A stretch of DNA of 64,000 nt. Origin: Candidatus Sulfotelmatobacter sp. (GTDB taxonomy: Bacteria > Vulcanimicrobiota > Vulcanimicrobiia > Vulcanimicrobiales > Vulcanimicrobiaceae). The position numbers and the translations under genes are program-made. This document shows, piece after piece, positions 1 through 64,000 of the stretch. Positions within the stretch are counted from its first letter, which is position 1, and the number at the start of each line of letters is the position of its first letter. The stretch spans positions 1 through 64,000 of the forward strand of contig DATJRY010000015.1 of the NCBI GenBank assembly GCA_035504415.1. Direction: 5' to 3'. The notes beneath the pieces were generated by a model. That model saw only the letters and a program-made list of their open reading frames with translations, searched no databases and was not told the DNA's origin.

Positions 1-1
1 C

Positions 2-1070
2 GACGTCGCCGAGGTCGTCGCGCGCTGGACGGGCATTCCCGTTTCGCGACTGCTGGAGGGCGAGACCGAGAAGTTGATTCACATGGAGGAACGTCTGCAC
101 GGACGGGTTATCGGCCAGGATCAGGCGATCGAGGCGGTCGCCACGGCGCTGCGCCGCTCGCGCGCGGGGTTGCAGGACCCGAATCGCCCGATCGGCTCGT
201 TCCTGTTTCTCGGTCCCACCGGCGTCGGCAAGACCGAGCTCGCGCGGGCGCTCGCGGAGTTCATGTTCGACTCCGAGGAAGCGATCGTCCGGATCGACAT
301 GAGCGAGTACATGGAGAAACACTCGGTCTCCCGCCTGGTCGGTGCGCCGCCGGGGTATGTCGGCTACGAAGAGGGGCCAGCTGACCGAGGCCGTGCGCCG
401 CCGGCCGTACTCGGTCGTGCTGCTCGACGAGATCGAGAAGGCGCATCCGGACGTGTTCAACCTGCTGCTGCAGGTGCTCGAAGACGGCCGGCTGACGGAC
501 TCTCAGGGCCGCGTCGTCGACTTCAAGAACACCGTCATCGTCATGACCTCGAACGTCGGCGCGACCGGAATGACGACGACCAGCGAGATCGGCTTCCGTC
601 CGCAAAAGGACAGCGGTGCGAGCGACGAGCAGGCCTACGAGCGCATGAAGACGCGCGTGCTCGACGAGGTCAAGCACGCGTTCCGGCCCGAGTTCCTCAA
701 CCGCGTCGACGAGATCGTAGTCTTCCACCAGCTCAGCCGCGAGCAGATCGCCGAGATCGTCGGACTCGAGCTCGAGAAAGTCATCCGCGAGGTCAAGGCT
801 CAGGAGATGTATCTCGAGGTCACCGAAGACGCCAAGGCGCTGTTGGCCAAGAAGGGTTGGGATCCGCAGTTCGGTGCCCGTCCGCTGCGTCGCGCGATTC
901 AGCGCGAGGTCGAGGACGAGCTGGCCGAGGAGATGCTCAAGGGCAACTTCGGGACCGGCGATCGCATCCTCGCGGAAGTGAACGCCGACAATCCGGAAAA
1001 GCTGCGCTTCTCGAAGATCCCGCACGTCGAGCCGCCTGCGCCCTCGCAGCCGGAGGTCCAGCCGGCGTAG
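2..1070 (+). CDS. clpC: ClpC-type AAA+ unfoldase, 3' part, with an apparent frameshift
   Basis: This is the second AAA+ domain and C-terminus of a Hsp100 ATPase that unfolds proteins in the cytoplasm, normally for ClpP. The gene begins before the window. Visible are the inter-domain motif WTGIPVSRL, Walker [10 protein letters not shown], the pore motif [12 protein letters not shown], Walker [13 protein letters not shown], sensor TSNVGA and the C-terminal [11 protein letters not shown] and [10 protein letters not shown] blocks. Reading changes frame at about 372-377: after GYEEG the expected GGQLTEAV is reached only if a run of four G is restored to six. Upstream of this point the gene reads in the frame of position 2, downstream in the frame of position 342. 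No other damage is seen, so a homopolymer sequencing error is as likely as a real mutation. The TSNVGA block and the C-terminus favour ClpC over ClpB, but ClpB is not excluded. Confidence 0.85.
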
Positions 1071-1086
1071 CCGAACCCTCGTCGGG

Positions 1087-4000
1087 TTGACGCCCTATGG
1101 CCTGTGGCGATCTCGCCTTCCGGCGCAGATCGGCACCTGGTTCGCCCGCGATCTCACCCGTGACGCGCTTGCCCTCGTCGAGGGCGGGCGCGTCGCGCTG
1201 CGTTCCGTCGAGCCCAACCGCATCGAGGCCACCGTGAAAGATCGCGTCCCCGTCCAGACGACCGTCGAGTGGGCGACGGGGACCGGTCCGCAAGCGCTGC
1301 GCTCGGTCTGCAGCTGCGGGGCGACGGGCGTTTGTCAGCACGTCGTCGCGACGCTCGAAGTTGTTCGTACCGCCGAGGACGTCGGCGCGCCGCCGCCGGT
1401 CGAAGAGGCCGAGGTCGACCTCTCGTGGATCCCCGACGCCGATCCCGAGAGCGGACGGCCGCGTGCGCGCGCCGTGTGGCCGGTGCTGGCGGTCACCAAC
1501 GGCGGGACGCTGAGCGGCTCGCTCTACCTCGACACGCCGCGGCTGCGCGGGGTCATCCGCGACGCCGATGCGATCCTGGCCATGATGGACCAGACCCCGG
1601 CCGACGATTGGGACGAGGTCGACCGCGGCCTGCTGCGCGACGACGCCGTGCAGGAGGCGTTCGGGGCCCGGGCCTCGGCCAAGGCGCTGGCACGCGCGCT
1701 GTTCCGCCTGGCGCGCCATCCGCGGCTGCGCTTCGACGACGACCCGTCGGCCAATCGGCACCCCTCGGAGCTGCCCCCGTTCGCCGTCGACCCGCGCGGG
1801 ACGCGGCTGCGGGCCGCCCGGGCGGGCGGCTCGTTCGTTCCGGTGGTCGAGAACCACGACGGCGCCGCGGTCGCGCTGGCCGGCGCGCTCGTCCTGGACG
1901 GGCCGCCGCCGTGGCTGATCGCGGAGCGCACCGCGTACCTGCTCGACGGGGCGTTCGATCCGCGCAAGGTCATCCTCGCGGCGCGCACCGCCGCCGAGGC
2001 GGCGCCCGACGAAGAGCGCCAGCCCACGACCCGCACGATCGCTCGGGTCGCGCCGTTCCTGACCGCCGCCGAACGCGCCGCCCTCAACGTCGACGACGCC
2101 GCGCGCCCGGCGCTGCTGGTGCGGGCCGGCTGGCGCGACGGCGCGCTGGTGGCGCGGCTCGCGTTCGCCGATCGCGCGACCGGCGCGTACGCGCCGTTCA
2201 GCTCGCACGGCGCGGTGACGTCGAGCGACGGCCGCTTCGTGCGCTGGGCACCCGACGTCGCGCGCGGCTTCGCGCGCCGCTTCCTCGAGAGCGGCTTCGT
2301 GCCGCGCGGGAGCGACGTGTTCGCACTGCACGATCCCGACCGCGCGGCCGAGATCGTGCGCACGACCTGGACGGCGTGGGACGACGTCGAGGTGCGGCTC
2401 GACGAGTCGCTGGCCTCGCTGCTCGGCAACGGCGCGATCGACGTTTCGATCAGCGCGTCGGCGGTCGAAGGCGCGGGCGACTGGTTCGACCTCGACGTCG
2501 CGGTGTTCGTCGGCGACGGCGAGCCGCTCACCCGCGAAGAGCTGCGCGCGCTGCTGGGCGCCAAGGGCCGCTACGCGGAGGTACGCGGCAAGCTGGTCGA
2601 CATCGCCGACCTGCGCTCGCGCCAGAATCTGCTCTCCGAGCTGACCGATCGCCGCCGCACCGGCCTGGCCGCGCTGGTCGCGATGCGCGACGAGCTGCAC
2701 GAAGCGTTCGGTGAGGTCGTGCTGCCCGAAGAAGTGGAGCGCATTCGCGAGCGGTTGCGCACCTTCGAGGGCATCGAGGAAGTGCCGATCCCCGAGGCGC
2801 TCGACGGACACCTGCGCGACTATCAGCGGCGCGGACTGGACTTCCTCTCGTACCTCTCGTCGTTCCGTTTCGGCGGCATCCTGGCCGACGAGATGGGGCT
2901 CGGGAAGAGCATCGCCGTCCATCAGCGGGTCGTGACGCCGCGCGGGTTGCGCATCTTCGGCGAGCTGAAGGTCGGCGATCAAATCATGGGGCGCGACGGA
3001 TTGCCGCACACGGTGATCGGCGTCTATCCCCAAGGGGTGCTGCCGGCGTATCGCGTCACGTTCAGCGACGGCTCCTCGACCCTGGCGTCGGACGACCACT
3101 TGTGGGCGGTCAATTCCGCGGTACGAAAGAATCGTGGTCTTCCCTATCGCGTGCTGACGACGCGCGAGATTCGCGAGCGGCTGCACGACGCGGCAGGCAA
3201 TGCGCGGCACTACATTCCGATCGCCGATCCGATGCACTTCGGGCAAAGCCCGGAGCTGCCCATCGAGCCGTACCTGCTCGGCGCGCTCCTGGCCGACGGA
3301 TCGCTCAAGCGCAAGTCGCGGCTGATGTTGACCACGGCCGATCGAGCGCTGTCGGGAGAATGCCAAGAGCTGCTTCCGACGGGCACCGAGCTCGTCTTGC
3401 GCGATCGCTACGACTATCGCATCAAGAGCACGATTCCGCGGCAGCACGCGCTCTGGTCGGCGATCGAAGAACTGGGCTTGCGCGGCTTCGGCTCGTCGAT
3501 GAAGTTCGTCCCGTCCGTCTACAAAACGGCGTCGATTTCGGATCGGTTGGCTCTGCTGCAAGGCCTGCTCGACACAGGCGGAAGCACCTCCGACAACCAC
3601 GTCGAGTTTACGACGGTCTCCGACCAACTGGCGCAGGACGTCGCCTGGCTGGTCCAGTCACTGGGCGGCGTGGCGCGGATGGGCTACAAAGCGGAGCCGA
3701 GGGATGTCTACAAGGGCGAGCAGCGTATCGGCAAGCCGTCCTACCGCGTCGGCATCTCGTTGCCGCCCGAATATCCGCCCTTCCGCCTGGCGCGAAAGTT
3801 GTCCACGTACACGCCGCGGACGAAGTACCTGCCGACGCGCGCGATCGTCAAGGTCGAGTATCAAGAAGACTGCGAGATGATGTGCATCGCGGTCGACGCG
3901 CCCGACCAGCTCTTCCTGGTCGACGACTTCATCGTGACCCACAACACGGTCCAAGTCATCGCTCATCTCTTGCGGCGCAAGGAGAACGAGGGCGAAGTCC

Positions 4001-5253
4001 CGGTACTGGTCATCGCGCCAACGTCGGTGACGCATACGTGGGAGAACGAGCTCAAGAAGTTCGCGCCCTCGGTGCGGGCGCTGCGGCTGCAGTCGGGGAG
4101 CGACCGCGCCGCCAAGTACGAGACGATCCACGACTACGACGTCGTCATCACCTCGTATGCGCTGGCACGTCTGGACGCGCAGCAGCTCGAGCGGTTTCGC
4201 TTCCGCACGCTGGTGCTCGACGAAGCGCAGAACGCCAAGAACCCGGCCTCGCAGATCGCGCGCGTCGTGCGCGGGCTGCAGGCCGACCATCGGCTGGCGC
4301 TGACCGGTACGCCGGTCGAGAACTCGCTGCGCGACCTGTGGGCGATCTTCGGTTTCGTCGAACCGGGTCTGTTGGGATCGGAGACCTCGTTCCGCCGGCG
4401 CTTTGAGCTGCCGATCGCCGACGGCGACGAGCGGGCCGCGATCGTGCTGCGCTCGCGCTTGGAACCGTTCTTGCTGCGCCGCACCAAGGAAGACGTCGCG
4501 CGCGAGCTGCCCGAGCGCACCGAAGCCGTCATCGAGTGCGAGCTCTCGCCGCTGCAGCGCCGGCTCTACCGCGGCATCGTCGAGGCCGCGCGTCGCGACG
4601 TGTTGGCCAAGCTCGACGAAGAAGGCGGCGAGGCGACCACGCTGCACGTCCTCGAGGCGCTCACGCGGCTGCGCCAAGTCTGCGCGCACCCGGGGCTGCT
4701 GATGCCCGAAGCGCTCGAAGACCCCGAAGCCAGCGGCAAGTTCGAGGCCTTCGGCGAGACGGTCGAAGAGATTCTCGACGGCGGTCACAAGGTGCTCGTC
4801 TTCAGCGCCTTCGCCTCGATGCTCAAGATCATGCGGCGCAGCCTGGACCGGCGCGAGATCGCCTACGGTTATCTCGACGGATCGACCAAGGACCGCGACC
4901 GGCAGGTCGAGGTCGAGCGCTTCATGGCCGACCAGGGGCCGCCGGTGTTCCTGTGCTCGCTCAAGGCCGGCGGCGTCGGGCTCACGCTCACCGCGGCCGA
5001 CTACGTGATCCTGTACGATCCGTGGTGGAATCCGGCGGTCGAGCGTCAGGCCATCGACCGGACGCACCGTATCGGCCAGACGCGTCCGGTGACGGCGTAC
5101 CGAATGGTGACGGCCGGCACGGTGGAGGAGAAGATCCGCGCCTTGGCCGAGCGCAAGTCGGCGCTCTCGCGCGCGGTCATCAAGGCCGACAGCGCGGTGG
5201 CCAAGACGCTCACGCGCGAAGATCTCGCGTTCCTGTTCAGCGACCCGGAATAA
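1087..5253 (+). CDS. SWIM-domain SNF2/SWI2 ATPase interrupted by an intein
   Basis: A DNA-translocating SNF2-family ATPase of 1388 codons before splicing, about 1042 residues after. The start is TTG, 16 bases after the clpC stop, with only a weak ribosome site. A SWIM zinc-binding motif (C75, C77, C83, H85; CxCx5CxH) lies near the N-terminus. Helicase motif I (GLGK/T) is split by the intein. The remaining motifs are intact: DEAQN (Walker B), LTGTPVEN (III) and DRTHRIGQT (VI). SWIM-SNF2 proteins are widespread in bacteria, and roles in transcription or repair are suggested rather than proven. Because the intein cuts the P-loop, the ATPase should be inactive until splicing occurs. The gene follows clpC closely but need not be co-transcribed. 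Confidence 0.93.
2908..3945 (+). mobile_element. Intein with LAGLIDADG-type endonuclease domain, in the SNF2 Walker A loop
   Basis: This is an in-frame insertion of 346 residues (608-953 of the precursor) between Lys and Thr of the GLGK/T P-loop. Removing it restores a normal SNF2 sequence, [17 protein letters not shown]. It begins with Ser rather than the commoner Cys, and ends in VTHN before Thr+1. Block A ([18 protein letters not shown]), block B (SDDH, with H64) and blocks F/G ([11 protein letters not shown]) are recognisable. Two endonuclease motifs are present: LLGALLADG at residues 123-131 keeps its acidic Asp130, but the second, LQGLLDTGG at 217-225, has Gly224 where Asp is expected. 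Splicing residues look complete, while the homing endonuclease is probably inactive. Confidence 0.9.
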
Positions 5254-5413
5254 GCGGCGCCCGCACGGCCGGTGACGGCCGTCACTCGGCTGTCAGCGAC
5301 CGTACGATCGTGTGATCCGCGCGGCTCATTGCGCGTCCGCGCGCTGCCGATGACCTTGGTACGCGGCACCCGGCTCCCGCCGTGCCGCGCGCTCACAAGG
5401 ACGTGTCTCTTCC

Positions 5414-5809
5414 ATGAAGCGGATTCTTCTCGCGTTGCTGCTGGCGCTTTCGTTCACCGCGCCGGCCTTCGCCGTCTCGACCAACGATCTCGCGCCGGCG
5501 GATCGCTACTTCGGCCGCCTCAAGATGAGCATCTTGGGGATTCGCAACTCGATCAAGGACCTCTCCGCGCGGGCCGACGTCGTGCCCGACGAGGCCGAGC
5601 ACATCTTCGACAAGGCCGTGCTGGTCGAAGACGCGCTGCGCGACTGGCAGGCCAAGTTCCCGCGCGACCCGTGGATCCCCAAGTACGCGTACTCGCTGGC
5701 GCAGCTGTACGCCAAGCTCGATCTCGACGACGCGCGTGCGCGCCGCAGCGACATGCTCGACTGGCTCGACGCGGAGTACCCCGACAGCGAGTTCGCCAAC
5801 CGCGACTGA
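5414..5809 (+). CDS. Small secreted protein of unknown function
   Basis: The product has 131 residues with a clear Sec signal peptide (MKRILLALLLALSFTAPAFA) and probable cleavage after AFA. The mature part of about 111 residues is helical, charged and has no cysteine. Its spacing of aromatic and small residues (KYAYSLAQLYAKL, DDARARRSDML) resembles a TPR-like helical pair, but I cannot assign a family. It stands alone between the SNF2 gene and a convergent pentapeptide gene. A hairpin (CGCGGCAC at 5362-5369 with GTGCCGCG at 5382-5389) lies in its upstream region. Confidence 0.75.
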   Translation: MKRILLALLLALSFTAPAFAVSTNDLAPADRYFGRLKMSILGIRNSIKDLSARADVVPDEAEHIFDKAVLVEDALRDWQAKFPRDPWIPKYAYSLAQLYAKLDLDDARARRSDMLDWLDAEYPDSEFANRD

Positions 5810-5812
5810 GGG

Positions 5813-6685
5813 CTAGGGGCCGGTCACCGCGCCGGTCAGGTCGGCATGCGCGTAACGGGCCAGCTCGTCACGCGTGACCAGCCGGCAGTCGCGCGTCCAG
5901 CTCGCGTCGTCCTCGTGGCTCGGGCACCAGCGTGCGGCGCGAAAGTCCAGCCCGTGCAGGTCGACGCCGCGCAGATCGGTGCAGTTGGTGCGGCGCACGT
6001 GGCCGTCCTCGACGGTGACGGCGTCGCTGCACAAGACGGCGTCGCCGATCGTCGCTCCGCCCAGCCGGGCGTCCCGCAAGACGGCCCCGATCAGCGTGGC
6101 GCCGCGCAGATCCGATGCGCCGAAGTCGGCGTCGGCGGCGTTGACGCCGACCAAGTCGCCATCGCGCAGCGAGGTGCCGTGCAGGTTCGTCCCCTCGAGG
6201 TTCGACCCGACGATCTTGATGCCGTCCAGATCTTGACCGTGCAGGTCGAGCCCTTCCAAGTTGCAGCCGGTGCACTCGCGCAAGACGGCGTGGCCGGCCT
6301 CCGGTGTGAGGTGCGCGCTCGCGAGACGAACGCCGACGAAGCGAACGCCGTCGATCCGCGCGTTGGCGAACGAGGTGTCGCGCAGATCGGCACCGATGAA
6401 CTTGGCGTTGGTCAGGTCCGCGCCGTCGAAGCGCGCGCCGCTCAGGTCGTCGCCGGTGAAGACGGCGTCGCGCAGGTTGGCGCGCGAGAAGTCGACGCTC
6501 TGAAGATCGTCGCCGGTGAACTTGAGCCCGTGCAGGTCGAGCCCGCGCATGTCCTTGGGCAGTTTGCAGCCGACGCACGAGCCGATCAGCTCGCGGTCGA
6601 ACGCCGATGTGTCGCGAGCGGCGGCCGGCACCGCGGCGGCGAGCAGCCCGGTCACGGCCACGGCGAGAGCGAGGGGGCGGATCAT
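5813..6685 (-). CDS. Secreted pentapeptide-repeat protein with CxxC caps
   Basis: The product has 290 residues: signal peptide (MIRPLALAVAVTGLLAAAVPA), then about 200 residues of pentapeptide repeats (A(D/N)Lxx pattern) expected to form a right-handed quadrilateral beta-helix. Two repeat blocks each start with a CxxC motif (CVGC, CTGC) followed by a GLDLHG signature. The C-terminal part holds further Cys and Trp (RWCPSHEDDASWTRDC). It is the last gene of the blaI-M56 cluster and shares the CxxC-DLHG modules with the C-terminal domain of the M56 protein upstream, which suggests they work together. A strong ribosome site (AGGAGGT) precedes the ATG. The exact role is unknown. Confidence 0.88.
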   Translation of the reverse strand: MIRPLALAVAVTGLLAAAVPAAARDTSAFDRELIGSCVGCKLPKDMRGLDLHGLKFTGDDLQSVDFSRANLRDAVFTGDDLSGARFDGADLTNAKFIGADLRDTSFANARIDGVRFVGVRLASAHLTPEAGHAVLRECTGCNLEGLDLHGQDLDGIKIVGSNLEGTNLHGTSLRDGDLVGVNAADADFGASDLRGATLIGAVLRDARLGGATIGDAVLCSDAVTVEDGHVRRTNCTDLRGVDLHGLDFRAARWCPSHEDDASWTRDCRLVTRDELARYAHADLTGAVTGP

Positions 6686-6744
6686 CGGGACCTCCTATAA
6701 CTATCGAATTAGGTGAACGGGGCAAAAAAGAAGACGGGGCCGGC

Positions 6745-8961
6745 CTAGTCGCCCAGGCTGGTCCCGTGGAGCTGGATCCCGCCGGTACGAGCGCCGTCGA
6801 GGTTCGCGCCGCTCAGGTCGCACCCGTCGAGGATCGCGCCGGTGAGGTCGGCGTTGGACAAGTTCGTGTGGGAAAGGTCGACACCGGTGAAGTGGACGCC
6901 GTTCAGTCGCGCGCCGGCGAGGTTCGCGCCGCGCAGGTCGACGCCGCTGATGACGATCCCGTGCAGGTCTTGACCGCGCAGGTCCATGCCGTGCAGATCG
7001 CAGCCCACGCAGCTGGCGACGACGTCGCGCAGGCTGGTGCCGCGCAAGCTCGTCCCCAGCAGCTCGACGCCGGTCAACGTGATGCCGTGCAGGTTGGCGT
7101 TGTCGAAGTTCGCACCGCGCAGCTCGACGCCGCTCAGCGTCGCGCCCTCGAGGTTGGCGCCGGTCAGGTCGGCGTCGCGCAGATCGACGCCGTTGAGGTT
7201 CACGTGCGCGAGGTTCGCGCCGCGCAAGTTGGCGCCGCGCAGGTCGTCGCCGGTGATGCTCAGACCGTGCAGGTCGACTCCTTGCAGGTTGGCCTGACGC
7301 AGGTCGCAGGCGGCACACGCCTGGATCAAGTCGCGCGACCAGTGCAGGTGCGCGGGGCGGTGCGCGTGCGCGTCGCCGTCCAGGTCGTCGTCGGCGACCT
7401 GCCGGGGCAGTCCCTTGAGCGACGCCGCGACTTCCTTGGACACGTCGTGCGCGACGCCGGCACCGACGCTGCGCGCGATCTGGGTGGCCAGGTGCGTGCT
7501 CCAGGCGACCGCGCCGGCCGCCTCGGAGGCGGGCGTGGCGACCGTGCGCGCGGTCTCGGCCGCCACGCGCGCGCTGTTCGCGGCGACGTGCGAGGCGGCT
7601 GCCGCGGCGTGCTCCTTGGCGCGCAGCTGCGCCGCAGCCGCTTGCGCCTGGGCGGTGGCGGAGGCCATCGTGTCGGCCTTCGCGTCGAGCGGCGTGCTCG
7701 GCTCGCGTTCGACGATGTAGACGTGCTTGGTGATGACGCGCGGCGTCGCGACGGCGAGCGGGGCGAGCGACGCGGTGACGCGCGCGGGGGCCGGCGTGTA
7801 CGCCGTCATCGGCGCGGTCATGTCGCCGGTCGGTGCCGGCGGCAGCTCCACGGCGGGGGCGGCCGTCGCGACCAGCGCGACCGCGGCGCAGCCGGCGATG
7901 GCCATGCCCAGCGCGGTGGCCGGCGAGCGGTGCAGACGCGCGCGATTCTTGTCGAGCAGCTGCTCGATGCGCACGCTGATCTGCTTACGCGTCAGCAAGG
8001 CACCCGGCGCGACGACGGCGTGCTCGGGCATGCGCATCTCGCGCGCCAGCTTCCACAGCGAGGTCGCGTATTGGTGCGCGGCGCCGGTGCGATCGACCAC
8101 GGCGTCGTCCGAGGCGATCTCGCGCTCGAGCGCGATGCGGCGGCCGACCAGCCACACGATCGGGTTGAACCAGAAGATGCGCTCGATCGTGCGCTGGACC
8201 AGATTCGTCCAGTCGTCGTAGCGGCGCAAGTGCGCGTGCTCGTGCAGGATCAGCTGCTCGATCGCGGCCAGACCGTCGGCCGTCGCGAGCTCGGTCGGGA
8301 TCAAGATGACGGGGCGGCGGAAACCGATCGCCACCGGTGTCTCCGTCTCGTACGAGAGGCGCAGGTAGATCTCGCGGCCGGGGCCGATCTCGGTCAACCA
8401 CGGCAGCTCTTCGGCCAGCGGGCTGTCGAGCGGGCTCGAGCGGCGCTTGAGGCCGCGCACGCGCTGGACGCTGAACAGCAAGCCGCCCAGTCCGATCGCC
8501 GCGCCGATCAGCCACACCGCGACGACGCCCAGCGCGACGTCGCGCGAGAGCATCGGGACGCTGTCGGCGATCGCGACGCGCACGTCGTGCAGCCGCTCGA
8601 CCGGGGTGGACGCGATGCCGGGCGCCGGCGCGACGGCGCGCGTGTGCGCGGCGGGCGCGCCGTGCGCGGCGCCGCGGGTGCGATCGGCCGCCGCCCGCTC
8701 GTCGCGCGTCGGCGGCGGCACCGACCAGCTGCCGGCGGGAGCGGTGTGCGCGACGTGCGTGCTATGGAGGAGCGAGGTCGCGATGCCGAGCACGGGCATC
8801 GCGCCGGTCGCGACCAGAGCGATCGTCCACAGCAGGTGCCGGGTCGCGGCGGTCAGAGCCAGCGTTCGCGTCGCCACGAACACGCAGGCCGCCAAGATCG
8901 CACCGAGGACGACGCTCGCGACGACCGCGTACAACGCGACGCCGACGATCGCCTCGAGCAT
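6745..8961 (-). CDS. M56 (BlaR1/MecR1-like) membrane protease with C-terminal pentapeptide repeats
   Basis: The product has 738 residues. The N-terminal half is a BlaR1-type metalloprotease: membrane segments near 5-30, 40-65, 143-165 and 348-370, zinc motif HEHAH at 240-244, and EIASDDAVVD at 281-290 as the second zinc-ligand region. In known systems the protease, once its sensor domain is engaged, leads to destruction of the BlaI repressor. Instead of a penicillin-binding sensor, the C-terminus has an Ala-rich helical stretch (425-515), a His-rich segment (531-540) and about 180 residues of pentapeptide repeats (550-735) with two CxxC motifs (CAAC, CVGC). It starts 1 base after the blaI stop. 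The inferred role is an inducible sensor whose extracytoplasmic part is a pentapeptide helix; the ligand is unknown. Confidence 0.9.
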   Translation of the reverse strand: MLEAIVGVALYAVVASVVLGAILAACVFVATRTLALTAATRHLLWTIALVATGAMPVLGIATSLLHSTHVAHTAPAGSWSVPPPTRDERAAADRTRGAAHGAPAAHTRAVAPAPGIASTPVERLHDVRVAIADSVPMLSRDVALGVVAVWLIGAAIGLGGLLFSVQRVRGLKRRSSPLDSPLAEELPWLTEIGPGREIYLRLSYETETPVAIGFRRPVILIPTELATADGLAAIEQLILHEHAHLRRYDDWTNLVQRTIERIFWFNPIVWLVGRRIALEREIASDDAVVDRTGAAHQYATSLWKLAREMRMPEHAVVAPGALLTRKQISVRIEQLLDKNRARLHRSPATALGMAIAGCAAVALVATAAPAVELPPAPTGDMTAPMTAYTPAPARVTASLAPLAVATPRVITKHVYIVEREPSTPLDAKADTMASATAQAQAAAAQLRAKEHAAAAASHVAANSARVAAETARTVATPASEAAGAVAWSTHLATQIARSVGAGVAHDVSKEVAASLKGLPRQVADDDLDGDAHAHRPAHLHWSRDLIQACAACDLRQANLQGVDLHGLSITGDDLRGANLRGANLAHVNLNGVDLRDADLTGANLEGATLSGVELRGANFDNANLHGITLTGVELLGTSLRGTSLRDVVASCVGCDLHGMDLRGQDLHGIVISGVDLRGANLAGARLNGVHFTGVDLSHTNLSNADLTGAILDGCDLSGANLDGARTGGIQLHGTSLGD

Positions 8962-8962
8962 G

Positions 8963-9343
8963 TTACTTGTCCTTGGCTCGGTCGAGCAGCTCGCGCAGAC
9001 GGTCGAGTTCGCCGTCGTCGACGGCTTCGGTCTCGAGCAGGTTCAGCACCAGCTCGCGCGGCGATCCGTCGAAGAAGCGCGAGAGCACGTGCTGCACGAC
9101 GCTGCGCTGTGCCTCGTCGCGTGCGACGACCGCGCGATACACGAAGGCGCGCCCGACGGCCTTGTGCCGCACATAGCCCTTCTGCTCGAGGATGCGCATG
9201 GTGGTGAGCACGGTATTGTAGGCGAGCGGCGGATCGCCGATCGCGTCGACGACGTCGGCGACGGTCGCCTCGGGGCGGTCCCATAGGACCTGCATGAGAC
9301 GGTACTCGGCCTCCGTCAGGGTCGGCGACTTCTTGCGCGGCAT
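8963..9343 (-). CDS. blaI: BlaI/MecI/CopY-family repressor
   Basis: The product has 126 residues, the usual length. A winged helix occupies the N-terminal two thirds (LTEAEYRLMQVLWDRPEATV, YNTVLTTMRILEQKGYV, GRAFVYRAVV), followed by a dimerisation helix region (VLSRFFDGSPRELVLNLLE). These repressors bind dyad operators as dimers and are inactivated by the partner M56 protease encoded next. The family is best known for beta-lactam resistance, but no beta-lactamase is in this cluster. A dyad overlapping the -35 element suggests autoregulation. Confidence 0.92.
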   Translation of the reverse strand: MPRKKSPTLTEAEYRLMQVLWDRPEATVADVVDAIGDPPLAYNTVLTTMRILEQKGYVRHKAVGRAFVYRAVVARDEAQRSVVQHVLSRFFDGSPRELVLNLLETEAVDDGELDRLRELLDRAKDK

Positions 9344-9395
9344 GCTCTGACGCTACCATGCGGCGCGCCAGCTGTCAACTAATGTTTTAAGTTGA
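9344..9395 (-). promoter_or_regulatory. blaI promoter with dyad operator; possibly leaderless transcript
   Basis: Reading the minus strand, TTGACA (9378-9373) is followed after exactly 17 bases by TAGCGT (9355-9350). A start site about 7 bases on would fall at the blaI ATG, so the message may have no leader. The -35 element overlaps the arm of an imperfectly spaced dyad, TCAACT at 9375-9380 and AGTTGA at 9390-9395 with a 9-base A/T-rich centre, a plausible BlaI operator. Confidence 0.6.
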
Positions 9396-9421
9396 TGGTG
9401 AGAGAACCGTGAAAAGACCGC

Positions 9422-9967
9422 TCAGGCCGCCGAGAGGGCGGCCGGGCGGCGGGCGGTGGCCCAGCCGGTCATCGCCGCGCGCGGACCCTCGCCGTGGTCG
9501 CGCGCGGCAGCCGCCAGCTGGCGGTGCGTCAGCGCCGGGCCGTCGAGCGGAGCCAGGGCGACGTCGTCCAGGTCGGCGCGGACGGCCAGCGGCTCGAACA
9601 CCGGCTCGCCGTTCAGCAGCGCGGCATGCCGGCCGTCCAGCTGCAGCTCGACCACCGGGATCCCGGCGTCCGCGGCGGCCAGGCCGGCCGCGCGGGGCGC
9701 GTTCGGTCCGACCAGCAGCACCCGGGCCTTGCTCTCACGCAGCGCGGCGCCGATGCGCTCGGCGCCGAGCGGCACGTAGGCGAACCCGGCCGTCGCCACG
9801 CCCAGCAGCGCCGCCAGCGCCGGCTCGTCGTCCGCGAGCAGGGCCGCGACCCGGTCGCCCGGGCGCAAGCCGCGCGTGACCAGCGCGGCGCCGACCGCGT
9901 CGGCGGCGTTGCACAGCGGCAAGTCGTCACCGTGGCAGAAGAGGTCGGCCAGCGTGGGCGGGAGCAT
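9422..9967 (-). CDS. Truncated AMP-binding (acyl-CoA synthetase-like) protein
   Basis: The product has 181 residues from the ATG at 9967. It matches the first subdomain of ANL-superfamily adenylating enzymes: ALVTRGLRPGDRVAALLADD, then a stretch typical of the region before the adenylate-binding loop. The P-loop itself (usually YTSGTTGxPKG) is missing, and the sequence jumps from DLDDVALAPLDGP to ALTHRQLAAAARDHG, which normally follows that loop. The whole C-terminal catalytic half is also absent. It is likely non-catalytic, either a relic or a repurposed fragment. Its start carries GGGCCCC directly before the ATG, as at two other genes in the window. Confidence 0.6.
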   Translation of the reverse strand: MLPPTLADLFCHGDDLPLCNAADAVGAALVTRGLRPGDRVAALLADDEPALAALLGVATAGFAYVPLGAERIGAALRESKARVLLVGPNAPRAAGLAAADAGIPVVELQLDGRHAALLNGEPVFEPLAVRADLDDVALAPLDGPALTHRQLAAAARDHGEGPRAAMTGWATARRPAALSAA

Positions 9968-10024
9968 GGGGCCCGTTTTTCCGCGAACCCTCCAAGCGAA
10001 ACCTTCGACCCGTCCAAAAGCGAC

Positions 10025-10050
10025 GGGCGGGTGCGCTGCCGCACCCGCCC
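10025..10050 (-). terminator. Terminator of the 10.1-11.4 kb binding-protein gene
   Basis: A perfect 11-base stem GGGCGGGTGCG/CGCACCCGCCC with a 4-base loop lies 24 bases after the stop codon. On the minus strand it is followed by GTCGCTTTTGG, a short T tract. Confidence 0.7.
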
Positions 10051-10073
10051 GGATCGCTGGTCGCAGCCGCCGG

Positions 10074-11411
10074 CTAGACCTTGAGGGGCGTGTACCCCTC
10101 GCGCGTCGGCAGCTTCTCGCTGCTGATGACGGCCGCGGCCGCCGCGTTGTCCTTGTTCGCACACGACTCGGCCGCGAACTCGCCACCGACCCGGTCGGCG
10201 ATGGTGAAGAACTCGTTGGCCGCGCGGCGCTTCGCCTTGGGCACGATCACGCCGGCGTAGGTGCCCTGAATCGCCTGGTGATCGCATTTGCGGAAGTAGG
10301 TCGGCCCGGCCTTGCCGCCGTCGTAGTGGTAGTCTTCGAAGGCCTCGACGAGCTTCTCGGCGTCGGTCGTGCCGGCGTGCTCGATGCGATTGACGAGGTT
10401 CATGCCGGTCATCAAGCCCAGGTACTGGCGCCAGTCGACGTTCGCCGAACGGGTCTTGAGCGCGGCGTAGTACTTCGCCGCATCACCCCCGGCTTCCGGG
10501 CCCCACACGTACCCCCACAGCGATCCGACGATGTCGTCGACCGGTAATCCGACCGCGACGTCGTTGCCGCTCAGGATGCCGCCGAAGAGCATCTTCTTGT
10601 TGAGGCCGAGCGCGACGGCGTTCTTGACGCCGTTGATCGTGTCGGGTCCGTAATTGCAGAACACCAACGTGTCCGCGTTCGTGTTGCGCGCCTTCGTCAG
10701 GTACGATGAGTAGTCGGTTTGGCCGAGCGGATGCAAGTCGACGCCGGCGACCTCGCCACCGTGCGCGAGCAGGATTCGCTCGAGACGCGTGTGTGCGTCG
10801 GTGCCGAACGCGTAGTCCGCCACCAGGAAGTACCACTTCTTCCCGTGCTTGAGGAGCTCGGGGCCGACCGCGTTGGCCAGCATCGCGTTCGAGCAGGTCT
10901 GTCGGAACGTCGCGCGGTGCGCCTTCGGGCCGGTGATGTTCGTGTCGTGCGTGCCGATCGCGACGAAGAGGATGCCCTGCTCCTCGGCCAGCGCCGAGAC
11001 CGCCAGACCGACGGCGGAGCTGAGCCCGCCGCACAGCACGTCGACTTTCTCTTGCTGGATGAGTCGTTTGGCCTCGGTCTCGCCCGCCGCGGGCTTCGAC
11101 TGGTCGTCGCCGTCGATGGCGACGTACTGGATGCGACTATTCTTCTTGTTGGCTTGGTCGAGGGCGAGCTGTAAGCCGAGCTTCTGCGAGGCGGCCGCGT
11201 TGGCGTAGACGCCGGAGAAGCTGTCGACGTGGCCTATCTTGACGGTTACTCCACCACCGGCCGCGATGACGTCGCGAGGCGGTGCGAGTGGCGCCGCGCC
11301 GGCGATCCGCGTTTCGAGCAGGGGAAACCCGAGGGTTGCCGCGCCGGCGAGCCCGAGGGCGCCGGTACGGCGGAGGAACTCTTTGCGATCGACGGAGGCG
11401 TGATCGTCCAT
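10074..11411 (-). CDS. Tat-exported ABC-type substrate-binding protein (Peripla_BP_6/LivJ-like)
   Basis: The product has 445 residues. The N-terminus carries a twin-arginine signal (KEFLRRTGALGLAGAATLG). The mature part is a type I periplasmic binding fold of the branched-chain amino acid/amide/urea class: KIGHVDSFSGVYA, then AVGLAVSALAEEQGI and YDYAFG-like segments. It probably delivers an amino acid or amide to an ABC permease, but no permease genes adjoin it. The ribosome site AAGGAG precedes the ATG. It diverges from the WYL regulator at 11.5 kb, which may control it. Ligand unknown. Confidence 0.85.
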   Translation of the reverse strand: MDDHASVDRKEFLRRTGALGLAGAATLGFPLLETRIAGAAPLAPPRDVIAAGGGVTVKIGHVDSFSGVYANAAASQKLGLQLALDQANKKNSRIQYVAIDGDDQSKPAAGETEAKRLIQQEKVDVLCGGLSSAVGLAVSALAEEQGILFVAIGTHDTNITGPKAHRATFRQTCSNAMLANAVGPELLKHGKKWYFLVADYAFGTDAHTRLERILLAHGGEVAGVDLHPLGQTDYSSYLTKARNTNADTLVFCNYGPDTINGVKNAVALGLNKKMLFGGILSGNDVAVGLPVDDIVGSLWGYVWGPEAGGDAAKYYAALKTRSANVDWRQYLGLMTGMNLVNRIEHAGTTDAEKLVEAFEDYHYDGGKAGPTYFRKCDHQAIQGTYAGVIVPKAKRRAANEFFTIADRVGGEFAAESCANKDNAAAAAVISSEKLPTREGYTPLKV

Positions 11412-11540
11412 GGTGCTCCTTGCCGGGAATGAGTGCGGTTGGGCGAGCCTTTCTTCGCCGCGCTTGCGTGCCCTACGTCAGGTATACCAAAGATTTCCTC
11501 GGGGAACGGACCCCGGCGGCGGACGCCGAACTGCCGGGAC

Positions 11541-12533
11541 GTGGCCGAGGAGCGCGCCGAACCGAAGGTCGTCCTGCTGGTGCGGCTGTTGTCCGCGATC
11601 GACGAGGGCCGCTTCAGCTTCGAGCAGCTCAAAGACGAGATCGCCGACGAGAAGCCCCCCAGCACGCGGACGTTGCGCCGCTATTTGAGCGTCCTCTCCG
11701 ATGCGGGCTTCCCGTGGTTCTTCGATCGCGCCAGCGGCACGTATCGGTTCGCGGAAGGCTACAGCCTGCGCCGCTTCAACCTCTCGCACCGCGAGTTGCT
11801 CGGTTTGGTCACGCTCAAGCGGCTCGGCTCGTCGCTGGGCGGCACGTTCGCGACCGCGATCGAGGAGACGACGCAGAAGCTGCTGCGTTCCAGCGACCGC
11901 CGCACCGAAGTCTCGGTCGAGACGACCTCGCTCGCCATTCGCTTCGGCGAGGTCGCCCTCGAGCCCGACGTCGAGCGCGTCTTCGAGCAGCTGCAGGGCG
12001 CGGAGCGCGAACGGCGGCGCGTGAACTTCGGCTACACCGACAAGACCGGCGCGCAGACCAAGCGCAACGTCGACCCGTACGGCTTCATCGTCTCCTCCGG
12101 GCGCATCTACCTGGTCGGTTACGATCACACGCGCGCGGACATGCGCGTCTTCGCAGTCGACAACGTCACCGGCGTCGACGTCACGCCGCGCACGTTCGAA
12201 CGGCCCGCCGACTTCAACCTGGAGGCGTACGGCGCGAACTCGGTCAGCGGCGTCTTCCACGGCGATGCGACGGCCGAGGTGACGGTGCGTTTCTCGCCGC
12301 TCGTCGCCAAGGCGGCGACGGCGACGACCATCGCGCGCCACCGCACGGTGGTGCGGCGCGCCGACGGCGGCGTCGAGATCACCTATCGGGTCGTCGATCC
12401 GCTCGAGATCGTGCGTTGGTCGCTGCAGTGGGGAACCGAAGCCGAGATCGTCGCGCCGCCGGCCGCGCGCCGCGCGGCCGCCGAGATCGCGACCAGCCTG
12501 GCCGGCCGCTACGGGACCGAAACCGCCGGCTGA
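11541..12533 (+). CDS. WYL-domain transcriptional regulator
   Basis: The product has about 330 residues from the GTG at 11541; an upstream ATG in the same frame (11433) would add 36 residues that look non-coding. An N-terminal helix-turn-helix region (RTLRRYLSVLSDAGFPWFFD) is followed by a WYL module (FGYTDKTGAQTKRNVDPYGF, GRIYLVGYDH, RVFAVDNV) and a C-terminal extension. WYL regulators sense nucleic acid or small ligands and act as repressors or activators. It lies divergent to the binding-protein gene and converges with the MgtC gene. Confidence 0.85.
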   Translation: MAEERAEPKVVLLVRLLSAIDEGRFSFEQLKDEIADEKPPSTRTLRRYLSVLSDAGFPWFFDRASGTYRFAEGYSLRRFNLSHRELLGLVTLKRLGSSLGGTFATAIEETTQKLLRSSDRRTEVSVETTSLAIRFGEVALEPDVERVFEQLQGAERERRRVNFGYTDKTGAQTKRNVDPYGFIVSSGRIYLVGYDHTRADMRVFAVDNVTGVDVTPRTFERPADFNLEAYGANSVSGVFHGDATAEVTVRFSPLVAKAATATTIARHRTVVRRADGGVEITYRVVDPLEIVRWSLQWGTEAEIVAPPAARRAAAEIATSLAGRYGTETAG

Positions 12534-12546
12534 AGGTCGGCGCGCG

Positions 12547-13236
12547 TCAATCCAAGCGCGCTTCGGCCGTGCGGATCGCGGGATTCGCGCGCAAGTCGTC
12601 GACGAGCTGCGCCAGCGCGCTCGCCGACGCGCCCGCACCGAGCGCGAGCTCGACGCGCTGCGTGCCGTCGGGTTCCGCGCGTCCGAACTCGACGCGGCCG
12701 ACCGGCGGCAGACTGGCCGTGTGCGCCGCGTCGAGTGCGTCGTGGACGCGAAATCCGCTCTCGACGCTCAGCACGATCGTCGCGCGCCGCGAGCGCACCC
12801 ACAGGCGCTTCTCGAACGAGCGCATCCCCGCCAAAATGGCGAGCGCGATCACGGTCGCGAGTCCCGCCGCGATGAAGAGATGTCCGCCGGCCGCCAAGCC
12901 GATCGCCGCGGCGGCCCAGACGCTCGCCGCCGTCGTCAGGCCGCGCACGCTGCGTCGCCGCACGATGATCGTCCCGGCGCCGATGAACCCGATGCCGCTG
13001 ACGACCTGGGCCGCGATGCGCGAGGGATCGAGCACGACGTTCGGCGCGTGCAGCACGCGCGTGAAGCCGTATTGCGAGACGATCATCAGCAACGCGGCGC
13101 CGAGCGCGACCAGCGCGTGATCGCGCAGGCCGGCCGGCTGGTCGACACGCTCGCGCTCGATGCCGATCGCCGCGCCAAGCGCGGCTGCGACCAAGAGCCG
13201 GAGGGCGGCTTCGCCCCACGGCAGCGATGCCTCCAT
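12547..13236 (-). CDS. MgtC/SapB-family membrane protein
   Basis: The product has 229 residues from the ATG at 13236 (MEASLPW); upstream in-frame sequence is not membrane-like. The MgtC membrane domain shows AALGAAIGIERE, the GLRDHALVALGAALLMI segment, GIGFIGAGTII and RGLTTAASVWAAAAIGLA, giving about five membrane helices. A small cytoplasmic ACT-like domain follows. In pathogens MgtC modulates the F-type ATPase and Mg2+-limited growth; in free-living bacteria the role is unclear. GGGCCCC lies directly before the start codon. Confidence 0.88.
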   Translation of the reverse strand: MEASLPWGEAALRLLVAAALGAAIGIERERVDQPAGLRDHALVALGAALLMIVSQYGFTRVLHAPNVVLDPSRIAAQVVSGIGFIGAGTIIVRRRSVRGLTTAASVWAAAAIGLAAGGHLFIAAGLATVIALAILAGMRSFEKRLWVRSRRATIVLSVESGFRVHDALDAAHTASLPPVGRVEFGRAEPDGTQRVELALGAGASASALAQLVDDLRANPAIRTAEARLD

Positions 13237-13388
13237 GGGGCCCGTGTTCCCCGTCTCGCGCCGCCCTCCCGCGGCGCTGGTGCCGGCAACCTCGTGCAGC
13301 AGCACGTGTCATCTGGCTCTCGACCCGACCGTCGCGGTCAAGCGAAACGCCAAGCCGTTCGCGGGCGTTAGAGTAGCCGAGTGTGGTT

Positions 13389-13898
13389 ATGCGTACATTA
13401 AGCGGTGTCTTTGCCTGCCTTCTGATCGCGCTTGGCGCCGGAGCGCTTGCGTCGGCCGACGTGCCGACGGGGCAACCCGTTCAGGGCATTCGTTGCGATA
13501 CGATGGAAGGCTCGGTGTTGCACATCCATCAACACCTTGCCGTGTTCGATCACGGCAAGCCCGTCGGCATTCCGCCCGACGTCGGCCGGCCGCTGATCGC
13601 CGGCTGTTTCTACTGGCTGCACACGCATACGCCCGACGGCATCATCCACGTCGAGTCGCCGTACTTCCGCAGCTTCACGCTCGCGAATTTCTTCGGCGTG
13701 TGGGGACAACCGCTCACGCCGACCGACGTCGCCGGCGCCAAGCCGCGCAAGGGCGAGCACATCGTCACCTGGGTCGACGGCAACCGCTACACCGGCGATC
13801 CGCGCAAGATCGAGTTGACCCAGCACCTCGACGTCACCATCGAAGTCGGGCCGCCGTACACGAAGCCGGCGCCGTTCACCGCCTGGAACGGAAATTAG
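13389..13898 (+). CDS. His-rich secreted protein, possible metal binder
   Basis: The product has 169 residues with a signal peptide ending near ALASA. The mature protein has clustered histidines in two blocks, LHIHQHLAVFDHG (H45, H47, H49, H55) and CFYWLHTHTPDGIIHVESP (C73, H78, H80, H87, E89), plus a second cysteine C36. Such sets suggest binding of copper or another transition metal, though this is inference. Similar conserved hypothetical proteins occur in other high-GC bacteria. A GTG two codons upstream (13383) is an alternative start. Confidence 0.75.
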   Translation: MRTLSGVFACLLIALGAGALASADVPTGQPVQGIRCDTMEGSVLHIHQHLAVFDHGKPVGIPPDVGRPLIAGCFYWLHTHTPDGIIHVESPYFRSFTLANFFGVWGQPLTPTDVAGAKPRKGEHIVTWVDGNRYTGDPRKIELTQHLDVTIEVGPPYTKPAPFTAWNGN

Positions 13899-13918
13899 GC
13901 CGCTGATCCGCTGACGCG

Positions 13919-13948
13919 ACGAAGCCGCCCGGCGCCGGGCGGCTTCGT
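13919..13948 (+). terminator. Hairpin after the His-rich protein gene
   Basis: A perfect 12-base stem ACGAAGCCGCCC/GGGCGGCTTCGT with loop GGCGCC lies 20 bases after the stop. No T tract follows, so intrinsic termination is uncertain. Confidence 0.5.
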
Positions 13949-14163
13949 AACGCGTGGGAATCCGCTCTGCGCTCGACCTCGCCGATCGGCTCGGCCAGGA
14001 CGGCGTCGTACCTCGTCTCGGCGGCGCGGACCCGTCGGATTTCCGCCAAACCCGCGACATCCACCGGCGAGCTTCCCGCGACTCGCCCGCCGGCGCGCAA
14101 CCGGCGTGGACGAATCCTACTCCCGCCGAGCGCCGAGCGCAAGTCCCCGCGCCGCCGGCTGGG

Positions 14164-14371
14164 AAAAAAGCATCGAGGCCGGCCGGGGAACCCGGTCGGC
14201 CTCGAGCGCCAGAGAGTCGATCTGCGCGTGTACTCGCAAGCGGTGCCGCAAGCCAGTCCAGCGTCGTACTCGTGTCGCGAGGTCGCGTCCCCCGTACGGC
14301 TGGCGCCGCACATCGTTCCACCCCTCGCAGCGAGTCTCTCGGCTCACTCGCACGTCGTCTTTCGTTGACGT
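14164..14371 (-). ncRNA. Putative small RNA unit A
   Basis: On the minus strand a promoter-like pair TTGCGT (14406-14401), 17 bases, TAGGGT (14383-14378) would start an RNA near 14371. About 200 bases on, it ends in a terminator with a 14-base GC stem (14174-14187 with 14191-14204, one mismatch) followed by six U (14169-14164). Directly before the terminator lies a 31-base box (14242-14212) that is 27/31 identical to one in unit B, which has the same arrangement. The strand and extent are inferred from these signals. Function unknown. Confidence 0.5.
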
Positions 14372-14423
14372 GATCAAACCCTAACGCACGCAAAACAATC
14401 ACGCAATACACCGCCCCCTCATA

Positions 14424-14437
14424 TCCACAAGAAAGTT
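14424..14437 (-). promoter_or_regulatory. Shared upstream box of small RNA unit A
   Basis: The minus strand reads AACTTTCTTGTGGA, 18 bases upstream of the putative -35 of unit A. The identical 14 bases recur upstream of unit B. It may be a common operator or activator site. Confidence 0.4.
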
Positions 14438-14543
14438 CACTTCTCCACGCCAACTCACACCAACTCACGCAATCCACACCCACCCCCGCTCGAAATCAAA
14501 GCTTTCGGAGCACCCCACCCGTGCTTTCGCGAACGATGCCGCA

Positions 14544-14679
14544 GGCGAGTGATGCACGAGCTGCGCGGGGCACTCGCGGAGCGGCGAGAGCCCGGAGGGC
14601 GGTAGCCGCGGAGCGGTAGTGTTGCGCGCACAGGACGTGCGCGCAACACGTGCCCCGCGCAGCTCGTGCATCACTCGCC
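14544..14679. repeat. Perfect 30-base inverted repeat with inner hairpin
   Basis: The arms GGCGAGTGATGCACGAGCTG(+10) at 14544-14573 and its exact complement at 14650-14679 enclose 76 bases, including a second perfect hairpin (GTTGCGCGCAC at 14621-14631 with GTGCGCGCAAC at 14637-14647). It could be a miniature transposable element or a structured RNA. No transposase is nearby and target-site duplications are not evident. Confidence 0.7.
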
Positions 14680-14695
14680 CGCCACAACGCCCCCG

Positions 14696-14905
14696 AAAAG
14701 CACACGAGCCCGCGCAGAAGGCTGCACAGGCTCGTGGCACGAGAATCGATCTGCGCGCATACTCGCACGCGCGTGGGCGCGGCCAGTTTGGCGTCGAACT
14801 TCGGATCGGTTTCGTTCGTTTCGTTGTGCGGCGTGAGCCGCTCATCGTTCGTTTTCGCTACCGGCGAGCTTCTCGTATCTCGCCCGCCTCCGTTGCCGTC
14901 GGCGT
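14696..14905 (-). ncRNA. Putative small RNA unit B
   Basis: On the minus strand TTGCGC (14940-14935), 17 bases, TATGAT (14917-14912) is a good promoter and would start an RNA near 14905. It ends about 200 bases later in a terminator: outer stem CACGAGCC/GGCTCGTG (14703-14710, 14729-14736), inner stem GCAG/CTGC, then four U (14699-14696). The 31-base box at 14771-14741 just before the terminator matches unit A in 27 positions. A 14-base box AACTTTCTTGTGGA lies upstream of both promoters. Confidence 0.55.
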
Positions 14906-14967
14906 GTTTGCATCATACGAGTGGGCCATGCGGCGCGCAAGAGGAAACTCGCTCCATTGGCCGCTTG

Positions 14968-14981
14968 TCCACAAGAAAGTT
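14968..14981 (-). promoter_or_regulatory. Shared upstream box of small RNA unit B
   Basis: This is an identical copy of the 14-base box AACTTTCTTGTGGA (minus strand), 27 bases upstream of the putative -35 of unit B. Confidence 0.4.
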
Positions 14982-15030
14982 TTGTTATGCACGGCGTTTC
15001 GCAGCATTCCACCGCTTTTGTAAGTGTTTC

Positions 15031-15738
15031 TCAACCGCCGAGATAGGCGGAGACGACGTCGCGGTGCGTGGCCAGCTCGGCGCCCGTGCCGGTGAGGACG
15101 ATGCGGCCGCGTTCCATGACGTACGCGCGGTCGGCGAGGGCGAGGGCGCGTCGGGCGTTCTGCTCGACCAGCAAGATCGAGGTGCCCCGCGCGCGTTCGG
15201 CGGCGATGATGGCGAAGATCTCGTCGACGAGTTTCGGGGCCAGGCCCATCGAGGGTTCGTCCAGCAGCAGGGCGCGCGGATTGATCGCCAGTGCGCGGGC
15301 GATGGCCAGCATCTGCTGTTCGCCGCCCGAGAGGGAGCCGGCCGGGACGTGCCGGCGCGTGCGCAGGATCGGGAAGCGGTCGAGCAGGCCCGGGATGCGC
15401 GCGTAGCCGGCTTGGCCGGCCGCGGCGGCGGCGACGTCCAGGTTTTCCTCGACCGTCATCTGGGCCAGCATGCGGCGGCCTTCGGGGACCAGCACCAGGC
15501 CGCGGCGGACCAGGACGTGGGACGGCGCTCGGGTGACGTCGACGCCGTTGAAGGTCACCGTCCCGGCGCGTTTGGGGATGATGCCGGCCAGCGACATCAG
15601 GAGCGTCGTCTTGCCGGCGCCGTTGGCGCCGACGATGGCGCACAGCGTGCCTTCCTCGAGCTCGACGGCGACGTCGTGAAGTACCTCGACGTTGCCGTAG
15701 CCGGCGCGCAGGCCGGTGACCCGCAGGAGCGCGCTCAT
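15031..15738 (-). CDS. livF: Branched-chain amino acid-type ABC transporter ATPase (LivF)
   Basis: The product has 235 residues, the normal LivF length. Walker A GANGAGKTT (37-45), signature LSGGEQQM, Walker B LLLDEPSMGLAP and the family-typical VRRGLVLVPEGRRM are present. It forms the cytoplasmic ATPase pair with LivG and powers uptake through LivH/LivM. Its start overlaps the livG stop by 4 bases. It is the last gene of the operon, and the small RNA units lie just beyond. Confidence 0.93.
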   Translation of the reverse strand: MSALLRVTGLRAGYGNVEVLHDVAVELEEGTLCAIVGANGAGKTTLLMSLAGIIPKRAGTVTFNGVDVTRAPSHVLVRRGLVLVPEGRRMLAQMTVEENLDVAAAAAGQAGYARIPGLLDRFPILRTRRHVPAGSLSGGEQQMLAIARALAINPRALLLDEPSMGLAPKLVDEIFAIIAAERARGTSILLVEQNARRALALADRAYVMERGRIVLTGTGAELATHRDVVSAYLGG

Positions 15739-16454
15739 GCCAGGTGCTCCGCGCCGGTGCCGAGGTAGGCCTCGATGACGATCGGGTCGCGGGCGATCTC
15801 GGCGGGGGTGCCGCGGGCGATGACTTCGCCGAAGTTCAGCACGACGACGGCGTCGCAGGCGGCGCGGACCAGCGGCATGTCGTGCTCGATCAGCAGCACG
15901 CCGATGCCGGTCGCGGCGATCGCGCGGATCGTCGCGACCAGCCGCGCCGTTTCGGAGGGGTTCATGCCGGCGGCCGGCTCGTCGAGCATGACGATGCGGG
16001 GCGCGGCGGCGAGGGCGCGCGCGATCTCGAGCCGGCGCTGGTCGCCGTAGGGGAGCGCGCTGGCGGTGGCGTCGAGATCGGTGGTGGTGACGCCGGCCCG
16101 CTCGAGCAGGGCCCGCATGGCCGGCTCGTCCAGGCGCCGGGAGCGCGCGTAGGCGCCGGCGGCGAGGTTGGCGCGCACGTCGAGCGCGCCGAACAGGCGG
16201 ATGTTCTGGTAGGTGCGCGCGATCCCGGCGCGCGCGACGCGATGCGGCGGTCGACCGTCGACGCGCGCGCCGTCGAGCGCGATCGTCCCGCGCGCGAGCG
16301 TCGCCAGACCGGTGGTCGCGTTGATCAGCGTCGTCTTGCCGGCGCCGTTGGGGCCGATGAGGCCCAGGACGCTGCCCGGTTCGACGACCAGCGAGACGCC
16401 GTCGAGCGCGTGCACGCCGCCGTAGTTGACGGCGACGTCGTCGAGCACCAGCAT
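15735..16454 (-). CDS. livG: Branched-chain amino acid-type ABC transporter ATPase (LivG)
   Basis: The product has 239 residues. Walker A GPNGAGKTT, the LivG-specific RTYQNIRLFG, the signature region LPYGDQRRLEIARAL and Walker B IVMLDEPAAGMNP are all clear. The start ATG shares one base with the livM stop (TGATG). It is the second ATPase of the transporter. Confidence 0.93.
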   Translation of the reverse strand: MLVLDDVAVNYGGVHALDGVSLVVEPGSVLGLIGPNGAGKTTLINATTGLATLARGTIALDGARVDGRPPHRVARAGIARTYQNIRLFGALDVRANLAAGAYARSRRLDEPAMRALLERAGVTTTDLDATASALPYGDQRRLEIARALAAAPRIVMLDEPAAGMNPSETARLVATIRAIAATGIGVLLIEHDMPLVRAACDAVVVLNFGEVIARGTPAEIARDPIVIEAYLGTGAEHLA

Positions 16455-17320
16455 CAGGCGCGCGTCTCCGCGGGGCGCGGCGCGCGCGGGCGGCCGCGCC
16501 AGAACGAGGACAGGCCGCCGGGGGCGAACAGGATCACGGCCAGCAGGATGATGCCGTTGGTGACGTCGCGATAGTCGTGCAAGAAGCGGATCGCTTCGGG
16601 CAAGATCGAGAGCAGCGCGGCGCCGAGCACGGCGCCCAGCGGGCTCGTCACGCCGCCGATCACGCACCACACCAGGATCTGCTCCATGCGGCCGAAGCCG
16701 AAGTCGCTGGGGGCGATGAAGAAGGAGGAGTGCGCGTAGAGCGCGCCGCCCAGCCCCGCGATCGCGCCGCCGAGCGCGAGCGAGAGCAGGCGCACGCGGC
16801 CGACGTCGACGCCCACGCCGCGCGCCGCATACTCGTCCTCGCGCGTCAACGCGACGGCCAGCGCGAACTTCGTGCGCGAGAGCAGCCACAGCGCCAGCGC
16901 GACCAGGATCAGCGCGCCGTAGATGACCGGCGTGGTCGCGTCGCTGGGAATGCTGCTCAGGCCCTGGCCGCCGCCGGTGAGGTCTTGCAAGTTGTTGGCG
17001 AACACGCGCACGATCTCGCCGAAACCGATGGTCGCGATCGCGAGGAAGATGCCGCGCAGCCGGCTGACGGGCAGCGCCAACAGCGCCGCGACCACCGACG
17101 AGACGATCATCGCCGCCAGGATCGAGGCGATCAGCGGCCAGTGCGCGTTCAGCGCGAGGATCGCGGAGACGTAGGCGGCGATGCCCATGAAGGCCGCCTG
17201 GGCCAGCGCCAGCTGCCCGGCTTGCAGCGATACCGACAGCGAGAGCGCCAGGATCGCGTTGACGCCGATCTGATCGATCAGCTGCGAGTGCTTGGCGTAG
17301 AAGTCGGCGAGAAAGGTCAC
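16454..17320 (-). CDS. livM: Branched-chain amino acid-type ABC permease (LivM)
   Basis: The product has 288 residues from a GTG at 17320 that overlaps the livH stop by 4 bases. About eight membrane segments are visible, with the family motif LALAQAAFMGIAAYVSAIL and the cytoplasmic loop EDEYAARGVGVDVGRVRLLS that contacts the ATPases. It pairs with LivH to form the membrane channel. Confidence 0.92.
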   Translation of the reverse strand: MTFLADFYAKHSQLIDQIGVNAILALSLSVSLQAGQLALAQAAFMGIAAYVSAILALNAHWPLIASILAAMIVSSVVAALLALPVSRLRGIFLAIATIGFGEIVRVFANNLQDLTGGGQGLSSIPSDATTPVIYGALILVALALWLLSRTKFALAVALTREDEYAARGVGVDVGRVRLLSLALGGAIAGLGGALYAHSSFFIAPSDFGFGRMEQILVWCVIGGVTSPLGAVLGAALLSILPEAIRFLHDYRDVTNGIILLAVILFAPGGLSSFWRGRPRAPRPAETRA

Positions 17321-18198
17321 GCCTGGCGCAGCGAGCGGCGGCCGAAGATGCCGGCCGGACGGACGACGAGGATGAGGAACATGACGCCGAAGGTGATCGC
17401 GTCGCGCCACTCCGAGAGGCCGACGGCGGTCGAGGCGACCTCGACGGCGCCGATGATGAAGCCGCCGACGACCGCGCCGGTGATGCTGCCCATCCCGCCC
17501 AAGATGATGACGGCCAAGCCCTTGAGCTCGATCGGGCTGCCCATGTCCCAGGTCACGCTGTTGTACTGCAGGCCGAACAGCACGCCGGCGGCGCCGCCCA
17601 GCGCGGACGCGATGAAGAACGTCGCGGCGATGGTGCGCTCGAGGTGCACGCCCAGCAGCGCCGCCGCGGTGCGGTCCGCCGCGACGGCGCGGATGCTGCG
17701 GCCCAGCGGCGTCGCGCGCAGCATCCAGCTGAGCACCAGCATCAGCACGATCGCGAGCAGCAGAATCGTCACCTCGACCGCGGTGAAGGTCACTGGGCCG
17801 AGATGGATCGCCGGCGCGCTGTCGAGGCCGAGGTTGCTGAAGTGCTGCTCGTCGACGCCGTAGATGCCTTGCAGGATCGCGATGATGATGATCGCGACGC
17901 CGATCGAGGAGATCAGCGGCACCAGCGTCCCCGCGTTGCGCCGCCGCAGCGGCGCGAACGCGACCCGGTCGAGCAGGATCCCGATGATCCCCGCCATCGC
18001 CGCCGCCACCAGGAAGGCCAGCGGCAGCGGCATTCCCTTCGCGCACAGCGAGAGCGCCGCGAACGCCGCCGCCGTGAAGATCGCGGCATGCGCCAGATTC
18101 AAGATGTCGAGCACCCCGAACACAAGCGTGTATCCGACCGCAAACAACGCGTAGACGGCGCCCAAGAGCAAGCCGTTGAAGACTTGTTGAAAGATCAT
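17317..18198 (-). CDS. livH: Branched-chain amino acid-type ABC permease (LivH)
   Basis: The product has 293 residues, with the N-terminal motif GLLLGAVYALFAVGYTLVFG and the DILNLAHAAIF segment typical of LivH. Around eight membrane helices are visible, with the ATPase-contact loop RSIRAVAADRTAAALLGVHL. It follows the binding-protein gene after a 133-base gap holding a strong hairpin. Confidence 0.93.
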   Translation of the reverse strand: MIFQQVFNGLLLGAVYALFAVGYTLVFGVLDILNLAHAAIFTAAAFAALSLCAKGMPLPLAFLVAAAMAGIIGILLDRVAFAPLRRRNAGTLVPLISSIGVAIIIIAILQGIYGVDEQHFSNLGLDSAPAIHLGPVTFTAVEVTILLLAIVLMLVLSWMLRATPLGRSIRAVAADRTAAALLGVHLERTIAATFFIASALGGAAGVLFGLQYNSVTWDMGSPIELKGLAVIILGGMGSITGAVVGGFIIGAVEVASTAVGLSEWRDAITFGVMFLILVVRPAGIFGRRSLRQA

Positions 18199-18277
18199 GG
18201 TGAGAGAAAACGGTGATGGAGCGAGCGCAGAACCATCGCGCCTTTCCTCCTACGTCGTTGCGAGCTCGGACCGGGGG

Positions 18278-18304
18278 CCCCCGCGGTGCTCCGCACCGCG
18301 GGGG
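18278..18304 (-). terminator. Hairpin between the binding-protein and permease genes
   Basis: A perfect 12-base stem CCCCCGCGGTGC/GCACCGCGGGGG with a 3-base loop sits in the gap between the binding-protein gene and livH. With no T tract it is more likely an mRNA-stabilising or attenuating structure that raises the binding protein over the permeases than a full terminator. Confidence 0.5.
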
Positions 18305-18331
18305 GCGCGGAGCCCAGGGCGCAGCGCCATT

Positions 18332-19465
18332 CTAATGAAAGTACGTGAACCCGCCCTTGACGATTTCGAGGATGACCGGTGACGACTTCACGTCGCGGTT
18401 TTGGTCGAAGCCGATGGGCCCGAGGACGGTTTGGATCTCGCGCACGTTCTTGAGCGCGGCCAGCATCTCGTCTTTGGTCGTCGCGCCGTGGGCGACGAGA
18501 TACGCGACGACTTGCGCGCCGGCGTACGACTGCGCGGCGAACTGGTCGGGCGCCTTGCCGTACTTCGCGGTGTACTCCTTGACGAAGGCGATGTTCGAGG
18601 GATACTTGGCGTTGACGTACCACGCCGCGCCGACGACGCAGCCCTGCGCGGCCGGGCCAGCGACCGACTCCATGTCGGGCGAGTTGAGCCCGTTGCCGCC
18701 CATCAGGTGCGCCTTGATGCCGAGCTTGCCGGCCTGCTGGATGATCTTGGTCGCCTCGGGGAACAGACCGCCGATTGCGATCACGTCGGGATGCTTGGAC
18801 GAGATGCGCGTGAGCGCGGCCTGGAAGTCGGTGTCCTTCTGGTGGAACGTCTCGGTGTCGACGACGTCGACGCCGGCGGCCTTCAGCTCGCGGGCGAACA
18901 GGTCGCCGTCGGTCTTGGTGAAGGCGTTGTCGTCGCCGTAGATGACGGCGGCCGTCTTGTAGTGCCACTTCGCCAAGGTGCGTTTGACGGTGGTCGGGAT
19001 CACCTGCGACTCCGCCAGCGAGTCGCGGTAGATGCTGGCGCCGAGCGCGGTGACGCCTTCGGCGGTCGTCGACGTCCCCATAGCCGGGAAATTGGCGCGC
19101 GCCGCGAGCGGGAAGGCCTTGAACGCCTCGCCCGAGAGCGTGGGGCCGAGCACCATCGCGGTCGACCCGTCGGTGGTGAACTTCTGCATCAGGTTGACGA
19201 CCTGCGCGCCGTCGGTGGCGGCGTCCTGGACGTCGAAGGTGAGATCGGCGCCGCCGGCGTCGAGCTTGCCCGACTTGACGTCGTCGTTGGCCAGCTCGTA
19301 GGCGTTCTTCTGCGGCGTCCCGTAGACCGCAGCCGCGCCGGTGACGTCGGCGATGACGCCGACGTGGACCGTCTTGCCGGCCGCGGGGCCTTTGGCCGCG
19401 GCGACGGGCGCGACGAGCCCGGCGATCGCCACAAGGGCGAGCGCCGGCACCGTGAATCGTTTCAT
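18332..19465 (-). CDS. Branched-chain amino acid-type substrate-binding protein (LivJ-like)
   Basis: The product has 377 residues, with signal peptide [20 protein letters not shown] and cleavage near VAAA. The type I binding fold shows [30 protein letters not shown] and [14 protein letters not shown]. It should capture the ligand in the periplasm for LivHMGF. Its ATG overlaps the stop of the chemoreceptor-TRAP fusion by 4 bases (ATGA), so translation of the two is probably coupled. The ligand class (amino acid, amide, aromatic acid) cannot be fixed from sequence. Confidence 0.92.
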
Positions 19466-22164
19466 CGATGTTCTCCTGGAGACACGGGGGATTGGAGGGC
19501 GGCGTTCGCAGCCGTGTTCGGTGCTCCCTCGGCGAAGAGGGCGCGGCGCTCGCGTTCGAGCGCCTGGGTCGACTCGACCGAACGCAGGCTCTGTTCGCTG
19601 TGGTACTCGGTCAGCGCGGCCATCTCGTCGAAGTCGCCGCGCATCGCGAAGGCGCGCTGCGACTCGGTGGTGGCTTCGCGCTGCGCGTCGGCCAACGTCT
19701 CGATGACGTTGCCGGTGAACTCGTCGATGCGCGCCAAGGCCGCTTCGGCAGCCTCGGCCTGACGGGCGCTGCGCTCGGCTTGCACGACGCCGGCCGAGAT
19801 CGCCTCGGAAGCGCTGGCGCCGCGCGCACCGAGGTCGCCCAGCACCGTGCGCATCTGCTGCGTCGAGGCACGGGTCCGCTCGGCCAGCCGGCGCACCTCG
19901 CTGGCGACGACGTCGAAGCCCTTGCCGTGCTCGCCCGCGCGCGCGGCCTCGATCGCCGCGTTCAGCGCGAGCAGGTTGGTGCGGTCGGAGACCGATCGCA
20001 CCAGCGCGACGATCTCGCCGATCCGCTCCATCAGGCCCGCGAAGCGCCCTAGCGCGCCGCGCGAGGCCTGCGCGTTCTCGGCCAGCTCGCGCACCGCTTC
20101 GGCCAGCTCGCGCACGGTCTCGCGGGTGCGTTCGACGTCGTCCTGCGCGGTCGCGAAGCGGGTCAGTAGCGCGGTGAACCGCTCCGAGAGCGTGCGGCTC
20201 TCTTCGCTCATCTCCCCGGCCGTCTGCGCCAGCCGCCGCAGCGCCGGGGCTTGGTCGCGAGCCTGGTCGGTGGCGTTGCCGGCCGACGCGTGGAGTGCTT
20301 CGATCGCGCCGTCGATCGCGTCGACGATGTCTTGCATCGCGAACCGGTGGTGCTCGGCGCTGCGCTGCGCCGCGCTCTGCGCCGGCGGCGCGAAGTCCGT
20401 CAGATCGCCGCCCAGCAGCAAGTCGGTGACGGCGTCGGGGAAGATGCGGCCGATGCGCTCCCACACAAAGGTCGCCGAACCGACGAACGCCGAGCGCTCC
20501 TGCGGGTCGAGCTCGCGCACCTCCATCAGGGTGCGCAGCTCGGCCAGCGCATGGCGCTCCTCGTCCGCCGCGACCGTGCGATGCCAGGGGATGACCTCGG
20601 CCAGCGCGCCGTCGACGACGGCCCGGTCGGCGGGGCTCAAGCTCTCCAACGAGGCGGCGTTCGCGAGCACGATTTGCGTATTGTAGGCGTGCGCGGTCAA
20701 GGTCAGGTAACGCTGCACCTCGTGCATCTTGGTCCCCAAGATGTTGGGCAGCGGGTTCTCCTGCGCGTCGACGTCGCCGGACTGCAGCGCGGCGAAGACC
20801 TGGTCGAACGGGATGACTTTCGGCGAGGCGTGCAGGACGTGCATCAGCGCCAGGTAGACGACCGAGTCTTGGATGCGCACGCGCATTCCGCGCACGTCGT
20901 TCGGGTGCGCGACGGGGCGCACGCTGTTGGTGAAGTGGCGGATGCCGTTCTCGAAGTAGCCCATCCCGCGCAAGCCGAACGGCTCGAACGCGTGCAGCAC
21001 GTAGCGCCCGAGGTTGCCGTCGAGCACGCGGTGCGCCGACGGCGCGTCGGCGAACAGGAACGGCAAGTCGAAGATCTGCGCCAGCGGCAGCAGCGAGGAC
21101 GCGACATAGCAGGTGACGCTGGCGAAGTCCAGCTCGCCCGAGCGCACGCGCATCAGCGCCTCGAGCTCGGTGCCGCGGAACGGAATCTCCGGCTCGACCC
21201 GCAGTCCGCCGCCGCTGCGTTCGGCGACCAGCTCGGCGAAGCGCGCCCAGGCGCGCGTCGGCGGGTAGCCCGGCGGCAACAGCGTCGCGCAGCGCAGCGT
21301 GCGTACGTCGCTGCGGCCGCTGGGCGCCGTGCGCGACGCGTAGAGCATCTCGGCGCCGTAGTAGGCCAGCCGCTGCGTCGAGAACGCCGCCTCGAGCGCC
21401 GAACGGCCTTGCTCCGCCGCGGCGGCGGCGAGCTTCTCGGTCTCGCGACCGACCTCTCCGGCGCGCGTCGCGTGCGCGCGGCCTTCCTCGGCGGCCTCTT
21501 CGAGCGCCAGCGCGACGTCGCGCGCCAGTGCGGCGACCGCACCCAGGATCTCGGCCGCCAGACGCGCCGACGGCGCCGAGCGCGCGCTGCGCCGCGCCGC
21601 GTCGCGCACGGTCGCGATCGTCGTTTCGGCTTCGGTGCGAATGCGCGCCACCAGATCGCGAATCGCCGTGGTCGACTCGCCGGTCGTCTTCGCCAGCCGG
21701 CCGACCTCGCCGGCGACGACCGCGAAGCCCAGCCCGTGCTGGCCCGCGCGCGCCGCTTCGATCGCCGCGTTGAGCGCCAGCAGCTGCGTCTCGTCCGAGA
21801 CTTCCTCGACGAACTCGGTCATGGCGCCGATCTCGCCCATCAGCCGCCCGAAGTCGTCCATCGCGCCGGCCGTGCTCTCCGAGAGCGCGGCCAGCGCCAG
21901 CACGGAGTGCAGCAGGTCCTCGACGATGCGCAGCGAGGCGGCCAAGTCGTTGCCGGCGCGGCGCGCGTTGTCGCGGGTCGACTCCAGCCGCCCGGCGGCG
22001 GCGCGCGCTTCGATCGCCAGCGCGCTGGTGGCGTCGGCCAGCGCGGTCATCAGTGCGGTCTGGTCCTGCGCGGCGGCGGCGATCGACTCGGATGCGCGCC
22101 GCACCGCGTCGGCCGACGTCGCGACGGTGCGGGCGAACGACGCGAGCTGGGGCGTCTGAGTCAA
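19462..22164 (-). CDS. Soluble chemoreceptor with a TRAP-type (DctP) binding domain between two signalling domains
   Basis: The product has 900 residues with no membrane segment or signal peptide. Residues 1-260 form a chemoreceptor signalling coiled coil with its conserved tip ([20 protein letters not shown], near 128-147). Residues 287-585 match a TRAP transporter binding protein: [20 protein letters not shown], an arginine-bearing GMRVRIQDS and [11 protein letters not shown]. Residues 605-890 form a second signalling domain with tip [20 protein letters not shown] (731-750). The start is TTG at 22164, 8 bases after the stop of the serine hydrolase gene, with GAGGG as ribosome site. The gene overlaps the next binding-protein gene. 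The inferred role is a cytoplasmic ligand sensor feeding a CheA-CheW array; no che genes are in the window. Confidence 0.88.
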
Positions 22165-22171
22165 TCGACCC

Positions 22172-22954
22172 TCAGGAGGAGAGCAGCAGGGGCCGGAGCG
22201 TTCGCATGAACGCGCCGAAGCGCTGATCGTTCTCCTCTTCGCTCGCTAGTTCCGTGTAGACGACGACCACCCAGCGCGCTCCGGTGCGAAGGGTGAGGAT
22301 GCCCCCGTCGTGGGCGACGGCCGACGTGTCGCCGGTCTTGTGGGCGAACGCGTCCCCCGTTTCCAGGCCGCGCGAGAGGCGGACGTCCCACCACGAATGA
22401 GCTAGGATCGCCCGCAGCCGGCTCGCCTCGGGGACGCGGTCGGCGGCCAGCGCGGCGAACAGCGCGGCGGCCTCGGCGGCCGGGAAGCTGTTGCGGCCGG
22501 TCGCGGCCCGGTCGGTTAGCAGCGTCGGGCCGCCCGAGAGCTTGCGGCGGACGGCGACCCGCGGGAAGCCCAGCTCGTGAAGTGCCTGCGTCGCCCACTC
22601 GCGGTCGAGCCGGTCGATCAGGACGTTGGTGGCGACGTTGTCGGAGCGCTGGAGCATCAGGGTCACCAGCTCCTCGACCGTCAGGACGGCGCCGGGGACG
22701 GCCGGCGAGGGGGCGTCGTTGGCGGTCTGGTTGCTGCGCTCGACGGCGACCGGCGTGGTCCAGGCTAGGCGGCCGGCGGCGACCGCGGCGGCGGCGGCGA
22801 CCGCCAGCGGGACCTTGATCATCGAGGCCGGGTAGATCCAGCGGCCGTCGTCACGGCTCCAGGCCGGGCCGCCGGGCGCCAGGCCGCGGACGTGGATCGC
22901 GGCCGCGTCCAGGCCGGCCGCGGCCGCCAGGGCGGCCAGATCGGGCGGGCTCAT
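22172..22954 (-). CDS. Class A beta-lactamase-fold serine hydrolase
   Basis: The product has 260 residues from the ATG at 22954. The three active-site motifs of the penicillin-binding/beta-lactamase fold are present: SMIK (S44, K47), SDN (104-106) and KTGDTS (206-211). The omega-loop ExxLN that supplies the deacylating glutamate of true class A enzymes is not recognisable; that region reads [18 protein letters not shown]. No signal peptide is visible. It may therefore be an esterase or peptidase rather than a resistance enzyme. It heads the minus-strand cluster that continues into the chemoreceptor fusion. Confidence 0.8.
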
Positions 22955-22960
22955 GGGGCC

Positions 22961-23029
22961 GTAATAATGCGTGTGAGTACTTGCATGAATCCAATTCGTG
23001 CGGTACGCTGTTCGTGCAAGTACCCACAC
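22961..23029. promoter_or_regulatory. Divergent promoter region with an 18-base inverted repeat
   Basis: GTGTGAGTACTTGCATGA (22971-22988) and the complement of 23012-23029 match in 16 of 18 positions. Rightward, TTGCAT (22981-22986), 17 bases, TACGCT (23004-23009) would place the start inside the right arm. Leftward, TATTAC (22966-22961) lies 6 bases before the hydrolase ATG, so that message could be leaderless. A dimeric regulator could control both genes here. Confidence 0.55.
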
Positions 23030-23043
23030 GCACGCACCAACAT

Positions 23044-24042
23044 ATGATGAAGCAGCATCAAAGCTACGATCCCTATCGCTTGCAAGCCGACGCCGCCGAC
23101 GCACCTGCACAGGTCGCCGGGCTCGTCGACGCGCTCCTGGCCGCCGAGACCGATCGCCCGCGCCTGCGGCTTCTGCTCGGCGGCGACGCCCTCCCGGCCG
23201 AGACGATCGCGGGCCTGGTCACGGGCTTACGCCGCCTGCGCGAGTTCGGGGGCGCCATCGAAGTCCGCCCGGAGACCGCCGCCGTGCGCGACGCGCTGGC
23301 GCTGACCGGCCTCGAGCACGTCTTCGCGTTCCCGCTCGACCCCGACGACGCGCCGCGCCGGCACCGCTTCAACTTCGGCTTCGGCTCCCGGGTGGCGGCC
23401 GGTTTGTTCATCGCGGTCGTGACCGCGATCGGGTTCCCGGCCGGCGCCGCCGACGAGCAGCCGCCGACCGATCCGGCCACGATCCTGGCCAGGGTGGAAC
23501 AGCGCAATCCCACCCTGTCCTCGTACGAGGGCCGGCTGCACGTCGACGTCCACATGACCTCGTTCCCGTTCATCGGGACCCACCTGGACGCGACCACCTA
23601 CTACAAGCGCCCGGCCAACTACGAAGTGGTCTTCGACCGCGTCCCGGCGCTGGCCAAGGGCTTCGACAAGATGTTCACCGACATCGGCGACCCCGCCAGC
23701 TGGGAGCACCGGTTCGCCATCACCTACGTGGGCGAGCAACCGTTCCGCGGCCATGCGGACCTCGCGCTGCGGATGGTCCAGCGGGTCCGGGGGATGATCG
23801 ACCACGAGACCGTTCTGGTCGATCCCAACGCTTGGTCGATCGACTCGATCCGTTACGATTACTACAACGGCGGGCACATCACAATGACCCAGACGTTCCG
23901 CGACGTCGGTGGGTACTCCATGCTCGCCGAGCAGGACGCCGAGATCGCGATCCCTTATGCCCGTGCCCGCGCGCACGGCGTCTACTCCGACTACCGGACG
24001 AACGTCGCTCTTGACGATTCGGTCTTCACGAAGAAGCGCTGA
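23044..24042 (+). CDS. STAS-like / transmembrane / LolA-like three-part protein
   Basis: The product has 332 residues from ATG 23044. Residues 22-97 resemble a STAS (anti-sigma antagonist) fold: LRLLLGGDALPAETIAGLVT, then the closing LALTGLEHVFAFPLD. A single hydrophobic segment at 116-135 (VAAGLFIAVVTAIGFPAGAA) follows, then about 180 residues like LolA/outer-membrane lipoprotein-sorting proteins (ILARVEQRNPTLSSYEGRL, THLDATTYYKRPANYEVVF). This would place the STAS part in the cytoplasm and the lipid-carrier-like part in the periplasm. It ends by overlapping the TetR gene (TGATG). Both domain calls come from pattern recognition and are of moderate certainty. Confidence 0.65.
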   Translation: MMKQHQSYDPYRLQADAADAPAQVAGLVDALLAAETDRPRLRLLLGGDALPAETIAGLVTGLRRLREFGGAIEVRPETAAVRDALALTGLEHVFAFPLDPDDAPRRHRFNFGFGSRVAAGLFIAVVTAIGFPAGAADEQPPTDPATILARVEQRNPTLSSYEGRLHVDVHMTSFPFIGTHLDATTYYKRPANYEVVFDRVPALAKGFDKMFTDIGDPASWEHRFAITYVGEQPFRGHADLALRMVQRVRGMIDHETVLVDPNAWSIDSIRYDYYNGGHITMTQTFRDVGGYSMLAEQDAEIAIPYARARAHGVYSDYRTNVALDDSVFTKKR

Positions 24043-24635
24043 TGCTCTCCACCGGACACCGTTCCCATCCTGGCGTCGAAGAAACCCGCACCCGCATCTT
24101 GGCGGCGGCGCGCGAGCTCTTCGAGCGCAACGGTACGCGCGGAACGACGACGCGTGAAGTCGCCGAGCGCGCCGGGGTCAACGAAGCGACGCTCTTCCGG
24201 CACTTCGGTTCCAAGCGCGCGCTGCTCGACGCCATGCGCGAGCACGCCTGCGAGTTCGACCGCTTCCGTTCGGTCCTCGCTGCGCTGCAGGGCGTCGACG
24301 TCGCCGCCGACCTGCGCACGATCGCGAGCTACGCGGTCGAGAGCATGACGACGCGGCGCGCGATGATGTGCGTCTCGTTGGCCGAGGAGGCCGCCGGCAC
24401 CGACGACGCGCCCGAGTGGCGCGGTCCCGCCAAGATGATGGAAGACGTCGGCGCCTACTTCACGGTCCAGGTCCAGGCCGGCCGGCTGCGCGGCGACCCG
24501 CAGCTGCTGGCCCGTTATTTTTTGAGCATCTTGTTTGCTTTCGTCGTCGCCCGCAAACTGTGGGACGAATATTCTCAAGATCCGTCGACGCTCGACGCGA
24601 TCGTCGACACCTTTCTGAACGGAGTCTCAGCGTAA
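24042..24635 (+). CDS. TetR-family transcriptional regulator
   Basis: The product has 197 residues. The N-terminal TetR helix-turn-helix is clear (TRTRILAAARELFERNGTRG, TTREVAERAGVNEATLFRHF). The C-terminal ligand domain is divergent, with a hydrophobic end (LLARYFLSILFAFVVARKLW). The gene starts on the stop of the preceding gene and ends 2 bases before the adaptor gene, so it probably represses this efflux operon. The inducer is unknown. Confidence 0.92.
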   Translation: MLSTGHRSHPGVEETRTRILAAARELFERNGTRGTTTREVAERAGVNEATLFRHFGSKRALLDAMREHACEFDRFRSVLAALQGVDVAADLRTIASYAVESMTTRRAMMCVSLAEEAAGTDDAPEWRGPAKMMEDVGAYFTVQVQAGRLRGDPQLLARYFLSILFAFVVARKLWDEYSQDPSTLDAIVDTFLNGVSA

Positions 24636-24637
24636 CA

Positions 24638-26038
24638 GTGGAAACGCGCACCGAAGCACCGCCGCAGCAGCGCACACCCGTGGCCGACGGCCGCGGCGTC
24701 CCCCCCGGTGGCACCGACGAACCGGCGGCGCCGGCGAAGCGGGGCCGCCCGCCGCTTTGGGTCCTCGTGATCGGCGCGATCGTCGTGATCGCGATCCTGT
24801 TCTGGGGTGCCAAGTACCTGGCGTACGCACTTTCGCACGAGACGACCGACGACGCGCGCGTCGACGCCGACACCGTCACGGTGACGAGCAAGATCCAGGA
24901 GCGCGTCGACCAGATCCTGGTTGACACGAACCAGCACGTCAGCAAAGGTCAGGTCGTGATCCGGCTCGACGACACCGACGAGCGCAACGCCGTCTCGCAG
25001 GCGCAGGCCGCCCTGCAAGCGCAGCAGGCGCAGGCGCGCGCGGCGCAACAGAACGTCGACCTGACGCGGGCGACGGTCGCGGCGCAGAACACGCAAGGCT
25101 CGGGCGGCATCACCTCGGCGCAGAGCTCGATCAAGAACGCGCAGGCGCAGGCGCAGTCGGCGCAGCAGCAGGCCGCCGCGGCCAACGCCGCGATCGCGCA
25201 GGCCAACGCGCAGCTGCGGGTCGCGCAGTCGCAAGTTCCGGCCGCGCGCGAAGGGCTCGTGCGCGCCAACGCCGACCTGGCCCGCTACGCCGCGCTGGTG
25301 CGCACCGGCGACATCGCCGAGCAGACGCTCGACGCGCAGCGCGCGGAACAGGCCCAAGCGCAGTCGCAGTACCAGAGCGCGCTCGACCAAGTGACCGCGG
25401 CGCAGACCGCCGTCACGCAGGCCGAAGCGCGGTACACCGCCGCGCTCTCCGCCGCCAACGCCGCGGCGGCCGGCATCGGCGCGCAGCAGGGTCAGCTGAC
25501 CACCGCGCAAGGCCGTCTCTCCGAGACCGACAACCCGTTCCGCGTCACGTCGTCGCAGGCGCAGGCCGATGCCGCGCTGGCGCAAGCCGGCTCGCTCGCC
25601 GCGGCGCTCAAGACCGCGCAGGACAAGCTCGGCTACACCGTCATCCGCTCGCCGATCGACGGCATCGTCGGCGAGAAGAACGTCGAGGTCGGCACCTCGG
25701 TCGCGCCCGGTCAGTCGCTCCTCGATCTCGTCCCCGCCAAGGGCGAGTACATCACCGCCAACTACAAGGAGACGCAGCTCGGCAACGTGCGCGTCGGCCA
25801 GCCGGTCGACATCCACGTCGACACCTACAAGGGCATCACGTTCCACGGCCACGTCGCCGCGATCTCGCCGGCCTCGCAGAACACGTTCAGCCTGGTCCCG
25901 GCGCAGAACGCGACCGGCAACTTCGTCAAGGTCACGCAGCGCATTCCGGTCCGCATCTACGTCGACAAGGACGAGATCAGCCGTGCGCACCAGCTCTACG
26001 TCGGGATGTCGGTCGAGACGTCGATCAAGGTCAAATAG
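24638..26038 (+). CDS. HlyD/EmrA-family membrane fusion protein
   Basis: The product has 466 residues from a GTG at 24638. A short Pro-rich cytoplasmic N-terminus, one membrane helix (about 39-57), a first lipoyl half (VSKGQVVIRLDDTDERNAVS), a long Gln/Ala-rich coiled-coil hairpin, the second lipoyl half (YTVIRSPIDGIVGEKNVEVG) and a beta-barrel (GQPVDIHVDTY) are visible. Such adaptors link an inner-membrane exporter with TolC. No EmrB or ABC exporter gene is next to it, so the pump subunit must be encoded elsewhere. Confidence 0.92.
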   Translation: METRTEAPPQQRTPVADGRGVPPGGTDEPAAPAKRGRPPLWVLVIGAIVVIAILFWGAKYLAYALSHETTDDARVDADTVTVTSKIQERVDQILVDTNQHVSKGQVVIRLDDTDERNAVSQAQAALQAQQAQARAAQQNVDLTRATVAAQNTQGSGGITSAQSSIKNAQAQAQSAQQQAAAANAAIAQANAQLRVAQSQVPAAREGLVRANADLARYAALVRTGDIAEQTLDAQRAEQAQAQSQYQSALDQVTAAQTAVTQAEARYTAALSAANAAAAGIGAQQGQLTTAQGRLSETDNPFRVTSSQAQADAALAQAGSLAAALKTAQDKLGYTVIRSPIDGIVGEKNVEVGTSVAPGQSLLDLVPAKGEYITANYKETQLGNVRVGQPVDIHVDTYKGITFHGHVAAISPASQNTFSLVPAQNATGNFVKVTQRIPVRIYVDKDEISRAHQLYVGMSVETSIKVK

Positions 26039-26042
26039 CACC

Positions 26043-28151
26043 GTGTCCGGATCGCGTTCCCTCGCGCTCGCGCTGAGCGCGGCGCTCTTCGCCGCGCCGC
26101 TCGCGGCGCTCGCTCAACCCTCTCCCGCACCGGCCGCTTCGGCGCAGCCCGCACCCGTTCCGTCGACGCAGCCGATGCCCGTGTCGACCGTCGCCCCCGC
26201 GCCGTCGGCGACGCTCCAGTCGACCACCGGCTCGTCGTCGAGTCAGACCTCGCCCGGCACCAGCGGCCAGCCCGCCCAGACCACGCCCGTGCAAACGCCG
26301 GCGGCGTCGACGGCCCGGCCGCCCACGCCGATGAGCAGCGCACCGGCATCGGCCGGTACGACCGCGCAGCCGCAGCCCGGCGCCAGCGGCGCGCCCGCCG
26401 GCGCGACCGGCGCCGGGTTCCCGCCGCCACCCGTCCCCGCCGTGCTGCCCGCGGTGCCGCCGATCTCCGGCTACAGCGCGCCCGTCAACGCCATCCCCAA
26501 CGGCGATCTGGTCGGCGTGAACAATCTGCCGTTCGTCGGGCTCTCGCTGCAAGACGCGATCGGCATGGCGCTGCAGCGCAACACCAACCTCGCGCTGGCG
26601 CAGTCGAATCGCCGCATCGCGGCCTATCAGATCATCGCCGCCAAGGGTGCGTACGACACGAACTTCCAGGTCGTGCCCTCGTATCAGCACATGGTCGAGC
26701 CGGTCAGCTCGCCGTTCAACACCACCAACACCGGCGGACCGGTCACGCAGGACACGCTCGGCATCACCAGCGGCCTCAAGGGGCTGACCGGGACCGGCGG
26801 ACAGTACAGCGTCGGCATCTCCGGCCAGCGCATCACCAACGACAGCGCCTACAACAGCTACAACCCGTACTACGAGACGGCGCTGCAGTTCTCGATCACC
26901 CAGCCGCTCGCGAAGGGCCTGGCGATCGATCAGCCGCGCCTGCAGATCCGGCTCGCGAAGATCAACAACCAGCTCGCGGCGAGCCAAGCGCTGCTCGACA
27001 CGTCGAACACGATCGTGCTCATCTCCGACACCTACTACCAGTTGGTCCAGGCCTGGCAGAACGTCGCGATTCAAGAAGAAGGGCTGCGCCAAGCGACCGC
27101 GCAGGCCGCGTCCAACACGCGGCTGGCCCGCCACGGCGCGGTCGCGCCGACCGACATCGTCGAGGCGAACACGCAGGTCAACGTCTTCCAGGACAACGTC
27201 TTCGCGGCCATCCAGAACGTGCAGCGCGCGCAGATCGCGCTGAAGCAGCAGCTGCTCGCCAATCCCGCCGATCCGCTGTGGTTCGCGAACCTGGTGCCGA
27301 CGACGTCGGTCGCGCAGGTACCCCCGGAGCCGACCCTCGACGCGCTGATCACCTCGGCGATCCAGAACCGTCCGGAGATCGCCGAAGTGCGCGAGCAGCG
27401 CGAGCAGTCCGACGCGAACCTCGCGTACGCGAAGGACCAGCTCAAGCCGCAGGTCGATCTCGGACTGGGCTACACCTCGAACGGCTTCGCGGGCAACCCG
27501 CTCAACCCGCTGGCGAACCCGCTCTTCGGGCTGCTCGGCTCGCTGGTGCCGCCGGCGGAGCTGGCCGAGTTCCCCCTCCCGCCCTCGTATCAGAGCGGCA
27601 ACATCGGGACCTCGCTGCGCAACGCGCTCGAGAACCGCTTCCCGGTCTACGCCGGCCAACTGACGATCTCGATTCCGATCGGCAACCACACCGCCAAAGC
27701 CGACTATGCGATCCAGCAGGAACAGCAGCGCCAGGTCCAAGTCGACGAGACGGCGGTGCTGGCGCGGATTCGCGGTGAAGCGATCAACGCGATCCAGGGC
27801 TTACGCGAAGCGCAGTACCGCGTCATCGCGGCACGCGCCGCGCGCCAAGCCGCGCAGCGCGTGCTGCTCGGCGAGCAGCGCCGCTTCGCGGCCGGCACCT
27901 CGACCACGTTCCTGGTGCTGCAGCGGCAGCTGCAGGTCGCGCAGGACGAAGGGCTCGAGCTCGATGCGCAGACCGACCTCGATCGCGCGATCGTCGAGCT
28001 GAACCGCGTCAGCGGTCGGATCTTCGCCCAGAACGGCGTCGACGTCACCAGCATCGGCGGGCAGACCCTCAACGCCGCCGGTCCGACCAGCGTGCTGCCG
28101 CCGGCCCCGCAACCGACGGCCCCGCCGGTTCAGGGCCTCCAGCACTTCTAG
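26043..28151 (+). CDS. TolC-type outer-membrane efflux protein with long Pro/Ser/Thr-rich linker
   Basis: The product has 702 residues from a GTG at 26043, with signal peptide cleavage near ALA-Q. Residues 25-130 are a low-complexity Ala/Pro/Ser/Thr/Gln stretch not normal for TolC. After it come two outer-membrane-efflux repeats: LSLQDAIGMALQRNTNLALA, long helices, then DALITSAIQNRPEIAEVREQ and the final helix region. It should form the trimeric outer-membrane duct for the preceding adaptor. The linker may cross the cell wall. A short extra C-terminal Pro-rich tail is present. Confidence 0.9.
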   Translation: MSGSRSLALALSAALFAAPLAALAQPSPAPAASAQPAPVPSTQPMPVSTVAPAPSATLQSTTGSSSSQTSPGTSGQPAQTTPVQTPAASTARPPTPMSSAPASAGTTAQPQPGASGAPAGATGAGFPPPPVPAVLPAVPPISGYSAPVNAIPNGDLVGVNNLPFVGLSLQDAIGMALQRNTNLALAQSNRRIAAYQIIAAKGAYDTNFQVVPSYQHMVEPVSSPFNTTNTGGPVTQDTLGITSGLKGLTGTGGQYSVGISGQRITNDSAYNSYNPYYETALQFSITQPLAKGLAIDQPRLQIRLAKINNQLAASQALLDTSNTIVLISDTYYQLVQAWQNVAIQEEGLRQATAQAASNTRLARHGAVAPTDIVEANTQVNVFQDNVFAAIQNVQRAQIALKQQLLANPADPLWFANLVPTTSVAQVPPEPTLDALITSAIQNRPEIAEVREQREQSDANLAYAKDQLKPQVDLGLGYTSNGFAGNPLNPLANPLFGLLGSLVPPAELAEFPLPPSYQSGNIGTSLRNALENRFPVYAGQLTISIPIGNHTAKADYAIQQEQQRQVQVDETAVLARIRGEAINAIQGLREAQYRVIAARAARQAAQRVLLGEQRRFAAGTSTTFLVLQRQLQVAQDEGLELDAQTDLDRAIVELNRVSGRIFAQNGVDVTSIGGQTLNAAGPTSVLPPAPQPTAPPVQGLQHF

Positions 28152-28152
28152 A

Positions 28153-28899
28153 TCACGTCGCACCCGTCGCGGCGAGGTGCTTCGCCGCGGCGGCTTCGTC
28201 GACGAACCAGTGCAGCTCGCCGTGCGTGGGGTGGACGATCTGCGAGGGGTAGACGTCGGGCTCGCGCGGGCCGTCGAGGACGGCGTACAGGGCATCGGCT
28301 TTTTCGGCACCGCCGGCGGTGATCGCGACGTGCCGGGCGGCGTTGATCGTGGCCGGCGTCAGCGTCAGGCGCCAACGGTCGAGCTTGGGGACGTAGTGCG
28401 CGACGACCAGATCCTCGCTCGAGATGCCCGCCAGGGTGCCGGGGAAGAGCGAGGCGGTGTGGCCGTCGGGTCCCATGCCGAGCAGGATCAGATCGAGCCG
28501 CGGCTTCTCGCCGAGCTCACGCTGCAGCACGACGGCGTAGTCGGCGGCGGCGGCGGTCGGGTCGTCCTCGCCGTGCATGCGATGCACGTGCGCGGCCGCG
28601 ATCCCCAGCGGGTCGAGCAGCGTCTCGCGGTTCATGCGGTAGTTGGAGTCGGGGTCGTCGGGCGGCACGCAGCGTTCGTCGCCGAACCAGAACACGACGC
28701 GGTTCCAGTCGAGCGCGTCGCGCGCGCCGTTGACGAGCAGCGCGTTCATGGCGCGGGGCGTCGAGCCGCCGGCCAGCGCGACGTGCGCGGCAGGCCGCTC
28801 GGCCAGCGTCGCGCGCACGACCGCGACGACGTGGTCGGCGGCGGCTTGCGCCAGCGCGGCCGGGTCGGCGAGGACGGTGACCGTTGCCGCGGCGCTCAT
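28153..28899 (-). CDS. pgl: 6-phosphogluconolactonase
   Basis: The product has 248 residues of the DevB/Pgl type. It hydrolyses 6-phosphogluconolactone in the oxidative pentose phosphate pathway. Motifs include VALAGGSTPRAMNALL, the WFGDERCVPPDDPDSNYRMN block and LILLGMGPDGHTASLFPGT. The ATG overlaps the opcA stop by 4 bases, and it is the last gene of the pathway operon. Confidence 0.95.
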   Translation of the reverse strand: MSAAATVTVLADPAALAQAAADHVVAVVRATLAERPAAHVALAGGSTPRAMNALLVNGARDALDWNRVVFWFGDERCVPPDDPDSNYRMNRETLLDPLGIAAAHVHRMHGEDDPTAAAADYAVVLQRELGEKPRLDLILLGMGPDGHTASLFPGTLAGISSEDLVVAHYVPKLDRWRLTLTPATINAARHVAITAGGAEKADALYAVLDGPREPDVYPSQIVHPTHGELHWFVDEAAAAKHLAATGAT

Positions 28900-29924
28900 G
28901 CGTGCGAGAGGTCCGGACGCGGCGGTTCCTCGCCGAACAGCGTCGCCGCGGTGGCCAGCGCGGTCGCGAACAGCTCGTCGGTCTCGCCTTGCAAGATCGC
29001 GATCTCGAGCAGCGAGGCGTTGTCGATCGCCTGCAACGTGAACAGGCGCGGATCGCGCGCGTGCTCGCCTTCGACCCAGACCCGTACGCACAGCGGGTCG
29101 TCGGTGACCGCGCCATGGTACGACGAGGTGTCGCTGGTCAGCGTCACGCTCTGCACGCGGCGGATCTCGCCCTCGCGCCGGCGTTCGAAGGAGATATCTT
29201 TCGCTTCGCAGTCGAGGAACGCGTCGCGTCCGCGCGCGAGCCAGCCCAAGCGGCTGGCGAGCCAGCCGCCCAGGTAGAGCGCCTCGGCGTCGGAGCCGCT
29301 GGCGATCGTCAGGGTGCGGATCGTGTACAGCTCGTCGAGCAGAGCCGGGTCGTCGAAGAAGTGCGCGATCATGTCCTGCCACGGGCGCAAGCGCAGCCAC
29401 GCCAGGTCGCGCAGCGCGATGGTGGGCTGCTCGCGGTGAAAGCGCGCCAGCGCGATCAGCGTTTGCGCGTCGCGCAGTGCACCCGACGAGTCGACCACCA
29501 GACCGTCGATGTGCGGCAGCAGCGCGCGAAAGACCGGGCGCGCCGCCTCGGTCGAGCTGCTCCACCACAGCTCGGTGGGGACGTTGCGCGGGCACAACGC
29601 CGTCACGTACTCGGCGATCTCCTCGGGGCCAATCTCGTCGACGTCGAGCAGGACGCGTTCGCCGCGGACGGTGACGCGCGCGTTCTCGCCGCGGTCCGAC
29701 GCGGTGACGGTGGCGCCGCTCTGCGCGCCGGTACCGTCGAGGATGAGGGTGAACGAGGGATGCTTCTCGGCCAGCAGCTCGGCGCGCTCGAGCACCCAGT
29801 TGCGCCGCTCCGGATCGTCGATCCAGACGATCAGGTTCATGGTCGACGCGGAGAGCTTCTCGCCCGACAGCTCGCCGCGCACCGCGTCGAGCGAGGCGGA
29901 GACGTTGGCTTCGCTCTTCATCAT
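28896..29924 (-). CDS. opcA: Glucose-6-phosphate dehydrogenase assembly protein OpcA
   Basis: The product has 342 residues. The OpcA pattern is seen in MNLIVWIDDPERRNWVLERA, CPRNVPTELWWSS, RDLAWLRLRPWQDMIAHFFD and YLGGWLASRLGW. OpcA is known from cyanobacteria and actinobacteria, where it binds and activates Zwf. Its start overlaps the zwf stop, fitting a complex made together. A ribosome site GGAGGAAG precedes two consecutive ATG codons; the first was chosen. Confidence 0.93.
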   Translation of the reverse strand: MMKSEANVSASLDAVRGELSGEKLSASTMNLIVWIDDPERRNWVLERAELLAEKHPSFTLILDGTGAQSGATVTASDRGENARVTVRGERVLLDVDEIGPEEIAEYVTALCPRNVPTELWWSSSTEAARPVFRALLPHIDGLVVDSSGALRDAQTLIALARFHREQPTIALRDLAWLRLRPWQDMIAHFFDDPALLDELYTIRTLTIASGSDAEALYLGGWLASRLGWLARGRDAFLDCEAKDISFERRREGEIRRVQSVTLTSDTSSYHGAVTDDPLCVRVWVEGEHARDPRLFTLQAIDNASLLEIAILQGETDELFATALATAATLFGEEPPRPDLSHA

Positions 29925-31486
29925 ATCTTCCTCCAGTCGCGCCCGTCCGCGATCAGCAGGCGATCCGCCGAGGGCGGACCTTGGCTTCCCGCCGCATAGT
30001 TCGGGAAGTTGTCGTCGACCGTCGCTTGCCAGCGGTCGAGCACCGGCATGACGACGTTCCAGGCGGTCTCGACGGCGTCCCAACGGGTGAACAGCGTCGC
30101 GTCGCCGCGCATCGCGTCGCCGATCAGCCGTTCGTACGCCGGCGCCGAGACGACGCCGAAGCCGGTCCCGTAGTTGAAGTCCATCGACACCGAGCGAATG
30201 TGCATCTTCGGGCCCGGCACCTTGGCCGAGAAGCGCAGCGAAATGCCTTCCTCGGGCTGGATCTTCATGACCAGCACGTTGTTCTCGATCGTGTCGCCGA
30301 TCTCGCCGAACAGGCGGTGCGGGATCGACCGGAAGCGGATCGCGATCTCCGAGTTCTTGTGCGCGAGGCGCTTGCCGGAGCGCAGATAGAACGGGACGTC
30401 GGCCCAGCGCCAGTTGTCGATCCACAGCTTGACCGCCGCGTACGTCTCGGTGTTGGAGTGCGGGTCGACGTCGGGCTCGTCGCGATAGGCCGGCACCGGC
30501 TTGCCGGCGATCGAGCCGGCGTCGTACTGGCCGCGCGCGGCGTCGAGGAACGCGCGATTCGGCTCGATCTGCCGCACCGCCGCCAGCGCCTTGAACTTCT
30601 CGTCGCGGATCGCTTCGGCGCTGGCCGAGATCGGCGGCTCCATCGCGACCAGGGCCAACAGGTTCATGACGTGGTTCTGGATCATGTCGCGCAGGGCGCC
30701 GGCGTGATCGTAGTAGCCGCCGCGCTGCTCGACCCCGACCGTCTCGGCGGCGGTGATCTGGATCGAGTCGACGTAGCGCCGGTTCCAGATCGGCTCGAAG
30801 ATGACGTTGGCGAAACGCAGCGCGATGATGTCCTGGACGGGCTCTTTGCCCAGGTAGTGGTCGATGCGGTAGACCTGCTTCTCGTCGAAGACCTTGCGGA
30901 CTTCGGACTGGAGCGCGCGCGCGGACTCGATGTCGGTGCCGAACGGCTTCTCGATGATGATGCGCGACCAGCCTTGCTTGTCGTCGCGCGGACCCAGGCC
31001 GGACGCGTCGATCTGCTTGACGATCTGCGAGAACACCGTCGGCGGCGTGCTCAGGTAGAACAGGCGGTTGCCGGCGGTGCCGAGCTTCTCGTCGTTCTCC
31101 TCGATCTTCTCTCTGAGCCGCTTGAACGCGGCGGGGTCGTCGAACGAACCGGGGACGTAGGAGATGTGGCTGGCGAAGTCGCTCCAGAGCGGGTCCTTCG
31201 CCGGCCCCGTGCGCGAGAACTCGTCGACCGCCTTGCGCATGTCCTCGCGGAACTGCTCGTCGCTGAACTTCGAGCGCGAGAAGCCGATGATGCCGAAGTT
31301 CTGCGGCAGCGTGTCGTTGAGGCGCAGGTTCCACATCGCGGGCAGCAGCATGCGCTTCATCAGGTCGCCGCTGGCGCCGAAGAAGATGATGTTGCAGGGA
31401 TCGGTGATGCGATCGGCCGTGAGGCCGGCGCGCAGCGGGTTGATTTGAGCGCCGTCCCCGCGCGGCGCTGCTGCGGTGGCGGTCAC
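29921..31486 (-). CDS. zwf: Glucose-6-phosphate 1-dehydrogenase
   Basis: The product has 521 residues, the usual length. It oxidises glucose 6-phosphate to the lactone with NADP+. The coenzyme motif IIFFGASGDLMKRMLLPAMW, the active-site RIDHYLGKEPVQDIIALRF and the IQITAAETVGVEQRGGYYD block are intact. It follows gnd by 4 bases and overlaps opcA. Confidence 0.97.
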   Translation of the reverse strand: MTATAAAPRGDGAQINPLRAGLTADRITDPCNIIFFGASGDLMKRMLLPAMWNLRLNDTLPQNFGIIGFSRSKFSDEQFREDMRKAVDEFSRTGPAKDPLWSDFASHISYVPGSFDDPAAFKRLREKIEENDEKLGTAGNRLFYLSTPPTVFSQIVKQIDASGLGPRDDKQGWSRIIIEKPFGTDIESARALQSEVRKVFDEKQVYRIDHYLGKEPVQDIIALRFANVIFEPIWNRRYVDSIQITAAETVGVEQRGGYYDHAGALRDMIQNHVMNLLALVAMEPPISASAEAIRDEKFKALAAVRQIEPNRAFLDAARGQYDAGSIAGKPVPAYRDEPDVDPHSNTETYAAVKLWIDNWRWADVPFYLRSGKRLAHKNSEIAIRFRSIPHRLFGEIGDTIENNVLVMKIQPEEGISLRFSAKVPGPKMHIRSVSMDFNYGTGFGVVSAPAYERLIGDAMRGDATLFTRWDAVETAWNVVMPVLDRWQATVDDNFPNYAAGSQGPPSADRLLIADGRDWRKI

Positions 31487-31490
31487 TGGT

Positions 31491-32423
31491 TCAGGCTCCC
31501 GCTTTACTGCCGGCCGCGGCGACGCCGTTCTCGTCCTTCACCGCGTGGCCGCCGAACTGGTTGCGCAGCGCGGCGATGACTTTGGCGCTGAACGACTCTT
31601 CCTGGCGCGAGACGAAGCGCGAGATCAGCGATTGGGTGATCACGGGTGCCGGAACGTTCTCGTCGATCGCGGCTTCGACCGTCCAACGGCCTTCGCCCGA
31701 GTCCTCGACCCAGCCGCGGATCGCCTTGAGGTCGGGATCTTCGCGCAGCGCGATCTCGAGCAGCTCGAGCAGCCACGAACGCACGACCGAACCGTAGCGC
31801 CAGATCGACGCCAGCTGGTGAAGGTCGTAGTGATACTCGGACTTCTCGAGGATCTCGAAACCCTCGCCGTACGCCGCCAGCATCCCGTACTCGATCCCGT
31901 TGTGGACCATCTTCGAGAAGTGGCCGGCACCGCTCGGCCCGACGTGCGCGTAGCCTCCCTCGGGGGCCAGCGTGAGGAAGACGGGTTCGACCGTCTTCAC
32001 CGCCGCGTCGTCGCCGCCGACCATCAAGCAGTAGCCGTTAGCCAGGCCCCACACCCCGCCCGAGGTGCCGCAGTCGACGAACGCGATCCCCTTGTCCTTG
32101 CAGCGCAGGTAGCGCTGCTTGGAGTCGGTCCACTTCGAGTTGCCGCCGTCGACGATGACGTCGCCCGGCTGCAGCAGCCCCAGCAGCTGCGTGATCGTGT
32201 CGTCGGTCGGCGCGCCCGCCGGGACCATGATCCACACCGCGCGCGGCGGCGTGAGCTGCTTGACCAGATCGGCCAACGACGAAGCGCCGGCGGCGCCGTC
32301 GCCGACGCTGCGCTGCACCGCCGCCGGGTCGCGGTCGTAGGCGACGACCTGGTGGCCGCCGCGCTCGAGCCGCGTGGTCATGTTGGCGCCCATGCGCCCG
32401 AGGCCGATCATCCCGAGTTGCAT
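31491..32423 (-). CDS. gnd: 6-phosphogluconate dehydrogenase, short form
   Basis: The product has 310 residues, the short (YqeC/GndA-like) type of about 300 residues rather than the 470-residue enzyme. It decarboxylates 6-phosphogluconate to ribulose 5-phosphate. The N-terminal GMIGLGRMGANM nucleotide motif, VIVDGGNSKWTDSKQRY, FVDCGTSGGVWGLANGYCLM and KMVHNGIEYGMLAAYGEGFE are present. Short forms are often NAD+-dependent. It lies 7 bases downstream of tal-pgi. Confidence 0.95.
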   Translation of the reverse strand: MQLGMIGLGRMGANMTTRLERGGHQVVAYDRDPAAVQRSVGDGAAGASSLADLVKQLTPPRAVWIMVPAGAPTDDTITQLLGLLQPGDVIVDGGNSKWTDSKQRYLRCKDKGIAFVDCGTSGGVWGLANGYCLMVGGDDAAVKTVEPVFLTLAPEGGYAHVGPSGAGHFSKMVHNGIEYGMLAAYGEGFEILEKSEYHYDLHQLASIWRYGSVVRSWLLELLEIALREDPDLKAIRGWVEDSGEGRWTVEAAIDENVPAPVITQSLISRFVSRQEESFSAKVIAALRNQFGGHAVKDENGVAAAGSKAGA

Positions 32424-32430
32424 GATGCTC

Positions 32431-35265
32431 CTACGCCTTGGCGCTGACGGCGGATTCGAGCGCGCTCGCGAGGGCTTCGAGGCCCTTGCGCGCGTCGCCG
32501 GGGAAGTGGAAGCGGGCGCCGCGGCGGTTGCGCTTGTCGAGCGACTCGAAGTCGCCCAGCGCTTGCGCGCGCTGCAGGGTGCGGAAGCCGACCATCCCGG
32601 GGATCGGAATGTCGAACGGCGCGTCGTAGGTGATCTGGAAGAAGACGCCTTCGTTCGAACCGCCCTTGTGGAGCTGGCCGGTCGAGTGTAAGAATCGCGG
32701 TCCGAAGCCGACCGTGGTCGCGACCTTGCGCGCGTCACGCACGGTGGTGCGGATGCGGGTCAGGAGCGCCTCGGTCGCGGCGTTCATCGGCACGTACGCG
32801 TTGAACGCGACGTAGTCGCCGCTCGCGATCTGCTCGGCGATCGCGTTGACCGCGCTCTGCAGATCGTTGCCGAGCGCGGTGCCGTGCGAGCCGGCCAGCG
32901 CGGTCACGTTGACCTCGGCGGTACGCACGCGCGGCTCGGGTTCCGAGAACGCGCCCTTCTCGGCGTACTCGGCCAACAGCCGCTTCGTGTTGTCCTTCGA
33001 CTCTTGCACGTTCGGCTGGTCGAATGCGTCGATGCCGAGCACCGAGCCGGCCGCGGCGGTCGCGATCTCCCACAGGTAGAACTGCTCGCCGACGTCGAGC
33101 GCGTCGTGCATGACCAGCCGGATCACCGGATGCCCCGCCGCTTCGAGCTCGTCGACGCGCGCCACCGCGGCCTCGTCGCCCGCCAAGCCCGCGCCGACGT
33201 AGACGAAGACGCGGTCGTTGCCGTAGGCGCGCACTTCGCCGAGCGGCTCGCCCTCGATCGGGACGATCCCGGTCCCCGACTTGCCGGTCGACTCCGCGAT
33301 GAGCTGCTCGGCCCACGCGCCGAACGCGTGCACCGTCGGGTGCGTGAGGATGGTCAGCTTGTCGCGGCCGTTCTTGGCCAGCGCGCCGATGGCGGCGCCG
33401 AACCGCACGCCCGGCGCGTCCTGCACGACGACCGTCTGCGCGTTGGCCGTCATCGCGTTGATCGCGCGGTCGAGGATCGCGCCGACGTCGTAGCCCGCCA
33501 GCGCCGCCGGCACCATCCCGAAGAACGAGAGCGCGGAGTAGCGCCCGCCGATGTCGGGGTCGTTGACGAAGACGCGCAGGAACCCCGTGTCGCGCGCTTC
33601 CTTGTCGAGCTTGGTGCCGGGATCGGTGATGGCGATGAAGTGGTCGGCGGCGTTGCTGCTCCCGACCGTCTGCTGCACGCGCTGGAAGAAGTAGCGGAAG
33701 AACGCGTCCGGCTCGGTCGTCGTCCCCGACTTGGAGGCGACGATGAACAGGCTCTTGGCGATGTCCAGGCTCTGGTCCAGCGCCTGGATCTGCTGCGTGT
33801 CGGTCGAGTCGAGCACGTGCAGCTGCGGATAGCCCGGCGTGCGGCCGAAGGTCGCGCGCAGGATGTCGGGCGCCAGCGAGCTGCCGCCCATGCCAAGCAC
33901 GACGACGTGGTCGAAGCGCTTCGCGCAGGCCTGCGCGAAGTCGCGCAGCTCGCCGCTCTGTGCGTGCGTCTGCTGCGCGATGCGCACCCAGCCCAGCGCG
34001 TGCTCGATGATCGCGACGTGCTCGGGCGCGGTCGACCACGGCGCCGGGTCGTCGCTCCAGAGCGCGTGCAGGAAGTCGATGGCGGCCAGCTTGTCGAGCG
34101 CGTTCTCCGCCGCGCCGGCGTATTCGCCCAGCGCCAGCTGGACCTTGGGCCGCGCGTCGCCGCGCAGGTGGTCGAGCTTGGCCGAGATCGCGGTCAGCAT
34201 CGCTTGGAACGAGTCCGCGAACGACTTGACGCCCTCGCTGACCAGCTCTTCGGTGACGTCGTAGAGCGAGATCTGCGCCTCGGCCAGCGCCTCGATCGTC
34301 GCGCGGGCGCGATCGACGTCGGCCAGCACGGTGTCGGCGCGCACGTGGCCGTGATCGAGGATCGCGTCGAGCGTCGCCGGCGGCACGGTGTTGACGGTGT
34401 CCTTGCCGATCAGCGGCTCGACGTACATCAGGTCGGGGTAGGCCGGGTTCTTGGTCGAGGTCGAGGCCCACAGCGGGCGCTGGACGTGCGCGCCCTTGGC
34501 GCGCAGCGCCGCGAAGCGCTCGCCGCCGAACAGCTTGAGGAAGCGCTGATAGGCCAGCTTCGTGTTGGCGATGGCGGCCTGCCCGAGCAAGAACTCGAGG
34601 TTTTCGCCGCGGTCGATCTTCGCTTGCAGCTTCTTGTCGATCGCGGTGTCGATGCGCGAGACGAAGAACGAGGCGACCGACGCGATCCGCTCGATCGACT
34701 CGCCTTTGGCGGCGCGGTCTTCGAGCCCGGCGATGTACGCTTCGGCGGCGTCCTCGTAACGGTCGACCGAGAACAGCAGCGTCACGTTGACGTTGATGCC
34801 GGCCGCGATGGTGGCACGGATCGCCGGGACGCCGGCGGGGGTGCCCGGGATCTTGATCATCACGTTCGGGCGGTCGACGGTTTTCCACAGCCGTGCGGCC
34901 GCGGCGATCGTGCCCTCGGTGTCGTTGGCGAGCGTCGGCGAGACTTCGAGCGAGACGTAGCCGTCGAGGCCCTGCGTCTCGTCGTAGACGGGGCGGAACA
35001 GATCGCACGAGCTGCGGATGTCGCGCACCGCCAGCGCTTCGAAGACCACCACCGGATCGTGCTCGTCGAGCAGCGTGCGCAGCTGCTCGTCGTAGTCGGT
35101 CCCCGAGCCGATCGCCTTCTCGAAGATCGTCGGGTTGGACGTCATGCCGCGCAGGCCTTGGTCGATCAGCTTTTGCAGATCGCCCCCGGCGAACATCGAG
35201 CGGCGGATATTGTCGAGCCAGATGCTCTGGCCGACGGCGGCCAGCTCCCTCAACTGAGTGCCCAT
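32431..35265 (-). CDS. Transaldolase-phosphoglucose isomerase fusion
   Basis: The product has 944 residues. The N-terminal 370 are transaldolase (SIWLDNIRRSMFAGGDLQKL, GMTSNPTIFEKAI, the Schiff-base Lys138 in NVMIKIPGTPAG). The rest is phosphoglucose isomerase (VVLGMGGSSLAPDILRATFG, FIVASKSGTTTEPDAFFRYF, with C-terminal GGSNEGVFFQ). The two activities interconvert fructose 6-phosphate with glucose 6-phosphate and with sedoheptulose 7-phosphate, returning carbon to Zwf. Such fusions are known in several bacterial groups. The fusion is in frame with no sign of damage. Confidence 0.96.
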   Translation of the reverse strand: MGTQLRELAAVGQSIWLDNIRRSMFAGGDLQKLIDQGLRGMTSNPTIFEKAIGSGTDYDEQLRTLLDEHDPVVVFEALAVRDIRSSCDLFRPVYDETQGLDGYVSLEVSPTLANDTEGTIAAAARLWKTVDRPNVMIKIPGTPAGVPAIRATIAAGINVNVTLLFSVDRYEDAAEAYIAGLEDRAAKGESIERIASVASFFVSRIDTAIDKKLQAKIDRGENLEFLLGQAAIANTKLAYQRFLKLFGGERFAALRAKGAHVQRPLWASTSTKNPAYPDLMYVEPLIGKDTVNTVPPATLDAILDHGHVRADTVLADVDRARATIEALAEAQISLYDVTEELVSEGVKSFADSFQAMLTAISAKLDHLRGDARPKVQLALGEYAGAAENALDKLAAIDFLHALWSDDPAPWSTAPEHVAIIEHALGWVRIAQQTHAQSGELRDFAQACAKRFDHVVVLGMGGSSLAPDILRATFGRTPGYPQLHVLDSTDTQQIQALDQSLDIAKSLFIVASKSGTTTEPDAFFRYFFQRVQQTVGSSNAADHFIAITDPGTKLDKEARDTGFLRVFVNDPDIGGRYSALSFFGMVPAALAGYDVGAILDRAINAMTANAQTVVVQDAPGVRFGAAIGALAKNGRDKLTILTHPTVHAFGAWAEQLIAESTGKSGTGIVPIEGEPLGEVRAYGNDRVFVYVGAGLAGDEAAVARVDELEAAGHPVIRLVMHDALDVGEQFYLWEIATAAAGSVLGIDAFDQPNVQESKDNTKRLLAEYAEKGAFSEPEPRVRTAEVNVTALAGSHGTALGNDLQSAVNAIAEQIASGDYVAFNAYVPMNAATEALLTRIRTTVRDARKVATTVGFGPRFLHSTGQLHKGGSNEGVFFQITYDAPFDIPIPGMVGFRTLQRAQALGDFESLDKRNRRGARFHFPGDARKGLEALASALESAVSAKA

Positions 35266-35302
35266 GTCGTGTCGTACTCTCTCTTCGCGCGTTGCGTGAC
35301 GT

Positions 35303-37285
35303 CTAGACGTTGGCCAACAGGCCGGCGGCGAGGTCGGCGATGTGCTCCGGCGTGAATCCGTATTCGTTGGCGATGGCGGCCGCGGGGGCGGACGTCCCGA
35401 AATGGTCGATCCCGAACGCGTGGCCGCGGTCCCCGACGTACTTTGCCCATCCGATGGTGGCCGCAGCCTCGATCGACAGGCGCGCTTTGATCTCGGGGGG
35501 CAGGACGGTGTTGCGGTACGCCTCGTCCTGCGCGTCGAACAACTTCCACGACGGCATCGAGACGACCCGGGCGCGCGTGCCGCGCGCAGCCAACAGTTTG
35601 GCGGCCTCGACGGCCAACGAGACCTCGGACCCGGTCGCGATCAGGATCACGTCGATCCCGCCGGCCGGATCCTGCAGCACGTAGGCGCCGCGCTGCACGT
35701 CGGCCTTGCGATCGCCCAGGAACGGCACCTTCTGGCGGGTGAGCACGAGCACGCACGGTCCGTTGCCCGGCTGGACCGCGTACTTCCACGCCTCGAGCGT
35801 CTCGAGCGCGTCGGCCGGGCGCAGGTCGATCAGGTTGGGGACCGCGCGCACCATCGAGAGCTGCTCGATCGGCTGGTGCGTCGGACCGTCTTCGCCCAGA
35901 AACACCGAGTCGTGGGTGAAGACGAAGACCTCGCGGATCGTGTTGAGCGCGGCCAGGCGCACCGCCGGCTTGCAGTAGTCGAGGAAGTTGAAGAAGGTCG
36001 CCGAGAACGGGAACAGGCCGCCGTGCAGCGCGATCCCGTTGCTGGCCGCGACCATCGCGTGCTCGCGCACGCCGTAGTGAATGTTGCGCCCGGCCGGCGT
36101 GGCCGGCTGGAAGTCGCCCTTGTCCTTGAGGTACGTCTTGGTCGAGGGATCGAGGTCGGCCGAGCCGCCGACCAGCTCCGGCATCGCGCCGGCGATCGCG
36201 TTCATCACCGTGCCGCCCGCATCGCGGGTCGCGACCGAGCCGTTCTCGGCGGTGAAGGTCGGCCACGGCAGGTCGGCCGGCAGTTTGCCGTCGCGCGCGC
36301 GCTCGAACTGCGCCGCCAGCTGGGCGTTGGCGCTCTTCCAGGTCGCGTAGCGCGCGTTCCAGTCCTGGCTGAGCTTCGCGCCCTTGGCGCCGACCTCGCG
36401 GAAGAACTGCAGCGGCTCGGCCGGCGTCACGAACGGCGGCTCGGTCCAATGCAGGGCCTCGCGTGTCGCCTCCATGTTCTTGCCCAGGGGCTCGCCGTGC
36501 GTCTTGAACGTGCCGGCCTCGGGCGAGCCGTAGCCGATCGTCGAGCGAATCGCGATCAGCGTCGGCTGCAGCGTCTCCGACTTCGCCAGCGTGATTGCAC
36601 GGTCGATCGTCTCGACGTCGTTGGCCTCGTCGGGCCCGACTTCGATCGTCTGCCAGCCGTAGGCTTCGAAACGCTCGCGCACGTCCTCGGTGAAGGTTAG
36701 GTTGGTGCTGCCCGCCAGCGAGACTTTGTTGTCGTCGTAGAGCACGATCAGCTTGCCCAGCGCCAGGTGTCCCGCGATCGAAGCCGCTTCGGAGGCGACG
36801 CCCTCCATTAGGTCGCCGTCGCCGGCCAGCACGTAGGTGTGATGGTCGATGATCGTCTGGTCGCGGTTGTAGACGGCGGCCAGGTGCGCCTCGGCGATCG
36901 CCATCCCGACCGCGTTGGCGAAGCCCTGCCCGAGCGGACCGGTCGTCACCTCGACGCCCGGCGTGTGATGGTACTCGGGATGCCCCGGCGTGCGGCTACC
37001 CAACTGGCGGAACGCCTTGAGGTCGTCGAGCGAGAGGTCGTAGCCGGTCAGGTGCAGCAGCGCGTAGAGCAGCGCCGAGCCATGCCCCGCGCTGAGGACG
37101 AAGCGGTCGCGATCGAACCAATGCGGGTCCTTCGGGTCGAACCGCAGATGGCGCGTCCAGAGCGTGAACGCCGCGGCCGCGGCGCCGAGCGGCAGGCCCG
37201 GATGGCCGGAATTCGCTTTCTGGACCGCGTCGACCGCCAGAAACCGGATTGCGTTGATGCGGAGTTCGTCGGCGTCGCTGTTCAT
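35303..37285 (-). CDS. tkt: Transketolase
   Basis: The product has 660 residues. It transfers two-carbon units with thiamine diphosphate. Motifs include SAGHGSALLYALLHLTGYDL, the ThDP motif GDGDLMEGVASEAASIAGHL ... NKVSLAG, and VFTHDSVFLGEDGPTHQPIE. It is the first gene of the six-gene pentose phosphate operon, with ribosome site GGAGAG before the ATG, and diverges from dapD. Confidence 0.97.
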   Translation of the reverse strand: MNSDADELRINAIRFLAVDAVQKANSGHPGLPLGAAAAAFTLWTRHLRFDPKDPHWFDRDRFVLSAGHGSALLYALLHLTGYDLSLDDLKAFRQLGSRTPGHPEYHHTPGVEVTTGPLGQGFANAVGMAIAEAHLAAVYNRDQTIIDHHTYVLAGDGDLMEGVASEAASIAGHLALGKLIVLYDDNKVSLAGSTNLTFTEDVRERFEAYGWQTIEVGPDEANDVETIDRAITLAKSETLQPTLIAIRSTIGYGSPEAGTFKTHGEPLGKNMEATREALHWTEPPFVTPAEPLQFFREVGAKGAKLSQDWNARYATWKSANAQLAAQFERARDGKLPADLPWPTFTAENGSVATRDAGGTVMNAIAGAMPELVGGSADLDPSTKTYLKDKGDFQPATPAGRNIHYGVREHAMVAASNGIALHGGLFPFSATFFNFLDYCKPAVRLAALNTIREVFVFTHDSVFLGEDGPTHQPIEQLSMVRAVPNLIDLRPADALETLEAWKYAVQPGNGPCVLVLTRQKVPFLGDRKADVQRGAYVLQDPAGGIDVILIATGSEVSLAVEAAKLLAARGTRARVVSMPSWKLFDAQDEAYRNTVLPPEIKARLSIEAAATIGWAKYVGDRGHAFGIDHFGTSAPAAAIANEYGFTPEHIADLAAGLLANV

Positions 37286-37403
37286 CGTCTCTCCACGGTA
37301 GCTCGAGCGGGGCGGGAAGGCGCGTTAGGCGTCTTACGATATCGTCCCCTCTCTAGAGTACCCGAGGCCGGTATCCGCGTTTGCGCCGCGAAGCAGGCCC
37401 TCG

Positions 37404-38300
37404 ATGGAATCGACGAAGTCCTCGGCGGAATCGACGCTGGAAGAGCGGGTCGTGGCCCTCGAGGAGCGGCTCGCCGCCGAACCCGAGGCGATCCGCAAGA
37501 AGCCCGGGCGCGTGGTCGAGGAGGTCCTCGAAGCGCTCGACGAGGGCGAGCTACGGGTCTGCGAGCCGCGAGACGGCGAGTGGGTCGTCAACGCCTGGGT
37601 GAAGCGAGCGATCCTCCTCTCCTTCGCACGGTTCGAGAACGAGTCGGTCCGCGACGCGGCGATGCGTGCCTCGGCGCTCGACGATCCGCTGGGCTCGCGC
37701 GGTTCGCTCCCCTCGTATTACGACAAGCTGCCCACCAAGCGGAATTGGAAGGCGCTCGGCGCGCGCTGCGTGCCGCCCGGCGTCGCACGCTACGGCTCGT
37801 TCCTGGGACGCGGCGCGATCCTGATGCCCGGCTACGTCAACGTCGGCGCCTACGTCGACGAGGGGACGATGGTCGACACCTGGGCCACGGTCGGGTCGTG
37901 CGCGCAGATCGGCAAGGGCGTGCACCTGAGCGGCGGCGTCGGGATCGGCGGCGTGCTCGAGCCGCCGCAGGCGATGCCGGTCATCGTCGAGGACGGCGCG
38001 TTCGTCGGCTCGCGCTGCATCGTCGTCGAGGGCGTGCGCGTCGGCGCCGAAGCGGTGCTCGGCGCCGGCGTCGTGCTGACCGCATCGACCCCGATCGTCG
38101 ACGTACGGGGCGCGTCGCCGGTGGTCACCAAAGGCGTGGTGCCGGCGCGGGCCGTCGTCATCCCCGGATCGTTGCCCAAGCAGTTCCCGGCCGGCGAGTT
38201 CGGCACGCCGTGCGCGCTGATCATCGGCGAGCGCACCGAGTCGACCGATCGCAAGACCTCGCTCAACGCCGCGCTGCGCGAATTCGAGGTCTCGGTGTGA
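37404..38300 (+). CDS. dapD: Tetrahydrodipicolinate N-succinyltransferase
   Basis: The product has 298 residues. It adds a succinyl group to tetrahydrodipicolinate in lysine/diaminopimelate synthesis. A helical N-terminal part precedes the left-handed beta-helix seen in GRGAILMPGYVNVGAYVDEG, then TMVDTWATVGSCAQIGKGVH and GGIGVLEPPQAMPVI-like turns. It overlaps the next gene by 4 bases. Confidence 0.95.
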   Translation: MESTKSSAESTLEERVVALEERLAAEPEAIRKKPGRVVEEVLEALDEGELRVCEPRDGEWVVNAWVKRAILLSFARFENESVRDAAMRASALDDPLGSRGSLPSYYDKLPTKRNWKALGARCVPPGVARYGSFLGRGAILMPGYVNVGAYVDEGTMVDTWATVGSCAQIGKGVHLSGGVGIGGVLEPPQAMPVIVEDGAFVGSRCIVVEGVRVGAEAVLGAGVVLTASTPIVDVRGASPVVTKGVVPARAVVIPGSLPKQFPAGEFGTPCALIIGERTESTDRKTSLNAALREFEVSV

Positions 38301-39442
38301 GCCTGACCTCGTCCGCCGTGCGCCTGAATCCCGCCGTCACCGGGATCGAACCATCGGTCATTCGTGCCATCGCCGCCAAGAAGCAGCCGGGGACGATCGA
38401 TCTCGGGCTCGGCGAGCCGACGCTGCTGCCGCAGCAGCGGTTCATCGACGCCGCCGCACGGTGGGTGGCGGAGAACGGCGTCAAGTACACGGTCAACGCC
38501 GGCGATCTCGCGCTGCGCGAGCGCATCGCCGCGCACTATGCGTATCCGGGGATGTCGGCCGGCAAGAACGTCTGCGTGACGACCGGTTCGCAAGAAGCGG
38601 TCTACGTCGCGATCAAGACCCTGCTCGATCCGGCGCGGGACGAGCTGCTGGTCGTCGAGCCGGCGTTTCCGGCCTACGCGAAGATGGCGCAACTCGAGGG
38701 CGTCGCGCATCGGGCCGTCGCGCTGGCGGAAGAAGATGGGTTCGCGTACGACGTCGACGCGATTCTCGAGGCGATTGGGCCGCGGACGCGGGTCATCGTC
38801 ATCGGCTCGCCGGCGAACCCGACGGGGCGCGTCCTGCGCGACGCCGACGCGCGGCGGCTGGCTGAGGCACTGCTGGCACGCGACGGCGAGCCGATCTGGG
38901 TGCTCCACGATGAGATCTACCGCGAGCTGACCTACATCGACGATCCCGGCTACGTCGCGCGCTACTACCCGTACACCGTCGTCGCCAACTCGCTCTCAAA
39001 GTCCAACGCGCTGACCGGCATGCGCATCGGGTGGCTGCTGGCGCCCGACTCCGTGATTGACACGCTCGTGAAAACGCACGCCTGGGTCACCTCGACCGCC
39101 AGCGCGTTCGGTCAACGCGTCGCGTACGAGATTTTCGGCGAGCCGGGTGCGATTGAGGAACAATCGGCTTGGTACCGCACGCAGCGCGAAGGCGTCCTTC
39201 GCGTACTCGATGCAAGCGGCCTACGCTACGTCCCGATCGACGGCGCGTTCTACGTCTGCGTACGCCTGCCAAACGGAGGCGACTCGATCGCAGCCGCTTA
39301 CGAATTGGTCGAGCACCGCGGCGTCGCCGCAATCCCCGGCCGCATCTTCGGCCCCTCCCTTGAAGGCTGGCTACGCCTTAGCTGGGTCGCACCGATCGAC
39401 GATGTCGCGGCAGGACTGCGGCGCGTCGCCGCTCTGCGTTAG
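38297..39442 (+). CDS. PLP-dependent aminotransferase, probably DapC-like
   Basis: The product has 381 residues from a GTG at 38297 overlapping the dapD stop. It is a fold-type I class I/II aminotransferase: TTGSQEAVYVAIKTLLDP, IGSPANPTGRVL, the aspartate in VLHDEIYRELTY, and the PLP lysine in ANSLSKSNALTGMRIGWLL. Coupling to dapD suggests N-succinyl-diaminopimelate aminotransferase, but related enzymes acting on other amino acids cannot be excluded. Confidence 0.88.
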   Translation: MSLTSSAVRLNPAVTGIEPSVIRAIAAKKQPGTIDLGLGEPTLLPQQRFIDAAARWVAENGVKYTVNAGDLALRERIAAHYAYPGMSAGKNVCVTTGSQEAVYVAIKTLLDPARDELLVVEPAFPAYAKMAQLEGVAHRAVALAEEDGFAYDVDAILEAIGPRTRVIVIGSPANPTGRVLRDADARRLAEALLARDGEPIWVLHDEIYRELTYIDDPGYVARYYPYTVVANSLSKSNALTGMRIGWLLAPDSVIDTLVKTHAWVTSTASAFGQRVAYEIFGEPGAIEEQSAWYRTQREGVLRVLDASGLRYVPIDGAFYVCVRLPNGGDSIAAAYELVEHRGVAAIPGRIFGPSLEGWLRLSWVAPIDDVAAGLRRVAALR

Positions 39443-40220
39443 CTTATCACGACCGGATCGCGATTCGCGGTATGCCATGCGCTTGCTTCTCATTCCTGAG
39501 GCCTCTCGAACCTGAGGCCTCTCGAACCGGGCTCAGCACGGTTCTGGGGTTAGTGGCGGATTCCGAAGGGCCGGTCTAGGCTTCGAATTAGGGCAGGCTG
39601 TTGCGGTGACCGCAGGCGCCGCGACCCGCGCTGGCGGCGACGTCAACGGCCGTGCTGCAACACTCTACGCCGCGCGCCGCCAACGCCGTGTACACCGCGG
39701 CCTTGGGCTGGTTGCTCCGGGAATCGCTCTGCATAAGCAGACCCGTCCGCGCGCTAAGACGAGGGACGCCGGTAATTCGGGAATCACAGAGTTCTCGATA
39801 ATCGCGAGGCGCTGTCACACTTTCGGGTGAGCGGAGCGCACAAGCTGCAATGGGCTGATCTCCCGACGGCCGGATACCAGCGCCGCCCCTCGGCCGGGGT
39901 CTACCTCATTGGAATGAAGTGTGCTCAAGCCGAGGTTGCTCTGTCCCCTCTTTGGCGCTAGATAGACTGGCGGTCCGCGGTTTTCTCACGATTTAGTCAG
40001 CCTCTTCTGAGTGAGGGGCGTCTCTTTAGAGGCGCGCTCCAAGATCACTCTAGAGAGGAATTTCGCGCCGCTAGCGTTCGCGCAATGATGTCGGAGTCCA
40101 CCGGCACTCGTCGGTGAGGCAAAACAAAAACGAGTCCCTTACGGAACCCGCCTCCGACTCTCGCAGAGCTACGGTTCGGTTCTCGCACGGGGCCTCCTTC
40201 CCGAGAAAGGGGTCCACCAA
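39443..40220. other. Gene-poor stretch at the left edge of an island
   Basis: There is no convincing protein gene here. It holds a 2x16-base tandem repeat and several short hairpins, for example GCGTCTCT/AGAGGCGC around 40018-40035. Base composition shifts from very GC-rich to mixed along this stretch, marking the start of the island. No tRNA or attachment site was recognised. Confidence 0.6.
39495..39526. repeat. Tandem 16-base direct repeat
   Basis: CCTGAGGCCTCTCGAA occurs twice head to tail, followed by CCGGGCTCAGCACGG. This resembles the short interspersed intergenic elements of the type GTGCTGAGCCxxxTCGA seen in many bacteria. Only this copy was found in the window. Confidence 0.7.
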
Positions 40221-40889
40221 GTGGATCAGCCTATTTCGTATACACTCTCTCCGTCTTCCCTCACGTTTCTGTGGGAGGAATGCAAGCACGACTTCTATAT
40301 GCACGTCGTTCGCGGGATTCATCGGCCGAACACGCCCTTTCCATCCATCTTCGCTAAGATTGATGCTGCCATGAAGCGGCGCTTTGCCGAAGATCGTTGG
40401 CACTCGTTCGGAGAGGGCCAACCGTCTTTCAAGATCGCCCACGGCGAGAAGGTGGTTCGCTCTTCACCAATCGTGCTGCCAAACCGGCAGGTCACGCTCA
40501 GCGTGAAGGGCCGGTATGATAGCATTCTCACGTTTGAGGATGGTTCGTTGGTCTTGTGCGACTTTAAAACCGCATCGGTCAAGCCTGAGAACCTCGACAA
40601 GTACTGGGTGCAGTTGCACGCCTACGCTTTCGCACTGGAGCATCCCGCCCCGGGAAGCCTGTCGGTTAAAATCGACCGACTCGGTCTAGGGGTATTCGAT
40701 CCCGCGAGTTTTGCCTACGATGGCGAGGCGGGAGGTTCGCTTAGTGGCGCAATGCATTGGATCGACATGCAGCGCGATGATAAGCGCTTCCTCACCTTCA
40801 TGGATGATGTGGCTGCCGTACTCGAGCAACCGGAGCCGCCGGTCCCGTCACCCGATTGCTCTTTCTGCAGCTACCGTATAGCGGCTTAG
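40221..40889 (+). CDS. PD-(D/E)XK nuclease, RecB/Cas4-like
   Basis: The product has 222 residues from a GTG at 40221. The nuclease core shows GRYDSILTFEDGSLVLCDFK with D100 and D114-x-K116, then QLHAYAFALE (Q131, Y135) as motif IV-like. Cysteines C21 near the N-terminus and C213/C216 at the C-terminus recall the iron-sulfur cluster of Cas4/AddB nucleases, but the last C-terminal cysteine is missing because the protein ends at YRIAA. No cas genes or CRISPR array are near. Composition is lower in GC than the core genes, suggesting transfer. Confidence 0.8.
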   Translation: MDQPISYTLSPSSLTFLWEECKHDFYMHVVRGIHRPNTPFPSIFAKIDAAMKRRFAEDRWHSFGEGQPSFKIAHGEKVVRSSPIVLPNRQVTLSVKGRYDSILTFEDGSLVLCDFKTASVKPENLDKYWVQLHAYAFALEHPAPGSLSVKIDRLGLGVFDPASFAYDGEAGGSLSGAMHWIDMQRDDKRFLTFMDDVAAVLEQPEPPVPSPDCSFCSYRIAA

Positions 40890-40892
40890 ATA

Positions 40893-40930
40893 GACGTTCG
40901 GTGACCGAGAACCCTCGGTCACCGAACGTC
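40893..40930. terminator. Perfect 17-base hairpin between convergent genes
   Basis: GACGTTCGGTGACCGAG (40893-40909), loop AACC, then its exact complement (40914-40930). It lies 4 bases after the nuclease stop and before the convergent LuxR-type gene, so it may stop transcription in both directions. No T tract. Confidence 0.65.
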
Positions 40931-40976
40931 CCCACGGGCTTCCTAGCCGATGAAAACGGAGTACAAGTTATGTGCA

Positions 40977-41978
40977 CTACGGCGTGGACGAAGATGCCTG
41001 CAGAACTCCTCGAGCAGCGATTGCAAGATCAACCCTCGAGACGTTGTTGTCTCCGACTATGTCTCTCATTTTTGCACGTATACTCTTCACGTGCGACTTA
41101 ACGGTGTTCAAGCTCACCGTCAGCTTCTCGGCTATCTCCAAATCCTTTAGCCCTTGACCAAGCAGTTGGAATACCTGACGCTGGGCTGGCGTGAGATTAC
41201 TCCACAGCTCATCCGCGGCACGAGACTGCTCGCTTTGACGCCTTACGGTCTCGATCTCGCGAAGAACATCCATGGGCTCGGCAAAATTGCTAGCAAAAAT
41301 ATACGATATGATGAGCGAGACGAGCGCTGCGGGCAAGACCGACCACCAGAACACGGATCGAACGATTGCGTGAAAGTCCGCCAACGGCGCCGAGTCATAC
41401 TCTGCGCTTACAAGACCTATCACTTTGCCGTCATTCATAACCGGCGTGAACGCTGCGACGTATGTCCCGCTATCGTCTGAAATAGGCGACAATGTATAGG
41501 TTGTCTTTTTTGTGGAGTAAGCAGCCAGTTCTAGATCGTCTGCCTTCCCGATATCGTCCAAATCGGGTTCTCCATTGTCGATATCATACTCTTCCCCTCG
41601 GATGACTAGCGCTACAAAAACGGACCCTTCTTTTGCACGGAAGTAGCGCTGCGAGAGATCGACAACGTCTTTGTGGTAACGTCTGAATAGTGAGGAGCCT
41701 TTTCCTTCCTTTTGAACGCGGTCGACTAGCGACCAATCAGTGCTCGCCGCCGCAGCAAGCGAAATCCGCATGGCCTGGGCGGTTTTATCATGTATCCATC
41801 GATCCGTATTGAAGCCCAATAAGCGGCTTGCGATGACAATAACGAGCATCTCTGCCAGAAAAACAAGGCCCAGCGCTTTGAGGAACGTTTTGTTCCAAGG
41901 TCGCTTAATGATTGTCAAATCATCGCTCCAATGGACTTCGCCATGGCGGTCTCTCACGCTTCCGGGGTGGACGGCCAC
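40977..41978 (-). CDS. Membrane-bound LuxR-type regulator with extracytoplasmic sensor
   Basis: The product has 333 residues from a GTG at 41978; a TTG at 41918 preceded by GGAG would give 313. The order is a membrane helix (34-54), an extracytoplasmic domain of about 150 residues resembling a Cache/PAS-like sensor (YVAAFTPVMNDGKVIGLVSA), a second membrane helix (209-230), then a LuxR helix-turn-helix (LTPAQRQVFQLLGQGLKDLE, IAEKLTVSLNTVKSHVKSI). It is a one-component system joining outside sensing directly to DNA binding. Its GC content is clearly lower than the flanking core genes. Confidence 0.85.
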   Translation of the reverse strand: MAVHPGSVRDRHGEVHWSDDLTIIKRPWNKTFLKALGLVFLAEMLVIVIASRLLGFNTDRWIHDKTAQAMRISLAAAASTDWSLVDRVQKEGKGSSLFRRYHKDVVDLSQRYFRAKEGSVFVALVIRGEEYDIDNGEPDLDDIGKADDLELAAYSTKKTTYTLSPISDDSGTYVAAFTPVMNDGKVIGLVSAEYDSAPLADFHAIVRSVFWWSVLPAALVSLIISYIFASNFAEPMDVLREIETVRRQSEQSRAADELWSNLTPAQRQVFQLLGQGLKDLEIAEKLTVSLNTVKSHVKSIRAKMRDIVGDNNVSRVDLAIAARGVLQASSSTP

Positions 41979-42547
41979 TACCCGCCTGCGAAGCCGACCA
42001 CGCGTGGGCCCGACGCCGAAAAGGCCCTAGCGCACGCTTGTGACTCGTCGTGCATCATTCCCGCCGGCGGGCCGATTGATCTCTCCATATGGCGTCGCCC
42101 GTAAGTAGTTCGGCTTCAGCAGAACGTGCCAGACGTAACGCTCACCGGCGATCAGAGTGCCAGTGGAGAAGAGCATCTCCCTAGCCTGTGTTGCATGTCA
42201 TCCGTGGTGATGGCGCCTGAGACGCGGGCGAGCTGTTCACGCACCCGAAGCTCGTCGCCGACCAGCTGAGCGTGGAGCGTGAACCAGATCCACGTCGCAC
42301 GTTTGGCGTGCTCGTTGCCCGGGCTGCGTGCCGCCTAAGCGCCGATCGACGACCTGACAGAAGAAGGGGAGGGCCTTTCGACCCTCCCCGCTCGGCTCGA
42401 CTTTCGTCGATGCGCTGCGATTTGTCCACGAACCGCCGCTCGCGGTCGCCGCGCTTCCGGGGCGATCCGGTCGCAAGCTGCCGCCTACGTCCAATCGCCA
42501 GCCAGGGCCGGATACCGGTTCCGGTTGTCCTAGCGCTATCGGTGCCA
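41979..42547. other. Intergenic stretch with gene remnants
   Basis: There is no intact gene. On the minus strand, one frame ending near 42130 reads WFTLHAQLVGDELRVREQL and lacks a start codon. A 49-codon frame (42176-42027) starting MLFSTGTLIAGERYVWHVLL follows in another phase. These could be parts of one decayed gene, or chance. A hairpin GGGGAGGG/CCCTCCCC (42366-42373, 42382-42389) is present and could end transcription from 42548. Confidence 0.4.
42366..42389 (-). terminator. Hairpin downstream of the 42.5-43.6 kb gene
   Basis: An 8-base perfect stem GGGGAGGG/CCCTCCCC with an 8-base loop, followed on the minus strand by TTCTTCTGTC. It is a plausible weak intrinsic terminator about 160 bases after the stop. 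Confidence 0.45.
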
Positions 42548-43585
42548 TCATTCTAGCATGTTGTGGAGTTCCTTGACCAGGGTGGCTTCGAGGTACGCGC
42601 ACACCGCTGCGAGCGGCTGGTCGAACGCTGCCGATCGATTCAGCTGCGCGCCGATGCGCGGATCGAGCGCTTCAAACGTCGGAAGCAGTTTCTGGAGTGT
42701 CGTAAACTGCTGCGCCCGCAGCGCGACGTACAAGTGTACGAGAATGATTTCCGCGAGCAGGATTCGCCAGAACACCGGCATGCGTGCGACCGTGAAATCA
42801 TCGACGACGCGCTCCGTCTCTTTCATTGCGGAAGAGAGCGTGCCTTGCGGAAGCTCGAAACGGAGAACCGAGTAACGAATGAGCTCGCGACGGCCGCCCT
42901 TGAGCGGGACCTTTCCGAGCAGTGCTCGTAGGAAAGCCTCCGGATTGAGGGACTGCTCAGGTGGGCGGACGTAGTTACACGGCGGCGCGCTTTCAGCCAG
43001 CTCCTCGTCCGCAAGAAGCATTTTCTCGACGTACTCGAGCACCAGCCATTGCTGGCGCAGCGTCAAGCTCAACTGTAAGGACGCGGTCCCACCAGCTGCG
43101 TGACGTTCGCTGAGCGAACGAAAACGTGCGATCGGCATGTGTATCGCATACGCGATCTCGAGGAGGCGCGCCGGCGCCTGCGCGCGTGATACTCGCTTCC
43201 CCGCGCGGCTCAAGCTGCACAAGAGAACGATCTTGCGCTCCATCTCGAGTAAGTCGTTTTGCAGAGCTTCACACGTGGCTGCGATAGCGCGTCGCGTCGC
43301 GTTCTGCTTGTACTCGTCGGTGACAGCCTTTACGCCGCGTTCTTTTTCGACCGCGGCAGCGACGTCGAGTTGTTCTTTCCGCTGCAACTCCGCGACGGTT
43401 TGGTCATGGGCTTGTTTGCTCAGAGCGCTTTGGGAAAGCCGAGTCAACCACGCGCCGACAAGGAGAGCAATAGCCGAGAGCAGCGCTGCGAAGACCGTCG
43501 CTGTACCGACGGGGATTCCGTCGTGGGCTGTAGGCGCTGGCGAGGCCTGCGCGAGGAGCACGGTTGCTCCGACGAACCACACCAT
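42548..43585 (-). CDS. Membrane-anchored protein of unknown function
   Basis: The product has 345 residues. Two N-terminal hydrophobic stretches are visible (VWFVGATVLLAQA, a possible signal peptide, and TVFAALLSAIALLVGAWLT near 30-48). A charged coiled coil (about 50-100) and a mostly helical cytoplasmic domain with no recognised motif follow. Late in the protein another hydrophobic stretch occurs (FWRILLAEIILVHLYVAL). It belongs to the island by position. I do not recognise the family. Confidence 0.7.
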   Translation of the reverse strand: MVWFVGATVLLAQASPAPTAHDGIPVGTATVFAALLSAIALLVGAWLTRLSQSALSKQAHDQTVAELQRKEQLDVAAAVEKERGVKAVTDEYKQNATRRAIAATCEALQNDLLEMERKIVLLCSLSRAGKRVSRAQAPARLLEIAYAIHMPIARFRSLSERHAAGGTASLQLSLTLRQQWLVLEYVEKMLLADEELAESAPPCNYVRPPEQSLNPEAFLRALLGKVPLKGGRRELIRYSVLRFELPQGTLSSAMKETERVVDDFTVARMPVFWRILLAEIILVHLYVALRAQQFTTLQKLLPTFEALDPRIGAQLNRSAAFDQPLAAVCAYLEATLVKELHNMLE

Positions 43586-43655
43586 GGCAGTGCGTTGGCG
43601 TTTCTCGCCTCATCCTCCTATGCAATCGAGCGGAGGGCCCATTGGCACGCCCACG

Positions 43656-46385
43656 TCAGCCGTGTGGCGTGTCGCTGGGCGGGCCGGTGCGGACTTCGAC
43701 CCAGTGGTCGGGGTGGAAGTACTCGCGGGCCGCGCGCTGGACGTCGGCCGGGGTGACGGCACCGTAGCGCGCAGCCAGCGTTTCCTGATAGTTGGTCGGT
43801 AGGTTCTCCAGGCCCATCGCGAGCAGGTCGCCCGCGATGTTGCGGGTGGCTTGCTCGGCGAGGATTTCGCGCGCGACCTGACGCGTCTCGCAGCGGTGCA
43901 GCTCGTCGACGTCGACCGGTTCGGTCTCGAGCCGCTTCACTTGGTCGAGGATCAGCGCGTCGGCGGCGTCGACCTTGCTCGGCACCGCGCGGAAGGTCGC
44001 CGTCCAGGTGCCGCGATCGCCGTCGAAGCGGTAATGCGTGCCGACCGTGTAGACCAGCCCGCGCTTCTGACGGATCTCCTGGAACAGGCGGCTCTCGAAC
44101 GACTGATCGTCGAGCAGCGAGTCGGCGATCAGGAACGCGTCGGCGTCGGGGTCGCCGCGCTTGGGCGCCGGCTGGCCGAGCTCGACCGTGACGTCCTGGG
44201 CGTCGCCGTTCTCGATGTACTTCTCTTGCGGCGCCGGCAGCGGGAGCGCTTTCAACGTCGCCGACGGCGTCGGACCGTCGGCCTTCCACCCGCCGAACGC
44301 GCGCTCGACGGCGGTGCGCGCCGCGGCCGGGTCGACGTCGCCAACGACGACGAGGGTGGTCAGATCGGGCCGGTCGTAGGTCTTCGCGTAGGTGCGCACG
44401 TCGTCGATCGTGATCGCGTCGAGCGAGGCGACGTTCATCTCGCGCAGCTCGGGGTCGCCGGTCGGGTAGAGTGCCTGCAAGAACGCGCGCCGAGCGCGAT
44501 ACGTCGGATCGAGGATCTGGCGCGAGAGCGACGTGCTCATCTGCGCTTTGAGCAGCGCGAAACGATCGGCCGGCAAGAGCGGATTGCGCACGTCGTCGGC
44601 CAGCGCGTTGAGCAGGGCGGGCAAGTCGCGCGCGTATCCGTGCGCGGAGAAGGTCGAGCCGTAGCTCAGCGTCGCGCCCAGCCGCTTGCCGACGCGCTGC
44701 AGGCCGTCGTACTGATAGTGCTGGCTGCCGGCGTTGAGTAGCGCCGAGGCGAGCAGACCGGTTCCCGTCTTGCCGGGCGGATCGAAGGCAGGCGAACGGC
44801 GCATGGCGCCCGAGATGAAGACCGTGCTGTTGCCGGGCACCCGCTGGATCAGCAGTTGCAGTCCGTTGGGCAGCGACGTGCGGATGGGCGCGACGGTGCT
44901 GTGCAGCGTCAGCGGACGCGCGGCGTCGGCGCGCAGCCAGTCCGGCTCGACGATCGGACCGTCCGGCACCCGGCCGCCGAACTCTTCGTTCCGGCCGGCC
45001 TCGAACGCGGTCGGCGCTTTGAGCTTCGAGAGATCGGTCGTGGTCGGCTCGATGATGCCGACGGCATTGGGCTCGGCGAAGATGCCGCGCATCATCCCGT
45101 TGATCTCGGCGCGCGTGATCCCGGCGATCGTCTGCGCGTCCTGCGCCGGCGTCGGGTCTTGCGGGAACGCGTACGACCCGCCGAAGGTCGAGGCCAGCGA
45201 TGCGATCGAGTCGCGCGCGTAGACCAGTTGCGCCAGCGCGGCGCGCTTGGCGGCGTCGACGTCGTCGGCCGGTAAGCCGCGGGCGGTCAGATCGTGCAGC
45301 GTGCTGGTCATGATGCTGCGCACCTCGTCGGCGGTGTGACCGGGCGCGACGACCGCGATCAGGTGAATCGAAGCGATGTCGCGGTCGAGGGCGGGCTGCA
45401 CGAAGTAGCCCAGCGTCAGGCGCGACTCGAACAGCGCCGACTTGAGCTGGCCCTGGTTGCCGGCCAGCGCGACGCCGCCGATGATCGCGCGCAACGCGTC
45501 GCCGTGCGTCGGTCCGGTCGGCGGCGGAATCGCGTAGGCCAGGTCGACGACCGTGAACGGCACGTCGGCGCTCTCTTGCTCGACGACGTCGTGCGCCGGC
45601 GTGGGACGGCTGAAGCGCGGCGCTGGCAGCGGGCGCGTGGGGATTGGACCGAACCACTGCTGGGCCTGCGCGAAGACGGTCGCCGGATCGACGTCGCCGG
45701 CGACGACCAGCGTCGCGTCGTTGGGCGCGTACCACTGCTCATAGTACGCCCGCAGGTCGGCCACGGTCGCGCGCTCGACGTCGGCCTTCGCGCCCAGACT
45801 CGTCTGCCCGAGCGGCGAGTTCGGATACATCTTCGCCAGCATCCGCTCGTGCAGCGTGAAGTACGGGTTGCTGCGATCTTGCGCGGCCTCTTGCAGCACC
45901 GCCCCGCGCTCCTTGTCCCAGGCCTCGGGGTCGAGCGCGAGGTGCTGCATGCGGTCGGCTTCGATGCGCAGCGCCGGCTCGAGGCGATCGGCGGGAACCT
46001 GCATCTCGAAGTGCGTCGATTCGGTCGTCGTCTGCGCGTTGATCGACGCGCCCAGGCCGGCCGTCCACTCGTCGAGCGCGCCGGCCGAGAGCGTCGTCGT
46101 CCCGCGGAACATCATGTGCTCGAGCGCGTGCGCGAGCCCGGTCTTGCCCGGCGTCTCGTCGGCCGACCCGAAGCGGTACCAGACCTCGACCTCGGCGACC
46201 GGGGCCGCGTGATCCTCGACAACGACCACGCGCAGGCCGTTGTCGAGCGTGCGGACCTGCACCGCCGAGAGCGACGTCGAAACGTCGGTGTCGTCGGTGC
46301 CGAAATCCCGCGCGGCGCCCGGCACGGGGGCGACCGATACGAGGAATAGCGCTGCGAGGAACGCGGCGCTCAAACGAGCCTGCAT
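43656..46385 (-). CDS. Secreted two-domain M16 zinc protease
   Basis: The product has 909 residues with a signal peptide (MQARLSAAFLAALFLVSVAP) cleaved near GAA. The first M16 domain has the inverted zinc motif HALEH (86-90) with the downstream glutamate in ERGAVLQEAAQ. A second M16 pair in the C-terminal half lacks a zinc motif, as usual for PqqL-like periplasmic peptidases. It likely degrades peptides in the periplasm. It stands alone, in the same direction as the GMC genes upstream. Confidence 0.93.
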   Translation of the reverse strand: MQARLSAAFLAALFLVSVAPVPGAARDFGTDDTDVSTSLSAVQVRTLDNGLRVVVVEDHAAPVAEVEVWYRFGSADETPGKTGLAHALEHMMFRGTTTLSAGALDEWTAGLGASINAQTTTESTHFEMQVPADRLEPALRIEADRMQHLALDPEAWDKERGAVLQEAAQDRSNPYFTLHERMLAKMYPNSPLGQTSLGAKADVERATVADLRAYYEQWYAPNDATLVVAGDVDPATVFAQAQQWFGPIPTRPLPAPRFSRPTPAHDVVEQESADVPFTVVDLAYAIPPPTGPTHGDALRAIIGGVALAGNQGQLKSALFESRLTLGYFVQPALDRDIASIHLIAVVAPGHTADEVRSIMTSTLHDLTARGLPADDVDAAKRAALAQLVYARDSIASLASTFGGSYAFPQDPTPAQDAQTIAGITRAEINGMMRGIFAEPNAVGIIEPTTTDLSKLKAPTAFEAGRNEEFGGRVPDGPIVEPDWLRADAARPLTLHSTVAPIRTSLPNGLQLLIQRVPGNSTVFISGAMRRSPAFDPPGKTGTGLLASALLNAGSQHYQYDGLQRVGKRLGATLSYGSTFSAHGYARDLPALLNALADDVRNPLLPADRFALLKAQMSTSLSRQILDPTYRARRAFLQALYPTGDPELREMNVASLDAITIDDVRTYAKTYDRPDLTTLVVVGDVDPAAARTAVERAFGGWKADGPTPSATLKALPLPAPQEKYIENGDAQDVTVELGQPAPKRGDPDADAFLIADSLLDDQSFESRLFQEIRQKRGLVYTVGTHYRFDGDRGTWTATFRAVPSKVDAADALILDQVKRLETEPVDVDELHRCETRQVAREILAEQATRNIAGDLLAMGLENLPTNYQETLAARYGAVTPADVQRAAREYFHPDHWVEVRTGPPSDTPHG

Positions 46386-46420
46386 CCCCCGCAGCTACGA
46401 CGGGCCCGGTCGGCCTCCCG

Positions 46421-48181
46421 CTAGACGAGCGGTCCCGGACTTTTCAGGTATTTGCTCACCACCGCCTCGGAGGTGTGATACGCCAGCGCGCCGACCGTGC
46501 CGGTCGGGTTGTAGCCGGCGTTCTGGGGAAACGAGCTGGCCCCGGTCACGAACACGTTGGAGACGTCCCACGTCTGTCCGTACTTGTTGGTGACGCTGGT
46601 GCGGGGATCGCTGCCCATGATCGCGCCGCCGGTGTTGTGCGTGCTCTGGTACGGGACGGTGTCCCAGTGCGCCGCCAGTTGGCCGACGGTGATGCTGGTG
46701 GCGCCGGCGGCCTTGCCCACCTTCTGGTGGATGCCGGCCATGAAGGCCGACTGCTTGTGCTCGTGCGGGCCCCAATCGAACGTCATCCGCAGCAGCGGCT
46801 GACCGTAGACGTCGCGATAGGTCGGGTCGAGGTCGAGGTAGTTGCCGCGATAGGACTGCACCCCGCCTTGCGCGTTGAAGTTGAAGGCGCGGTTGTAGTA
46901 GTGCGCCATCGTCCTCTTCCACTGGCCGCCCCAGCGCGGCGTTCCGGCCGGCGTCGGATGCCATTCGACCGGACGCGCGTGGTTGGTGTTCTGGTTGATG
47001 TCGGCGCCGCCGATGAAGCCGTACGGCCCGTGATCGAAGTTGTCGCCGTTGAAGTCGTCGAACACGGTGCCGAGCGCGCCCGAGCCCATGAACAGATTGA
47101 ACACCTTGCCGTTCTCGAAGAAGAACGCGCCGCCGGTGTTGACCTGGTAGGCGTAGTTGCGACCGACGACGCCGGTGTTGCTGACCGGGTCGTAAGGTTT
47201 GCCGATCCCCGAGAGCAGCAGCAAGCGCACGTTGTTGAGTGCCCAGGCGGTGATGAAGATCATGTTCGCCGGCTGGATCTGCTCGCGGCCTTGCGCGTCG
47301 AGGTAGGTGACGCTGACGGCCTTCTTGCCGGTGCTGTCGAGGTTGACTTTGAGCACCTTGGCGTTGGTGCGCAGCTCGAAGTTGGGCGAGGCCGAGAGCT
47401 TCGGCAAGAGCGTCGTCTGCATGCTGGCCTTGGCGCTCATCTCGCACGCGAAGCGCTCGCAGTAGCCGCAGTAGACGCACGACCCCAGGTGCACGCCTTC
47501 CGGGTTGGTATAGAACTGCGATGAGTTGGCGGAGGGCTGCGGGAACGGATGGTAGCCCAGCGAGGTCGCGGCGTTGCCGAAGACCTCCATCGCGTAGCTG
47601 GTCTTTTGCGGCGGGCTCGGATACTCGCGCGACCGCGGTCCCTCGAACGGGTTGCCGCCGGGCTGGATCTGGCCCTTGATGTTGCCGGCTTTGCCGGCGA
47701 TGCCGCACAGGTACTCGAACTTGTCGTAGTAGGGCTCGAGCTCGTCGTAGGTGACGCCCCAGTCTTGCGAGGTGCAGTCCTCGCCCAGGATCGCGGCGCC
47801 GTAGCGCGCGATCGAGCGGCTGCGCGTCTCGAAATCCCACGGCAAGAAGCGCCAGGTCACGCCGTTCCAGTGCACGCCCGCGCCGCCCAAGCCGTCGCCG
47901 GGCAAGAACGAGCCGAATTGGCGCACCGGGAGCGCCGTCTGCGTGCGGTCGTTGCGCGCGGTCAGCGTCTCCTTGGCGGCGTTCTGGAACAGCTTGTAGC
48001 GCAGCGCGTACGCCAGCTCGTCGTGAACGCCGGGGATCGCGAAGTCGGGATAGGTGTTGCGGAAGTCGCCGCGCTCGAGGCCGACCACCTTGACGCCGGC
48101 TTTGAGCAGCTCGTTGGCGATGATGCCGCCGGTCCAGCCGAAACCGACCATCACCGCGTCGACCGCGGGAAGCGTTGCCAT
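46421..48181 (-). CDS. GMC-family dehydrogenase, gluconate 2-dehydrogenase-like large subunit
   Basis: The product has 586 residues. The FAD-binding motif VGFGWTGGIIANELLKAG opens the protein; GDGLGGAGVHWNGVTWRF and the C-terminal NPTGTVGALAYHTSEAVV region follow. A cysteine cluster CVYCGYCERFAC is characteristic of the subset working with a small subunit 3. It oxidises a sugar or polyol and passes electrons on. The start lies 1 base after the small-subunit stop. The cytochrome c subunit usual for such complexes is not in the window. Confidence 0.92.
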   Translation of the reverse strand: MATLPAVDAVMVGFGWTGGIIANELLKAGVKVVGLERGDFRNTYPDFAIPGVHDELAYALRYKLFQNAAKETLTARNDRTQTALPVRQFGSFLPGDGLGGAGVHWNGVTWRFLPWDFETRSRSIARYGAAILGEDCTSQDWGVTYDELEPYYDKFEYLCGIAGKAGNIKGQIQPGGNPFEGPRSREYPSPPQKTSYAMEVFGNAATSLGYHPFPQPSANSSQFYTNPEGVHLGSCVYCGYCERFACEMSAKASMQTTLLPKLSASPNFELRTNAKVLKVNLDSTGKKAVSVTYLDAQGREQIQPANMIFITAWALNNVRLLLLSGIGKPYDPVSNTGVVGRNYAYQVNTGGAFFFENGKVFNLFMGSGALGTVFDDFNGDNFDHGPYGFIGGADINQNTNHARPVEWHPTPAGTPRWGGQWKRTMAHYYNRAFNFNAQGGVQSYRGNYLDLDPTYRDVYGQPLLRMTFDWGPHEHKQSAFMAGIHQKVGKAAGATSITVGQLAAHWDTVPYQSTHNTGGAIMGSDPRTSVTNKYGQTWDVSNVFVTGASSFPQNAGYNPTGTVGALAYHTSEAVVSKYLKSPGPLV

Positions 48182-48182
48182 C

Positions 48183-49025
48183 TCAGTGCACCCCCAGCGC
48201 CTTGGCGGTGATCACGCGATGCATCGCCTCGTCGTCCATCTGCATCCCCGAGCCGCCGTCCATCGCGGCCTGTTCCGCTTGCTGCACGTCGGCGATGCTG
48301 ACCGGCGCGACCTTGTACGCGACGTTGTGCTTCTCGATGAAGTTGGCGTAGGCGGCCGCGGCGCCGGGGAAGCCGACCAGCTTCCAACCGATCTTGTCGC
48401 GGTTGCCGCCGTAGATCGGATCGGAGAAGAAGCCCTCGATCGCGTTGGCGTAGAGCATCTCGAAGAACACCTTGGCCGGGACGGCGTCCAGCACGATCGT
48501 CGCCTGGTCCAGGCCGGTGAGCACCGTGTCTTGCTGGCCCGGCGTGAGCGCGTCGAAGGTGTTGTTGCCGTACTGCTTTTGGCAGTACGCGTTGACGCCT
48601 GCGATCCCGAGCCGGTAGACCTCGCGCGGGGTGAGCGGCAGCTGATAGCCCTGCGTCGGCAGACCAGGCGCCCACGGACCTTGCATGTACATCTTCGCCG
48701 CGTAGCCGAATTGGCCGTCGAGCTGCTGATCGATGAAGTAGGCGACGCCGGCTTCGCGTCCACCGGGCCCGAGATCGTCGCTGGGGATCAGTCGCTCGAC
48801 CGCGGCCTCGACGAACGCATGTTCCGGCTGCGTGAAGTACGTATATGCTTCCGGCTGCGTGCCGAGCGGCAGCAGCGGCTTCGCGTGCGCCGGTGCGGGC
48901 GAGGCCGCGGCGACGACGTGCGGCGCGGCATCGGCGCGCGCCGTTTCGGCGCCGGCGATCGCAGCGACCGCACTCGTGCCGAGCAAGACGAACGTCTTGC
49001 GGGAAAGCCCATTCTCGTCGGCCAT
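48183..49025 (-). CDS. Gluconate 2-dehydrogenase subunit 3-like protein
   Basis: The product has 280 residues from the ATG at 49025, which follows GGAGGT at good distance; an in-frame GTG two codons earlier is less likely. The N-terminus is a hydrophobic export signal (RKTFVLLGTSAVAAIAGAET), with no clear twin arginine. The body matches the subunit 3 family: FVEAAVERLIPSDDLGPGGR, YFIDQQLDGQFG. In known complexes it is needed for export and activity of the flavoprotein encoded next. Confidence 0.88.
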   Translation of the reverse strand: MADENGLSRKTFVLLGTSAVAAIAGAETARADAAPHVVAAASPAPAHAKPLLPLGTQPEAYTYFTQPEHAFVEAAVERLIPSDDLGPGGREAGVAYFIDQQLDGQFGYAAKMYMQGPWAPGLPTQGYQLPLTPREVYRLGIAGVNAYCQKQYGNNTFDALTPGQQDTVLTGLDQATIVLDAVPAKVFFEMLYANAIEGFFSDPIYGGNRDKIGWKLVGFPGAAAAYANFIEKHNVAYKVAPVSIADVQQAEQAAMDGGSGMQMDDEAMHRVITAKALGVH

Positions 49026-49133
49026 GGACACCTCCGGAAAGCGGGAAAGCGCGCCGCGTTTGCGCGCGCGGACACACAGGCTAGCACACCGCGTCCGCCG
49101 CGAACAAGCATCTTTTCGTTGACCGAGGCTGGG

Positions 49134-49982
49134 TCAGCGCGTCATCGTATACGCGCGCGCACACCGGTCGAGCGCGCGTTGCGGCAACAGGCCGATCAGC
49201 TCGCTGCGTGCGACCTGCACGCCGGCGCGCGCGGCGGCGCGGCGGACCAGCTCGGTGACGCGGTAGAGCGGCACCGCGTCGACGTCGGTCACGTTGCACG
49301 AAACCTGGACCCGCTGCGCGCTCAGCCGCAGTCCCAGGCATTTGAGCGTGCGCAGCCCGCCGCTCGACGCGCGCAGCGTGCGCGCGATCTCGCGAGCGAG
49401 CGATAGGTCGCCGCTGGCGAGCTCGACGTTGAACGCGATCAAGAACGGCCGCGCGCCGACCGCGATCGCACCCGCGCCGCCGTGCGGCGCATCTCCGTAG
49501 TCGAAGCGCCAGTCCGCATCGCCGGCCGCGCGCGCCGCCAGGCCTTCGAACTCGCGGCGACGCACGTCGGCCAGGTGCACCCGGTGCGGTGCGCCGGCTG
49601 CCGCGCCGTAGAGATAGGCCGGTATACCGAGCTCGCGCCAGATCCGCGCCGCGGCGCGGTGCGCCAGCGTCACGGCCTCGTCGAGCGTCGCGTCCGCCAG
49701 CGGCACGAACGGCAGCACGTCGAGCGCGCCGATGCGCGGGTGCGCGCCGTGATGGCGGCGCAGATCGATCCGGTCGCGTGCGACGCGCGCCAACGCGACG
49801 GCTGCGGCGACGACCTGCGAGGCGCGGCCGACCGCGGTGATCACGCTGCGATGGTGGACCGGATCGCTGGTGCGATGGACGACGGTCGCGCCGGCGGCCT
49901 CCATCGCCGCCACGCAGGCCTCGATCACCGCCGGATCGCGGCCCTCGCTGACGTTGGGCACGATCTCGAACTCGGGGGCCAC
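49134..49982 (-). CDS. ftcD: Glutamate formiminotransferase (FtcD N-terminal type)
   Basis: The product has 282 residues from a GTG at 49982. Motifs include VPNVSEGRDPAVIEACVAAM, HRSVITAVG, HHGAHPRIGALDVLPFVPL and FLIAFNVELASGDLSLAREI. It transfers a formimino group between formiminoglutamate and tetrahydrofolate in histidine breakdown. The cyclodeaminase domain is not part of this protein. It follows radA by 2 bases, an arrangement not explained by function. Confidence 0.93.
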   Translation of the reverse strand: MAPEFEIVPNVSEGRDPAVIEACVAAMEAAGATVVHRTSDPVHHRSVITAVGRASQVVAAAVALARVARDRIDLRRHHGAHPRIGALDVLPFVPLADATLDEAVTLAHRAAARIWRELGIPAYLYGAAAGAPHRVHLADVRRREFEGLAARAAGDADWRFDYGDAPHGGAGAIAVGARPFLIAFNVELASGDLSLAREIARTLRASSGGLRTLKCLGLRLSAQRVQVSCNVTDVDAVPLYRVTELVRRAAARAGVQVARSELIGLLPQRALDRCARAYTMTR

Positions 49983-49984
49983 GG

Positions 49985-51307
49985 TCAGTCGAACGCGAGG
50001 CGGAGGGCGGCGCTCAGGTCGCGCGCGTTTTCCGGCGCGATCGGACGGGTGAAGCCGAGCTTCGTCGCCTCGGCGGTGCGCCGCAACGGCTGCGAGACGG
50101 CGCGTACTTCGCCCGAGAGGCCCAGCTCGCCGAACGCTACGGTCCCGTTCGCCAGCGGCACGTCGCGAAACGCCGACGCGATCGCCAGCGCGATGCCCAA
50201 GTCGGCGCCGGTCTCGGCGACGCGCAGGCCGCCGGCGACCGAACAGTAGATGTCGTGATCGCCCAGGCGCAGGCCGGCGCGCCGTTCGAGGATCGCGATG
50301 ATCATCGCCAGCCGCGCGTTGTCGACGTTGGCCGCCAAGCGCCGCGGCGTCCCGTACGCGGTCTCGCCGACCAGCGCCTGGATCTCGACCAGCACCGGGC
50401 GCTGCCCGACCAGCGTCGGCACGACGCACGAGCCGCTCGGCCGCGGCCCGCGCCCGTGCAGAAACAGGGCCGACGGGTCGGCGACCTCGTGCAGGCCGCG
50501 GTCGTCCATCGCGAAGACGCAGATCTCGTCGATGCCGCCGAAGCGGTTCTTGTAGGCGCGCACGATGCGGTACTCGCCGGACTGATCGCCTTCGAAGTAC
50601 AGCACCGTGTCGACCAGGTGCTCGAGCAGCCGTGGCCCGGCGATCGCGCCGTCCTTGGTGACGTGGCCGACGAGGAAGGTCGCGCAGCCGGTGCGCTTGG
50701 CGAACTCCATCAGCACTTGCGTGCAGTCGCGAATCTGCGAGACGCTGCCGGCGAACGACTCGACGTCGGGTAGCCACGTCGTCTGGATCGAGTCGACGAC
50801 CAGCACGTCGGGGACGTCGGCCTCGAGCGCGTCGAGCACGGCGCGCAGGTTCGTCTCCGGGAACACCAGCAGCCCGGGCGCCGCGCCGACCCGCTGCGCG
50901 CGCAGCTTCGTCTGCGCCGCCGACTCCTCGCCGCAGACGTAGACGGCCTTGGCGCCGCCGGTCGTCAGCGCGGCCGCCAGCTGCAGCAGCAGCGTCGACT
51001 TGCCGGCGCCGGGCGGGCCGCCGAGCAGCACCAGGCTGCCCGGGACGATCCCGCCGCCCAGCAGCGCGTCGAACTCGGCCATCCCCGTGCGTCGACGCGC
51101 GATGCGCGCGTCCTCGATCGCGGCCAGCGGCAGCGGCACGACGGCGCGGAGCGGCGTGGCGGCCGCGCGGCCGGCGGCCTTCGGCGCCTTGACGACCGGC
51201 GCGTCGGCGAAGGTGTTCCACGCCTCGCAGGCCGGGCAGCGGCCCAGCCAGCGTGCGGACTCGTGGCCGCACGCGCTACAGAAGAAGACGGAACGCGCCT
51301 TTGCCAC
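49985..51307 (-). CDS. radA: DNA repair protein RadA/Sms
   Basis: The product has 440 residues from a GTG at 51307. An N-terminal zinc finger (C10, C13, C24, C27), Walker A GGPPGAGKST, the RadA-specific YKNRFGG and a C-terminal Lon-like domain (LGIALAIASAFRDVPLANGT) are present. It acts in recombination, promoting branch migration at D-loops. It diverges from cmk across a 93-base gap. Confidence 0.96.
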   Translation of the reverse strand: MAKARSVFFCSACGHESARWLGRCPACEAWNTFADAPVVKAPKAAGRAAATPLRAVVPLPLAAIEDARIARRRTGMAEFDALLGGGIVPGSLVLLGGPPGAGKSTLLLQLAAALTTGGAKAVYVCGEESAAQTKLRAQRVGAAPGLLVFPETNLRAVLDALEADVPDVLVVDSIQTTWLPDVESFAGSVSQIRDCTQVLMEFAKRTGCATFLVGHVTKDGAIAGPRLLEHLVDTVLYFEGDQSGEYRIVRAYKNRFGGIDEICVFAMDDRGLHEVADPSALFLHGRGPRPSGSCVVPTLVGQRPVLVEIQALVGETAYGTPRRLAANVDNARLAMIIAILERRAGLRLGDHDIYCSVAGGLRVAETGADLGIALAIASAFRDVPLANGTVAFGELGLSGEVRAVSQPLRRTAEATKLGFTRPIAPENARDLSAALRLAFD

Positions 51308-51400
51308 GCGTCGATCTTCTCGCGAGCGGGTGACAGAGGCCTGGCACTCTCGGGGGCGGGCCGGAGGGCGGCTGTCCGGAGGAGAACGTGCCGGTCCGGC

Positions 51401-52081
51401 ATGACGAACGATCACGTCGCGATCGACGGCCCCGTGGCGAGCGGGAAGACGACGGTCTCGCAGCTCTTGGCGGCACGGACCGGGCACCTCTACCTCGATA
51501 CCGGCGCGATGTACCGCTCGGTCGCCTTTCTGGCCCTCCAGAACGGCGTCGACCTCGACAACGAGCACGGTTTGCTGGCGATGCTGGCGCACCACACGAT
51601 CGCGATCGAGACCGACCCGAGCCGCACCGCCGGCTACCGCGTGCTGATCGACGGGCTCGACACCGACGATCGCCTCTTCGATCCCGACGTCGCCGCCGCG
51701 GTCTCGACCGTCGCCGCGCTGCCCGGCGTGCGCGCCGAGCTGGTCGAGCGCCAACGCGCGATCGCCGCGTCCGGGCCCGTCGTGATGGCCGGCCGCGACA
51801 TCGGCACGGTCGTGCTGCCCGACGCGCGCTTCAAGTTCTTCTTGACCGCTTCGGTCGACGAGCGCGCACGCCGGCGTCAAGCCGAGTTCCACGAGCGCGG
51901 GCTCGACGTGCCGTACGCGGAGGTGCGCGATCAGATCGCCGACCGCGACCGGCTCGACACGACGCGCGCGACGGCGCCGCTGCGCGCTGCCGCCGACGCG
52001 GTCACCATCGACTCGACCGACTTGCAGGCCGAGGACGTCGTCGCGCGCATGCAGGCCTGTATGGAAGCCGCGCACCGGTGA
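51401..52081 (+). CDS. cmk: Cytidylate kinase
   Basis: The product has 226 residues. Walker A DGPVASGKTTVSQLLA, LYLDTGAMYRSVA, the NMP-binding GRDIGTVVLPDARFKFFLTA and RARRRQAEF lid region fit bacterial Cmk. It phosphorylates CMP and dCMP. GGAGGAG lies about 20 bases before the ATG. It overlaps plsC by 4 bases. Confidence 0.96.
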   Translation: MTNDHVAIDGPVASGKTTVSQLLAARTGHLYLDTGAMYRSVAFLALQNGVDLDNEHGLLAMLAHHTIAIETDPSRTAGYRVLIDGLDTDDRLFDPDVAAAVSTVAALPGVRAELVERQRAIAASGPVVMAGRDIGTVVLPDARFKFFLTASVDERARRRQAEFHERGLDVPYAEVRDQIADRDRLDTTRATAPLRAAADAVTIDSTDLQAEDVVARMQACMEAAHR

Positions 52082-52665
52082 CGCTCTACGGCTTCGCGCA
52101 CTTCGCCGTCAACGCGATCGCCAAGCTGCTGTGGGGGATGCGGGTCGTGGGCGCGGAGCACGTGCCGCGCGAGGGCGGCCTGATCGTGGCGTGCAACCAC
52201 GTCTCGAACTTCGACCCGCCGCTGCTGGGCGCGGCTTGCCCGCGGCCGGTCTCCTACATGGCCAAGAAGGAGCTGTTCGCCATGCCCGGCCTGGGCTGGC
52301 TGATCTCGCGTTTGGGCGCCTTCTCGGTCGATCGCCAAGCCGGCGGGACGGCCGCCCTGCGGGCCTCGCTGCGGATGATCAAGGAGGGCAAGTGCGTGGG
52401 CGTCTTCCCGGAGGGCGGGCGCAACGTCACCGGGGACCGGGAGGCCAAAGGGGGCGCCGCCTTCCTGGCTGCGGCCTCCGGGGCCCCGATCGTCCCGGCC
52501 GCGATCTCGGGCACCCGCCACCTGCGGCCCTTCCGGCGGGTGACGGTCACCTTCGGCGAGCCGTTTCACGTTCAGCGGAACCGGCAGTCGGATGGGGACG
52601 CTCTGGAGAAGGGGGCTGAGGAGATCATGCAGCGGATTCGCGAGCTCCAGGAGAGCGTTCGGTGA
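52078..52665 (+). CDS. plsC: 1-acylglycerol-3-phosphate acyltransferase
   Basis: The product has 195 residues from a GTG overlapping the cmk stop (GTGA). The acyltransferase motifs are H41-x4-D46 (CNHVSNFDPP), the FSVDR region and FPEGGRNVTG, then PIVPAAISG. It makes phosphatidic acid in membrane lipid synthesis. A cmk-plsC-ispH order is known in other bacteria. Confidence 0.95.
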   Translation: MTLYGFAHFAVNAIAKLLWGMRVVGAEHVPREGGLIVACNHVSNFDPPLLGAACPRPVSYMAKKELFAMPGLGWLISRLGAFSVDRQAGGTAALRASLRMIKEGKCVGVFPEGGRNVTGDREAKGGAAFLAAASGAPIVPAAISGTRHLRPFRRVTVTFGEPFHVQRNRQSDGDALEKGAEEIMQRIRELQESVR

Positions 52666-53504
52666 TCATCAAGCGAGCCAAGACGCAAGGCTTTTGCTTC
52701 GGCGTCGCGATCACGGTCAAGAAAGCAGAGGAAGCGGTCGAGCGTGACGGCTCGAACGTGACCACGCTGGGCCACGTCGTGCACAACCCGCAGATGGTCG
52801 CGCAGCTCGAGGCCAAGGGCCTCAAGAACGCGCACTCGGTCGACGAGATCGAGAGCGGCACGATGTTCGTGCGCGCCCACGGCCTGCCGGTCGAGACGTT
52901 CGAGAAGGCCGCCGCCAAAGGGCTGACCGTCATCGACGCGACCTGCCCGATGGTCACCAAGATCCACGTCCAGGCCGAGAAGCTCCGTGACGAGGGCTAC
53001 AAGATCATCGTCATCGGCGACGCCAGCCACCCCGAGGTGAAGGGGACGCTCTCGCACGTCCCGGGCGCGTGGTGCATCCAGGGCGTCGACGACATCGAGA
53101 AGCTGCCGCGCGCCAGTCGCGTCGGCGTGGTCGTGCAGTCGACCTGGAGCGGCCCGGGCTTCTCCGAGATCGTGCGCAAGCTCAGCGAGAAGTACTACGA
53201 GGTGCGCGCCGTCAACACGATCTGCACCGACACCAAGAACCGGCAGAGCGAGGTCGTCGATCTCGCCCACGACGTCGAGGTGATGGTCGTCGTCGGCGGC
53301 AAGACCTCGGCCAACACCAAGCACCTGGCCGAGCTGGCCGCGATCAACGGCGCCCGCGCCTACCACATCGAAGGCCCCGACGAGCTGGACGCCGCGTGGT
53401 TCGCGGGCGTGAGCACGGCCGGCCTGATGTCGGGCGCGTCGACGCCGGGCTGGCTGGTCGAACAGGTCGCGGACCGCATGGATGTGCTCGCCAACGGCAA
53501 CTGA
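52662..53504 (+). CDS. ispH: 4-hydroxy-3-methylbut-2-enyl diphosphate reductase
   Basis: The product has 280 residues from a GTG overlapping plsC by 4 bases. The three cysteines for the iron-sulfur cluster are C12 (GFCFGV), C95 (DATCPMV) and C188 (NTICTDTKNRQ), and the catalytic SGASTPGWL region follows. It is the last enzyme of the MEP isoprenoid pathway. Confidence 0.97.
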   Translation: MIIKRAKTQGFCFGVAITVKKAEEAVERDGSNVTTLGHVVHNPQMVAQLEAKGLKNAHSVDEIESGTMFVRAHGLPVETFEKAAAKGLTVIDATCPMVTKIHVQAEKLRDEGYKIIVIGDASHPEVKGTLSHVPGAWCIQGVDDIEKLPRASRVGVVVQSTWSGPGFSEIVRKLSEKYYEVRAVNTICTDTKNRQSEVVDLAHDVEVMVVVGGKTSANTKHLAELAAINGARAYHIEGPDELDAAWFAGVSTAGLMSGASTPGWLVEQVADRMDVLANGN

Positions 53505-53943
53505 GACGCTCGATCGCGCGCTCGAACGCGCGGTCACGCGCTTGGGAGACGCCGCGGCGACCAGCGAGCAGATCCGCGAGCACTTCGCATCCGCCCAAGG
53601 CGAGTGCGCGGTGACGATCTTGGCCGCGGCCGCGCGCGTGCACGGCGACTTGGCGACCGAAGTGGCGCAGCGCGGCGGGCTCCCGACGGTGTGGGCGCGC
53701 TTCGGCGTCGCGCACGGCATCAACGCCGGCGACACGCTGGCCGCGGTCGCCTCGCTGGCGCTGGTCGACGGCGCCGCCGGTCCGCCGGAACGCACGCTGG
53801 CGATGATGCGCGTGCTGCACGCCGCGTACTTGGCGGCCAGCGACGCCCGCGCGCGAGCGATCGCGCAGGGACGGCTCGACGCGCTCGAGACCGTTCCCGA
53901 CGCGCTGAACGCCGTCGCCGACGAGCTGGAAACGCTGGCCTGA
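53482..53943 (+). CDS. Degenerate short polyprenyl synthase-like protein
   Basis: The product has 153 residues. The middle (RGGLPTVWARFGVAHGINAG) matches the block after the first aspartate motif of prenyl diphosphate synthases, which normally reads RRGxPTVW..FG..xAINAGD. The preceding DDxxD position is instead HGDLATE, so catalysis is unlikely, and the C-terminal second aspartate motif is missing. The gene overlaps ispH by 23 bases. It may be a partner subunit for an active synthase or a relic. Confidence 0.6.
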   Translation: MCSPTATETLDRALERAVTRLGDAAATSEQIREHFASAQGECAVTILAAAARVHGDLATEVAQRGGLPTVWARFGVAHGINAGDTLAAVASLALVDGAAGPPERTLAMMRVLHAAYLAASDARARAIAQGRLDALETVPDALNAVADELETLA

Positions 53944-53995
53944 GCGCGCGCCTGTTCCCGTTCTCACCCTCCTCCGCGAAGGTCAACGCTACGTT

Positions 53996-54745
53996 ATGTC
54001 CGGTCACTCCAAATGGCACAACATCAAGCTTCGCAAGGGAAAAGCCGACGCGCAGCGCGGCGCGCTCTTCACCAAGCTGAGCAAAGAGATCATCCTCGCG
54101 GCCAAGAACGGCTCGAGCGATCCCAACGCCAACTATCGCCTCAAGATGGCGGTCGACAAGGCACGCGCCAACAACATGCCGCAGGACAACATCAAGCGCG
54201 CGATCGCGCGCGCCGGCGGCGCGGGTGAGAAGGAGATCGAGGAGATCCGCTACGAGGGCTACGGACCGGCCGGCGTCGCGGTGATCGTCGACGCGGCGAC
54301 CGACAACCGCAACCGCACCGCCTCCGAGCTGCGCTTTCTGTTCAGCCGCAACGAAGGCGGCCTGGGCGAGACCGGCAGCGTCGGCTGGATGTTCGCCGCG
54401 CGCGGCATCGTCGAAGTCGACGCGGGCCGGCTCGACGAGGACGCGCTGACCGAGCGCGCGCTGGTCGACGGGGTGATCGACGTGCGCTACAACGGCAGCG
54501 ACGATCCGTCCGAGGTGGTGACCGAACCGCAGGCGCTGATGGCGGTCAAGGACGCGCTCGAAGCGGCCGGCTTGCACGTGCGGACCGCGCAGCTGGCCAT
54601 GGAAGCGACGCAGACGACGCGGCCGGGCGCCGGCGACGCGGAGAAAGTGCTGGCGTTCCTCGACGCGCTCGAGGAACACGAAGACGTGCAGAACGTCTAC
54701 AGCAACGCCGAATTCGACGAGGCCCAGCTCGAGGCGCTGGCCTGA
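53996..54745 (+). CDS. yebC: YebC/TACO1-family regulator
   Basis: The product has 249 residues. The N-terminal SGHSKWHNIKLRKGKADAQR, the AKNGSSDPNANYRLKMAVDK block and the EGYGPAGVAVIVDA segment are diagnostic. These proteins assist ribosomes at proline-rich stretches and/or regulate transcription. Its stop overlaps the next gene's ATG (TGATG). Confidence 0.97.
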   Translation: MSGHSKWHNIKLRKGKADAQRGALFTKLSKEIILAAKNGSSDPNANYRLKMAVDKARANNMPQDNIKRAIARAGGAGEKEIEEIRYEGYGPAGVAVIVDAATDNRNRTASELRFLFSRNEGGLGETGSVGWMFAARGIVEVDAGRLDEDALTERALVDGVIDVRYNGSDDPSEVVTEPQALMAVKDALEAAGLHVRTAQLAMEATQTTRPGAGDAEKVLAFLDALEEHEDVQNVYSNAEFDEAQLEALA

Positions 54746-55812
54746 TGGCGTTGGACGCCGACGCGCCGGTGGTGCGGCGCCGGCGGCGGCCGTGGCTGCT
54801 CGATCGCGACTGGACGTTCGCGCTGGCGCTGGCGTTCGCCGTCGGCGTCGCGGTGTGGTTCGGGCGCGCGGTCAAGGACTTCTTCGTGCCGACCCAACAG
54901 GCGGTGCTGGTGCCGGCGATGGTCGGACAGACGCAGGGTGACGCCGTCGGCGAGTGCACGCAGCTGGGCTTGCAGTGCACGGTGCTCGCGACGCAGCCCA
55001 GCGAGAAGTACCCCAAGGACGTCGTGATGAGCCAAGCGCCGGTCGCGGGCACGCACGTGCGCGCCGGACGCGCCGTCTCGCTGGTCGTCAGCAGCGGCGT
55101 CGTGATCGTGCCGATGCCGGACCTGCGCTTCGAGTCGCTGCGCACCGCCAGCCTCGAGCTCAACCGGCTGCGCCTGCAATTGGCGAAGACCTCGATGGTC
55201 TCCAACGACGACATCCCGACCAACCACGTCGTCACGCAAGACCCGATGCCGCTGAGCAGCGTGCGCCAAGGGACGCGCGTCACGCTGACGCTGAGCAAAG
55301 GGCCACCCAGCGACGTGCGGGTGCCGGCCTTCACCGGCCACACCATCGACGAGGCGCGTGACATCGCGAACAACGCGCGCATCCATCTCGGCCAAGTCGT
55401 ATGGACGCCGTTCGGCCCGGGCGGTCCGCCGCGCGGCATCGTGGTGCGACAGAAGCCGGACGCCGACCAGTCGATCGACTCGTTCGACACCGTCTCGCTG
55501 CAGGTCAGCGCCGGTCCGACCGTCTACGGCTATCTCGTGCGCCAAGTCCATCTCTCGGTCACCGTCCCTCCGCGCGACGACGCCGCCAGCGTGCGCGTCG
55601 CCGTGCACGACGAGACCGGCGACTGGAACGTCTACGACGGCTACGCGCAGGGCGGCCAGAAGCTCGACTTCAACGTGACCGCGGTCGGCGACGCCCAGGC
55701 CGACACCTACATCGACAACGAGCTGCTCAACCAGACGACGATCGGCGTGGAGGCACCCAAGACGGACGCCTCGCCCAGTCCCAAGCCCCGGCCGCCGGTC
55801 CACGGCCGGTGA
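54745..55812 (+). CDS. Membrane-anchored PASTA-domain protein
   Basis: The product has 355 residues. A basic cytoplasmic N-terminus, one membrane helix (about 23-40) and three PASTA repeats (near 53-118, 120-190 and 192-265, seen in VPAMVGQTQGDAVGECTQLG and VPAFTGHTIDEARDIANNAR) are visible. A beta-rich domain and a Pro-rich tail follow. PASTA domains bind peptidoglycan or muropeptides. No kinase domain is attached, so it is not a PknB-like receptor by itself. It overlaps rpe by 4 bases. Confidence 0.88.
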   Translation: MALDADAPVVRRRRRPWLLDRDWTFALALAFAVGVAVWFGRAVKDFFVPTQQAVLVPAMVGQTQGDAVGECTQLGLQCTVLATQPSEKYPKDVVMSQAPVAGTHVRAGRAVSLVVSSGVVIVPMPDLRFESLRTASLELNRLRLQLAKTSMVSNDDIPTNHVVTQDPMPLSSVRQGTRVTLTLSKGPPSDVRVPAFTGHTIDEARDIANNARIHLGQVVWTPFGPGGPPRGIVVRQKPDADQSIDSFDTVSLQVSAGPTVYGYLVRQVHLSVTVPPRDDAASVRVAVHDETGDWNVYDGYAQGGQKLDFNVTAVGDAQADTYIDNELLNQTTIGVEAPKTDASPSPKPRPPVHGR

Positions 55813-56486
55813 GCGTGCTGCCGGTCAAGATCGCGCCCTCGCTACTCTCGGCGGACTTCGCCGCGATCGCCGACCAGATTCGCATGGTCGAAGAGGCCGG
55901 TGCGAACGAGCTACACCTGGACTCGATGGACGGCCGCTTCGTCCCCAACCTGACCTGGGGGATGAAGATCGTCAAGGACCTGCGCCGGCTGACCGCGCTG
56001 CCGTTCGACTGTCACTTGATGATCGCCGAGCCCGAGCGCTACGTCGACGCGTTTCGCGACGCGGGCGCCGACGTCATCACCTTCCACTACGAGGCGACGC
56101 CGCACCAGCACCGGCTACTGCGCCACCTGCGCTCCATCGGCGCGAAGGCCGGCATCGCGATCAACCCCGGCACGCCGGCGGCGATGCTGATCGACCTGCT
56201 CGAGGAGATCGATCGCGTGCTGGTGATGAGCGTCAACCCCGGCTTCGGCGGTCAGACCTTCATCGAGCGCGCGCTCACGAAAGTCGCCGAGGTGCGCGAG
56301 CTGCTCGACGAGCGCAATCCGGCCTGTGAGATCGAGGTCGACGGCGGGATCGGTCTGGAGAACCTCGAGCGCGCGGTCCTGGCTGGCGCCAACGTGCTGG
56401 TCGCCGGCAACTCCGTGTTCGCCGCCCGCGACCCGCAAGCGACGCTGCGCGAGATGCGCGCCCGGATCGGCGCCGTCGGCCGCTAA
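55809..56486 (+). CDS. rpe: Ribulose-phosphate 3-epimerase
   Basis: The product has 225 residues from a GTG at 55809; another GTG two codons later is possible. Motifs [63 protein letters not shown] and [11 protein letters not shown] are complete. It links ribulose and xylulose 5-phosphates. It lies away from the pentose phosphate operon, coupled to the PASTA gene. Confidence 0.97.
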
Positions 56487-59413
56487 GGCGCGTTCTGCAG
56501 CTCGGCGCGGGTGGCCGGGACCTTGATCTTGCCCGCGATGATGTCGGCGCGCAGCGCGTCGACGGTGGCCAGCGTCTTGGCGCCGATGACGTCGCGCGTG
56601 TAGCGGAAGTCCGTCAAGCCGACCGCGTCGTCGGCGAGGCCGAGCGTCACGTGGCCGCCGTGCATGCTGTCTTGCGCCGCACCGTGACAGAGCCGCTCGA
56701 CCGCGACGTCGACGCGCTTGCGCACGCTGGTCAGCACCGTGCCGGGCGCCAGCGCGTCCTGATCGGAGTCGACGCCGATCGCCCAGCGCTTGCGGCTCTT
56801 CGCCTCGGCGATGACGCCGATGTTCGCGCTGCCGGCTGCCGCGAAGATGATGTCGTCGCCGCCCGCGTAGAGTTTCGCCGCGACGCGCTGGCCGGCCGGG
56901 ATGTCGTCGAACGAACCCGCGTACGCTTTGTCGATGACGATGCTCGGGTCGATGTGGCGCGCGCCCGCGGTGAAGCCCGCCTCGAAGCGCTCGATGACCG
57001 GGACGTCCATCCCGCCGATGAAGCCGATGTGGTGCGTGCGGCTGGTCGCCGCCGCGACCGCGCCGGCCAGATACGAGCCTTCGTTCTCGCGGAAGGTGAT
57101 CGACTCGACGTTCGGCGCGTCGACGACGCCGTCGACCAGCGCGAAGTGCGCGTCGGGCGAGGCCTTCGCGACGGCGGCCATCGCGTCGCTCATCAGGAAA
57201 CCGATCCCGACCACCAGTCGGTCGCCGTCGTGCGCCAGCGTGCTCAGGTCGGGCGCGTAGTCGGCGCCGCGATGCGCTTGCAGCGCGCGCGGCTGCACGC
57301 CGTCGAGCACGACGCAGCGGCCCAGCCCGGCGTAAGCGGCGTCGTTGAACGAGCGATCGCCCAGGCCGCCGACGTCGAGCACCATCCCCACGTGGGCGCC
57401 GGTCTGGGCGGTCGCGGTGCAGCCGGTCAGCGCCGCCGCCAGCGCGCCGGCCATCGCCGCGGCGCGCGAGACGCGGAAGCGCGCGACGATCTCGGCCAGC
57501 CGCGCCGAACGGGTGCGCACCTCGGCGGCGGTGTGCTCGAGCTGATCGCCGTGTCCGGCCAGCGTGCGCGCGGCGCTGGCGATCGCGTTGCTGGCGGTGG
57601 CCTGCGACTCGCTGGCGTCGCGCGAGTCGCCGACGCGGTCGGCGACCGCGGCGGTCGTCGTGCGCAGCTGGTCGGCGGCGGCCGCATTCTCCTCGACGAC
57701 GGCGGCGACGCCGTCGACGTCGTCGCGCAGCACGCGGATCGCGTCCTGCATCTGCACGGCTTGGCGGGCGACCGCGTCGGCGACGCGCTGCGCGTCGGCC
57801 ACGGCGTGCTCGATCGCCGCCAGCGCGGCGTCGGTGCGCGCGGCCGCCTCCTCGCCGCGCACGACCGCGACGTTGGTCGCTTCGACCGCGCCGACGACGC
57901 GATCGGTTCCCTGGCGCAGGTCGCGCAGGATGGTCGCGATCTCGCGCGTGCTGGCCGCCGAGCTCTCGGCCAACTTGCGGATCTCGTCGGCGACCACGGC
58001 GAAGCCGCGGCCGTGCTCGCCGGCGCGCGCCGCCTCGATGGCGGCGTTGAGCGCGAGCAGGTTCGTCTGGTCGGCGACGGTTTCGATCGCGACCAGGATC
58101 TCGCCGATGCGCTCGGAGCTGGCAGCCAGGTCGGCGATGACGCGCGCGCTCTCGGCACCGTGACTGCGGATCGCGGTCATGGTCTGGCCGGCCTCCGCGA
58201 CCGCGCGCGCACCGTCGGTGACCGAACCGGCGGCGACGCGGGCCGCGCCGGTCAACTGTTGGCCGACCGCGCCGAAGGCGTCGATCTGCTCGCCCAAGTC
58301 GCGCGTCGTCTGCGCGATCGAGGCGATGCGCGAGGATTGTTCGGCGGCGCCGCCCGCGATCTGGCTGGAGGAGCGCGAGAGCTCGGCGACCGCGATCTCG
58401 TTGGCGCGCGCGACCGTCTGGTGCAGGTCGGCGTTGACGGCCAGCACTTCGGTCGCCTGCGAGGTCTCGGCGACCGAACGCCGCACGTCGGCCGCGCTGG
58501 CGGCGACGCGGGTCGCGTCGCTGGCCAGCGCGCTGGCGTCGCCGGCGATCCCTTCGAGCGTGTCGCGCAAGCGCGCGGTCGTGCGCGAGAAGGTCTCGCC
58601 CAGCTCGCCCAGCGAGCGCGCCAGAACGTTGTACGTGCGCGAGAGCGAGGCGATCTCGTCGTCGCCCTCGCCGTCCAGCTCGGGGGCTTCGGCCGAGAAC
58701 GAGACGGTCAGGTCGCCGTCGGCGAGCGCCTCGAGCGCGCTCGCGAAGCGCGCCAGGTCGACGCGAACGGCTTCGCGCAGCGCCGCCACGACCGCGTCCA
58801 AGCGCCGCGAGAGACTGCGCACGAACAGCGGCGCGCCGATCAGCAGCAGCGCCAGCACGAGGATCGCCAGGATCAGCAGCGCCGCCTGCGAGAGGCTGCG
58901 CAGCTTCGCCGCGCGTGCGTCGTCGGCGGCGATGCGGGCGGCGACGTCGTCGTCGACGCCGCCGAGGAAGGCGGCCAGCGAATCGTAGATCGCGTCGCCG
59001 TGCTGCGTCGTACCGGGCGCCGGATGCGCGCCTTGCGCGATCCGCTGGTCGACCCACCGCTCGTACTCGTCGATGTAGGCTTGGGAGAGCTGCGCGATCG
59101 CGCGCAGCTGCGGCGGCCGGCCCGGCGCCTCGTCGTCGGCGACGAACCGGTGCAGCTCGGCGCGCGTCGCGTTCAGCTGCTCGCGCTCGGTCGCGTCGCC
59201 TTCGAGCGCATAGGCGTCGGCGTCACGCGCCTCGACGGCCAGCGCCGTGTTCAGGTGCGCGACGAGCTGACGCACCTCTTCGATGCGGGCGGTTTGCGCG
59301 CGCGTCGCCGACTCGGCCGCGCTCTGGACCAGGCCCACCACGGTGACCGCGGCGACGCTGGCGACGGCCGCGATGAGCAGCGCCGCGACGGCTGTCCGAA
59401 AGCGTACTCTCAA
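56483..59413 (-). CDS. Chemoreceptor fused to a BMP-type (PnrA-like) binding lipoprotein domain
   Basis: The product has 976 residues from a TTG at 59413. Membrane helix 1 (7-29), a helical periplasmic part (30-175), helix 2 (176-198), HAMP (200-265) and the signalling coiled coil with tip [20 protein letters not shown] (451-470) make a standard receptor. Then, with no stop, [16 protein letters not shown] (650-665) looks like a lipoprotein signal with lipobox LTGC, followed by a BMP/PnrA-like binding domain ([38 protein letters not shown]). The hydrophobic stretch could act as a third membrane helix placing the domain outside. Alternatively, Met654 could start a separate lipoprotein. Confidence 0.88.
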
Positions 59414-59592
59414 GCAGAAATATTCCGGCCGACGAATCGATCGAGGGACACGAATGACGCTCCATCCGTTGCGCGAAGAAATGGGGCAGCTTCACTATCG
59501 ACCGGCGAACGTAAAAAGATGAGCGCCCGATCACTTGCTGCTCGGGCGGCCGGGAGATGAAGTAGGCGCCCCGACCCGGAAGCGAACGCCGG

Positions 59593-60567
59593 GTGACCGA
59601 GGACGACCTGATCGCGCAGATCCGCGACCGTCTGCGCGACGTCGCCGCGGACCGGCTGCTGGTCGGGATCGGCGACGACGCGGCGGCCTGGCAGCCGCGC
59701 AGCCACCAGCGCAGCGTCGTCACCACCGACGCCCTGGTCGAGGGCGTCCACTTCACCCGCGCCGCGATGCGCCCCGACGAGGTCGGTCACCGCGCGTTGG
59801 CGGCCAACCTCTCCGACATCGCCGCCATGGGGGCGCGACCGGTCTTGGCGACCGTCGCGCTCGGTCTGCCGCGCGACTGCGATCCGGCCTGGGTGCTCGC
59901 CATGTACGACGGCATCGCCGCGCTGGCACGGCGCGCTCGCTGCGCGATCGCGGGCGGCGACGTCACGCGCGCGCCGGCCGTGACGCTGGCGCTGACGGTC
60001 GTCGGCGAAGTGCGCGCCTCGAACCTCAAGCGCCGCGACGGCGCACTCCCCGGCGACGTCGTCGCCGTCACCGGCGCCCTGGGCGCCAGCCAGGCCGGCT
60101 TGTTCGTCGCGGTGGAGCGTCCCGCACTCGCCGGCGAGCCGGCGGCCGCGCCGGCGCTGGCCGCGTACCGCACCCCCGAGCCGCGCTTGCGTGAAGGACG
60201 ATGGCTCGGAGCGTCGCGGCACGTGCGCGCGATGATGGACACCTCGGACGGGCTCTCGACCGATCTCGCGCGCTTGTGCGCCGCCTCGGGCGTCGGCGCG
60301 GTCGTCGAGACGGTGCCGGTCGCAGACGCCGCGCGCGCGGTCGCCTCGCTCGTCGAGGCAGACGCGCAGGCATGGGCGCTGCACGGCGGCGAGGACTTCG
60401 AGCTGCTGCTCAGCGTCGAGCGGCGCGCGTTCGCGCATCTGGCGGCGCGCTTCCGCGCACACTTCGGTCGCCCGTTGCACGCCGTGGGCCATGTCACCGA
60501 AGGAGCAGGCGTCCGCCTCGCCAACGGGGACGCCATCCCGGCTGCGGGCTGGGACTCTCTGCAATGA
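59593..60567 (+). CDS. thiL: Thiamine-monophosphate kinase
   Basis: The product has 324 residues. It makes thiamine diphosphate from the monophosphate. Motifs include LVGIGDDAAAW, TTDALVEGVHFT, AANLSDIAAMGARPV, AGGDVTRAP, MMDTSDGLSTDLARL and HGGEDFELL. A small hairpin (CGCCCGA/TCGGGCG, 59524-59548) lies before it. No TPP riboswitch is recognisable. It overlaps the next gene (ATGA). Confidence 0.97.
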   Translation: MTEDDLIAQIRDRLRDVAADRLLVGIGDDAAAWQPRSHQRSVVTTDALVEGVHFTRAAMRPDEVGHRALAANLSDIAAMGARPVLATVALGLPRDCDPAWVLAMYDGIAALARRARCAIAGGDVTRAPAVTLALTVVGEVRASNLKRRDGALPGDVVAVTGALGASQAGLFVAVERPALAGEPAAAPALAAYRTPEPRLREGRWLGASRHVRAMMDTSDGLSTDLARLCAASGVGAVVETVPVADAARAVASLVEADAQAWALHGGEDFELLLSVERRAFAHLAARFRAHFGRPLHAVGHVTEGAGVRLANGDAIPAAGWDSLQ

Positions 60568-61526
60568 GCGCCGCCGACCAACAAGACGCACAAAAAGCCT
60601 ATCCGCTGCTGGGCTCCATCCAGAACAGCGTCGGTTACGGCTTTCTCGGCAACGAGACCGTCGTCGCGATCGCCAACCGGTTGCGCGTGCGCACGGTGAC
60701 GGTACCGACCGCCTACGCCAGCGCGCGTGGCGGCGTCGAAGGCCGCTCTTCGTTCGTCCCCGATCTGCGCGAGTTCCGGCGCGGCGTCGAGTTCTTGATC
60801 GCGCGCGATCCGAACGTGCTGGTGATCGGGTATCTGGCGCAACCCGATCAAGTCGACGTCGTCGCCGACGCGCTCGAACGCTTTCAGGGCCTGGTCGTGC
60901 TCGATCCGGTGCTGGGCAGCTACGAGAAGGGACTGTTCGTCCCGGTCGAGACCGCGCGCCGCATTCGCGACGCGCTCTTGCCGAAGGCCGAAGTCGTCAC
61001 GCCCAACCGCTTCGAAGCCGAAGTGCTGCTCGATCTGACGCGCGTGCGCGGCGCCAACGAGCGCGTCTTCCTCGACGGCTTCGCCGAACGCGGTCCGCAG
61101 ACGGCGATCATCACCTCGTTCGTGCGCGAGGCCGAGCGGCGCACGGCCGTCACCGCGTTCTCGAACGGCTACGTCTACGAGAAGATCACCTCGCCGTTCT
61201 ACCCGGCCTTCCCCGGCTACGGTGCCGGCGACGCGCTGGCCGGCGCGGTCGCGGCGCTGCTGACCGCCGGCGCCAGCCCGTGGGCGGCCACGATGCTGGC
61301 CACCGCCCTGGCCTCGCTCGCGGTCGAGCGGACGACCGGCTACGGGAGCGCGACCGTCGACCCGGTCGCGGCGCTCGATCTATTCCGGCCGCTCCCCTAC
61401 CTGACCGACGAGGCGTGCAAGCCCTACGCCGAGCGCTTCGGGGTGACCTCAGCGCCGATCCCGGTCAAAGACGGAGAAGGGGCGCGACTCAAGTTCGCGC
61501 CCCCGAAAAACCAGATCGTGTACTAG
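60564..61526 (+). CDS. Pyridoxal/hydroxymethylpyrimidine kinase-like protein
   Basis: The product has 320 residues. It belongs to the ribokinase-like PdxY/ThiD group: GSIQNSVGYGFLGNETVVAI, VVLDPVLGSYEKGLFVP, VVTPNRFEAEVLLDL and the catalytic FPGYGAGDALAGAVAALL. The vitamin substrate (pyridoxal or HMP) is not settled; coupling to thiL hints at thiamine. It is about 40 residues longer than usual at the C-terminus. Confidence 0.88.
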   Translation: MSAADQQDAQKAYPLLGSIQNSVGYGFLGNETVVAIANRLRVRTVTVPTAYASARGGVEGRSSFVPDLREFRRGVEFLIARDPNVLVIGYLAQPDQVDVVADALERFQGLVVLDPVLGSYEKGLFVPVETARRIRDALLPKAEVVTPNRFEAEVLLDLTRVRGANERVFLDGFAERGPQTAIITSFVREAERRTAVTAFSNGYVYEKITSPFYPAFPGYGAGDALAGAVAALLTAGASPWAATMLATALASLAVERTTGYGSATVDPVAALDLFRPLPYLTDEACKPYAERFGVTSAPIPVKDGEGARLKFAPPKNQIVY

Positions 61527-61555
61527 GCCACCGCTGCCGGCGGCCGGTTCCTGGA

Positions 61556-61753
61556 CTAGGCGACCCCGACGCGCTTGACGCGCTTGGAGCGCAGGCAGGA
61601 CGTGCAGACGCGGGCCGTCTTGTGCGTACCGCGGTCGTCGATCCGGACGGCCTGGAGGTTCGGGAGCCACCGCCGCTTGGTCTTGTTCATCGCGTGGCTG
61701 ACGTTATTTCCCGCCATCGGTCCCTTGCCGCACACGTCGCATCGCTTGGCCAT
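61556..61753 (-). CDS. rpmB: Ribosomal protein bL28, zinc-type
   Basis: The product has 65 residues. The zinc-ribbon form has C5, C8, C50 and C53. The sequence shows [20 protein letters not shown] and the basic C-terminus RSKRVKRVG. It is a large-subunit ribosomal protein. It lies divergent to fakA, an order known in other bacteria. Confidence 0.97.
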
Positions 61754-61840
61754 AACAGCGGGAGTGTACCAGAAACGGAGCCCCCGGACAAGCCGCCCGC
61801 AGGGCGCAGGGGGCCGGTCCCGGAACGCGAGTCGCGCTCT

Positions 61841-63433
61841 ATGGCAGTCACCCAACTGGACGGTCGGGCGTTCGAGAAGTTCGTCGCGGCCGGGACCTAC
61901 TTCCTCAGGAAGTACCGGGGCGTCCTCAACGACCTCAACGTCTTTCCCGTTCCGGACGGGGACACGGGGTCGAACATGTTCCTGACCGCCAAGGCAGCCA
62001 TGCACGAGGCCCGCAAGGTCCGTACGGAAGGGCTGGCGACCGTCGCGGCCGCCGCCGCCAACGGCTCGCTGCTGGGGGCCCGCGGCAACAGCGGGGTCAT
62101 CCTCTCCCAGATGCTGCGCGGCTTCGCCCACAGCGTGCGCCACCGCGAGGCGATCGACACCTTCCAGCTTTCGCTGGCGATGCGCGAGGCCGTCAGCGCC
62201 GCCCGCGCCGCGCTGACGCGGCCGGTCGAGGGGACCATCATCTCGGTCGCCGGCGCCGCCGCCGACGAGGCCTATCGCCAAGCCGTGCGCGAGCCCGACT
62301 TCTACCGCTTGGCCAACGCCGTGCTGCGCGCGGCCAACGACGCGCTCGAGCGGACGCCCGAGCAGCTGCCTGCGCTCAAGGAAGCCGGCGTCGTCGATTC
62401 GGGCGGCGCGGGCTTTTGCTACTTTCTCGAGGGCGCGCTGCGCTTTCTGCCCGAGCAGACGGTGCGCGCGACCGCGTTTCCGCGCCGCCCGGTGCGTTCG
62501 GCGGTCTTCACCCGGCAGCAAGAAGTCGGCGAGAATCGGTATTGCACCGAGTTCATCCTCGACGGCGCGACCATCGAGGCGCACCCGCTCCGCGACCTGC
62601 TCGAGCGCCACGGCGACTCGCTGCTCGTCGTCGGCAGCGCGCCGACGATCAAGGTTCACGTTCACACCGGCCGGCCGGACGACGTCAAGGCGCTGGCCGC
62701 CAAATACGGTATCGTGACGCGCTGGAAAGTCGAAGACATGGCGCGGCAGCACCACCTGCTGGTCGTCGACGCGCCGGCGCGCGCGCTCGGCATCGCGGCC
62801 GTCGTGCCCGGCGTCGGCTTCGATCGCATCGCGCGCGAACTGGGGGCCGACGTGACCATCCCGGTCCCGCCCGGTGCCAACCCGTCGGTCCAAGACCTGC
62901 TGATCGGCGTCAACGCCTCGCTCGCGCCGACCGTCTATCTGCTGCCCAACGATCCCAACGTCGCGCTGGCGGCGCGCGAGGTCGCCGCGCTGACGAGCAA
63001 GACCGTCGTCGTCGTGCCGACGCGCGACCCGATCGCCGGTTTGGCGGTGCTCTTGCGGCTCGGCGGCGCCGACCAACCGCCGCCGCTCGAGGCGCTGGAG
63101 ACGACGCTGGCCGGCGTCAAGGCGGCCTCGGTGTTCGCGGCCGGCAAGGACGCCAGCGTTGACGGCGTCGCGGTGCAGAAAGGTGCGCCGACAGCGGCGA
63201 TCGGGAAGCGGTTGATCACCGGTGCGAGCTATGCCGACGTGCTGGTCGCGGCGGCAGCGGAGCTGGGTGCCGGTGCGGGAGGACTCGTGACCTTGTACTA
63301 CGGTGGCAGTCAGAAGGAGCGCGACGCGCAGCGCCATGCGGCGTTGCTCGGCGAGCGTTTCGGTGACGTCGAAGTCGAGTACTATTTCGGCGGCCAGCCC
63401 GCCGTCGAGTACTGGCTCTCGGTCGAAGCGTGA
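61841..63433 (+). CDS. fakA: Fatty acid kinase catalytic subunit (FakA/YloV, DAK2 domain)
   Basis: The product has 530 residues. The N-terminal DhaL/DAK2 domain has [17 protein letters not shown] with D39 and D41 for Mg-ATP, and [16 protein letters not shown]. The middle and C-terminal domains ([44 protein letters not shown]) bind the FakB partner. It phosphorylates fatty acids for phospholipid synthesis together with PlsX, which follows with a 4-base overlap. Confidence 0.95.
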
Positions 63434-64000
63434 CGGCCACGACGCTGCCGCTGATCGCGGTCGACGCGATGGGCGGCGACAACGCGCCCGCCGAGATCGT
63501 CGCCGGCGCGTTGCTGGCGCGACGCGACGGCTTGGCGCGCATCGCGCTGGTCGGCGATCGCGAACGGATCGTGCCGCTGCTCGGCGGCGAGACCGACGTC
63601 GAGGTCGTGCACGCGGCCGGCGAGATCGCGATGGACGCGCCGCCGGCGACCGCCGCGCGCGCCAGCGCGGGCACCTCGTTGGGCGAAGCCGTCGAGCTGG
63701 TACGCAGCGGCCACGCCTCGGCCGCCGTCTCGGCCGGCAACAGCGGTGCCTTCCTGGCGGTGGCGCTGATTCGGCTGCGCACGATCCCGGGGATCGCGCG
63801 GCCGGCGATCGGCGCCGTGCTGCCGGGCCGGCGCGGACCGGTCGTGCTGTGCGACGCCGGCGCGAACGTCGACTGCAAACCGGAGTGGCTGGCGCAGTTC
63901 GGTGTCATGGGCGCCGCTTACGCGCGCGCCGCGCTGGGCGTCGCCGAGCCCCGGGTGGGGATCGTCTCGGTCGGTGAAGAGCCGGGGAAAGGGAACGCGC
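63430..64000 (+). CDS. plsX: Phosphate acyltransferase PlsX, 5' part
   Basis: This is the first 190 residues; the gene runs out of the window. It starts at a GTG overlapping the fakA stop. Motifs are [55 protein letters not shown] and [19 protein letters not shown]. It converts acyl-ACP to acyl phosphate for glycerolipid synthesis. Confidence 0.95.

Follow-up and report, generated by a model that had tools for sequence, protein, structure and literature searches.

AbcR1 and AbcR2, sibling sRNAs encoded in tandem in the Rhizobiales, regulate ABC-transporter mRNAs, among them that of LivK in S. meliloti (PMC4211561). The locus analysed here resembles that system in its tandem, homologous, intergenic sRNA genes and in adjoining a liv operon; however, the AbcR system has two copies only, whereas a pseudoknot and a phased upstream array are features of the units here (PMC4211561). 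No match of the units to AbcR in sequence or structure was found with Rfam at gathering or relaxed thresholds, and AbcR1/2 may be regarded, by analogy, as the nearest functional analogue, without any claim to membership. The sibling sRNAs NgncR_162/163 of Neisseria, which are likewise of tandem type and are tied to amino-acid uptake and metabolism, belong to another phylum, with no sequence relation found, and function is only inferred here (PMC9973317). The preQ1-class pseudoknotted terminator riboswitches share a pseudoknot beside the expression platform, and the loci before OPT genes described below are leader-like; however, the RNA here is much larger, has no downstream gene in the window's genus and lacks an Rfam match (PMC11625349). 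No papers on small RNAs of the phylum Vulcanimicrobiota were found in the literature searched, and the annotation of Vulcanimicrobium alpinum WC8-2 lists, among RNA genes, rRNA and tRNA only (PMC9758169).

The window, by which we mean the whole stretch of 64,000 nucleotides analysed (contig DATJRY010000015.1, from a Candidatus Sulfotelmatobacter sp. of the family Vulcanimicrobiaceae), carries three tandem minus-strand units, the third spanning 14142-13914. The earlier note had described two related small-RNA units, each with an upstream box, a promoter with a 17-nt spacer, a 3' box and a terminator; both units and all of these elements were found where it placed them, while the third, diverged unit, which directly follows unit 2 and has no TTCTTGTGGA box, had been overlooked. 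Searched with Rfam 15, the window held no family at gathering score and nothing related at a relaxed threshold. The features of the locus and its neighbours are as follows.

15031..15738, minus strand: livF-like ABC transporter ATPase gene (Pfam ABC_tran), just upstream of the array, a conserved neighbour
14968..15015, minus strand: upstream array of unit 1, made of GTGGA-like motifs at intervals of about 10 or 20 bp, the last being the box AACTTTCTTGTGGA (14968-14981); kept upstream of 36 units in this and the sister genus
14912..14940, minus strand: unit 1 promoter, -35 TTGCGC (14940-14935), 17-nt spacer, -10 TATGAT (14917-14912)
14737..14906, minus strand: unit 1 RNA body, predicted start CAC at 14906 (covariance model R1, 129.4 bits; fold z -3.7 against shuffles; covariation)
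14870..14876, minus strand: 5' strand of the unit 1 pseudoknot, ACGAGAA, within the P2 loop, partner TTCTCGT at 14745-14739
14741..14771, minus strand: unit 1 31-base box, the 3' side of the P4/P5 arm and most of the pseudoknot 3' strand (14745-14739); 27/31 against unit 2
14696..14736, minus strand: unit 1 intrinsic terminator with U-run
14424..14437, minus strand: unit 2 box AACTTTCTTGTGGA, its array reaching upstream to about 14483
14378..14406, minus strand: unit 2 promoter, TTGCGT-17-TAGGGT
14208..14372, minus strand: unit 2 RNA body (R1 106.3 bits)
14342-14336 and 14216-14212, minus strand: unit 2 pseudoknot, CCGAGAG x CTCTC
14242-14212, minus strand: unit 2 31-base box
14164..14205, minus strand: unit 2 intrinsic terminator with U-run
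14114..14142, minus strand: unit 3 promoter, TTGCGC-17-TAGGAT, without upstream box
13952..14108, minus strand: unit 3 RNA body (R1 89.8 bits, unit 3 being one of R1's 32 training sequences; pseudoknot GGGAA x TTCCC)
13914..13953, minus strand: unit 3 terminator
13383..13898, plus strand: gene for a 171-aa protein without Pfam match, convergent, a conserved neighbour of the RNA locus
11433..12533, plus strand: WYL/WCX-domain regulator gene, with a homologue next to the RNA locus in other genera

The promoter layout is common to the units, and a promoter is claimed because of that conservation, a generic sigma-70 scan having listed none at these units. The 31-base boxes of units 1 and 2 agree at 27 of 31 positions, as had been noted, against best matches in 300 shuffles that averaged 17.6 and reached 21 at most. 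Between the same two units lies a large imperfect palindrome (14525-14698) with 49-nt arms, 86% complementary, and an inner 28-nt inverted repeat; long palindromic stretches like it also separate units elsewhere, for example after the first unit in loci L072 and L076, and these inter-unit palindromes resemble a REP/MITE-type element.

Each RNA, of about 165 nt before its terminator, is arranged 5' to 3' as a P1 hairpin, a P2 hairpin (GGCGAGC-NNCGAGAA-GCTCGCC), a P3 arm that contains a GNRA-type hairpin, a long P4/P5 arm and the terminator. Among 32 aligned units, 91.8% of cells are paired in this structure with its pseudoknot, against 27-43% with the 3' partners shifted out of register, and 23 pairs have changed on both sides, giving 90 double-change cells where shuffles gave 24. 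The pseudoknot joins the P2 loop to UUCUCG(U/C) of the 31-base box, a segment just 5' of the terminator whose strand reaches slightly into the base of the terminator stem, and it reads ACGAGAA x TTCTCGT in unit 1, CCGAGAG x CTCTC(T)GG in unit 2 and GCGAGAA x TTCTCGC in last-position units. It is paired in 95.5% of cells, with 12 double-change cells against 0.9 in shuffles and at most 67% pairing in slid registers; the pairing was named after the sequences had been viewed rather than predicted blind, and the covariation test is its support. The pseudoknot is preferred to a competing outer helix, CGA x UCG, in which covariation is weaker. Unit 2 likewise folds more stably than its shuffles (z -3.5).

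A coding repeat, or a mobile or palindromic repeat family without any RNA gene, would also produce repeated units, and a large palindromic element does stand between units 1 and 2. However, unit lengths are spread over every phase, gap runs have lengths not divisible by three in 336 of 373 cases, no shared or conserved reading frame is open across the units, the compensatory changes are of RNA type, and the units, each with its own promoter and terminator, occupy one syntenic place; this explanation is almost certainly wrong. The earlier note had held that no protein gene lies behind the conservation and had named a protein-coding repeat as the finding that would speak against RNA genes; indel phases and frames agree in pointing away from one. 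Its proposal of small-RNA units with shared promoter box, 3' box and terminators is strongly supported by covariation and genus-wide recurrence, the covariation analysis that it had suggested speaking for a structured, non-coding RNA. The units can be taken, with very little doubt, as structured ncRNA genes.

A further proposal, that the 31-base box holds an invariant CGCGCAGATCGA core suited to pairing with targets, fared less well. Last-position units carry GCGCTCCTCG and others GCGCATCTCG or GCGCACCTCG, and the box as a whole forms the 3' side of the long hairpin plus one pseudoknot strand: the core lies partly on the 3' side of a covarying helix, its CAGA forms a bulge that is not the same in every copy, and its TTCTCG end is the cis-pairing partner of the P2 loop. 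Because these helix and pseudoknot roles are accompanied by compensatory changes, the conservation of the box is explained in cis and not as an antisense seed. An Hfq-dependent base-pairing sRNA with the core as seed would fit the presence of Hfq in 11/11 genus genomes and the retention of the core in most non-last units; however, with the core largely in helices or the cis pseudoknot, its bulge copy-variable and the U-runs short, such a mode of action seems very unlikely. The bare 12-mer CGCGCAGATCGA is present at 39 places in the genome. On the plus strand of the window, at about 5900-7200, several CGCGCAG(A/G)TCG-like matches lie in a repetitive stretch resembling a repeat-protein gene, and the 12-mer alone is therefore a poor search term. 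A scan of named genomes with the CGCGCAGATCGA pattern also returned many Dyella/Rhodanobacter-type genomes (L081-L135, outside Eremiobacterota), matches that are possibly due to shared coding sequence.

Titration of a protein, by a sponge of the CsrB/RsmZ kind or similar, is another role open to multi-copy, hairpin-rich RNAs in a genus whose genomes all encode CsrA (11/11). The hallmark of CsrB/RsmZ sponges is repeated GGA motifs, typically in loops. However, GGA is depleted in the units (2.3 per unit against 4.3 expected) and is not repeated in loops, an argument that covers the CsrB type, another protein being possible; we hold titration to be highly improbable. 6S RNA, a single long bulged hairpin closing the ends, was also considered and rejected, as no RF00013 match over cut-off was found in the genus and the units form instead a chain of hairpins with a pseudoknot.

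Upstream of the 36 units in this and the sister genus, the GTGGA-like motifs, spaced by about 10 or 20 bp, end in TTCTTGTGGA, and the RNA start follows this box at a distance of either 62-63 or 72-73 bp. The two distances differ by one helical turn, as would be expected of an activator kept on one face of the DNA. Information autocorrelation of the upstream array gave no clear 10-bp peak, and the phasing is therefore read from motif positions. A general promoter element was considered for the box and rejected: outside the arrays, TTCTTGTGGA is near background in the genus, and the other inspected sites lie in coding sequence. The TGTGGATAA-like repeats may be DnaA boxes, but no cluster supporting this was found: exact boxes in genome G005 are mostly pairs 1455 bp apart. 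Such exact TGTGGATAA pairs occur at many places on contig G005:C1 (e.g., 192516 and 193971) and are probably copies of one repeated element.

Tandem arrays downstream of livF were found in all 11 genomes of the genus by DNA search, box search and model R1, with 35 units in total and 2-4 per genome, some arrays ending at contig ends. Since R1 was built from most of these units, their matches to it are by construction; the arrays had come to light beforehand through DNA search or the box, and their recurrence among relatives, for which the earlier note had suggested a search, goes far beyond chance. One mark of sibling sRNAs is the presence of more than one closely related gene within a genome, and this is what every genus genome holds (2-4 units, 11/11). 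As regards another mark, discrete small transcripts, what was observed is the conservation of promoter and terminator. Named genomes with the same arrays are Candidatus Eremiobacterota/WPS-2 assemblies (now Vulcanimicrobiota), and relatives of the RNA apparently occur in three copies in V. alpinum WC8-2, the phylum's first cultivated member. A maximum-likelihood tree grouped the units in part by their place in the array; the grouping is clearest for last-position units, and support is modest. Two such loci are present in each genome of the sister genus (g19); in G028 one is next to the WYL gene, the other next to the homologue of the 171-aa gene. Weak R1 matches of 20-40 bits in other genera (G082, G107, G018 and others) were inseparable from a GC-rich background, which for R1 runs at about 20-30 bits in GC-rich genomes, model E-values being rough.

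In other genera, the same box stands at the same spacing before a different-looking, related pseudoknotted RNA, which often lies between the end of the WYL gene and the start of the 171-aa gene homologue, or just upstream of an OPT peptide transporter. Of 99 family genomes, 36 contain the pattern TTCTTGTGGANNNNNTGTG, almost all of them a single time, and the reversed control had zero hits; one site, L256, does not look like an RNA gene. The distance from box to RNA was 72-73 at all 33 sites measured in these genera. A family model, R2, matched about 60 genomes, often at two loci each, and none outside the bacterial family at E 0.01. Covariation in the family RNA shows clearly when the alignment is fitted to the model, a procedure biased towards that model, and more weakly on a plain alignment. 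Its pseudoknot again pairs the P2 loop with the segment before the terminator (CGTATC x GATACG, ACGTTCG x CGAACGT, ATGTGA x TCACAT), and matched pairs beat 2000 of 2000 cross-pairings, six tails having been delimited by hand. Score alone gives no significant homology between the genus and family RNAs, as R2 and R3 gave 11-19 bits on genus units against 18 bits on control DNA; the best family-model matches in genus loci begin exactly at unit starts on the correct strand. Because start register, box, spacing, locus and pseudoknot topology are taken together, we accept that the two are probably homologous and form one family-wide RNA family. The array in the window would then be an amplified and diverged branch of that family, a conclusion with somewhat weaker backing. 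Two family RNAs stand in tandem at L230 (G011:C171, 2084-2248 and 2444-2606), and tandem duplication is therefore not confined to the window's genus.

The neighbours of these loci vary. Beyond the 171-aa gene, the window holds an MgtC gene, the WYL/WCX regulator and a periplasmic binding protein gene. Homologues of the 171-aa protein (L207-L236) are present in 59 of 61 family genomes in 1-3 copies, and an R1 search of the flanks of their genes found nothing. In genus g44, second loci (L237-L244) place a family RNA and terminator 49-102 nt upstream of the start of an OPT oligopeptide-transporter gene, with just the terminator and a ribosome-binding site before the start codon at L242, and nadA on the other side of the RNA at L237, L238 and L243 among the g44 loci read. 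Further family RNAs lie near an SBP_bac_5 gene, rpsU, an aromatic amino-acid lyase gene or a hydrolase gene. CrfA (RF01527) was rejected as an identity, since L237 reached 33 bits, below the gathering score of 38, leaning on its GC-rich terminator, and the other 11 loci searched gave no match.

The leader position in g44, together with a compact pseudoknot beside, and slightly overlapping, the terminator, invites the reading of a ligand-sensing, riboswitch-like RNA, in which an aptamer coupled to the terminator would act as an attenuator at some loci and as a free-standing sensor in arrays. However, no same-strand gene follows the RNA in the window's genus or at the WYL-side loci, the downstream genes elsewhere are not of one kind (a hydrolase gene, and rpsU, which has a promoter-like sequence of its own), and a strong promoter architecture of its own and tandem repetition are unusual for that class; we consider this reading unlikely. 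A more speculative combination, which we likewise consider unlikely, would make these RNAs an undescribed pseudoknotted sensor class of Vulcanimicrobiota. At some loci it would serve as a leader before oligopeptide-transporter genes; where duplicated, it would form a tandem battery of free-standing, trans-acting RNAs switched on through a regulator reading the helically phased GTGGA array.

Taken together, the best reading is a new family of structured sRNAs, amplified in the window into tandem siblings. Each unit is very probably a stand-alone gene, with a terminator behind a structured, pseudoknotted sRNA of about 165 nt. Its transcription would start at a sigma-70-type promoter, possibly with the help of an activator bound to the GTGGA array, and the pseudoknot may hold the RNA compact. 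To the parts of this explanation that were observed, taken together and leaving the role aside, we assign a probability of roughly 80%. The liv genes in the genus, with OPT and other transporter or amino-acid neighbours elsewhere, suggest a link to amino-acid or peptide uptake, though neighbours vary. The sibling RNAs might regulate such uptake genes in trans, by themselves or together with a protein, and last-position copies may be specialised; by analogy with AbcR, a role in uptake regulation is a tentative proposal.

A covariation-backed, pseudoknotted RNA family without an Rfam match, present family-wide in a little-studied phylum, constitutes a concrete new candidate regulator. Its tandem amplification in one genus, where the tree sets last-position copies apart as a group, offers a natural case of sRNA duplication and specialisation, and as three copies apparently occur in Vulcanimicrobium alpinum WC8-2, expression, structure and function are directly testable.

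Follow-up and report, generated by a model that had tools for sequence, protein, structure and literature searches.

A predicted soluble chemoreceptor carrying a TRAP-type DctP domain between two signalling hairpins

The 64,000-nucleotide stretch of DNA analysed here (the window) contains a gene for a 900-residue chemoreceptor (19462..22164, minus strand) in which a DctP domain, known as the solute-binding component of TRAP transporters, is placed between two signalling hairpins within one intact frame, and homologues with the same domain order and the same start were found in related genomes. Judging from comparisons at the sequence level, we think it probable that this protein is a soluble chemoreceptor with a cytosolic TRAP-type sensor, the closure of which would alter a single-chain pair of hairpins and thereby act on CheA/CheW and the flagella. 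TRAP binding proteins are usually viewed as extracellular feeders of transporters, and a conserved lineage that keeps a DctP domain solely as an internal sensor would be an example of a transport part turned into a signalling part.

Architecture of the receptor

The receptor gene is read from a TTG start codon at 22164 to a TGA stop codon at 19462-19464, and a possible ribosome-binding site, GAGGG (22169..22173, minus strand), can be read in the sequence 4 bases before the TTG. Signalling hairpin 1 comprises residues about 4-270 (21355..22155, minus strand) and signalling hairpin 2 residues about 605-879 (19528..20352, minus strand), both of them recognised by the Pfam MCPsignal model, which matched the receptor with 1.9e-48 (165 bits) spread over two stretches; hairpin 1 also aligns gaplessly with hairpin 2. 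Two chemoreceptor tips, the regions of CheA/CheW contact, had been located in the preliminary description, and their positions proved to be as claimed: tip 1 lies at residues 128-147 (21724..21783, minus strand), with a 14-residue block that is invariant in 16 homologues, and tip 2 at residues 731-750 (19915..19974, minus strand), where the block is invariant in 16 homologues as well.

The DctP domain occupies residues 295-570 (20455..21282, minus strand). A full domain of this kind between the signalling halves had been claimed earlier, together with a call for a profile search, and this search gave a strong match (PF03480, 7e-63, 213 bits compared with a cut-off of 23.4), alongside NCBIfam dctP (209 bits, over the 175-bit cut-off) and the TRAP solute-binding proteins 4p47, 4xeq and 7bbr in the PDB. 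The N-terminus of the receptor is a hydrophilic signalling helix, and the same holds for all homologues, which start at about the same place, arguing against a signal peptide. The Kyte-Doolittle mean over 19 residues peaks at 1.61, within a charged helix of hairpin 1, making a membrane helix in the receptor very unlikely. The absence of both elements, as first described from the DNA, is thus borne out; the receptor seems to reside in the cytoplasm, and the idea of a soluble receptor using a cytoplasmic DctP domain as its sensor gains support.

Distribution and relatives

The receptor is present in 25 of the 99 genomes of the same bacterial family, belonging to 11 of its 38 genera, with identities of 51-79%. 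A full-length single frame of about 880-900 residues with the same domain order was found in 23 of these 25 carriers, and the two partial copies derive from fragmented assemblies, in which they are truncated at contig ends. It had been considered from the outset that homologues might turn out as separate genes and the continuous frame as an assembly or frame artefact that fuses them. This outcome did not occur: the artefact is excluded because the same order, start and length recur in related genomes, and with 23 independent assemblies each containing one full-length frame, its probability is negligible.

Outside its family, no receptor was detected among 149 genomes of the phylum, with the exception of a contig-edge fragment of a DctP fusion from a second family of the same order. 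Fifty genomes from other groups contained no MCP-DctP fusion, the one 794-aa candidate among them having two internal stops, and when GTDB contigs were searched with the family alignment, the matching loci that were inspected proved to be only separate MCP and DctP genes that are adjacent by chance. A search of viral contigs for the receptor found none. Likewise, no paper joining a DctP/TRAP domain with MCP signalling was retrieved from the literature searched, the coverage of which leaves out most subscription journals, and within that literature the preliminary statement that there is no established family with an MCP-DctP-MCP order holds.

Two related fusions are encoded in the window genome, namely a 596-aa MCP-DctP protein with a single N-terminal hairpin on contig C19 and a 495-aa MarR-DctP protein on contig C11 (L015:1411-2898). 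More MCP-DctP copies occur in the window's genus, and MarR-DctP is found both there and in one further genus. In a tree that contains few secreted DctP proteins and a long outgroup branch, every cytosolic fusion has its DctP domain in a common clade (99/96), from which the sampled secreted DctP proteins are separate. The relatives share the clade of their DctP domain with the window receptor, but where the latter has two hairpins, MarR-DctP has a transcription output and MCP-DctP only one hairpin, at the N-terminus. MarR-DctP may represent a new class of transport regulator. Two soluble tandem-MCP proteins (L041:310-2715 on contig C14 and L040:1-2679 on contig C19) were also noted, each with an unannotated C-terminal domain of about 150-200 residues.

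A proposed sensing role for the DctP domain

Each of the 23 carriers that belong to genera other than that of the window encodes no DctP protein besides the receptor. The TRAP permease DctM is absent from 14 of the 15 carriers tested outside this genus, the remaining one giving a marginal 22-bit match, and the window's genus itself contains ordinary TRAP proteins; the partner permease DctQM is not adjacent to the receptor gene. With one DctP protein and no DctM, most carriers have no TRAP transporter that the domain could supply, which leaves sensing, so the DctP domain in carriers without the permease would be a sensor and not a transporter part.

The missing transporter partner would also suit a DctP domain that has lost ligand binding and persists as a structural linker only. 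We regard this as highly improbable, since R430, E469 and N470 do not vary across 16 homologues drawn from distant genera, nor do many further DctP columns, and since the same kind of DctP domain is found in MarR regulators beside transport operons. R430 presumably corresponds to the carboxylate-binding arginine known from SiaP, and E469 and N470 are residues of the QENPL motif, so both the pocket arginine and this motif are retained in the receptor. The receptor hence shares the whole domain, the pocket arginine and the QENPL motif with TRAP solute-binding proteins such as TarP and SiaP, but differs from them in that it is apparently not secreted, is fused to signalling hairpins and mostly occurs without a TRAP permease; of the features that define a TRAP solute-binding protein, it has the domain score and lacks the signal peptide and the partner permease. 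Binding-protein domains are known in general to serve as cytosolic sensors (PMC9602780). Regulators of the LacI and LysR types likewise reuse a binding-protein fold in the cytosol, whereas the receptor employs a different binding-protein family and would have chemotaxis as its output.

Possible origin and pairing of the signalling hairpins

In five of the six homologues compared, hairpin 1 can be aligned with hairpin 2 over 267-270 residues without gaps, at 28-31% identity; in the sixth, the alignment has one gap of a single residue. In the hairpin tree, the two appear as sister clades (96/88), and the MCP-DctP hairpin joins them in a group separate from other receptors (100/99), while a grouping of hairpin 1 with MCP-DctP was not rejected in the AU test (p 0.475). 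The gapless alignment and the sister clades suggest that the two hairpins arose by duplication of one and that they associate as an intramolecular pseudo-dimer; in addition, equal hairpin length would keep both tips equally distant from the sensor, which suits pairing within one chain. AlphaFold, run twice on shallow alignments (pLDDT 45, pTM about 0.3), modelled long helices that turn at the tips but was uninformative on packing. We tentatively propose that the receptor is a single-chain pseudo-dimer that originated from duplication of the MCP-DctP hairpin and has one sensor per bundle, and that a TRAP domain entered the cytosol in a single capture event, after which it was redistributed between chemotaxis and transcription outputs.

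Chemoreceptors that have been well studied are all homodimers, and the one-hairpin MCP-DctP relatives presumably dimerise in this way, too. A conventional homodimer of the receptor, in which each hairpin pairs with its own counterpart in the partner chain to yield two bundles and two sensors, would leave the equal, gapless length of the hairpins unexplained, although shared ancestry alone could account for it, and such an assembly appears to us somewhat unlikely.

The nearest known double-signalling receptor is DosM (VC1403) of Vibrio cholerae, which is cytoplasmic, carries one signalling domain at either end of a rod and belongs to the F9 systems with a concatenated triple CheW (PMC7534058, PMC9321776). 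The window protein resembles DosM in being a cytoplasmic receptor, as predicted, with two signalling domains per chain. It differs in carrying a DctP sensor between its hairpins, and its genome encodes CheA and CheW only once each, which indicates that there is no F9 system in the window genome; with two signalling domains but a sensor and no triple CheW, the protein does not belong to the F9 class. The MCP-sensor-MCP order would be compatible with a double-ended rod, and equal hairpin lengths with two equal layers, so that an extended DosM-like rod could be envisaged, in which the tips lie on opposite sides and bridge two CheA/CheW layers and the DctP domain sits mid-rod. Nevertheless, we deem this arrangement unlikely: the triple CheW is missing, 98% of DosM homologues have no sensory domain (PMC9321776), and, in a tree that included no DosM sequence, hairpins 1 and 2 cluster together and with that of the one-hairpin MCP-DctP. 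If the single-chain pseudo-dimer is true, two hairpins per chain would let one ask how many sensors a bundle needs, and would open a route to how asymmetry is read, which is hard with homodimers, while a soluble receptor would be simpler to purify than membrane receptors.

Chemotaxis output

The one CheA and one CheW of the window genome are accompanied by flagellar switch-type domains nearby, the single CheW domains being located in separate frames, and flagellins are present as well. Flagellin and CheA/CheW were detected in all 12 carriers tested; in the small sample of three non-carriers, two have neither flagellin nor CheA/CheW and the third has CheW without flagellin. This co-occurrence fits a receptor of flagellar chemotaxis. 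Within the window's genus, one relative is without flagellin. TlpT of R. sphaeroides and TlpD of H. pylori are soluble receptors that signal via CheA/CheW, as proposed for the window receptor; soluble chemoreceptors of this type have other sensors and a single signalling domain.

The strict methylation consensus was found in only two of 16 receptor homologues, at differing places, compared with four of the five other receptors of the window genome that were tested. Measured against methyl-accepting chemotaxis proteins, the receptor thus has MCPsignal, the tips and CheA/CheW, but no consensus methylation sites. This lack of conservation is unusual for a receptor and counts against our reading of the protein, which may thus adapt by another route or not at all. 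A second receptor/binding-protein fusion of the window (56115-59057, minus strand; also L031:289-3294) combines a membrane chemoreceptor, bearing HAMP and MCPsignal, with a Bmp/PnrA-type binding domain (223 bits) in one continuous frame, and a lipoprotein-like LTGC motif lies where the two meet.

Genomic neighbourhood and putative ligand

A gene for a LivJ-like periplasmic binding protein (18332..19465, minus strand; Peripla_BP_6, 2e-46) shares a 4-base ATGA overlap with the receptor gene and is followed by genes for LivH-like (17317..18198, minus strand; BPD_transp_2, 1e-43) and LivM-like permeases (16454..17320, minus strand, start approximate; BPD_transp_2, 2e-37) and for LivG-like (15735..16460, minus strand, start approximate; ABC_tran and BCA_ABC_TP_C) and LivF-like ATPases (15031..15738, minus strand; ABC_tran, 2e-29). 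Upstream of the receptor gene lies that of a class A beta-lactamase-like protein (22172-23110). The overlap and the downstream LivHMGF genes reported at first are real, and the coupling of uptake and sensing derived from them stands for the window's genus but not as a general rule, as the receptor-Liv neighbourhood is kept only there (G000, G090) and is missing in the other 10 genera. In most genera, the receptor gene is located among housekeeping genes, for instance murI and an amidase gene (both named by eye). However, MarR-DctP adjoins Liv genes in all four genomes examined (loci L015 of the window genome, L072, L183 and L184), and Liv genes are found on both sides of the window genome's MCP-DctP, indicating that cytosolic DctP sensors and Liv transport are genuinely linked in some members of the family.

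The window genome's MCP-DctP also adjoins a hydroquinone 1,2-dioxygenase large subunit, a semialdehyde dehydrogenase-like protein and an iron alcohol dehydrogenase. In one genus (g12, L170-L174), the receptor gene is followed by a PAS-LuxR regulator and then by a benzoyl-CoA reductase-like operon, the genes of which resemble benzoyl-CoA reductase subunits C, A and D, Had and Oah, all under the equivalog cut-offs and thus by family resemblance only; most genera have no catabolic clue to the ligand beside the receptor. The aromatic-catabolism and Liv genes beside some members suggest that the ligand is a carboxylate, perhaps an aromatic one. A precedent is offered by TarP and CouP of R. palustris, the latter of which we take to be of the Liv type. 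These TRAP and ABC binding proteins are encoded at one locus and bind the same aromatic acids (PMC3610893), which, together with the catabolic neighbours, makes an aromatic carboxylate a reasonable guess.

In the picture that we consider probable, the DctP binding domain no longer carries an export signal and functions in the cytosol, where an imported carboxylate, at best guess an aromatic acid or a breakdown product, would close the two-lobed domain. As both of its ends join the signalling hairpins, closure would be expected to shift the packing of the latter. In the simplest case, the equal-length hairpins would pair within the chain to give a pseudo-dimer with one sensor per four-helix bundle, and the two neighbouring tips would act on CheA/CheW and hence on the flagella.

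Elsewhere in the window, a BlaR1-like sensor fused to pentapeptide repeats (6745-8961, minus strand) lies beside a BlaI-like regulator (9613-10287, minus strand), the latter recognised by eye. Finally, a proteobacterial genome (L194) encodes a 732-aa DctP-LivJ fusion behind one N-terminal hydrophobic helix, likewise identified by eye.
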